NCBI RefSeq assembly: GCF_000469665.2
Contig: NZ_AWTR02000065.1
Location: 1-34,643 of the forward strand
DNA: 34,643 nucleotides
Reading direction: 5' to 3'
Source: Holospora obtusa F1
GTDB lineage: Bacteria > Pseudomonadota > Alphaproteobacteria > Holosporales > Holosporaceae
Every line of letters begins with the position of its first letter. Within the stretch, counting starts at the first letter, position 1. A model generated the notes under the pieces. That model was not told where the DNA came from, searched no databases, and was given only the letters and a program-made list of their open reading frames with translations. Positions 1 through 34,643 of the stretch are shown piece by piece. Both the position numbers and the translations under genes were made by a program.

Positions 1-1
1 C

Positions 2-625
2 TTTTGGCTGTCCTGAAAAAAATACAGGTCCCCATTCAAACCTTCCTTGAACAGGAAGATGATTGCAGATGTGCCAAAGCGCCAAATCTACCAAATTAGA
101 AAGGATAGAAGGGCGCATAACTGCCATATCTTTAGCTATGGGGTTGAGTAGCGTCATTTCTTTGAGAGCGTCTTCTTCTAACGTAGAAAACTCTCGAGCC
201 TTACTAGAGCTCATAAAAGACCAAGTAATTGCCTCACCTAAGCCATGATGCACCAGGTAAGCGCATGCATCGCGAATGCGTTGGTGAAGAAGAGAAAATT
301 TAGGAGAGCAAGCAGACAATAGAGGAGGGGTTGAGGGCACCTCTTGATACCAACCACCAAATCTCAAAATTTCTTCAATCAGATCTGGTGTTTCTTCGAT
401 ATCTTTGCGAAACTGCGCTGGAACAACATGCATAATTTCGTCTTCTTTCTCAATTTGAGTGCGAACTCGACACCCTAAACGTACTAAACGTTTACTCATT
501 TCTTCTACTCCTAAATTCGTACACCCTGTGAAATTTTTAAAATAATTTACAGAAAGATGGATTTCAGAAGATTTTTTTGCAACGTAAGGTTTAACTGTGT
601 GAATATTAATTTCTGAAAATCTCAT
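2..625 (-). CDS. pheT: Phenylalanyl-tRNA synthetase beta, C-terminal piece (partial)
   Basis: This is the continuation of PheT in the same frame as the upstream piece (626-1795). It opens with an ATG directly after the TGA that ends that piece, and is cut by the window edge after about 208 codons. The translation starts MRFSEINIHTVK and runs into a B5-like domain (SVNYFKNFTG to RLVRLGCRV, about residues 27-60) and then the start of the synthetase core (LIEEILRFGGWYQEVP, later GLGEAITWSFMSSSKA). PheRS beta pairs with alpha (PheS) to charge tRNA-Phe. No Shine-Dalgarno sequence precedes the ATG, so if it is translated separately it depends on termination-reinitiation from the first piece. It could equally be reached by stop-codon readthrough. 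No further stop occurs before the edge, so it still looks under selection. Confidence 0.85.
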   Translation of the reverse strand, partial: MRFSEINIHTVKPYVAKKSSEIHLSVNYFKNFTGCTNLGVEEMSKRLVRLGCRVRTQIEKEDEIMHVVPAQFRKDIEETPDLIEEILRFGGWYQEVPSTPPLLSACSPKFSLLHQRIRDACAYLVHHGLGEAITWSFMSSSKAREFSTLEEDALKEMTLLNPIAKDMAVMRPSILSNLVDLALWHICNHLPVQGRFEWGPVFFSGQPK

Positions 626-628
626 TCA
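626..628 (-). other. In-frame TGA followed directly by ATG inside pheT
   Basis: On the minus strand the bases read ACA TGA ATG AGA, with both halves of pheT in the same frame on either side. The stop falls at the junction between the B3/B4 and B5 domains, a place where a two-piece protein could still fold. A sequencing error, nonsense mutation, suppressed stop or true gene split would all give this picture. Confidence 0.85.
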
Positions 629-1795
629 TGTTAACGCTTGAATAAGATGATTCTTGACTTCCGCCCCATCTATTCCGCGCTCAAATATTTTTCTTGAATG
701 CGTCATGAGCAAAGCTTTTTGTCCTGTAAGACTTATCGTTTTTGGATCAAATTCTGCCGCTTCAACGCATAACAGCGTACTAGAGGGCTGATACTTTGAA
801 GAATCTCCCCCCAAAATACCGCTTAAGGCCAAAATTCCTCCTTCATCTTTCAATACGATCGAACCACAAGGAATTTGAATAACTTTTGCTGGATCTTCTT
901 TGCAGGAAAGCGCGGTAAAACACGCTGGGTCTTTAAGCTGATCAACGACTAAAGGAGACTTTAGAGTGCTTCCATCAAATACATGAAATGGCGTTCCAAA
1001 ACAATGCGTGTAATACGACAAAGCGTCCACAACATCGTGGCACAAAGATTTTTGAATATTTTTTAGGCGACGTTTAACCCATGCTGGAGCGCAGTACGGA
1101 TTCTTAGAGTGGCGTTGAACCTGAGCCATATGAAACTGATAACATAAATCCGTTTCTACGCGAATTTCATGTACAGGGAGAGTGGTGAATGTTGCTTGAG
1201 AAAGGGGGTGTGGCCAAATAACATCTTTCCAGTGCGCCGCGTTCAAAGCAACTAGCTCTCTTGCTATACCAAAAACACTCATCAAGTCTCCTCGGTTAGG
1301 TGTTACTTCGCAATCGAAAAGCCAATCTTTTGGTAACACACAAGCAAGAGTTTTACCAAGAGCTTCAGAAGAAGAAATTTCTAAAATTCCTTCTTCTTGG
1401 TTTTCAAACACTCCCTCAAGGTTTAATTCTTTTTCAGAACACAGCATTCCTGAGCTTTCTATTCCACGAATAATTGTTGGTGAAAGCGAGTAAGCGTTTC
1501 CTGGAAGACGTTGACCTGAGCGAATTAAAACCACCAGCATTCCCAAACGCACATTAGACGCGCCACACACGACCGTAATAGGCCCTTGCTGTGTGCTGAC
1601 TGTACACAAATTTAGACGCTGAGCGTTGGGATGTGCTTCTATTTTTTCTATCTGAACGATTTCTAAATCTTTTAAATCCGAATACAAGTCGAAAACTTGG
1701 GTCTCAGTTCCACTTTCCGTAAGACGACGAGCCAACCCTTCGGGGGTTTCTCGGGGAATTACAAAATCTTTAAGCCAAGACCAAGTGAACTTCAT
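626..1795 (-). CDS. pheT: Phenylalanyl-tRNA synthetase beta, N-terminal piece ending at in-frame TGA
   Basis: The 389-residue product covers the front of PheT, which is normally about 800 residues. It has the opening MKFTWSWLKDF, the OB-fold tRNA-binding domain (about residues 40-150; LEIVQIEKIEAHPNAQRL, VVCGASNVR) and the B3/B4 region (about 200-370) with IFERGIDGAEV. It stops at TGA (626-628) after LIQALT. Relatives carry a Gly-Gly here (pattern L-x-G-G), so a single GGA to TGA change is the simplest origin. Trp is written TGG throughout this gene, and neighbours use TGA as a true stop, so general recoding of TGA is unlikely. The gene starts at ATG with no obvious Shine-Dalgarno. pheS, the usual upstream partner, is not present; the adjacent DNA is gene-poor. 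Confidence 0.9.
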   Translation of the reverse strand: MKFTWSWLKDFVIPRETPEGLARRLTESGTETQVFDLYSDLKDLEIVQIEKIEAHPNAQRLNLCTVSTQQGPITVVCGASNVRLGMLVVLIRSGQRLPGNAYSLSPTIIRGIESSGMLCSEKELNLEGVFENQEEGILEISSSEALGKTLACVLPKDWLFDCEVTPNRGDLMSVFGIARELVALNAAHWKDVIWPHPLSQATFTTLPVHEIRVETDLCYQFHMAQVQRHSKNPYCAPAWVKRRLKNIQKSLCHDVVDALSYYTHCFGTPFHVFDGSTLKSPLVVDQLKDPACFTALSCKEDPAKVIQIPCGSIVLKDEGGILALSGILGGDSSKYQPSSTLLCVEAAEFDPKTISLTGQKALLMTHSRKIFERGIDGAEVKNHLIQALT

Positions 1796-2685
1796 AATGA
1801 AACGTATGCATTTTACTCTCTAAGTCATTCTAGCAATTTATGTTGCGCAAAACAAGGAACAGTCAAAAAAAATAGATACGTTAAGCGATAAAATTCATGT
1901 AAACCACATATGTACGAGTTGTGAAATAAATTTAAATTAAAGTTCATGCATTAAAGTATAAAAGAAAGTAAAGACTGATATTAGTTTGTCAAAATTGAAA
2001 TCGCCTAAATAGAATATGATCTGAATATTTTTTTAACATACCATGCTTTTGTATACGTAGTCTATAACTTTACTACATTTCCTGAAAATAACGATTCTAG
2101 TATCTGTAATAAGAATGTCAGACGTATGTTTATTGTGCGCTCTTTTTTTACTTTCATTAAAAATCAGCTCTCATTATTTTTTATACGACATTCCTATTCA
2201 TCATTTTTCTCACGGTGATGCTATGCTGGCTGCGCAACTATTTTTTTCAAATTATTTTTTTAAACGGATTCCTTTATTCGATAAATAGGAATAAAGTCAG
2301 TGGTAGCGTATATCATTGATAGAAAAAAGCTGGGGTCAAATCAAAAAAAAATATTTCAGGCAGTGTGTATGCAGATTGGTAATGTTTAGGACATAATGGC
2401 CTTTGTGGAGACGTATATTTGCTTAATTTAACGTTTTTTTTCAAAAACAAGAGAAAAAGGAGCAAACTGCAAAATGTTTAAGCCGTAGTCATGCTGCGCT
2501 TCATTTTTTTAAAAAAGCTTCTAAAATAATCTGTGCATGACTTAAAACTTTGTTTTGAAAAACCGAACATGAGATAGAACACAATGAGAATACGGTGACG
2601 CTTTGATTGTTTTTGTAGGGGGACATTCGTGGTCAAGATCAACGGATTCAAACATTTTTTTAACGTCGGATACAACGAATGTCTC
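1796..2685. other. Gene-poor AT-rich gap
   Basis: About 890 bases between pheT and the rpmJ promoter. pheS would be expected upstream of pheT but no fragment of it was recognised. Apart from one possible 57-codon frame (2115-2288) only short chance frames are seen. A longer minus-strand frame (2478-2852) runs through rpmJ on the opposite strand and resembles nothing known. Confidence 0.6.
2115..2288 (+). CDS. Possible small membrane or exported protein, 57 aa
   Basis: An uninterrupted ATG-to-TAG frame of 57 residues. It has a hydrophobic stretch near the N-terminus (CLLCALFLLSLKISS, about residues 5-19), a His-rich middle (IPIHHFSHGDAM) and a more polar end (KRIPLFDK). No Shine-Dalgarno sequence, promoter or relative is recognised and the start lacks the usual positive charges of a signal peptide. 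It could be a real small protein, a gene remnant, or chance in AT-rich DNA. Confidence 0.25.
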   Translation: MSDVCLLCALFLLSLKISSHYFLYDIPIHHFSHGDAMLAAQLFFSNYFFKRIPLFDK

Positions 2686-2714
2686 TTGTTTTGCCTTTTT
2701 ATTTCTGGTAGAAT
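2686..2714 (+). promoter_or_regulatory. Sigma70-type promoter for rpmJ-rpoZ
   Basis: TTGTTT (2686-2691) and TAGAAT (2709-2714) are separated by 17 bases. This would start transcription near 2721, about 20 bases before the rpmJ ATG. Confidence 0.6.
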
Positions 2715-2742
2715 ATTAGCGGTTTTTTTAAAAAGAGATAAT

Positions 2743-2874
2743 ATGCGAGTAGCTTCTTCTATTGGAAAAAAAAGATATCGTAGCAAAACATGTAAATTGA
2801 TTCGCAGAGGGAAGCGGTTGTACCTGATCGATCCTAAAAATCCTCGCAACAAAGTGCGTCAGGGGAGCAAATAA
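2743..2874 (+). CDS. rpmJ: 50S ribosomal protein L36
   Basis: A 43-residue product (MRVASSIGKKRYR to KVRQGSK) matching bL36 over its whole length, including the basic core KLIRRGKRLYLID and the ending NPRNKVRQG. It is the long-helix form without the four zinc ligands of the Cys-type, as is usual in alphaproteobacteria; only one Cys is present. The ATG at 2743 is chosen over an upstream in-frame extension because L36 begins here, AAGAGA lies just before it, and the predicted transcript begins near 2721. rpoZ follows 2 bases after the stop, so the two are co-transcribed. Confidence 0.93.
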   Translation: MRVASSIGKKRYRSKTCKLIRRGKRLYLIDPKNPRNKVRQGSK

Positions 2875-2876
2875 GT

Positions 2877-3188
2877 ATGACAAAAAGCAATGAACAAGAC
2901 GGTCCTTTTATTGAAAACAGGGCTCTTGTCTCTGCGTGTTTAGAAAACATTTCAGATCCTTTTCTTCTAGTGTTGCTTGCATCTAAGCGAGCTCAGGAGT
3001 TGGCTTACGGAGCTCAAGCAATGGTGTCTCCTGACGGGCATAAAGATTCTGTTGTAGCGCTTCAGGAAATTGCTTTGAAAAAAGTTAATCCTGGCGATTT
3101 AAAAGAAATGTTGATCGAGGGGTTTCGAAACTCTCGGGTGTTTAGTTTTTTTGTTATGTTATCTGCATTAAATTTGACGATCTTTTGA
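2877..3188 (+). CDS. rpoZ: RNA polymerase omega subunit
   Basis: A 103-residue protein with the omega core: FLLVLLASKRAQELAYGA (about residues 28-45), then VVALQEIA and a closing helix LKEMLIEGFRN. Omega sits on the beta-prime C-terminus and helps RNA polymerase assembly. The N-terminus is longer than usual and the sequence after the core (SRVFSFFVMLSALNLTIF) is hydrophobic and not typical of omega, perhaps because an old stop was lost. The start has a good Shine-Dalgarno (AGGGGAG) inside the last codons of rpmJ, which shows translational coupling. The stop is TGA. Confidence 0.85.
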   Translation: MTKSNEQDGPFIENRALVSACLENISDPFLLVLLASKRAQELAYGAQAMVSPDGHKDSVVALQEIALKKVNPGDLKEMLIEGFRNSRVFSFFVMLSALNLTIF

Positions 3189-3253
3189 TAGGTGTGTTGT
3201 CTTTGAGTAAATAATCTTCAGTAAGATGACATAACGCGTATTAGGTAAAAATT

Positions 3254-5953
3254 ATGGATAAATTAAATGCTCAGGCTTTAGAAATTGTTTGCGTTCCTGT
3301 AGAAGAAGAAATTCAACGATCGTACCTTGATTATGCCATGAGCGTTATCGTGGGGCGTGCGCTCCCTGATGTTCGAGATGGCTTAAAGCCAGTACATCGT
3401 CGTATTTTGTATGCTATGGAAGTGTTAGGATTTCGTCATGATCGTCCGCACAGAAAATCTGCAAACGTTGTAGGAGAAGTTGTTGCAAAATACCATCCTC
3501 ACGGAACAGATCCTATTTACGGAGCTTTGGTTCGTATGGCTCAGTGGTTTTCTATGAGAGAAAAGCTCGTAGATGGGCACGGAAATTTTGGATCTATGGA
3601 TGGAGATCGTGCTGCTGCTATGCGTTACACCGAAGCCCGGTTAAGCGCATTGTCTGATTTTATATTGGCGGATTATGATAAAGAAACAGTAGATTTTCAA
3701 CCTAATTATGACGACACTCAAAAAATGCCCGTCGTGTTACCTGCTGCGTTTCCAAATCTTCTTGTCAATGGAGGAAGCGGAATTGCAGTAGGTATGGCTA
3801 CAAATATTCCCTGCCATAATTTATCGGAAGTTTTGGATGCATGTTGTCTGCTATTAGATCAGAAAGATGCTGAGTTAGAACACATCATGAAAGTGTTACC
3901 TGGTCCAGACTTTCCCACAAAGGGCATCATACTAGGAACAAAAGGAATAGAAGAGGCATACCGAACTGGAAAAGGGACATTTTTAATTCGCGGGCAAGCA
4001 CAGGTAGAGCCGTACGGAAAAGATCGGGAGTGCATCTTGATTACCGATGTTCCTTACCAAGTGAACAAAGCTGTTTTAGTCGAGCGCATCGCAGAGTTAG
4101 CGCGAGAAAAAAAAATTGAAGGGATGTCAGAAATTCGAGATGAGTCTGATCGATCAGGTGTTCGAATTGTGATTGAACTCAAGAAAGATGCTGTGGCTCA
4201 GGTCATATTAAATCAGCTTTATGTGTTAACCGATTTACAAATTTCTTTTTCGGTCAACATGCTGGCGCTTCATCGCGGGTACCCAGTCCAGCTTTCTTTA
4301 ATGGAAGTGTTAAAGGCTTTTTTGGAATTTCGAAAAACAGTTGTTGTACGCAGAACTCAATACTATCTACGCAAAGATAGGGAGGCTATTCGAAATTTAA
4401 TTGGGATTTATATAGCGATTTCTCATATTGATGAGGTCGTAGAATTAATTAAATCTTCTAAAGATCGAGATGAAGCTCTTAGAGCATTAATTGCAAAAGT
4501 GTGGCAGATAGACAGCATGATTTATCAGTACTTAGCGTTGCTGGAAGACCAGAATGTGAATATGCAAGATTTGTCACAATATCATTTATCTCAAGAACAA
4601 GCTTCTGCGATTTTATCATTAAGACTTCATAGACTGACTGGAATGGAAAAGCAAGAACTTTCTAATCAGTTAGAAAAATTAAAAATAAATATTCAGTATT
4701 ATTTAGAGCTTTTAAGGGATGATCTTAAAATTGATGCGTTGATGAAGGAAGAATTTTTGCATATTAAGCAAAAATTTGGTTCTCCACGTCTTACAGAATT
4801 GCAGAAAGAGTATTTTCAACAGTCTCCAGAGGATTTGGTTGCGTGTGAGGATATGGTTGTAACGGTCAGTGTAAATGGATACATTAAGCGCGTACCTCTA
4901 GATGCTTACCGAAGTCAAAAACGGGGAGGTCGTGGAAAAAATGCAATGGATGTTAGAGAAGAAGATGCGGTCTGTCAGATTTTTGTTGCCGATACGCATC
5001 GACCTTTACTATTTTTTACTTCGAAAGGCATTGCCTATCAAATGAAGGTCTACGAACTTCCTTTAGGAACGACGTCTTCTCGTGGAAAACCTCTGATCGC
5101 ATTTTTTCCTTTAGAACGAGATATCGAGAAAATCGCTACTATTCTTCCGCTACCTAAAGAAAATATTCCTCCTTTTATTGTTTTTTCGACTTCTCAGGGG
5201 AATGTTAGGAAAAATGCGGTTTCAGATTTTTTTACTATTCGGGCGAACGGAAAAATTGCTATGAAATTGGACGATGGAGAGCAACTCATTCGTGTTGTAT
5301 TGGCGGATGATAATCAAGATATTTTACTTTCCACGCACCAAGGAAAAAGTTTAAGATTTTCTGTGCAAGAGTTGCGTCAATTTAATAGTCGAAATTCCAC
5401 TGGAGTTAGAGGAATCTTACTAAAACCAAAAGATTACGTCGTTTCCATGACGTTATTAATGCATACACTTTGGAGCGCCCAAGAAATTGAAGCGTACATG
5501 AACAGAAAAGACGAGCAATTTTTAGATGCGTCATTGCCTCTTAATCAAAATACTATTGTGTATTCTGATGACGATGAAGCTCTCAAAGCCCGATTTAAAG
5601 AAATGGAAGAGAAAGAAGAGTTCGTTTTATGTGTAACTATGAAGGGAGTTGGTAAGCGTACATCATCTTATGAATATCGTAGAGCGCATAGAGGGGGACA
5701 AGGAGTTGCAACGATGGAGATTACGTCTCGAACTGGTGCAGTAATTCAGGCAATGCCTGTGAAAGATCAGGATCAAATCTTGATGTTGACGAGTTTAGGT
5801 CAATTATTGCGTTGCCCTGTCAAAGATATTCGTATTTCAGGAAGAAGAACTCAAGGTGTTCGCGTATTTCGTTTAGATAAAGGAGAGACCGTGGTTTCTG
5901 TAGCAGTGGTTTCATCAGAAACTATTGATACTTCAGAGGAATTAGCAGAATAA
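3254..5953 (+). CDS. gyrA: DNA gyrase subunit A
   Basis: An 899-residue GyrA, the DNA-breaking subunit of gyrase, which introduces negative supercoils with GyrB. Visible: the N-terminal motif RALPDVRDGLKPVHRRILYAM, the catalytic Tyr at residue 125 (AAMRYTE), VNGGSGIAVGMATNIP, and a C-terminal beta-pinwheel whose first blade carries the GyrA box as QKRGGRGK (about residue 556), which separates it from ParC. The quinolone region is unusual: HPHGTDPIYG, so the positions equal to E. coli Ser83 and Asp87 are Asp86 and Gly90. The pinwheel also has an acidic insertion (about 770-790). A Shine-Dalgarno (AGGT) lies 7 bases before ATG. It follows rpoZ by 65 bases. Confidence 0.96.
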   Translation: MDKLNAQALEIVCVPVEEEIQRSYLDYAMSVIVGRALPDVRDGLKPVHRRILYAMEVLGFRHDRPHRKSANVVGEVVAKYHPHGTDPIYGALVRMAQWFSMREKLVDGHGNFGSMDGDRAAAMRYTEARLSALSDFILADYDKETVDFQPNYDDTQKMPVVLPAAFPNLLVNGGSGIAVGMATNIPCHNLSEVLDACCLLLDQKDAELEHIMKVLPGPDFPTKGIILGTKGIEEAYRTGKGTFLIRGQAQVEPYGKDRECILITDVPYQVNKAVLVERIAELAREKKIEGMSEIRDESDRSGVRIVIELKKDAVAQVILNQLYVLTDLQISFSVNMLALHRGYPVQLSLMEVLKAFLEFRKTVVVRRTQYYLRKDREAIRNLIGIYIAISHIDEVVELIKSSKDRDEALRALIAKVWQIDSMIYQYLALLEDQNVNMQDLSQYHLSQEQASAILSLRLHRLTGMEKQELSNQLEKLKINIQYYLELLRDDLKIDALMKEEFLHIKQKFGSPRLTELQKEYFQQSPEDLVACEDMVVTVSVNGYIKRVPLDAYRSQKRGGRGKNAMDVREEDAVCQIFVADTHRPLLFFTSKGIAYQMKVYELPLGTTSSRGKPLIAFFPLERDIEKIATILPLPKENIPPFIVFSTSQGNVRKNAVSDFFTIRANGKIAMKLDDGEQLIRVVLADDNQDILLSTHQGKSLRFSVQELRQFNSRNSTGVRGILLKPKDYVVSMTLLMHTLWSAQEIEAYMNRKDEQFLDASLPLNQNTIVYSDDDEALKARFKEMEEKEEFVLCVTMKGVGKRTSSYEYRRAHRGGQGVATMEITSRTGAVIQAMPVKDQDQILMLTSLGQLLRCPVKDIRISGRRTQGVRVFRLDKGETVVSVAVVSSETIDTSEELAE

Positions 5954-6426
5954 ACAAAAAAAGTGTAGCTCAAAGCGATATCAAATGAATAGTTCGTGTG
6001 TTTTGAAAAAAGTCTAAATGCTGCTTCTTTTATTTGCTTAAGTTTTCTTGTGTTCCTTTGTGTTTAGTGAGGATCAGGCCTTGGGTGAATTGAAAAACGG
6101 TACAGCAGTGTATATCCCGAAATTACACATGTTTCGGGAGTTATGAAAACGCAAACTTTGTCACCTTCCTGCTGCTTGAGAAAAGTTATTGGGGGTGAAT
6201 TAGATGCAATTTTTTTTGTTATACTGAAAGAAAAATGATAGAAATAAGTTATGTTTTGGTATATTTTTAGTTTTGATCAACATATATTAAAATATGCTTC
6301 TGATCTAAAACTTGGTAAAAGTTAAAAAAATACGTACTTACGTTTAGAGACTTTTATTTAATGAGATGTACAAACATTCTATCTAATGAATTTTTTATTA
6401 CTTACTGAATGCACAAATTTTTTTCA
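5954..6426. other. Intergenic gap with two overlapping mini-frames and a repeated motif
   Basis: No recognisable gene. Two short coding-like frames overlap by ATGA: 6048-6146 (TTG start, 32 codons, containing ALGELKNGTAVYIPKLHM) and 6143-6238 (MKTQTLSPSCCLRKVIGGEL onward, 31 codons). They may be the remains of one gene. The pairing CCCGAAA (6116-6122) with TTTCGGG (6132-6138) is inside the first. Bases 6198-6235 are similar to 22383-22418. Confidence 0.4.
6198..6235. repeat. Dispersed intergenic repeat, copy A
   Basis: A 38-base AT-rich segment beginning AATTAGATG, with GTTATA in the middle and ending GAAAGAAAAA. A similar 36-base segment occurs at 22383-22418 in another intergenic gap; by eye they differ at four positions plus a 2-base length change in a T run. 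Confidence 0.45.
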
Positions 6427-8136
6427 CTATTTTTTATATGTAGTTTTAATTTTTTTTTGTGTGCCTTGGGTCAACGCTGTGCATAAAATTTTTGTATTAT
6501 ATTTCATGATGCTGACATAACTTTCTCCAAACGGCAAATCGTCAATACATAAAGGATCTGCTAATTTGACTTTTAAGTCCTGAGCTAATTGGCGAGCTCC
6601 CTCGTAATTATGACTGTGTTCTGGAAAAATTGCGCAAATATTAAGTTTTTTTAGCCCCATTAAACATTTTCCTTGTGCTTCTCTAGATTCAGAAAGCGCG
6701 TATAATTTTACACCGTAACGATTTTGATAATGCGGCATAGAGTTGTGAAATACTAGTCCTGAAGCTGTTTTACGTTTTTCCCATTGTGTTGCAATCCAGG
6801 TGTCTAATTTATTAAGAGTGTTGATGTATGCGCAGGCATAATGTTTAGTTGTGTCCTCTGGATACAGTTCAAAAACTGTTTTAGAAATGATTTTAACGTA
6901 CTGAATAACGTAATAAGGATCGTGCCAAACATGGCCATCAGAAAATAGCTCATCGTAAAAGTTTTTTCTTGATTTATCAAATTTTTTTTTAGGAGTAATT
7001 TTTTCTGAAAGAATTAAAATTTTTGCGTTAGTTTTTAATGATTTTAAGATCGGTAACCATTGTATATCAATTCCTTTACCATGAAGAATAATTAAACTTG
7101 CATTAGAGATGTTTTTGATTGCCCTTGCATTACAAGGAAAATGGTGTAAATGAGTATGATTTTTTTGGGTGTTTCCTGATATGACCTCAATTTTATAATT
7201 TTTGGGTAATAATTTTTCTGTAATATGCTTTAATAGAAAAGAGGAAGTAATAATATAAGGTCGCTGTATTTGTGCATAACAAGAAAAAGAACACACAAGT
7301 AACAAACGCCATAGATAAGGAAGCTTTATTCTGCTATAAATTAATGCGCTTGCGTATCCTGCGCCTAAAATAATTAACAATGTGGGTCCATACGGCAGAT
7401 CTTTATAACAGGATAAAAATAGCGAAAATAAGGTTGCGCATAAATTCCAAAGTGCAGATTTCCAAAAAATGTGTTTAAGGTGCGTTCCGGAAACATAAAA
7501 GCTCAAAAAGGGCAAAACAGTCAATCCTAAAATAACCAAAGATCCCATACCTTGAAACTGAACGGCGACATTTAATACAAATAATGCGAGCCATCCTTTA
7601 TAAATCCAGCGCATTTTTGGGTAAGCTCGATAGGAAAATTCTGCATCAAAGCTATGCGCTTTTAAATCATTCCAAAAATAATGGCAAAAGAGCGCGGATC
7701 CCACTGTGCATCCAGTCAAGACGTACACATAACTTTCTGGTACAATAAATATGGAGCCAAAAAATGCGTGCATTAAATCATCACTACCTCCAAAAAACAT
7801 GCTGATTGCAATAGCTAATAAGTAAATTCCTGCTATACTGCTATTCATATCTAAGGCTTTATGACGTGATGTCCATAACGTAATTGCTGTTAAAAAAATT
7901 CCTGATACTGCCCCCATAAGGCTTATCGTCCACCAAGGACCGTTTATTTTCATTCCCAGTGTAATGCCTGGTAACATTCCGTGAGAAAGTGCGTCTCCTA
8001 AAAAAGCTGTTCTCCCAGACATTAAAACAGATCCCATAAGAGCGCATAAAATAGATGATAACAAACACAAAATAATTGCGCGTTGCAAAAAAGGATGACA
8101 CAGTACAGGTGCTATAAAAGAAAAAAAAAGAGACAT
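6427..8136 (-). CDS. Metal ABC transporter: fused ABC-3 permease and ZnuA-like binding protein
   Basis: About 569 residues and two proteins in one. Residues 1 to about 270 form an ABC-3 family (ZnuB/MntB) permease with many membrane helices and the family motif DALSHGMLPGI. A last hydrophobic segment (LWRLLLVCSFSCYA, about 275-290) leads into a ZnuA-type solute-binding domain (about 292-560), placing it in the periplasm. The binding domain keeps candidate metal ligands: a His cluster (HTHLHHFP), HVWHDP, FHNSMPHY and ADPLCIDD. These fit Zn2+, Mn2+ or Fe2+; which one cannot be told. Free binding proteins are the norm. No ATPase (ZnuC) gene is in the window, so it must be elsewhere. ATG at 8136 is preferred over a TTG at 8142 because AAAGG lies 7 bases upstream. 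sfsA lies 75 bases upstream on the same strand. Confidence 0.88.
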   Translation of the reverse strand: MSLFFSFIAPVLCHPFLQRAIILCLLSSILCALMGSVLMSGRTAFLGDALSHGMLPGITLGMKINGPWWTISLMGAVSGIFLTAITLWTSRHKALDMNSSIAGIYLLAIAISMFFGGSDDLMHAFFGSIFIVPESYVYVLTGCTVGSALFCHYFWNDLKAHSFDAEFSYRAYPKMRWIYKGWLALFVLNVAVQFQGMGSLVILGLTVLPFLSFYVSGTHLKHIFWKSALWNLCATLFSLFLSCYKDLPYGPTLLIILGAGYASALIYSRIKLPYLWRLLLVCSFSCYAQIQRPYIITSSFLLKHITEKLLPKNYKIEVISGNTQKNHTHLHHFPCNARAIKNISNASLIILHGKGIDIQWLPILKSLKTNAKILILSEKITPKKKFDKSRKNFYDELFSDGHVWHDPYYVIQYVKIISKTVFELYPEDTTKHYACAYINTLNKLDTWIATQWEKRKTASGLVFHNSMPHYQNRYGVKLYALSESREAQGKCLMGLKKLNICAIFPEHSHNYEGARQLAQDLKVKLADPLCIDDLPFGESYVSIMKYNTKILCTALTQGTQKKIKTTYKK

Positions 8137-8211
8137 AAACAAACCTTTGGTTAAATGATTATCTGAAGTTAGTTTTAAAAGTTATTTTATCAAGCTCAAT
8201 GCATTAAGTAA

Positions 8212-8949
8212 TTACAATGTCTGCCAACGTACGCCACCTATGCTTAAAGGCACGCAATCAAGTGTAATTTCTTCAAAAGACATTTTGCACTTATAAGCCA
8301 ACATCGTGACCCCTGCTTTATATGCTGTTTCAAAGGCGCTTCCATATTCTGAATCAATGAATCCTGCTATTTGAAATGCAGAGCAATCATGGCGTTGTAC
8401 AACGTAAATCATTGTAGCTCTCTTACCTTGTTGCGCAAGTTGTGTCAAAATATGCAAGTGTTTTGTTCCTCTTTGAGTAACGCAATCTGGAAACAAAGCT
8501 ACATGATGATGCGTGAGATGAACATTTTTGACTTCAATCCACATAAAAGAATCGTTGGAAAATGTTAGCAAAAAATCTAAACGGGAAGATCCTATTTTAG
8601 GTTCAGCTTTAAAACTTTTTAGATGTTTCCATTCAGGAAATTTTTCTTCTGTCAACGCTTCTTTGATCAAAATACTGGGAATGGATGTATTTGTTCCCAC
8701 CAGGGTTGTTTGTGTTATGTGTGCTTCTTGTACCTCTTCCATCATCCAAACAAAGGGCAGTTTTCCTAAAGATTCAGGCTTTTTAGAACATACCCACACA
8801 TGAGAGCCTGGATGAGTCAGTCCTAACATTGCGCCGGTATTCACACAATGTGCCGTGACTTGCTCTCCATTTTCTAGTTCAATATCAGCGAAAAAACGTT
8901 TGTATCGCCGAATCAGCGTTCCTCTTTGTGGAGGGGTCCAAAATTTCAC
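8212..8949 (-). CDS. sfsA: SfsA family protein (sugar fermentation stimulation)
   Basis: A 245-residue protein of normal SfsA length. Recognisable parts: the N-terminal OB-like segment (LIRRYKRFFADIELENGE, VTAHCVNTGAMLGL) and the nuclease-like core (PKIGSSRLDFLL, WIEVKNVHL, FPDCVTQRGTKHLHIL, FIDSEYGSAF). SfsA was named in E. coli as a DNA-binding factor for maltose genes; the fold suggests a nuclease, and its real role is unclear. The start is GTG. In many alphaproteobacteria sfsA sits beside map; here they remain neighbours but are divergent, separated by about 570 bases. Confidence 0.93.
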   Translation of the reverse strand: MKFWTPPQRGTLIRRYKRFFADIELENGEQVTAHCVNTGAMLGLTHPGSHVWVCSKKPESLGKLPFVWMMEEVQEAHITQTTLVGTNTSIPSILIKEALTEEKFPEWKHLKSFKAEPKIGSSRLDFLLTFSNDSFMWIEVKNVHLTHHHVALFPDCVTQRGTKHLHILTQLAQQGKRATMIYVVQRHDCSAFQIAGFIDSEYGSAFETAYKAGVTMLAYKCKMSFEEITLDCVPLSIGGVRWQTL

Positions 8950-9462
8950 GTAACGATTTTTATTACCTTATCTTTAATAAAGTATATGCTAAAGATTATC
9001 TAATGTCATGAGGACCAACAAAGATTATAAGTCCTTTTTTCAAAAAAAATTCTCTCTTACAAAGGGGGATAAATTTTAGAATAGCTATGGATGCATTGAT
9101 TTTATTATTTTAGGCGTTGAACGTATTTACGATGAACTCACGGAAAAAATATTAAGTATAGAGAGTTATTCATCAAAAATTTACTCATATATCATGAAAA
9201 GTGGTAAAAATCAGAACATTTTGATTTCTATTTTGGGGAGAGTTCCTAATGAGGTTCCATTCAAGAGAGCAGGGGTATTTTAAGCTATAAATTTCGCCTA
9301 TAAGTAAAATAGGTTTAGGTTTATGAAGATATGTATGATTATCCAGAAGAAAACGCTAAGGTGTATATCCTAGATTTTATACAAGGGATGTTGTAATAAA
9401 ATTTTTACTCCCATGTGATATCGATCTAATTTTTTTAAATAAAAATTGCATATAAAAAAACA
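8950..9462. other. Gap with coding-like but broken frames
   Basis: No intact gene. A 67-codon open stretch without a good start (9080-9283; contains ILGVERIYDELTEKILS) is followed in another frame by 9319-9396 (VYEDMYDYPEENAKVYIL). Their composition looks like protein rather than noise, so a decayed gene is possible. No family was recognised. Confidence 0.3.
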
Positions 9463-9490
9463 TTGACATTTTATGTATAGATATTATACA
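9463..9490 (+). promoter_or_regulatory. Sigma70-type promoter for map
   Basis: Consensus TTGACA (9463-9468) and TATACA (9485-9490) with a 16-base spacer. Transcription should start near 9497, about 23 bases before the map ATG. It is one of the best promoter matches in the window. Confidence 0.7.
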
Positions 9491-9519
9491 ATTTCGAAAA
9501 GTTTATTATTTATTTTTTC

Positions 9520-10284
9520 ATGAGCTGGAATAAAAAAATTCCAATTTATAAAGATCCTGAAGCTTGGAAGGGAATGCGAGATGCTGGTCAGCTGGCTGCA
9601 AAAGTTCTGGATATGATTGGTCCCTATATAGTTTCTGAAGTTTCGACGGCTTCTCTCAATCATTTGTGTCATGAATATATTGTGGATCATGGTGCATTTC
9701 CTGCTCCATTAGAGGTTGGATTTCCTTGTGCTGTATGTATATCTGTTAATGAAACTGTTTGTCATGGAATTCCTAGTGAGCGCAAATTACATTCAGGAGA
9801 TATCGTAAATATAGATGTTTCTTTACGATTAAATGGTTGGTATGCGGACACTGCTCGCATGTTTTATGTTGATTCTCCTGAAGATTCTGCAAAAAAATTA
9901 ACTGATATTTGTTATCAAGCCTTGATGGAATCGATAGGCATTATCAAGCCAGGCGTGACTTTGGGGGATGTTGGGCATCTCATTCAAAAAAAAGTCGAAT
10001 CTTCTGGATTCTCTGTGGTTCGAAATTTTTGTGGACATGGAATCGGTCGAAAATTACATGACGCGCCGGAAGTGTTGCATTTTGGAGCGCCAAAAACCGG
10101 GTTAGTTTTAAAAGAGGGAATGTTTTTTACTATAGAGCCAATGATTAATATGGGAAAATCTGGAGTTCGATTATTAAAAGACGGGTGGAGCGCTGTAACC
10201 AAAGACGGAACGTTATCTGCGCAATGGGAGCACAGTCTTGGCGTAACAACAACAGGATGTGAAATTTTTACGCTTTCTAACTAA
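9520..10284 (+). CDS. map: Methionine aminopeptidase, type I
   Basis: A 254-residue enzyme that removes the initiator Met from new proteins. All five dimetal ligands of the pita-bread fold are seen: Asp99 and Asp110 (NIDVSLRLNGWYADTARMF), His173 (FCGHGIGRKLH), Glu206 (FTIEPM) and Glu237 (AQWEHSL); the substrate His is His82 (CHGIP). The length is normal for type Ia without the N-terminal zinc-finger extension. It has its own promoter, a short leader without a clear Shine-Dalgarno, and a terminator shared with the converging aspC. Confidence 0.97.
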   Translation: MSWNKKIPIYKDPEAWKGMRDAGQLAAKVLDMIGPYIVSEVSTASLNHLCHEYIVDHGAFPAPLEVGFPCAVCISVNETVCHGIPSERKLHSGDIVNIDVSLRLNGWYADTARMFYVDSPEDSAKKLTDICYQALMESIGIIKPGVTLGDVGHLIQKKVESSGFSVVRNFCGHGIGRKLHDAPEVLHFGAPKTGLVLKEGMFFTIEPMINMGKSGVRLLKDGWSAVTKDGTLSAQWEHSLGVTTTGCEIFTLSN

Positions 10285-10314
10285 AATTAAATTTTTTATA
10301 ACGTTTCGTATGCT

Positions 10315-10354
10315 AAAAATTTTGTCGATTTATTATTTGATCGACAATTTTTTT
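10315..10354 (+). terminator. Bidirectional rho-independent terminator between map and aspC
   Basis: An 8-bp stem TTGTCGAT (10322-10329) with ATCGACAA (10340-10347) and a 10-base loop is followed by seven T and preceded by an A run. It can therefore end map on the plus strand and the aspC operon on the minus strand. Confidence 0.8.
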
Positions 10355-10419
10355 AGATATACTTTTTAAGTTTATTTTTCTAAGTTTCAAAAAATATAGC
10401 AGAGAATGTTCTTTTTGTT

Positions 10420-11628
10420 CTAACAGATCTTTAAAAAATTTTCTATTTGAGCAACACCTTCTTTTATCACATCAATTGAAACGGCGTAAGAAAATCGAAG
10501 ATATCCACTTTTTCCAAATTCAGACCCCGGAACTGTACATACTTGCATGTATTGTAGCATTCCTTCTGCAAGCTCTGTGTCAGTTTTCCAACCTAAACCA
10601 CAAATTTTCGGATGCGCCAACAACTCTAAACACGGATAAAATACATAAAACGCACCTTCAGGACATTTAAGCGCTTCTCCACCGGGTAGTCGTTTTAATG
10701 CTTTCATCAAAACATCTCTTCGAGAGCTAAAAATTTGTCGATTTTTATTTAAGTATGACTCAATCTCTATCGTATTTAAAGCATGTTCTACACTTTTCTG
10801 AACCAGACAACACGAACCTGATGTGCTATGTGATTGTATTTTTTCCATGGCTTCAATCAAGCTATCAGGTCCTATTCCCCATCCCAATCTCCAGCCTGTT
10901 GCGGCCAAAGATTTAGAAATTCCATTAACTACTAACATACGAGACTGAAGTTCTGGACACACATGTAACAAATGTGGGCAAAGAACATGAGTATACGACA
11001 AAGATTCATAAATATCGTCGGATAAAATAAAAACAGAAGGAAACTTCATTAATATCATTGCAAGTTCATACAATGTTTGTGTATCATAAACGGTTCCCGT
11101 AGGGTTATTGGGGGAATTCAAAATAAGCCATTTGGTTTTGTGCGTAATTGCTCGCTCTAGCTGATCTGATGTTAGCTTAAAATCATTGTGTGCTTCACAA
11201 GGTACAAAGACTTGGCGAGCCTTGGCTAATTCTACAATAGCTGGATAAGAAACCCAGTAAGGACTGGGGATAATGACCTCATCAGATGTTTCTAAACTTG
11301 CCATAAGCGCATTATAGATAACTTGTTTTGCCCCCGTAGAAACACAAACCTGCCGAGCAGTCCATCCAGATAAATTTTGATATTTTTCAGTGTACTTCAG
11401 AATACTGTCTTTTAAAGGGAGCGTTCCAGAAACTGGAGTATATGTGTGAGCCTTAGATTTTATCGCATTTAACGCTTCACTAAACAAAACGTCAGGGGGA
11501 AAAAGATCTGGCTCTCCTACGCTGAAATCAAATACTTTATATCCTTGATTTTCTAAAAATTTTGCTTTCTTAGACATCTGCAACGTAGCAGAAGGCGCTA
11601 ACTTCGAAACAGTATTAGATATGATCAT
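10420..11628 (-). CDS. aspC: Aspartate aminotransferase, class I PLP enzyme
   Basis: A 402-residue fold-type I aminotransferase interconverting aspartate/2-oxoglutarate and oxaloacetate/glutamate. The PLP lysine is Lys239 (NGISKSLAATGWRLGW); other landmarks are FSVGEPD, YTPVSGTLPLK, the phosphate loop CVSTGAKQ, NSPNNPTG, the cofactor Asp in SDDIYE and the carboxylate Arg in GYLRFSYA. It belongs to the 1-gamma subgroup common in alphaproteobacteria, in which some members also accept prephenate. It lies 19 bases after the HAD gene, so the two form an operon. It may link aspartate to the malate/pyruvate metabolism shown by the malic enzyme. Confidence 0.93.
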   Translation of the reverse strand: MIISNTVSKLAPSATLQMSKKAKFLENQGYKVFDFSVGEPDLFPPDVLFSEALNAIKSKAHTYTPVSGTLPLKDSILKYTEKYQNLSGWTARQVCVSTGAKQVIYNALMASLETSDEVIIPSPYWVSYPAIVELAKARQVFVPCEAHNDFKLTSDQLERAITHKTKWLILNSPNNPTGTVYDTQTLYELAMILMKFPSVFILSDDIYESLSYTHVLCPHLLHVCPELQSRMLVVNGISKSLAATGWRLGWGIGPDSLIEAMEKIQSHSTSGSCCLVQKSVEHALNTIEIESYLNKNRQIFSSRRDVLMKALKRLPGGEALKCPEGAFYVFYPCLELLAHPKICGLGWKTDTELAEGMLQYMQVCTVPGSEFGKSGYLRFSYAVSIDVIKEGVAQIENFLKIC

Positions 11629-11647
11629 AAAATTCGAGCGTGTTTAT

Positions 11648-12256
11648 CTAAAATTCATTTCTATCATACAAAAAAATACAGCGTTTTCCAACACACTGTT
11701 TTTGAATAACATGAGAAAAATAAGCTGAAGGATTCAAAGCAACTACACTATGTGCCTGATTCCACACAAAAATATCTTTTTGACTATCTCCAAAATAATA
11801 GAACTTTTCTTTTCCATAACGATCTGTCAGTGCTTTTGCTTTCACAGAGCCCACACAATGAACGTTTTGTGTGCTACTGATGATGAGATCAAAAAACTTC
11901 AAATGCGTATTAATGGAACAAGCTGTAGGATAAGCTGCGCCTGTTGCAAGTACTAAGGGAATATTTTTTTCTTTGCAAAGTTGAAGAAAATCTATTAAAA
12001 AAGGACGATAGGGAATTCGCTTTGGATCTAAGCAATACTTTTGGCTGATCTTCCATTTAAAAGCTGCCCAGGAGCGAGTTTTCAGTAACTCAAAAATACT
12101 TAAAAAAGCTTGTGGAAAAAAAAAATACAAAGAACTGGTTCGCAGTAACGTGAAATCCAAATCAATACATACAGGAAAAAAATTTTGATCTAACGACAAC
12201 GCTTTAAAAAGCTCCTGGGGGGAAGGTCTATTCAAAGCTAATACTTGAGAATTCAT
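11648..12256 (-). CDS. Stand-alone HAD phosphatase domain of the HAD-UbiA type
   Basis: A 202-residue HAD-superfamily protein. Motif I is IDLDFTLLRT (Asp32, Asp34; a Phe replaces the usual Gly), motif II is the Thr in LATGA, motif III the Lys in GSVKAKAL and motif IV YFGDSQKDIFVW. Sequence and order resemble the N-terminal half of proteins in which a HAD domain is fused to a UbiA prenyltransferase, but here the protein ends just where UbiA would start (RCIFLYDRNEF). It is either a truncated relative or a free phosphatase; its substrate cannot be told. A good Shine-Dalgarno (GAGGT) sits 5 bases upstream of ATG. First gene of an operon with aspC. Confidence 0.8.
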   Translation of the reverse strand: MNSQVLALNRPSPQELFKALSLDQNFFPVCIDLDFTLLRTSSLYFFFPQAFLSIFELLKTRSWAAFKWKISQKYCLDPKRIPYRPFLIDFLQLCKEKNIPLVLATGAAYPTACSINTHLKFFDLIISSTQNVHCVGSVKAKALTDRYGKEKFYYFGDSQKDIFVWNQAHSVVALNPSAYFSHVIQKQCVGKRCIFLYDRNEF

Positions 12257-12654
12257 AAAAACCTCAATCTTAAATGTGTTGAAAAAATACGTTTACGTAG
12301 ATATTAAGGTGATTCATGAGTAAAGGACATTTTATGTGTAGAGAAATTTTACGCTAAAATTTTTTATTTTGCAAATTTGAACTGATTTACTGAATTTTCT
12401 ATATAAATTGAATAATCAGAAATAAAAAAATGTGATTTAATTGAAATAATAAAAAAAATAAATTTATATATTTTATATACGTTTTTAATTTTTGAGAGGA
12501 GAGTTTATTTTTGTGAGGAATCACGTATTAATAAATTTATTTTTTTCGAAACGATTTTACCTTATAAAAGAAATACATAATTTCTAAAAAAATTTTGCTT
12601 TTTATTTTCATTTTATTTTGTACAATGGCTTTGTTGAAAGCAAACAGAGTAAAA
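12257..12654. other. AT-rich gap between divergent genes
   Basis: About 400 bases between the HAD gene (minus) and the MazG-like gene (plus). Very AT-rich; both promoters should lie here, but no clear consensus pair was found. In-frame upstream starts of the next gene (TTG 12595, ATG 12625) fall inside it. Confidence 0.4.
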
Positions 12655-13251
12655 ATGAAAAAAATTTTTTTATGTGATAAATTGATTAGAGACAAAGTTC
12701 AATCTTTGAACAATGATCAGAGAATTGAAGGAGTGTATCGAGTACTTGGTTTGGCAGAACGCGCCACTTATGCAAAAAAAAAAATACTTGAGGAAGCCCA
12801 GGAAGTTTTGGATGATATACACCATCACGACAAAGTTCACGCATTAAGTGAATTGGCAGATATCGTGCAAGCAGCTCAGGCTTTATTAGAATTAAATAAT
12901 CAGCCTAATTTTGATTTTTTTGCCTCTCCTATTCTTAAAAATTTTTTAGATCAAACTCAGACTGCTCATGAATCAGAACTTGACATCGCTCAACATCTTG
13001 TCAAACAAGCTGAAATTCTTCAAGAAACTCCTACTTTAGAAAGAGAGATCATCAATCTTTGTCTTACTGTTATTAAAGCAACAAAAGCATTAGACTATAC
13101 TGAAGATGATTTGAAAAAAGAATTCGCGCGTAAACAACAAATAAAAGGAGTTTTTAAAACGTGGACATGCCTAAGTCAAATTACCCTTTCTCAAGAGCAT
13201 CCAAAATATTTACACTATTCTCAACGTTATCCTATGCTAGATCTTTCTTAG
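12655..13251 (+). CDS. MazG-like nucleoside triphosphate pyrophosphohydrolase
   Basis: About 198 residues. The N-terminal third has the pattern of the MazG-like/HisE-like all-alpha NTP pyrophosphohydrolases: DKLIRDKV, YRVLGLAER, the metal-binding ILEEAQEVLDD (EExxE) and SELADIVQAAQAL (ExxD). Such enzymes hydrolyse (d)NTPs to monophosphates and often remove faulty nucleotides. A His pair (DIHHHDKVH) sits between the motifs. The C-terminal part is helical and polar (about residues 90-198) and not recognised. ATG 12655 puts the start just before the first motif; using upstream TTG or ATG codons would add a hydrophobic leader that the family lacks. It is not HisE proper, as no histidine genes are near. 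Confidence 0.72.
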   Translation: MKKIFLCDKLIRDKVQSLNNDQRIEGVYRVLGLAERATYAKKKILEEAQEVLDDIHHHDKVHALSELADIVQAAQALLELNNQPNFDFFASPILKNFLDQTQTAHESELDIAQHLVKQAEILQETPTLEREIINLCLTVIKATKALDYTEDDLKKEFARKQQIKGVFKTWTCLSQITLSQEHPKYLHYSQRYPMLDLS

Positions 13252-13353
13252 CTTACATTTTATCTTCAATAAATATTTTATCAACAATGTAAAATAAATT
13301 ATTTAAACGTCTCACTAAAAACTAAAAAATGAACGTATAAATTAAAAAACAAT

Positions 13354-13388
13354 CAAAAAGCAAAATCACTAAAATTCAGCGATTTTGC
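13354..13388 (-). terminator. Rho-independent terminator after the small exported protein
   Basis: GCAAAATC (13360-13367) pairs with GATTTTGC (13381-13388), and on the minus strand the stem is followed by TTTTTG. It lies about 25 bases beyond the stop at 13414. Confidence 0.65.
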
Positions 13389-13413
13389 AGATACAGATTT
13401 AAGGCATGTGCAA

Positions 13414-13740
13414 TCAAATAGGCTTTGTAAGAAGAACATCGTTAACAATGCGTACATTGACAGGATCTGTTTTTCTGATAGGCAGAAACATAGTTGCTGC
13501 GCTAGGACAGCGAGACGCTAAAACCGAAGCACCAAAAGCAAACTCCATAATAGCCGACTTGTGTTTTCCAAATTCTTGAGAAACTACAGAAAAACATCCT
13601 GCCCCGTGTGTATCAACCAAGGTCTTGGTCGCTTTTACCTCACGGTAAGCAATAATAGGGTTTGAAAAAGGTTTCATACACTGAGCGTCAAAAGAAAATA
13701 TTGCAAATACACTTAAACAAAATCTAAAAAGAAAAATCAC
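13414..13740 (-). CDS. Small exported protein of unknown function, 108 aa
   Basis: Not recognised. The GTG start at 13740 is preferred over ATG 13758 because a perfect AAGGAG (13747-13752) lies 6 bases before it. The protein then begins with a typical signal peptide (MIFLFRFCLSVFAIFSFDAQC), which may be cleaved near residues 19-21. The mature part is about 85 residues, with IAYREVKATKTLVDTHGAG, an AIMEFAFGASVLASRCPSAA segment that could be a short hydrophobic helix, and the end VRIVNDVLLTKPI. A strong Shine-Dalgarno plus its own terminator argue that it is a real, separately expressed gene. It probably acts in the periplasm or outside the cell. Confidence 0.65.
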   Translation of the reverse strand: MIFLFRFCLSVFAIFSFDAQCMKPFSNPIIAYREVKATKTLVDTHGAGCFSVVSQEFGKHKSAIMEFAFGASVLASRCPSAATMFLPIRKTDPVNVRIVNDVLLTKPI

Positions 13741-13987
13741 AAAATACTCCTTAAACATTATAAAGCTTTTTTAAAAATTGAATTTTAAGTTAAAGCCCTA
13801 CTAAACACCACCTCAAAGAATATAAATCGTCATTTTATTTTTGTCATATTTTATAAAAAAATAAATTTTTTTTTTGATTTGAAACATATTCGCAACAAAA
13901 TAAATAAACATTTCTATTTTAACTAATTTTTTCTATGCATAAAAGAAAACTATTTTAAAAGAATTGTCTTTTATTGATAAAAAATAA
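13741..13987. other. Very AT-rich spacer
   Basis: Nothing recognisable apart from the AAGGAG ribosome-binding site (13747-13752) of the small exported protein. Runs of A and T dominate from 13840 to 13985. Confidence 0.4.
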
Positions 13988-15130
13988 TTAATCTAATAAA
14001 AAATGTAAAATTTCATCAAGACGAAGACGTCCTTCTATAGTTAAACGAAAAAATGAATCTATTTCTTTTACGTATTCTGCATCTTTTAGTTGCTGAATTT
14101 TTAAACTTAATTTCGATGAAATAGGAAGATCTAATCTGATTCCTTCTGCCAAACGTAGCCCCATTAATAACCGTTCTTTAAAGCAATCTTCTAATGTCAA
14201 AGGAGTAGACTGTTTTATAGCGCTAGCTTTATGTGTGCACGCTTCTAACCAAATAGCTGAATTTTGCTCATTTGAAACTGCATACTTGATACTGTGATCA
14301 AGGGTTAATCGACTATGAGCTCCCGCGCCAATGCCCAAATAATCTTGATAACGCCAATACGTAAGGTTATGAAAACAATATTCTTCTGAGCGCGCATAAT
14401 TAGAAATTTCATATCCTTTCCAGCCTAAATTTTCCAAATAGTGATGGGTCCACAAATAAAGATCTGCCGCACAAGAAGAATCTACCGTAAGTTTTTTTCC
14501 TTTGAAAGAAGCGTTATAAAACGGGGTTCCCTTTTCTAGCGTTAATTGATACAAAGATATGTGTGTTCCTGCCCATAGCAAGGCTTCTTTAAGCTCTTTT
14601 TGCCAATTTTTAAGATCATTATGATAAATATGTGCATAAATTAAGTCAAAAGAAAATCGTATGTTATGTTCTTTTAACCAAGATAAAACTTTTTTAACGT
14701 CTTGAACGCTGTGCTTTCGTCCTAAAAACGTTAAGACAGATGCTTGAAAAGATTGAACCCCCACCGAAATGCGATTAATGCCTAGTTCAACAATAGAACC
14801 TAGTTTTTCTGCTTCAAATTCTGTGGGATTCATCTCTAAAGTGACTTCAATATCGGAAAGAGATACTTCAAATAGTGAGCAGATACATTTTAATATCCCT
14901 TCTAGTAGGGGAAGAGGCATTAACGAAGGGGTTCCTCCTCCAAAAAAAAGACTCGTAATGGTTCTAGGCCCCAAACGTTGACGCCAATAAGATAGCTCAT
15001 TTTCGTAGGCTGCAAGCCAAATTTTAGGATCTTGCGTGGGCGCATTAGACCATATTCCTCGAGAAAAATCACAATAAGGGCATAATGTCATACAAAATGG
15101 CCAATGAAGGTATAAAGCTAAATTTTTCAT
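13988..15130 (-). CDS. hemW: HemW-type radical SAM protein (heme chaperone)
   Basis: A 380-residue radical SAM protein. The iron-sulfur motif is CMTLCPYC (Cys13, Cys17, Cys20), preceded by LALYLHWPF as in HemW; then FFGGGTPSLM, LEMNPTEFE, INRISVGVQSFQ and the HemN_C-like tail (ERLLMGLRLAEGI). HemW is often labelled coproporphyrinogen oxidase, but family members studied bind and transfer heme instead; the single CxxxCxxC without HemN's extra Cys supports HemW. ATG 15130 is preferred over a TTG at 15148 because it places the start just before the conserved strand. In many genomes hemW follows rdgB; here it stands between an exported orphan and metG. Confidence 0.92.
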   Translation of the reverse strand: MKNLALYLHWPFCMTLCPYCDFSRGIWSNAPTQDPKIWLAAYENELSYWRQRLGPRTITSLFFGGGTPSLMPLPLLEGILKCICSLFEVSLSDIEVTLEMNPTEFEAEKLGSIVELGINRISVGVQSFQASVLTFLGRKHSVQDVKKVLSWLKEHNIRFSFDLIYAHIYHNDLKNWQKELKEALLWAGTHISLYQLTLEKGTPFYNASFKGKKLTVDSSCAADLYLWTHHYLENLGWKGYEISNYARSEEYCFHNLTYWRYQDYLGIGAGAHSRLTLDHSIKYAVSNEQNSAIWLEACTHKASAIKQSTPLTLEDCFKERLLMGLRLAEGIRLDLPISSKLSLKIQQLKDAEYVKEIDSFFRLTIEGRLRLDEILHFLLD

Positions 15131-15416
15131 AATTCGTAAAATAAACAATACTTGTATAGAATTTTATGTTTAATTCGCACGTGTTTTTTCTTTATCTTCA
15201 ATTGTTTTCTCCACAGTGTGCGTTTAATACATTTTCATCAATTTTTATCTTACAGACATTACATTGGCCCCTTTATCTTTAATGTGCATTTTCACGCTCT
15301 TCTAACATTCGGGCAATACACACTCCAGGTACTGGGTTTTATTCAAAAATAATAGACAAGATACTAAGCGCCTAATTTTCTCTTTCAAAATATGTCATTA
15401 AGTTTTTTTAAATTTT

Positions 15417-17066
15417 TTATTCTTCTGAACTCCCAAACAAAGGATGTGGTTTAGGCCAAGGCCCTTGAGATAACGGAGCGCCCACACGCAAATAACTTCC
15501 TTTAGAAATATTTCCTTGCTCCCCCATTTGTTCTAGTAATACGCTCATGGATTTAGGTAATACTACGGAAAACAATAAAGCAGTGTCTCTTAAAAATACA
15601 CACAAACTATAGAGCCCCTGAGAAAGAAAAAGTGCTTTTTCAGGAATGCTTCTAAGCTTCCAAGGCTCAAATCGCGTAATATATCCGTTTACGTGCTGAA
15701 CGCTTGTTTGAAGTAAATCAATATACCCATATAAATCTTCTTGCTCAATACAATACTTTAAGTAAGGTAACGCTCTTCTTCCCCAAGTTTGCAATGCTTC
15801 GTGATCTTGATCCAGAAACGAGTTTTCTAAGCTTTGAACGCCTTGGGGATAGAATTGATGAATGAAAGCCAAAACGCGTTGCGCTAAATTTCCTAATGAG
15901 TTCTTAAGCTCCTGATGATAGCGTTGTAGTATCGCGTTTTCTGAAATATCTCCATCTTGACCAAAACGCATTTCTCTTAACAAAAAGTACCGAACAGCAT
16001 CAGAGCCGTAGTGCTGCACCAGACTAAAAGGATCCAAAGCGTTTCCTAAAGATTTGGACATTTTTTGTCCATCTCGAGTCCACCATCCGTGAGCAAAAAC
16101 TTGCGCAGGTGGATTCAATCCAGCAGCCATTAAAAACGCAGGCCAATACACAGTATGGAACCTTAAAATATCTTTTCCGACTAAATGAACACTGTGGGGC
16201 CAAAACGTTTGGTAATGCTCATTTTCTGTATCTGGATAGCCCAAAACAGTAATATAATTGGTCAATGCATCCATCCAGACATACATTACATGCCCTATAT
16301 GCGTTGGGACGCTAATCCCCCAAGACAATTTTGTTCTAGAAATTGCAAGATCTTTTAAGCCAGACTGAATAAAACTTATCGTTTCATTATAACGCTCTTT
16401 TGGACGAATAGCTTCAGGATTGTGTCGATAATATGTTAATAACTTTTCTTGCCAGGAAGATAATTTAAAAAAATAACAAGGCTCTTCTACCCACTCTACT
16501 GGAGCGCCACTGGGAGCCTTTCCATCTTGAATTTCATCTTTACTGTAAAATGCTTCGTCTCGAATGGCGTACCATCCGGAGTAAGTCCCTAAATAAATTT
16601 GCCCTTTTTGTTCTAATTTTTTCCACAATTCTTGTGCTGCATGATGATGACGCGGTTCCGTCGTGCGTATAAACTCATCTGGCGTAGCATCCAATACATG
16701 CACAAGTGATTTGAAAATTTCTGCCATATGATCAACATAAGATTGTGTCGGTACACCTTTAGTTTTTGCAGATTGGGCTACCTTTCCCCCATGTTCGTCA
16801 ACACCTGTAGAAAACCATGTGGGCCATCCCAAAAATCTCCAAAATCGTGCCATAACATCTGCAGCTATCGTCGTATATGCATGTCCAATATGCGGAACGT
16901 CGTTCACGTAATAAATAGGAGTCGTGACGTAAAGCGGGCGTCCATGGCGAGGCGAACATACATCCTTTAAGACAAAAGGCGAAGATGTGGTTCCGAATAA
17001 TTGAGGTTTTTGAACCATATGGGTGTGCAGCATCATAAACTGTGCATCAATATAACTGATATACAT
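15417..17066 (-). CDS. metG: Methionyl-tRNA synthetase
   Basis: A 549-residue class I synthetase that charges tRNA-Met. HIGH is intact at residues 59-62 (VPHIGHAYTTIAAD) and KMSKS near residue 337 (GQKMSKSLGN). The knuckle segment (GWYAIRDEAFYSKDE) lacks paired Cys ligands, as in the short zinc-free type. The anticodon-binding domain covers about 390-510. No C-terminal EMAP-like dimer domain is present. About 43 extra residues precede the usual start (PLYVTTPIYYVN), so the true start may be a later Met (residue 17). There is no clear Shine-Dalgarno. The 3' end lies 286 bases from hemW; directly upstream is an IS5 remnant. Confidence 0.95.
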   Translation of the reverse strand: MYISYIDAQFMMLHTHMVQKPQLFGTTSSPFVLKDVCSPRHGRPLYVTTPIYYVNDVPHIGHAYTTIAADVMARFWRFLGWPTWFSTGVDEHGGKVAQSAKTKGVPTQSYVDHMAEIFKSLVHVLDATPDEFIRTTEPRHHHAAQELWKKLEQKGQIYLGTYSGWYAIRDEAFYSKDEIQDGKAPSGAPVEWVEEPCYFFKLSSWQEKLLTYYRHNPEAIRPKERYNETISFIQSGLKDLAISRTKLSWGISVPTHIGHVMYVWMDALTNYITVLGYPDTENEHYQTFWPHSVHLVGKDILRFHTVYWPAFLMAAGLNPPAQVFAHGWWTRDGQKMSKSLGNALDPFSLVQHYGSDAVRYFLLREMRFGQDGDISENAILQRYHQELKNSLGNLAQRVLAFIHQFYPQGVQSLENSFLDQDHEALQTWGRRALPYLKYCIEQEDLYGYIDLLQTSVQHVNGYITRFEPWKLRSIPEKALFLSQGLYSLCVFLRDTALLFSVVLPKSMSVLLEQMGEQGNISKGSYLRVGAPLSQGPWPKPHPLFGSSEE

Positions 17067-17105
17067 TTTACTCTAATTTTTATGAGAAAAAAAGTAGGAC
17101 CTGTC

Positions 17106-17684
17106 CTCCATTAAGCCCAACGAAAATTGAAGCCCAGTGAACGGCGCCTATAAATTTGAAAACGTTTTATCATAGCGTGTGGTAATGGCGCGGTACTGCC
17201 TTGAGTTTAGCAAAAAAATTTTCGATCAAGTATTTTTTTAAATTTTCGCCGCACTTTTTCATCGAAAAGCACCGTACTAGCCTTCAAAAGGTGATCCATC
17301 AACGCATCAGCCCCTTTCAAATCATGGTCCTAACTTTGTGTAAGGTGAAAAAGACCGGATTTCCATGGGCATCACACGGTGCATGAATTTTGGTGCTCAA
17401 AGACGCCAAAGGAGCATCCAATGACTTTATTATGCTCTTTTTTAGGATCTGCGCCGTGTTGATGGGGCCCGAACAATCGTTGCATCGATCATCGCGCACT
17501 CATAATCAGCGTTTTGCGACAGGATTTCAAAGACCTTTTTTCGCTTTTTTGGCTCTAACGGATAAATCGGGTGTAGATGGCTTTAAAATCACAAAACCTT
17601 TTCAGAAAGATCATGTCAAGGAATTTCCTGACGGTAACGGTATAAAACAGCCTCAACAAACAGTCGATTGTCCTTGAATGTCAC
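17106..17684 (-). pseudogene. IS5-type transposase pseudogene
   Basis: On the minus strand pieces of an IS5-family DDE transposase can be followed in order through several frames: VTFKDNRLFVEAVLYRYRQE, then IP-stop-HDL where IPWRDL is expected, VFEILSQNADYECAMIDATI with VRA (first catalytic Asp in MIDAT), SLDAPLASLSTKIHAPCDAH with GNP, GADALMDHLLKAS, then NFFAKLKAVPRHY and FVGLN near the end. There are several frameshifts, stops (TGA, TAG, TAA) and a missing block between the second Asp region and the C-terminal Glu region. It cannot make an active enzyme. It lies between metG and an exported orphan gene. Confidence 0.85.
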
Positions 17685-17703
17685 CCGGGGATTTCAGGTA
17701 AAC

Positions 17704-17773
17704 TATCCTTTATCCGCCTTCACCATCAGCCATCAACGTATCTTTTATCCGCCCTCACTATCATCCCTCAACG
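17704..17773. repeat. Two imperfect tandem copies of a 35-bp unit
   Basis: Copies at 17704-17738 and 17739-17773, each beginning TATC(C/T)TTTATCCGCC and ending TCAACG, differ at 5 of 35 positions. They directly follow the 5' side of the transposase pseudogene. The CCGCCCTCA inside copy 2 has an inverted partner at 17852-17860. Confidence 0.8.
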
Positions 17774-17860
17774 TATAACGTCTCATTTAACTCATATTTT
17801 CTTTGAATTTTTATTAAATTTTCAAAAAATATCGAAAAAAATCAACTTAATTGAGGGCGG
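17749..17860. mobile_element. Possible MITE-like segment with 9-bp terminal inverted repeats
   Basis: CCGCCCTCA (17749-17757) and TGAGGGCGG (17852-17860) are exact inverted repeats bounding 112 bases of AT-rich, non-coding DNA. No target duplication is visible outside the repeats and the left end overlaps the 35-bp tandem repeat, so this may instead be the leftover end of the adjacent IS. Confidence 0.3.
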
Positions 17861-18030
17861 CCCCTAGAAAAAGAGCTATTTCAGATCAACGCTCTACTCA
17901 AAACCTTAGTGAGTCGAAGGTAGAGGTTATCGACTCTATAATCTTAGAATCTGCTTCTAGAAATAATTTTTTTAATTTTCTTCAATATACTAATGGGTAT
18001 AAATTTTATGAATATGTATCAAAAATATGA
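17851..18030 (+). pseudogene. Possible 3' remnant of a gene, coupled to the next
   Basis: A 59-codon frame (TTG at 17851 or simply open from there) reads through PRKRAISDQRSTQNLSESK, then VEVIDSIILES and FLQYTNGYKFYEYVSKI. Its TGA (18028-18030) overlaps the ATG of the following exported protein as ATGA, a typical operon junction. The frame begins right at the inverted-repeat boundary (17852-17860), which suggests that the 5' part was lost with the IS insertion or deletion. An inverted repeat GAGTCGA/TCGACTC (17911-17917, 17930-17936) lies inside. No family recognised. Confidence 0.4.
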
Positions 18031-18443
18031 ATAAACTTTTTTATAAACTTTTTTTCATTTCTTTCATATGGCTAAGCAATTCTTTTGCTATATCTTTTGA
18101 AAAGTTTTTACAAGGTCCTGTACGTACGTATATGGATATCGCGCGTAGCGTTTCTCGCCCGGATAAAATTTATATAGATAAAAAATGTAAAAAATATCAA
18201 GAGAAGATATTAAACGATTTTGTTGGACTTCATAATGTAGAAAGGCAACGTTTTCTTAATTATTTAACTCCTCAATCAATACCTCATACTATTGCTGACC
18301 AAGAATTTTCTGAAATTAGGGCGATTTTATATCAACAAAATTACGAAACAGATCCTTGGCTTCAAGTTGCTAATATTGCACTTCTTGAATATTTACTCGA
18401 AAAAACTAATTTTTTATCTGAATCTGATTATATATCTGATTAA
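18027..18443 (+). CDS. Exported protein of unknown function, 138 aa
   Basis: Not recognised. It starts with a clear signal peptide (MNKLFYKLFFISFIWLSNSFA, probable cleavage after residue 21), followed by about 117 residues that are mostly helical and charged: FLQGPVRTYMDIARSVSRP, KKCKKYQEKIL, VERQRFLNYL, WLQVANIALLEYLLEKT. A single Cys remains in the mature part. There is no Shine-Dalgarno, but the ATG overlaps the stop of the preceding short frame, so translation is probably coupled. It is likely periplasmic or secreted; a role in host contact is only a guess. Confidence 0.65.
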   Translation: MNKLFYKLFFISFIWLSNSFAISFEKFLQGPVRTYMDIARSVSRPDKIYIDKKCKKYQEKILNDFVGLHNVERQRFLNYLTPQSIPHTIADQEFSEIRAILYQQNYETDPWLQVANIALLEYLLEKTNFLSESDYISD

Positions 18444-18735
18444 GGCTTTCGTTTACATCGCTCCACCTTCTGTTTTACAAGGCAGCAAAAAATAAGAACA
18501 AGGAATGTTACATCTTCCAAATTAAAATATATTTTCACTCTCATGTTATGCAATAAAACGTATATATTGTTTGAATTTTTTTCCATTTATCACTTTTAAA
18601 AATGCTTAATCTGACCTAAATTACGGTAGTGCGTATGACTCTTTGTATATATTGCGTTTTGATTGATGTTTTTTTAAGAAAGAATGTGAACATTTAAAAT
18701 AACAGAAAATTCAAGTGCTTAATATTTTTAAAAGA

Positions 18736-21700
18736 TTACTTTTCTTCCCATAGAAGTTTCCAAGATGGTTTATGTTGAGCAGTAAGATTAAATCCTTGTC
18801 CAAGAATTCCTGATAGGATGCTCTCTGATTCGGGTATGGTAAGTGTGAAACGAATTCGGACGTTTCCAGGTTCTACAGTTTTTAAAAAATTTTGTAACTG
18901 CTCAATGTGTGTAATACTTTTTATCTGGCATCCCCATACTTCGTCAGGAAAAGACAAAGCCGTAATATCTTGGGTAATGAATCGGATATTTTGGTCTTCA
19001 AGGCGCCCCAAAACTTTTAGATCTAGAGCTTGTCCTGGAGTAAGAAGATCTCTACATTTGACCAAAAGATCTGAAAAAATCGTAATTTCATAACTTCCAT
19101 CTCCGTCTGAAAGTGTTAAAAATGCATATTTTTTTCCTCCTTTACTCATTTTTTCTTTTACTGCCATAAGCATACCGCACATACGAAATGCTTGGTTTTT
19201 ACGAATAGCTTGAGTCAGTTTTTCAACATTCTGAGAAGTCAGTACATCAGGTGAATTTTCTAAAAATGATGTAAGCGGATGTGAATTCAAATAAAATCCG
19301 AATGCTTGCCTTTCATACTCCAAAGTTTCAAAATTTCCCCAAATGGGGCCGTTTTGAAGGCAAAGCGAAGACGTTTCGATAGGAAATAAGGTGTCGGAAT
19401 TAATCGGTTGAGTGCCAAATTTTAATAAACGATCTATGTTGTGTATTAAAGTACTTCGATGAGAAAACAAGTTATCTAAAGCTCCCGCCATGATTAATGC
19501 TTCTAATTGCTTTTTATTAAGCGTACACGACAATCGATGAAGGAAATTTTCTAAAGAAGAAAAAGGTCCGTGAAGTTCTCTTTCTTTTTGTAAACTTTCC
19601 ATAGCCTGCGTTCCTACATTTTTTATTGCGGCAAGACCGTAACGAATACGTTTTACTCCCTCAACTCGACACAACGCGTCTGAAGCGTTAACGCATGCTG
19701 GAGAAATTTGAATTTCCATACGTTTTGCTTCTGTTACAAATAATCTTAATTTTTCTGTGTTATGTAGATCGCAATTCATTAAACTTTTCATAAAAATTTC
19801 TGGATAATTAGCTTTTAAATAAGCGGTTTGGTAAGAAATCAACGCGTAAGGTACCGCATGAGCTTTTGGAAAGGCGTATCCTGCGAATTTTGCAATTTGA
19901 TCAAAAAATAGACTCGCGGTTTCGCGGCGCCCTCCTTGTTTTTGCAGAACTCGATCAACAAAAATATGACGCTGAGTGTCCATTTCTGATTTAATCTTTT
20001 TTCCCATGGCTCTGCGAAGAAGATCTGCTTCTCCTAAGCTGTATCCCGCTAAACATTGAGCGATCTTCAGAACCTGCTCTTGGTAGACCATGACTCCGTA
20101 TGTAGGTTTAAGAATATCCTCTAAGATAGGGTATTCATAGGTGATCACTTCTCTTTTGTGACGACATGCTAGATATCTTGGAATTTCATCCATAGGTCCG
20201 GGACGATATAATGCGACCAATGCAATAATTTCTTCAAATGCTTCTGGTTGTAGTTGACGCAAAACGTCGCTCATTCCCGTACTTTCTAATTGAAATATAC
20301 CTACGGTTTCCACTCGTCTTAATAATTCATACGTTGCAGAATCGTTCAAAGAAATCTCAGAAAGAACAAGGGAAACGCCTTGAGTTTTCAAAATATTTAC
20401 AGCGTTTTGTAAAATGGTTAATGTTTTTAATCCTAAAAAGTCAAATTTGACTAATCCGCAGGCCTCAATATATTTCATTGAAAACTCTGTTGCGGGCAAA
20501 AAACTATTTTCGTCTTGGTAAAGCGGAACGCGCTGTGCTAGAGGTTCATCAGAAATAATAACACCAGCGGCATGGGTTGCCGCATGACGATAAAGCCCTT
20601 CTAAAGGTTTTGCTGTTTCGATCAATGTCCGTACGGTATCATCTTCCTCCCACATACGCATTAGTGAGGGCTCTTGTTTTAAGGCTTCTTCTAATGTTAC
20701 TGGATGAGTAGGTTGTTGAGGGATGAGTTTGCAAATCGTGTCAACTTGACGATAAGGCATTTGGAGTACACGCCCAACATCTCTGAGCACTGCGCGTGCT
20801 TGAAGTGTACCAAACGTAATAATGTGCGCAACTTTGTCTTTTCCATATTTTTCTGCAACGTAAGCGATAACTTCATCACGACGCTCTTGACAAAAATCTA
20901 CGTCAAAGTCAGGCATGCTAACGCGCTCTGGATTCATAAAGCGCTCGAAGACTAAATCAAATTCTACAGGATCAACATCTGTAATATCTAGGCAAAACGC
21001 GACTAAAGAACTTGCTCCAGACCCTCTTCCTGGGCCTACAGGAATATTATTTTTTTTTGCCCAACGAATAAAATCTGAAACAATTAAAAAATACCCAGAA
21101 AATCCCATGGGCTCGATGATACTTCGTTCATAAGATAAGCGCTGCATATAGCGATTTCGAATGGATTCTTGATCTACAGAGTGTGAAACCTTTGGTAAAA
21201 TATGTTTTAACAATCGACGCTCCAGCCCCGCTTCACTTTCAGTACGAAGCTGTTCTTGCTCATTTAAGCATGGAAAAGAAGGAATGCGTACAGTGCAAGG
21301 CTCTAACAAAAATCCAATTCGTTTAAAAAATTGATACGTATTTTGAAGGGCTTCAGGAATATCTGAAAATAATTGCTCCATCTCTTTTGGACTTTTAAAC
21401 CGATACTCTGGAGTTAATTTTGGGCGATCTTCTTCTACGACGTATCGCCCTAACGCAATACACCTTAACGCATCATGAGAAGTGTGATCTTTTTTTTCCA
21501 TAAAAAATGCTGGATTTGTTGCCAAAAGTGGAATATTTTCTTGATACGCTAGCTGAATACACGCTTCATCTAGATCTTTTAGTGAGTTATCGCATCGTTG
21601 TAATTCAACGTAAAGATGATTCTTATAGAGTTCTGAAAGCATACGTAACGTTTCTTGGGCTTCTTGTATTTTGTGTTGAGCTAATAAACTGTATAAGGGG

Positions 21701-22089
21701 CCTTTTGCTCCCCCGGTGGTGACAATTAGTCCTTCGGAAAATTGTTGCAATTGTTCAAGAGTAACTTTTTCTCTCATAATATCTGTATTAGATACGGTAG
21801 AGGAGCTGATAAGTTGACATAAATTTTCGTACCCCTTAGGTGTTTTAACCCATAAACCGAGATCCCAATGATATGTTTTGAACGCTAATGTAAGGTTGCT
21901 TCCCAAAATGGGGAAGATTTGAGCTTTTTTGCACGCCAAAGAAAACTCCATAGCGCTAAATAAATGACGTTGATCGCACAAACCTATAGCAGGCATTTGA
22001 AGGGTTTTTGCAGTATGAATGAGATCAGGAATTCGAATCGAACTTTCTAATAAAGAATAAGCGCTGTGATTTCGAAGCGCGATGTACAC
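18736..22089 (-). CDS. dnaE: DNA polymerase III alpha subunit
   Basis: The 1117-residue replicative polymerase. In order: PHP domain (1 to about 270; LRNHSAYSLLESS keeps only part of the metal-binding H-x-H set, so proofreading by PHP is unlikely), palm with GPGRGSGASS (352-360) and the catalytic Asps in PDFDVDF (Asp394 and Asp396) and LVKFDFLGLKTL, thumb and fingers (ALYRPGPMDEIPRYL, YGVMVYQEQVLKIA, RRAMGKK, FAGYAFPKAHAVPYA), helix-hairpin-helix (LSCTLNKKQLEALIMAGALD) and an OB fold (about 960-1040; FRMCGMLMAVKEKMSKGGKK). The length is near the usual 1150. The start is GTG. No neighbouring replication genes. Confidence 0.97.
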   Translation of the reverse strand: MYIALRNHSAYSLLESSIRIPDLIHTAKTLQMPAIGLCDQRHLFSAMEFSLACKKAQIFPILGSNLTLAFKTYHWDLGLWVKTPKGYENLCQLISSSTVSNTDIMREKVTLEQLQQFSEGLIVTTGGAKGPLYSLLAQHKIQEAQETLRMLSELYKNHLYVELQRCDNSLKDLDEACIQLAYQENIPLLATNPAFFMEKKDHTSHDALRCIALGRYVVEEDRPKLTPEYRFKSPKEMEQLFSDIPEALQNTYQFFKRIGFLLEPCTVRIPSFPCLNEQEQLRTESEAGLERRLLKHILPKVSHSVDQESIRNRYMQRLSYERSIIEPMGFSGYFLIVSDFIRWAKKNNIPVGPGRGSGASSLVAFCLDITDVDPVEFDLVFERFMNPERVSMPDFDVDFCQERRDEVIAYVAEKYGKDKVAHIITFGTLQARAVLRDVGRVLQMPYRQVDTICKLIPQQPTHPVTLEEALKQEPSLMRMWEEDDTVRTLIETAKPLEGLYRHAATHAAGVIISDEPLAQRVPLYQDENSFLPATEFSMKYIEACGLVKFDFLGLKTLTILQNAVNILKTQGVSLVLSEISLNDSATYELLRRVETVGIFQLESTGMSDVLRQLQPEAFEEIIALVALYRPGPMDEIPRYLACRHKREVITYEYPILEDILKPTYGVMVYQEQVLKIAQCLAGYSLGEADLLRRAMGKKIKSEMDTQRHIFVDRVLQKQGGRRETASLFFDQIAKFAGYAFPKAHAVPYALISYQTAYLKANYPEIFMKSLMNCDLHNTEKLRLFVTEAKRMEIQISPACVNASDALCRVEGVKRIRYGLAAIKNVGTQAMESLQKERELHGPFSSLENFLHRLSCTLNKKQLEALIMAGALDNLFSHRSTLIHNIDRLLKFGTQPINSDTLFPIETSSLCLQNGPIWGNFETLEYERQAFGFYLNSHPLTSFLENSPDVLTSQNVEKLTQAIRKNQAFRMCGMLMAVKEKMSKGGKKYAFLTLSDGDGSYEITIFSDLLVKCRDLLTPGQALDLKVLGRLEDQNIRFITQDITALSFPDEVWGCQIKSITHIEQLQNFLKTVEPGNVRIRFTLTIPESESILSGILGQGFNLTAQHKPSWKLLWEEK

Positions 22090-22637
22090 GTTGAAAGACT
22101 CACTAAATTAATAAATTTATTACTATTTTGAAGGAAAATATAGAAAAAGTCCATGGTCTTTTTTAAGAAAAACTGAATTCAGTTAAGACATGATAAAATA
22201 CTACATTTTTTTTAATCTTAGATGCGTCTTTCCCAATAAATCAATGTAATTTAAAATAAAAAAAGTGAACAGTTGTTTAATTAACTGGGTGTTTTGTGAT
22301 TTTATATTTTAAAAAATTTGAAAGTTTTATTTGTTTGTTGAGTATGGTTTTACGTGCGCAAAAGTATAGTTAATTTAAGTTAAATTAGATGTTATTTTTT
22401 GTTATAACGAAAGAAAAAAAACACTTTTTTCTTTCTATTTCTCATTTTTCAAAAATTCCTAATTCAATCTAAATTAATTTAATGATTACATTTAAGAGAA
22501 GTTTTTGTATATTTTTTAGAATTTTTTGTAAGCACAACCTCTCTATTTTTTATAATTAAGCAAAATAAAAAAAATAAAATCAATGAGCCCATGTAAAATT
22601 TTAAAACAGAATAAAGTAAAGAAAAAGCAATTCTATC
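22090..22637. other. AT-rich gap with repeat copy
   Basis: About 550 bases between dnaE and the next small gene, mostly A/T runs with no gene seen. Bases 22383-22418 resemble the intergenic segment at 6198-6235. The dnaE promoter should be here, but no good pair was identified. Confidence 0.4.
22383..22418. repeat. Dispersed intergenic repeat, copy B
   Basis: A 36-base relative of the segment at 6198-6235 (shared AATTAGATG, GTTATA and GAAAGAAAAA blocks). In copy A it falls inside a short frame, while in copy B that frame is not kept, so any conserved role would be at DNA or RNA level. Confidence 0.45.
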
Positions 22638-23012
22638 TTATTTAAGTTTTGTTTCACAAAGAAATTCGCGAAATTTTAAGGGGCCAAAAACAAAAAAATG
22701 CGCACGAAAAGCAATTAAAGCAATTTTCAGCAATTTGTCGATACTTTTTATACTTTCTGTTAAAAGACGCTTTTCCTTTTCGTGTTCTGCGCGAATCAAT
22801 CTGTATTTTAATATTTCGATGTGCATGCACAGTGTATAGCATTTATAACGAATAATATCCCCATCCTTATCAAGATCAAGAGGCATGACCGTAAACAGTA
22901 TATCTTTACACGTGAGTGGAGGAAGTAAGTGATCTGAAATTGCATCAACATATCCCCAAGCTGTTGCTTGAAATAACGCAAACAACACTAGGCATTTTCG
23001 AAATAGAACCAT
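22638..23012 (-). CDS. Exported protein of unknown function, 124 aa
   Basis: Not recognised. The N-terminus (MVLFRKCLVLFALFQATAWG) is a signal peptide, with cleavage likely near residues 18-20. The mature part has DHLLPPLTCKDILF, an acidic DLDKDGDIIR that resembles a short Ca2+-binding loop (D-x-D-x-D-G pattern shifted by one), two Cys in YKCYTLCMH and a long charged helix (ILKYRLIRAEHEKEKRLLTE). It ends FLCETKLK. Overlapping frames on either strand lack such a coherent start. A periplasmic or outer surface place is likely. Confidence 0.55.
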   Translation of the reverse strand: MVLFRKCLVLFALFQATAWGYVDAISDHLLPPLTCKDILFTVMPLDLDKDGDIIRYKCYTLCMHIEILKYRLIRAEHEKEKRLLTESIKSIDKLLKIALIAFRAHFFVFGPLKFREFLCETKLK

Positions 23013-23175
23013 GGATACACTGTGAATTTTTAAGAGCTAAGATACACCATGTTAGAGTTAATCTTTTCTTATTTTGTTTGAAAAATAGAGTTTATTGAAA
23101 TTGTGTCTTTTTAACCATCCTTGATTTTGAAACAACATCTATCATAATAAAATGTAGATTTTCAATGTGTGCGTT

Positions 23176-24978
23176 ATGTCAAAATCTAGTGATTTACATC
23201 AGGTTCCGTTTTTTCAGCTTGTAAATTTTTTATGGAAAAGCTGTTTATATACAAAAGGATGCTCTTTGTTTTTAGTCTTGTGTCCGATGCTTTGGGCTGC
23301 AGAATTATCGCTTATGCCTTATGCGATTGGAAAATTTTTAGATTGCTTGCATCCTGAAGTGACGTATAAAGAAGTACTGAGTCCTTTGTTTCTTTTTTTT
23401 TCAGCGTTGTTGATGGTTTTGATTTCTTATCGATTATTTAATTACATGATAGGGATCTGTATGGTTCCAAAATTACGCTCTCGTTTAGCGAGAATTGGTT
23501 TGAGCCAAGTTTTTAACATGTCTTATGAGGCACTTAAAGAAGAGCTGCCAGGAAAAATTTCCGGAAAAATCTCTGATCTTCCCAAAGTTGTTCCTGAATT
23601 GTTAGAAATGTTTTGTTGGAAAGTGTTAGCCCCTTTGATTGCCTTAGCACTGAGCCTGATTCTTTTAAATCAAAAAGATAAAATTTTTGCGCTTATCACG
23701 TTTATTTGGGCAATATTTTTTATTACTGCAAATTTAGCAATGGTTCCTTATTTGATTGAACGTTCAGCGCAGTTTGCGCAGTGCGGAAATCAAATTTTAG
23801 GAGTTATTTCAGATTCCATTTTAAATGCTTTTACAGTAAAAATCTACAGTCAAGAAGAAAAAGAGGACAGTTATTTAAAAAAAAATTGTAAAAAAGGTGA
23901 GATAACAGAAAAAAATTTACAATGGGCTTATTTTTTTCTGCATTTGTGCTTATCTTTATGCTATGTCGCGATGCTTGGATTAACTTTGTATGTCGCGTTT
24001 CATCAATTCAAAAAAGGAAAAATTTCTGTAGGAGATTTGGCGGTTATAATGAATCTTAACCTAGGTATTGCTCATGTGCTATGGGAAAGCAGTTTTGAAT
24101 TTAGTAGAATAGCGCAACATTTAGGGCGCATGAAACAGGTATTAGAGATGTTTTCTTCATCTGCATTATTTGTTCAAGAGCCTAAAAAGCCACAACATAA
24201 TGTGAAAGCTGCAATTTTTCGCTCCCCCCCTTCAATACGATTTGATCATGTTACGTTTTCTTATTCTCCAGAAGTTTCTTTGTTTCGTGACTTGTGTTTG
24301 ACGATCTGCTCAGGGGAAAAAATAGGTCTTGTGGGATATTCCGGGGCAGGAAAAACATCTCTTGTTCAATTATTATTGGGGCTTTATTCTCCTGATAGGG
24401 GAAAAGTTTTAGTGAACGATTTGCCTGTAAGCACGATGAATCTTCAGTTCTTGTATAAAAATGTTACGTTCATTTCTCAAAATCCTCAATTTTTTCGTCG
24501 TACAATTTTAGAAAATTTGACTTATGGGTGTGAAGACATTACGTTAGAACAGGTAGATTCTGCGTGTAGTCAAGCAGGAATTTTAAAACGTATTCAAGAG
24601 CTTGAGCATGGCTACCAAACAGTTTTGGAAGATCAAGGATCACCTTTGTCGGGTGGAGAAAAACAACGATTAAGTATTGCAAAAGCGTTTTTAAGAAATA
24701 CTCCTGTTTTAATACTTGATGAGGTGACAGCTCAGCAAGATGCTATTACAGAGCAAAGTATTCAAATCTCTTTGGGGGCGTTAATGCAAGGAAAAACTTG
24801 TATTGTTATTGCTCATCGCTTAAGGGTGGTTACGCTTATGGATCGTCTTTTTGTGTTTAATCATGGAAAAATAGAACAAATTGGTCCGCATGATCTTTTG
24901 ATTCACCAAAATGGATTATACAAAAAGCTTTGGGATATTCAGAATTCAACGTCATCTTTGCCAATAAAAAATTTATAG
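23176..24978 (+). CDS. ABC exporter, fused membrane and ATPase domains
   Basis: About 600 residues with the type IV exporter (MsbA-like) layout: a membrane domain with six helices (about 20-320) and one ATP-binding domain (about 350-590). Walker A is GYSGAGKTS, the Q-loop is in ISQNPQFF, the signature is LSGGEKQRLSIAKAFL, Walker B is PVLILDEVT and the switch His is in IVIAHRL. The D-loop is unusual (AQQD instead of the common SALD). Such proteins work as dimers moving lipids, peptides or drugs outward; the substrate is not evident. ATG 23176 is preferred over a GTG 9 bases earlier. It stands alone with gaps on both sides. Confidence 0.88.
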   Translation: MSKSSDLHQVPFFQLVNFLWKSCLYTKGCSLFLVLCPMLWAAELSLMPYAIGKFLDCLHPEVTYKEVLSPLFLFFSALLMVLISYRLFNYMIGICMVPKLRSRLARIGLSQVFNMSYEALKEELPGKISGKISDLPKVVPELLEMFCWKVLAPLIALALSLILLNQKDKIFALITFIWAIFFITANLAMVPYLIERSAQFAQCGNQILGVISDSILNAFTVKIYSQEEKEDSYLKKNCKKGEITEKNLQWAYFFLHLCLSLCYVAMLGLTLYVAFHQFKKGKISVGDLAVIMNLNLGIAHVLWESSFEFSRIAQHLGRMKQVLEMFSSSALFVQEPKKPQHNVKAAIFRSPPSIRFDHVTFSYSPEVSLFRDLCLTICSGEKIGLVGYSGAGKTSLVQLLLGLYSPDRGKVLVNDLPVSTMNLQFLYKNVTFISQNPQFFRRTILENLTYGCEDITLEQVDSACSQAGILKRIQELEHGYQTVLEDQGSPLSGGEKQRLSIAKAFLRNTPVLILDEVTAQQDAITEQSIQISLGALMQGKTCIVIAHRLRVVTLMDRLFVFNHGKIEQIGPHDLLIHQNGLYKKLWDIQNSTSSLPIKNL

Positions 24979-25436
24979 AACTATAAGGGCAGGGAGAAGG
25001 TAGAAAAAATAATAATAATGACAAAATATTGTTTATTTTTAAATATTTAAAAATAATAGTTGTTTTTATTATTAGCTGTGCGTGAATATACAAATAAAAA
25101 AAACAAATGAAAACGTAAGATAAAAATTAGTAGAAAAATTGGGAAATGTGAAGTTTTTGAAGTGATCATTGCATAACTTTAGGTTTTTTCAGAAAGCAGG
25201 GTTTATTTCAGGCTACAGATGTTCATTTTATCAAAAAAAATTTTCCTTGATTACAACTAAAACGAATTTTTTATCATAATCATCGTGAATATAAAGTGTA
25301 AGTTTTTCGAACGAAAATGGTCTTTAAAAAAAATACTTGATTGTTTTGTAAGTTTTCCCTAAACTTAAAAAAATGTTTTTTCTGTGATTAAATACGTTTC
25401 AAATAGAAAATTTTAGAAAAGTTTTATTTTTTAGCG
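24979..25436. other. AT-rich gap with a perfect 24-bp palindrome
   Basis: No gene seen. The main item is the all-A/T palindrome at 25033-25056, which could act as a weak hairpin at the end of the exporter transcript. Confidence 0.4.
25033..25056. repeat. Perfect 24-bp A/T palindrome
   Basis: The 24 bases starting TTATTTTTAAAT equal their own reverse complement. They lie 55 bases after the ABC exporter stop. A role as a terminator stem or a DNA-bending site is possible; with only A and T, chance is also plausible. Confidence 0.6.
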
Positions 25437-25442
25437 TATAAT
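25437..25442 (+). promoter_or_regulatory. Consensus -10 element upstream of the PnuC-like/tdk pair
   Basis: A perfect TATAAT 57 bases before the first ATG. The -35 position has only poor matches (for example TTTAGA at 25412), so this is a partial promoter call. Confidence 0.45.
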
Positions 25443-25498
25443 ACCTTTTAGATAGTTTTTTTAATGTTTAGATACAAAACGAGTAATTAGGCGATTTT

Positions 25499-25747
25499 AT
25501 GAAAAGTTTTACAATTTTGACATGGATGCTTTCTATGTTAAGTATATTGGGCGCGATACTGAATAGTAGGAAAAATGTTTACGGATTTATCGTGTGGGGT
25601 ATAGCAAATTGTGCTTGGCTTGTTGTCGATTTTTATAAAGAAATTTATGCTCAGGCTTTTCTTTATTCTATTTTTATTGGGATAAATATTTACGGTTGGC
25701 TTATGTGGAAAAAAGAAGAAAATAAAAAAAAGGAAACAGATGTCTAA
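25499..25747 (+). CDS. Small PnuC-like membrane protein (half-transporter), 82 aa
   Basis: An 82-residue membrane protein with three helices (about 4-21, 27-44, 50-69) and a basic tail (KKEENKKKETDV). The segments SILGAILNSRKNVYGFIVWG and YAQAFLYSIFIGINIYGWLMW follow the PnuC pattern (isolated G-W at the end of a helix, a basic NxRKN loop), but true PnuC transporters for nicotinamide riboside have about 200-240 residues. This is half size, as SemiSWEETs are to SWEETs, so it would need to form oligomers. It overlaps tdk by 8 bases, which links it to nucleoside salvage. The substrate is unproven. Confidence 0.65.
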   Translation: MKSFTILTWMLSMLSILGAILNSRKNVYGFIVWGIANCAWLVVDFYKEIYAQAFLYSIFIGINIYGWLMWKKEENKKKETDV

Positions 25748-26300
25748 ACTCTACTTTTATTACGCAACGATGAACGCTGGAAAAACAACTAATTTAATTC
25801 AAAGTAAATACAATTATGAAGAACAAGGTATGAGTCCTGTTGTGTTTACAGCAGCGATAGACACGCGTTTTGGAATGAATAAAATAACTTCAAGAGTGGG
25901 GCTGAGTATTGATGCGATTTCTTTTGACGAAGATACAAATTTTTTAGATGCGTTAGCTTCTATGCAGCTTGACTGCCTTTTTGTTGATGAAGCGCAATTT
26001 TTAAATAAACGGCAAGTCCAAGAGCTTCTTAAGATTACGTACTCTCGAGATGTTCCTGTCTTATGTTATGGATTGCGTTCTGATTTTAAAGGGGAGTTAT
26101 TTGAAGGAAGTAAGTATCTTTTAGCTTGGGCAGATAAGTTGCAAGAATTAAAATCGATTTGCTTTTGTGGTAAAAAGGCTACGATGAATGCGCGTTTGGA
26201 TAAAAAAGGCAATAAGATGAAAGAAGGGGATCAAATTGCCATAGAGGGGGCTACGAAATATAATGTTTTCTGTGCTAAACATTTTTTTGTTAAGGGATAG
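25740..26300 (+). CDS. tdk: Thymidine kinase, type II
   Basis: A 186-residue TK1-like kinase that makes dTMP from thymidine and ATP. The P-loop is ATMNAGKTT (residues 9-17), the acidic catalytic motif FVDEAQF (about residue 80), the lasso loop GDQIAIEGATKYNVFC near the end and the zinc-site Cys residues in SICFCGKKAT and FCAKHF. A strong Shine-Dalgarno (AAGGA) lies 5 bases before ATG, inside the end of the PnuC-like gene. Having tdk suits a cell that takes thymidine from its host. Confidence 0.95.
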   Translation: MSKLYFYYATMNAGKTTNLIQSKYNYEEQGMSPVVFTAAIDTRFGMNKITSRVGLSIDAISFDEDTNFLDALASMQLDCLFVDEAQFLNKRQVQELLKITYSRDVPVLCYGLRSDFKGELFEGSKYLLAWADKLQELKSICFCGKKATMNARLDKKGNKMKEGDQIAIEGATKYNVFCAKHFFVKG

Positions 26301-26602
26301 ATTGGCATAAAAGATTTTATCTTTCAGTACTTAAACAGTTTTAATTTTTTTATGAAACCTCATGTTAGATTCACTCAGAAAATATTTGTTTTTAGAAAAT
26401 GTGCATATACTGTATAAAAAGTTAAAGATTAACGAAATTTCCAGCGACAAGGTGTGCAAATTCTAGAGAAATTTTGAAAAATGGAGGTGAAATTAAATTT
26501 TTGGAAAAAATTGATAATTTTTTCATGCTGATGGAATAAATAAAAATGGTATTACTTAAGCACTTAAGGTATGATCAAAAATTAATGCTAAAAAATAATT
26601 TC
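26301..26602. other. Short AT-rich gap
   Basis: No gene or clear regulatory element seen between tdk and the photolyase; in-frame ATGs at 26546 and 26585 precede the preferred photolyase start. Confidence 0.35.
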
Positions 26603-28021
26603 ATGACTTCTGTATGCTCTATGTTTTGGTTCAGAAATGATTTAAGACTCTTAGATAACCCTGGACTTGTCGAAGCTTCTAAATTAGGAGAAGTTTTTCC
26701 TATTTATATTTTAGATGAGTCGATTCCGTCGTTTTTTAAGCAAGGAAAAGCAAGTAAAATTTATTTGCACTATTCTTTAGAGCAATTGAACGAATCATTA
26801 TCAGGAAAATTAAACATATATAGGGGGGATGCTCAAAAGATCATTTTTGAGCTTTTTTCTGCACATACGAGAATTAAAAATATTTTTTGGAATCTTTGTT
26901 ATGATCCTTGGCAATTTCATACAGATCAAATCATTGAAAAAAAGTTGGGGAAATTGCAGATTTCTTGTAAAATCTTTAATGGATCTTATTTGTGGAATCC
27001 TCAGGATATTAAAAAAGAAGATGGAGGGCATTATAAAGTTTTTAGTGCTTATCAAAAAAAAGTATATACAATAGAACCTAGAAAACCTCTTTCTTTATCC
27101 AAACATATCCAGTTCATCAAAGACGAAAATAATAGGACGACTTTACAAGATTTGGATTTGCTCTCTTTAAAAAATTGGAACAATAAAATTGAGTCATATT
27201 GGACGTTTGGTGAAAAATCTGCTCAAAAAAAGCTATATACATTTTTACAGTGTAATTTGGCGGGATATAAAAAAGGAAGAGACTATCCAGGAAATCAGCA
27301 GACTTCAAAATTATCAGCGAGTCTTCATTTTGGGGAAATTTCACCTCACCAAATTTGGGAGGCTGTCCACAAAATCAGGCAGGAAATGCTTTGTGAAGAA
27401 GATATTCGTCATTTTTTAAGTGAAATAATCTGGAGAGAATTTTCTTGCTACTTGATGTTTCATTTTCCTGAGCTTCCTTGGAAAAACTTTAAAGCTCAGT
27501 TCGATAATTTTCCTTGGACCTATCATAATGAGTATTTTGAAGCTTGGAAATCTGGAAATACAGGGCACCCCATTGTTGATGCGGGAATGCGTGAGCTTTT
27601 GCAAACAGGGTATATGCATAATCGAGTTAGAATGATCGTGGCTTCATTTTTAGTTAAAAATTTAATGATCCATTGGAGCTATGGTCAAGATTGGTTTTGG
27701 GAGCGCTTAGTTGATGCCGATCTTGCTAACAATAGCGCAAGTTGGCAATGGGTTGCTGGATGTGGGGCTGACGCTGCGCCGTATTTTAGAATTTTTAATC
27801 CGACGCTTCAAGGAGAAACGTTTGATCCGCATGGTCATTATACAAAACAATTTCTTCCAATACTTAATCAATTGCCAAGCCAATATTTGTTCAAACCGTG
27901 GAAAGCTTCTGCTCATCTATTAAAACAAGCTGGAATTGTTCTAGGAGAAAACTACCCATTTCCTATCGTAGATTTAAAATTTTCTAGGGAAAGAGCTCTA
28001 TCTGCATATACAGCATGTTGA
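26603..28021 (+). CDS. phrB: Deoxyribodipyrimidine photolyase (class I CPD type)
   Basis: About 472 residues. It uses FADH- and blue light to split UV-made pyrimidine dimers. N-terminal antenna domain (MFWFRNDLRLLDNPGL onward, about 1-130) and C-terminal FAD domain with SLHFGEISPHQIW, FLSEIIWREFSCYLM, TGHPIVDAGMRELLQTGYMH, NRVRMIVASFLVKNLMIHW, and WQWVAGCGADAAPYFRIFNP, the usual FAD and substrate pocket. Start 26603 gives MTSVCSMFWFRNDL like known photolyases; longer starts add an unlikely leader. A photolyase is unexpected in a sheltered endosymbiont and hints at a free or light-exposed stage, or a host living in light. The stop is TGA. Confidence 0.95.
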   Translation: MTSVCSMFWFRNDLRLLDNPGLVEASKLGEVFPIYILDESIPSFFKQGKASKIYLHYSLEQLNESLSGKLNIYRGDAQKIIFELFSAHTRIKNIFWNLCYDPWQFHTDQIIEKKLGKLQISCKIFNGSYLWNPQDIKKEDGGHYKVFSAYQKKVYTIEPRKPLSLSKHIQFIKDENNRTTLQDLDLLSLKNWNNKIESYWTFGEKSAQKKLYTFLQCNLAGYKKGRDYPGNQQTSKLSASLHFGEISPHQIWEAVHKIRQEMLCEEDIRHFLSEIIWREFSCYLMFHFPELPWKNFKAQFDNFPWTYHNEYFEAWKSGNTGHPIVDAGMRELLQTGYMHNRVRMIVASFLVKNLMIHWSYGQDWFWERLVDADLANNSASWQWVAGCGADAAPYFRIFNPTLQGETFDPHGHYTKQFLPILNQLPSQYLFKPWKASAHLLKQAGIVLGENYPFPIVDLKFSRERALSAYTAC

Positions 28022-28074
28022 GTAAAGTTTTTTAAGTTTCAGATGAAAAAAACAAAATCTTTATTAATCCCGTA

Positions 28075-28103
28075 TTGCACTAATGTAAAAGTTATGATAG
28101 AGT
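28075..28103 (+). promoter_or_regulatory. Promoter of tRNA-Gly
   Basis: TTGCAC (28075-28080) and TAGAGT (28098-28103) with a 17-base spacer, about 13 bases before the mature tRNA. Confidence 0.55.
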
Positions 28104-28116
28104 TGCTTTCGAAAGT

Positions 28117-28187
28117 GCGGATATAGTTCAGTGGTAGAACGAAAGCTTCCCAAGCTTTAGGTGAGAGTTCGATTCTCTTTATCCGCT
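28117..28187 (+). tRNA. tRNA-Gly (anticodon CCC)
   Basis: A 71-base cloverleaf: acceptor GCGGATA with TATCCGC, D-arm GTTC/GAAC, anticodon stem AAAGC/GCTTT with loop TTCCCAA (CCC at 28149-28151), T-arm GAGAG/CTCTT with loop TTCGATT. The unpaired base before the tail is T, the discriminator expected for glycine. CCA is not encoded, so it must be added by the nucleotidyltransferase. It reads GGG. A T run (28189-28195) follows directly and should end transcription. Confidence 0.95.
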
Positions 28188-28188
28188 C

Positions 28189-28195
28189 TTTTTTT
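28189..28195 (+). terminator. T run ending the tRNA transcript
   Basis: Seven T begin two bases after the tRNA; the acceptor stem itself can act as the terminator hairpin. Confidence 0.45.
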
Positions 28196-29057
28196 AAAAC
28201 GTGCTTTTAAAAATTTTTACACAAACGTGTATTATTTTTTTTAGGGAGGTACTGGTGTTGGAAGTTAAAATCTGTTTAAACTTTTGATGCTTGATCGTTT
28301 GTGTTGTTCAGATAACGCGGATACGGTGTGCCAGAAACGTGTTTAAATGATTGCAAATAATTTCATGATCATTTTTTGTGATTTGAAAAAAAATCTCAGT
28401 AAATTAATTTCTTAACAAGAAAAGCTTTTTGTTTGTGTATGTAGAAGTTTTTGGTAAGCGATACTTGCAAAAACATGTTAAACGGCTATTAGAGTAAGAA
28501 AAGAAAGAACATCTTTAATCTTGTGTTGAAGAAAATCTTAGAAATTTTAAAAAAATTTACCGTAAAATGTAATGCGTAAATATAATTAAATTAAGTTGAG
28601 ATTTTTGAATTTAAGAATAGGAATGAATTTCTATGTTGAGAGAATTAAGTGAGAAGTTCTTGGCTAGATAGTTTTAGAAATTTTCTTCTGAACACTATAC
28701 TTTTTCTTGAATGTCAACTTAATTTACTGTCGTTTCTGTTGATCCAAAACGATAAGTGGTTGAACGATCCTTTTGCGCGGCTAGAAAAATGCTGTGAACT
28801 TTAGGAATGTTGAACATGCACACTAAGTATGCGAATTAGTTTTAATTTTTATAATTTTAAATTTAAATAACAAATATTTTAAAAAAATTAATTTAACAAT
28901 ATTTTTAGTATGAATAACGTGTTCTTAGAGCGTTCGAAATTCGCATGTAGCCGCAAAAATCCTATCATTTGTTAAAACTTTACACAATGACTCTTGAAAC
29001 TCTGCGCATTAAAAACTAAAATCTATACAGGGTATCAGAAAGTAACGAGAACAAGCT
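28196..29057. other. Long gap with IS debris
   Basis: About 860 bases without an intact gene. A transposase tail is at 28738-28804. A short coding-like frame ends near 28494 (VEVFGKRYLQKHVKRLLE). Otherwise AT-rich spacer before the malic enzyme. Confidence 0.5.
28738..28804 (+). pseudogene. C-terminal scrap of an IS5-type transposase
   Basis: The bases read VDPKR-stop-VVERSF and, after a one-base frame change, ARLEKCCEL. IS5-like transposases have KRWVVERSFAWLEKCRRL here, including the third catalytic acid (Glu of VVERSF). The Trp codon has become TAA. Only about 22 codons can be followed. It belongs to a different IS5 subgroup from the remnant at 17106-17684, which ends in the FFCKLKQYR type. 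Confidence 0.75.
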
Positions 29058-30908
29058 GTGAAATTTAAAGTCCCTTCTTTACATTATCATGCGTATCCAA
29101 AGGCAGGAAAATGGGAGATGATCCCGTCTAAGTCTTTAAAAGGATGGCGAGATTTTGCTCTTGCCTACAATCCGGGTGTTGCCTTTGCTTGTGAGGCAAT
29201 TGTTGATGATCCTCATAGCGTTTACGATTTGACCAATAAGGGGCATCTTGTTGCGGTGATTACAAATGGTACAGCTGTATTAGGGATGGGGGATATCGGT
29301 CCGCTTGCAGCAAAACCTGTGATGGAAGGAAAATCTGTTTTAATTAAATATTTTTCAGGATTAGATAGTATTGATTTAGAGTTAGCTGAAACTGATCCAT
29401 ATAAATTGATTGAACATATCGCAGCTTTGGCTCCTTCTTTTGGTGCGATTAATTTAGAGGATATTAAGGCTCCAGAGTGTTTCATTGTTGAGCAAGCATT
29501 GATTGAGCGATTAACAATTCCTGTATTTCATGATGATCAACACGGAACAGCTATTGTTGTGTGCGCTGCTGTGCTGAATGGATTGTATTTAAAAAATTTA
29601 TCTATTGAAGAGGCTATCGTCGTGGTAAATGGAGCTGGCGCCGGAGCTTTAGCTTGCTTATCGTTATTGTGTCACTTTGGATTGAAAAAAGAAAATATTT
29701 GGTTGTGTGATCAAAAAGGAGTTGTGTATAAAGGTCGAGAACATGTTAATCCTTATAAAGCTGAGTATGCGCAAAATACTTGTAAGCGCACGCTAAGTGA
29801 AGCTTTGCAGGGGGCAGATGTATTTTTGGGACTTTCCAAAGGTCGCATTCTTACGAAAGACATGCTTTCTGTCATGAGCGCGCGTCCTTTAATTTTTGCT
29901 TTAGCTAACCCTGTTCCGGAGATTTTTCCTGAAGAAGTTTATGAAGCTCATCCCGATGCGTTAGTAAGTACAGGAAGATCAGATTACCCAAATCAAATTA
30001 ATAATATTTTGTGCTTTCCTTATATGTTTAAGGGGGCTTTGGCGGTGCGTGCTTCCTGTATTTCACAAGAAATGAAGAAAGCCTGTGTTCAAGAGCTTGA
30101 GAATATCGCAAGGGAAGGGGAATGGGGCTCTTGTGGAGCTTATGAGGGAGAATTGCATTCGTTTGGTTCCAAATACTTTATTCCCAAGGCTTTTGATCCG
30201 AGATTGAGAGTCAGACTTCCTATGGCTATTGCGCAAGCAGCTGTTCGTTCAGGGGTTGCGTTTTTAGAGGAGAGTGTATTGCTCGACTTTAAGCAGCAGC
30301 TTATTTGGGAAGCATATTCTTGGCTTCCTACGTTTTGTCGATTGTATCTTAGGAAATCGTTTGAGATATCCTATTTTTCAAAACCTTTTTTTGTTTTTTC
30401 TTATGATTTAGACGCTCAAGATCGTTGGAAACTTTTTAAATCAGCACTTCTTGCTTTGCAAAGCCACGATTTGTGTACAGTGAAAGTTGTTCATCCAAAA
30501 GGAGGGCTGTATTTTGATGACTCTGATTTACCTCATTGCGGGCAAACAGATTTAAGCACTGTGCATTTGCACGGTTTTTCCTGTCTTCCTGGACAAGATA
30601 TTTTTAAATTAAAGAGCGAACTGCATGAAGAATGTTGTTTGATTTCTCTCTTGAAAGAAGCAAAACAAGATACAAAGCAATATCTTACACAGCTTATGAA
30701 AGCAGCTTCAGTGCTTTATCAAAGCCCTTGTGAGCTTAAAGATTTGAATTCTTCGAACATGATCTGGAGTGTCCCGTTAGAGATTTCTTTACCTTGTGAT
30801 ACGCATATTTACGGTGAAACACTTTATATACATAAAAATATATCTTTTCGTGATATGATTGAGTTAGCAGCCTTGGTGATGGGACGCGTTTATGAGCATA
30901 ACACCTAA
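29058..30908 (+). CDS. maeB: Malic enzyme (MaeB type) with shortened, diverged C-terminal part
   Basis: A 616-residue protein. Residues 1 to about 405 are a full malic enzyme that decarboxylates malate to pyruvate with NAD(P)+: LAYNPGVAFACEAI, VITNGTAVLGMGDIGP, NLEDIKAPECFIVE, PVFHDDQHGTA (metal ligands), VVVNGAGAGALACL (dinucleotide fold), ALANPVPEIFPEE, GRSDYPNQINNILCFPYMFK. MaeB enzymes usually carry a phosphotransacetylase-like domain, giving about 750 residues. Here only about 200 residues follow (from SWLPTFCRLYL), and no phosphotransacetylase motif could be recognised, so this part is degraded or rebuilt. The start is GTG. The end overlaps mgtE by 17 bases, so the two are translated from one message. 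Confidence 0.9.
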   Translation: MKFKVPSLHYHAYPKAGKWEMIPSKSLKGWRDFALAYNPGVAFACEAIVDDPHSVYDLTNKGHLVAVITNGTAVLGMGDIGPLAAKPVMEGKSVLIKYFSGLDSIDLELAETDPYKLIEHIAALAPSFGAINLEDIKAPECFIVEQALIERLTIPVFHDDQHGTAIVVCAAVLNGLYLKNLSIEEAIVVVNGAGAGALACLSLLCHFGLKKENIWLCDQKGVVYKGREHVNPYKAEYAQNTCKRTLSEALQGADVFLGLSKGRILTKDMLSVMSARPLIFALANPVPEIFPEEVYEAHPDALVSTGRSDYPNQINNILCFPYMFKGALAVRASCISQEMKKACVQELENIAREGEWGSCGAYEGELHSFGSKYFIPKAFDPRLRVRLPMAIAQAAVRSGVAFLEESVLLDFKQQLIWEAYSWLPTFCRLYLRKSFEISYFSKPFFVFSYDLDAQDRWKLFKSALLALQSHDLCTVKVVHPKGGLYFDDSDLPHCGQTDLSTVHLHGFSCLPGQDIFKLKSELHEECCLISLLKEAKQDTKQYLTQLMKAASVLYQSPCELKDLNSSNMIWSVPLEISLPCDTHIYGETLYIHKNISFRDMIELAALVMGRVYEHNT

Positions 30909-32274
30909 AGGACTATATCTTACTGAAGGAAGATTAGTCCAAGCTTTATCCAACAAGATTGCTTCGCTTCGGATTCTTTTGGATCATTCTAACAATAGTG
31001 ATGAGTTGAATCAGCTTATGAAGGGGCTGTATCCTAGTGAGATCGCTTATTTAATTCAGCATTTAGAAGAAGAGCAGCGCAGAAAGTGTGTGCTGGGGTT
31101 GAAATCAGAATTTAATGCAGAAATTTTATTATTTTTGTCCCCATCTTTGCGTAAAGAAGTCGTGAACCTATTCGATATATCAGAGCTTAGTCAAATATTG
31201 ATTAATTTAGAAAGTGATGATGTATTAAATATTTTAAGAGATTTGGAAGCAATTCATTATCAAAAGGCATTAAATTATTTTCCTGTAGAAAAATCGAGAT
31301 TTTTTTTAGAAAGATTACGACATCCCCAGCATACAGCGTGCGCGTTGATGCGCAGTGAGGTTTTGGTTTTTCCCGATTATTGGAAAGTATGTCAAGCGTT
31401 AGAACACATACGATCTTGTCATACTCCCAGATTTTACGATGTTTTTGTAGTGGACCATGAGCGGCGTTTTTTGGGATCTATTGAGTTGTCGGCTTTTGTA
31501 AAGTGTCAGGAAGACGAGCTTTTATCTGAAGTTATGACGAGAAGTACCCATGTTATTCCTATTGATTGGGGGCAAGATGAAATTACGTTTATGTTTAGGT
31601 TGTATGAGCTGATCTCTGCTCCGGTTGTCGATAAAGACTCTCGAATTGTAGGAGTGATTACTGTAGATGATGTTATGAGGGTTATTGAAGATAAAGTAGC
31701 AGAAGATTTTATGCATTTGGGCGGAATACATGCTTCAGACTTTTATGAAACGGTTAGCAAAACAAGCGTGGGAAGATTAAATTGGTTGCTTATTACGGTT
31801 ATTGATGCCATTTTAACTTCCTTAGTAATACAGTATTTTGAGCGGGTTTTACATTTTAAACAAGGGTTAATCATATTAATGCCTATTGCAGCAGCTATGG
31901 GGGGAAATAGCGGAATTCAGGCTGCAACAGTCGCAATTCGCGCTTTAGCTACTCGGGAATTAAATGCACTCAATTCAGCACGATTTTTATGGAAAGAAGT
32001 CAGCGTTTCATGTTTTAATGGTGCGTTATTAGGGGGGGGATTGGGAGTTTTAGCATTTTTATGGTTTAAAGATATTCGTGTGGGATTAGTGTTAGGAGGC
32101 GCGGTTTTGTTCAATATGTTGTGGGCTGGTATTGCAGGAACTTTATTTCCCATGATTATTGCGCGTCTTTCTGGAGATCCAGCATTAAGTTCTGGCCCTT
32201 TGTTAACGACGACCACAGATGTATTTGGGTATGGATTATTTTTAGGGTTATCTTATTTTATTTTTAAGTTTTAA
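30892..32274 (+). CDS. mgtE: Magnesium transporter MgtE
   Basis: A 460-residue Mg2+ channel. N domain (about 40-145), two CBS domains (about 150-205 and 212-270; MTRSTHVIP, PVVDKDSRIVGVITVDDV) that sense Mg2+ and close the pore, then five membrane helices (297-460) with the family hallmark PIAAAMGGNSGIQAATVAIR and the Asp-bearing last segment LLTTTTDVFGYGLFLGL. The ATG is inside the malic enzyme gene (17-base overlap). Malic enzymes need Mg2+ or Mn2+, so joint expression makes sense, though this is inference. An 8-bp A/T-rich hairpin (32261-32283) spans the stop. Confidence 0.95.
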   Translation: MSITPKGLYLTEGRLVQALSNKIASLRILLDHSNNSDELNQLMKGLYPSEIAYLIQHLEEEQRRKCVLGLKSEFNAEILLFLSPSLRKEVVNLFDISELSQILINLESDDVLNILRDLEAIHYQKALNYFPVEKSRFFLERLRHPQHTACALMRSEVLVFPDYWKVCQALEHIRSCHTPRFYDVFVVDHERRFLGSIELSAFVKCQEDELLSEVMTRSTHVIPIDWGQDEITFMFRLYELISAPVVDKDSRIVGVITVDDVMRVIEDKVAEDFMHLGGIHASDFYETVSKTSVGRLNWLLITVIDAILTSLVIQYFERVLHFKQGLIILMPIAAAMGGNSGIQAATVAIRALATRELNALNSARFLWKEVSVSCFNGALLGGGLGVLAFLWFKDIRVGLVLGGAVLFNMLWAGIAGTLFPMIIARLSGDPALSSGPLLTTTTDVFGYGLFLGLSYFIFKF

Positions 32275-32395
32275 TCTTAAAAATTAATAAATATTTTTAC
32301 TTAGAATGGTTTTATTTTTTGGAATAATATTTTTTCATAATGTGGGGGTAGTGTTGGATTTTTGTCTAATCTTTATTCTGAATAGATATAATGTC

Positions 32396-32423
32396 TTGAA
32401 AATTGATAAAATCTCACTATACT
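32396..32423 (+). promoter_or_regulatory. Promoter of rpmI-rplT-gapR
   Basis: TTGAAA (32396-32401) and TATACT (32418-32423) with a 16-base spacer; transcription should begin near 32430. A second TATAAT lies at 32387-32392. The inverted repeat ACTCT-A-AGAGT (32421-32431) covers the expected start point and could be an operator or chance. Confidence 0.6.
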
Positions 32424-32441
32424 CTAAGAGTATGGAGATAA

Positions 32442-32449
32442 AAGGGGGA
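32442..32449 (+). promoter_or_regulatory. Shine-Dalgarno that fixes the rpmI start
   Basis: The bases AAGGGGGA lie 6 bases before the TTG at 32456, making TTG the start rather than the ATG at 32432, which has no ribosome site and would be almost leaderless. Confidence 0.7.
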
Positions 32450-32455
32450 AACGTT

Positions 32456-32662
32456 TTGACGAAATTAAAAACTCATAGTGGAGCTAAAAAGCGGTTTAGA
32501 TTGACAGCCAGTGGTAAGGTGCGTCGTGGTTATGCTATGAAAAGACATAATATGCGCAAGCGTCCTACAGACATGAAACGAGATGCTCGGGGAATGTGTA
32601 TCATGGATCATTGTGATGCTAAAGTGATTAAAAAGAATTTTTTGCCTTACGGACTAAACTAA
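32456..32662 (+). CDS. rpmI: 50S ribosomal protein L35
   Basis: A 68-residue bL35 with TTG start: MTKLKTHSGAKKRFRLTASG, then the basic KVRRGYAMKRHNMRKRPTDM and an end KVIKKNFLPYGLN. It binds 23S rRNA in the large subunit. The start is set by a strong Shine-Dalgarno and by the conserved beginning of L35. rplT follows after 12 bases. The usual infC gene in front is missing; mgtE is there instead. Confidence 0.94.
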   Translation: MTKLKTHSGAKKRFRLTASGKVRRGYAMKRHNMRKRPTDMKRDARGMCIMDHCDAKVIKKNFLPYGLN

Positions 32663-32674
32663 AGGAGAGGAGTC

Positions 32675-33076
32675 ATGACTAGAGTCAAGAGAGGAGTGAC
32701 GGGGCGCGCACGTCACAAAAAGATTATTAAAATGGCCAAAGGATACAGAGGTCGCTCTAAGTCTTGTTTTCGTATCGCACTTCAGCGAGTAGAAAAGGCA
32801 TTACAGTACATGTATCGTGATCGCAGATGTAAAAAAAGAGACTTTAGGTCTTTGTGGATTCAAAGAATAAATGCGGCAGTTAGAAGGCATGGTATCGTCT
32901 ATAGTGATTTTATACATGGTTTAGGTTTGTTACAGAAAGACGAAGGAGATGTTCTGAATCGTAAGATATTGGCAGATATGGCAATTCAAGCTCCAGAATC
33001 TTTTTCTGCATTGGTTGAGCGAGTAAAACAAGTGATTCCAGAATATCGTTGTGTTCAGGGATGGACATCTTTATGA
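32675..33076 (+). CDS. rplT: 50S ribosomal protein L20
   Basis: A 133-residue bL20 needed for early large-subunit assembly: [20 protein letters not shown], then [53 protein letters not shown] and a longer than usual tail ([18 protein letters not shown]); typical L20 has about 118 residues. AAAGGAGAGG gives a strong ribosome site. The stop TGA (33074-33076) overlaps the start of gapR. In most relatives pheS-pheT come next; here they do not. Confidence 0.96.
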
Positions 33077-33312
33077 TGGAAGTCAGCGGAAAAAAGCTCA
33101 AACAATATATTGAAGAATTAGAGCAACTTGAAGAGCGGCGTTTTCAGATTATTGAAGAAACAAAAGAAGTTTTGGCTGATGCAAAGGGAGAAGGGTTCGA
33201 TATAAAGATTATAAAAAAAGTCTTACAGATCCGTCGAATGAAGCCAGAGCAATTTTCGGAGCAAGAAGCGCTTTTACAAACGTATATTGATGCACTTTTG
33301 GATACAGATTAA
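33073..33312 (+). CDS. gapR: GapR family DNA-binding protein (DUF2312)
   Basis: A 79-residue protein with [38 protein letters not shown] and [20 protein letters not shown], as in GapR. In Caulobacter GapR clamps overtwisted DNA ahead of polymerases and helps gyrase and topoisomerase. The first ATG (33073) overlaps the rplT stop as ATGA; a second ATG follows at once, and an AGGGA lies about 11 bases upstream. An in-frame ATG-less extension within rplT is unlikely to be used. The coupling to a ribosomal operon ties its level to growth. Confidence 0.9.
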
Positions 33313-33321
33313 GGCAATTCT

Positions 33322-33371
33322 GCTTGCTCAGTAGAAAGATGAAAAGTATTTAAATATTCTACAGAGCAAGC
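33322..33371 (+). terminator. Long hairpin after gapR
   Basis: GCTTGCTC (33322-33329) pairs with GAGCAAGC (33364-33371), and after one A-A mismatch GTAGAA (33331-33336) pairs with TTCTAC (33357-33362): 14 pairs with a 20-base loop. It begins 10 bases after the gapR stop. No T run follows directly, so it may protect or process the mRNA end rather than act as a standard terminator. Confidence 0.65.
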
Positions 33372-33438
33372 TTATCTAAAAATAAAAAAATTATTTTCAA
33401 ATGTGTTTTAGTTATAAATTGTAAAACATAAAAATGGA

Positions 33439-34143
33439 TCATTTTGTGTAAGTAGAGCGATTTAACGTTCTCTCTAAAAATGCCGATGCATGATTTAGAC
33501 CATCGATAGAAATATTGTGTGCAGCATCCAAATCTACCCATTGTTCCAAAGAAAGATGATGTGCAAAAAAGTCTTGGCATGTGAATTCTAGAGCTTTTAG
33601 TGGAACAACATCGTCTTTTGCTCCGTGATATAGCCAAAATTTAGGAAAATATACAGGCTGGGTGCGTATACGATAAAATCCAGAAAATCCCAAAACTGCA
33701 GAACAAGGCATATGGAGTAATCCTAAATGACAGGCTAGCGCAGCACCTTGTGAAAAACCAGCAAGAATTAAAGGAACGGAATCACACATATAGGACTCAA
33801 ATCTCTTGGCTACAACTCTAGCTGATCTCTCAATGGCATACTGAAGGGTTGAAACATATCCGTTTGCGCTTAATAAATCGGATTCACAGAAAGCCGACAA
33901 AGAAAACCATTGACGTCCTGTTCTGTCGGAGCTTCCCTCAAAACATTCGTGACCATCGGGAACAATTACGCTCAGATTCGGATTTTTTTGATGCAAGTAC
34001 TCTCCACAAGGAGCCAAATTTTCTCCATTAGCACCGTATCCATGAAAAAGAATAAGACGCGCACGCTCTTTTTGGGATGCTTTAAAAATATAATCTTTCA
34101 TCGCGTAAATACTCTTTAGAGAGCCACAAACCTTTTCATTCAT
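33439..34143 (-). CDS. Alpha/beta hydrolase, phospholipase/carboxylesterase family
   Basis: A 234-residue serine hydrolase of the Abhydrolase_2 type. Oxyanion segment LFHGYGANGENLAP, then VIVPDGHECFE, GRQWFSL, the nucleophile elbow LAGFSQGAALACHLG, acid in HGAKDDVVPLKALE and the His in DAAHNISIDGL complete the triad. Such enzymes cut esters of small acyl groups or lysophospholipids. No signal peptide is seen, so it is cytoplasmic. A later start (34101, MKDYIFKAS) is possible. It converges on gapR. Confidence 0.9.
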   Translation of the reverse strand: MNEKVCGSLKSIYAMKDYIFKASQKERARLILFHGYGANGENLAPCGEYLHQKNPNLSVIVPDGHECFEGSSDRTGRQWFSLSAFCESDLLSANGYVSTLQYAIERSARVVAKRFESYMCDSVPLILAGFSQGAALACHLGLLHMPCSAVLGFSGFYRIRTQPVYFPKFWLYHGAKDDVVPLKALEFTCQDFFAHHLSLEQWVDLDAAHNISIDGLNHASAFLERTLNRSTYTK

Positions 34144-34269
34144 ACATTTATGATACTTGAAAGTTATAAGAGATCAAGAGCCTAAAGGCGTTTATGTGTG
34201 GCTTCTGTTCAAAAATTGTCTCACGTATCCAAACGTATACAAGGTATTACTTTTTTTTGCTCAAAAAAG

Positions 34270-34545
34270 TTAGATGAGTTATATAAAAGAGCATCCTTAT
34301 GCAGAAAAGGGGTTAATGGAGGTAAATCAGGGCATGGGCCCGAACAAAAGTGGATCAAACATGAAACCACATGTGGACTTGGATGGGCCTAAGGGCTTCC
34401 GGTTAGAATCAGGCTTCGTTGCTGATTGCAAACAAGTGAGCTATCTTGTGGAAAAAATAGGCTCTGAAAATACTTCTTGCAGATAAAAGATATGATACCA
34501 ATCAAAGTATTGATGAGAAAAATTGTTTATGAGGTAACTGATGTT
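34270..34545 (+). pseudogene. IS5-type transposase remnant (partial)
   Basis: The readable part GPKGFRLESGFVADCKQVSY and LVEKI followed, after a frame change, by LLADKRYDTNQSIDEKN matches the middle of IS5-type transposases (…ADC-x-QA…, LLADKGYDTN with the second catalytic Asp). Before it MEVNQGMGPNKSGSN is less clear. After YDTNQSID the frame breaks by stops and no C-terminal part is seen up to the window end. A third decayed IS in this window. Confidence 0.7.
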
Positions 34546-34643
34546 ACGCAGCAATAGTTGATTTCTGCTTGAAATAATCATATTTTTCGTCCGTAAGTTT
34601 ATAACTCATCTTACGTAGCACCTTTCAAAATTTGAAGTTCATT

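Follow-up and report, generated by a model that had tools for sequence, protein, structure and literature searches.

A putative, recent fission of the PheRS β subunit gene at an in-frame TGA-ATG in Holospora obtusa

Holospora obtusa is a macronuclear symbiont of Paramecium caudatum. The window analyzed here, 34,643 nucleotides in length, is one entire contig (NZ_AWTR02000065.1) of the draft genome of strain F1, which comprises 1.33 Mb in 91 contigs and is about 89% complete. On its minus strand, this contig carries, among other genes, a 571-residue reading frame (6427–8142) in which an ABC-3 metal permease (residues 16–267) is fused to a ZnuA-type binding protein (residues 297–553). At the contig's beginning, likewise on the minus strand, lies pheT, the gene for the PheRS β subunit, which runs from position 1795 to the contig end at position 1 and whose sole interruption is a TGA codon at positions 628–626 (Table 1). 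Upstream of this codon, 389 codons are open (1795–629), encoding PheT residues 1–389 and ending in NHLIQALT. Directly behind it, and in the same frame, an ATG (625–623) opens a second reading frame, which extends over 208 codons (625–2) to the contig end and whose predicted product begins with Met-Arg-Phe-Ser (N-terminal sequence (M)RFSEINIHTVKPY).

The products of the two reading frames align with consecutive parts of one pheT model, matching positions 1–379 and 402–581, respectively, of the 798 positions of the TIGR00472 profile. Neither passes the profile cut-off of 402.65 bits singly; taken together, they present the tRNA_bind, B3/4, B5 and CLM domains in order along one pheT profile, as in bacterial PheRS β. 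According to Pfam, the B3/4 domain ends at residue 387, two residues before the TGA, and the B5 domain begins at residue 22 of the second part. The initial annotation had described a pheT gene broken by TGA-ATG, with both sides open in one frame and the break at the border between B3/B4 and B5; the reading frames and the domain limits bear out this description.

Table 1. Elements of the interrupted pheT gene, in window coordinates
Feature	Position	Strand	Basis
First pheT reading frame: PheRS β residues 1–389 (B1, tRNA-binding/EMAP, B3/B4) plus TGA	626..1795	-	TIGR00472 1–379; Pfam tRNA_bind, B3_4
B3/4 domain, with two residues between its end and the stop	635..1129	-	Pfam PF03483, residues 223–387
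In-frame TGA at the Trp392 (TGG) position of H. undulata and H. curviuscula	626..628	-	Codon alignment; one TGA within the match to intact PheT
ATG adjoining the stop (Met393 in relatives), proposed reinitiation start	623..625	-	Sequence; ATG conserved in both relatives; no Shine-Dalgarno motif
AGA (Arg) in place of the Gly found in 46 of 49 relatives	620..622	-	49-sequence alignment
Second pheT reading frame: first portion of the C-terminal half, with B5 and part of the catalytic-like module; truncated at the contig end	2..625	-	Pfam; TIGR00472 402–581
B5 domain, complete, within the second reading frame	353..562	-	Pfam PF03484

A second pheT copy had been considered as one way in which the cell might obtain an intact PheRS β. 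When the assembly was searched with the full-length PheT of Holospora undulata, however, the protein matched in one place only, and no other copy was found. This match stops at residue 600 of 800. The C-terminal end of pheT was found nowhere else in the 1,328,112 of 1,334,837 assembly bases that were searched; the assembly has a gap where the last 200 residues would be encoded. Gene order 3′ of pheT is not conserved and so gives no measure of this gap. The pheS gene is intact and is located on another contig. An intact pheS together with the lack of a second pheT in the assembly indicates that the cell needs the split gene.

The nearest relatives, H. undulata HU1 (70% identity in the pheT part) and H. 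curviuscula NRB217 (~63–64%), each have an intact, single-copy pheT, so that a comparison of close relatives, as proposed with the initial annotation, did not reveal the same split. When pheT was aligned by codons with 29 relatives, the TGA fell on Trp392 (TGG) of both H. undulata and H. curviuscula, and the ATG right after the stop was common to these two species; in a 49-sequence alignment, most sequences (46 of 49), those of the more distant relatives, had Leu or Met in the stop column. As both Holospora relatives carry TGG at this position, the change is most simply explained by one transition, TGG to TGA. The initial annotation had instead placed the stop on a conserved Gly (GGA to TGA), an assignment that these alignments refute: the nearly invariant Gly (46 of the 49 sequences) is situated two codons 3′ of the stop and has itself been replaced by Arg (AGA) in H. 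obtusa. Among 95 nearly invariant positions in the stretch of pheT that is present, only this site and position 227 depart in H. obtusa alone among the three Holospora species. A Gly-to-Arg exchange two codons past the stop is as would be expected if the joint were no longer a covalent turn. Conserved residues are kept on both sides of the break, which lies just before B5, the arrangement known from the split pheT of Altiarchaeales (see below). In the H. curviuscula genome, we also observed a gene run (G002:C1, L232, positions ~5200–12400) that is 83–90% identical to H. obtusa and contains several in-frame stops, its pheT being only ~63% identical; this run looks like recently exchanged or mobile DNA in decay.

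AlphaFold modeling of the intact H. undulata PheT (mean pLDDT 85.5) makes Trp392 the final residue of a helix spanning residues 379–392, the last helix of B3/B4; a loop (residues 393–396) and a strand (residues 397–404) follow. Since Trp392 ends this helix in the model, the first part of the H. obtusa protein is predicted to keep its last helix nearly whole, and the second part to begin in the loop before B5.

Comparison of H. obtusa with H. undulata yielded a dN of 0.205, a dS of 2.12 and a dN/dS of ~0.10 upstream of the stop, and a dN of 0.232, a dS of 1.84 and a dN/dS of ~0.13 downstream of it, with dS near saturation in both parts. These values point to similar purifying selection on both halves. 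In addition, the 598 pheT codons present contain no frameshift and no further stop. Low dN/dS and the lack of decay fit a gene that is still in use, but also an error or a stop of very recent origin. A single base change can create a stop in these codons in 258 ways, of which only seven (2.7%) yield a stop with an ATG immediately behind it, two of the seven at the stop-site Trp. Neither a random error nor an arbitrary nonsense mutation would often hit such a position, here moreover the domain joint, although the 2.7% figure is a hint only, because it was computed after the site had been picked.

Several explanations would dispense with a two-part protein, and two of them turn on how UGA is decoded. 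A change of the genetic code, by which UGA would specify Trp throughout H. obtusa, is suggested by the TGA occupying a Trp position; it is scarcely conceivable, and the initial annotation had already deemed it unlikely. At Trp positions matched to H. curviuscula proteins, 270 TGG codons stood against a single TGA, that of pheT; the count table omits rare codons, and the list of stops contains pheT alone. This refutes a code change within the sample (59 query frames from the 229-kb H. curviuscula reference, non-overlapping, with ~17,000 aligned residues). Moreover, TGA ends 277 of 968 H. obtusa reading frames (~30%), RF2 is intact and has the SPF and GGQ motifs (in an alignment from which the H. 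undulata row was left out), and none of the 36 tRNA genes of the assembly encodes a tRNA with the anticodon UCA, a suppressor tRNA, for which the initial annotation had proposed a search, or a selenocysteine tRNA; the features of translation table 4 were thus not found. A tRNA-Tyr is also absent among the 36 genes, most likely due to gaps in the draft assembly. Alternatively, the stop may be real and be bypassed, if misreading of UGA by the ordinary tRNA-Trp(CCA) is frequent enough to yield a supply of full-length PheT that carries the ancestral Trp. We consider this improbable, albeit much less so than a code change. Given that the stop replaced Trp rather than Gly, near-cognate misreading of TGA in place of TGG would give the right residue back. 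The base after the TGA is an A, which in E. coli makes for a leaky context; in H. obtusa, this context is not special, because TGA followed by A ends 48 of 141 long TGA-terminated reading frames. In Bacillus subtilis, a UGA reporter was read through at 6% when RF2 was normal, and a low dN/dS is retained by many bacterial genes that contain in-frame stops (PMC7918605). However, the forms of tRNA-Trp known to read UGA have a 4-bp anticodon stem, A9C or G24A (PMC13092985), and none of these was found in the one H. obtusa tRNA-Trp, which has the anticodon CCA and a 5-bp anticodon stem and has kept A9 and G24. An RF2 with both motifs likewise speaks against readthrough, which would in addition leave the ATG behind the stop and the Gly-to-Arg change unexplained. 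A-to-I editing of the UGA was set aside, as to our knowledge no bacterial editing enzyme has a target that resembles the pheT stop site.

The main rival to a genuine split is an error of sequencing or assembly, or a polymorphism present in a minority of the sequenced population; the living symbiont would then have TGG and an ordinary PheT. We regard this explanation as unlikely, yet as one that carries real weight. In a draft genome, a nonsense codon that interrupts an essential single-copy gene is suspect from the outset, all the more with the contig end 626 bases from the stop and the remainder of the gene missing, and with relatives that are intact and a protein that is conserved on either side of the stop. 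An error would fall at random, however, whereas the observed site directly adjoins an ATG (the 2.7% class above), coincides with a domain joint and lies beside an unusual Gly-to-Arg change. The sister species H. undulata HU1 was sequenced by Illumina at 4,016x average coverage by the same group that published H. obtusa (PMC3751619); consensus substitution errors are rare at this depth, which is the figure for H. undulata and not for H. obtusa. The public H. obtusa reads are those of DRP001203 (named in PMC5911502). Still another explanation would take pheT for a dying gene, a pseudogene at this locus, with PheRS supplied by the host or by a second copy that escaped assembly. An assembly that is ~89% complete and lacks the gene end, and from which tRNA-Tyr is missing too, is compatible with this idea, but we hold it to be very improbable: the assembly shows no sign of a second copy and the gene no other lesion, selection on the second half matches that on the first, pheS is intact, and pheT is intact and single-copy in both H. 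undulata and H. curviuscula.

By analogy with the Altiarchaeales split at the same joint, and given a stop before an ancestral ATG in an inter-domain loop, we favor a two-part protein. In the H. obtusa lineage, one transition would have turned the Trp392 codon of pheT from TGG into TGA. Because the next codon is the ancestral in-frame ATG, and because the site is the loop between B3/B4 and B5, pheT would thereby have become a two-gene unit without a gap. Ribosomes would terminate the first part at the TGA, and a fraction of them would restart at once on the ATG. The N-terminal piece (B1–B4) and the C-terminal piece (B5 to the end) could then assemble together and with PheS into a working PheRS, to which a little full-length PheT, with Trp reinserted by tRNA-Trp misreading UGA, may contribute. 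We infer four points of this scheme for living cells, namely that the stop is present, that ribosomes restart, that the pieces assemble and that the assembly is active. A recent fission that gives rise to a two-part PheRS β via termination-reinitiation, perhaps with some UGA readthrough, falls in our estimate just short of an even chance. The more specific proposal, that this bacterial PheRS β represents a natural fission of an essential enzyme that is only one mutation old, occurred at the Altiarchaeales pheT joint and was rescued by reinitiation on the adjacent ATG, is a tentative one, which we would place somewhat below even.

The geometry of the site is consistent with reinitiation. With a spacing of 0 nt in the same frame, the TGA-ATG lies within the stop-start range of about −8 to +10 nt for termination-reinitiation pairs (PMC10666635). 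In E. coli, reinitiation is most pronounced for a start that overlaps the stop or almost adjoins it, and in three native gene pairs a stop-start distance of 2 nt cost 5, 20 and 70% of reinitiation, respectively, compared to the native overlap (PMC10666635). Among gene pairs spaced this closely, those encoding subunits of the same complex are overrepresented (PMC10666635, PMC6728339). No Shine-Dalgarno motif precedes the restart ATG in H. obtusa, where 216 of 361 long ATG-started reading frames are likewise without one. Other observations weigh against a fission. Neither relative has the split, which is hence a one-off without evolutionary confirmation. The second half is present only up to the contig end, with the last 200 residues in the assembly gap. 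Moreover, the signal of purifying selection may just date from before the stop, if the stop arose very recently.

In a wider survey of 290 sampled genomes of the class, no stop inside PheT was found among the best-scoring matches listed. One alphaproteobacterial genome, listed as 100% complete (G038:C86, L304 2600–2690), has a pheT frameshift within ~10 residues of the same site. We rejected it as a second alphaproteobacterial pheT split: the frameshift arises from 13 extra bases that resemble an imperfect duplication and is likely an assembly fault, perhaps from two strains joined. In a genome of the same genus (G143), pheT is intact.

For essential multi-domain proteins, gene fission is usually observed only long after it has been completed. 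If the proposed fission in H. obtusa is true, it would have been caught at its first step, with intact sister species for comparison, and it would make it easy to test whether a stop placed immediately ahead of a start suffices to make one essential protein two. It would further suggest that, in bacteria as in Altiarchaeales, the B4/B5 joint is a place where PheRS β can be divided. Automatic annotation may label such a gene a pseudogene.

The closest known counterpart is the pheT of Altiarchaeales, which is split just before B5 into two loci; the split is backed by reads and several assemblers, its authors take the split protein as functional, and according to their 2016 paper no such pheT split was present in any other sequenced genome (PMC4975002). 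As in H. obtusa, PheRS β there is in two pieces, cut just before B5, with nearly all conserved residues kept. The Altiarchaeales case, however, is archaeal, involves non-adjacent loci and is read-supported in several genomes, whereas the H. obtusa case is bacterial, with adjacent parts in one frame divided by one stop, in the assembly sequence of one genome. The LeuRS of Aquifex aeolicus and the AlaRS of Nanoarchaeota (cited in PMC4975002) also are synthetases whose normally single chain is made as two polypeptides, but these other enzymes, unlike H. obtusa pheT, represent old, fixed fissions into separate genes. With translationally coupled gene pairs (PMC10666635, PMC6728339), the locus shares a stop and a start that are a few bases apart; the usual pairs overlap (ATGA, TGATG) and use different frames, whereas the TGAATG of H. 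obtusa has a distance of 0 nt, stays in the same frame and could stem from one nonsense mutation. Finally, bacterial genes with in-frame stops (PMC7918605) resemble H. obtusa pheT in having one stop, no other decay and a low dN/dS. Readthrough has been proposed for those genes; the H. obtusa stop interrupts an essential single-copy gene and stands directly before an ATG.
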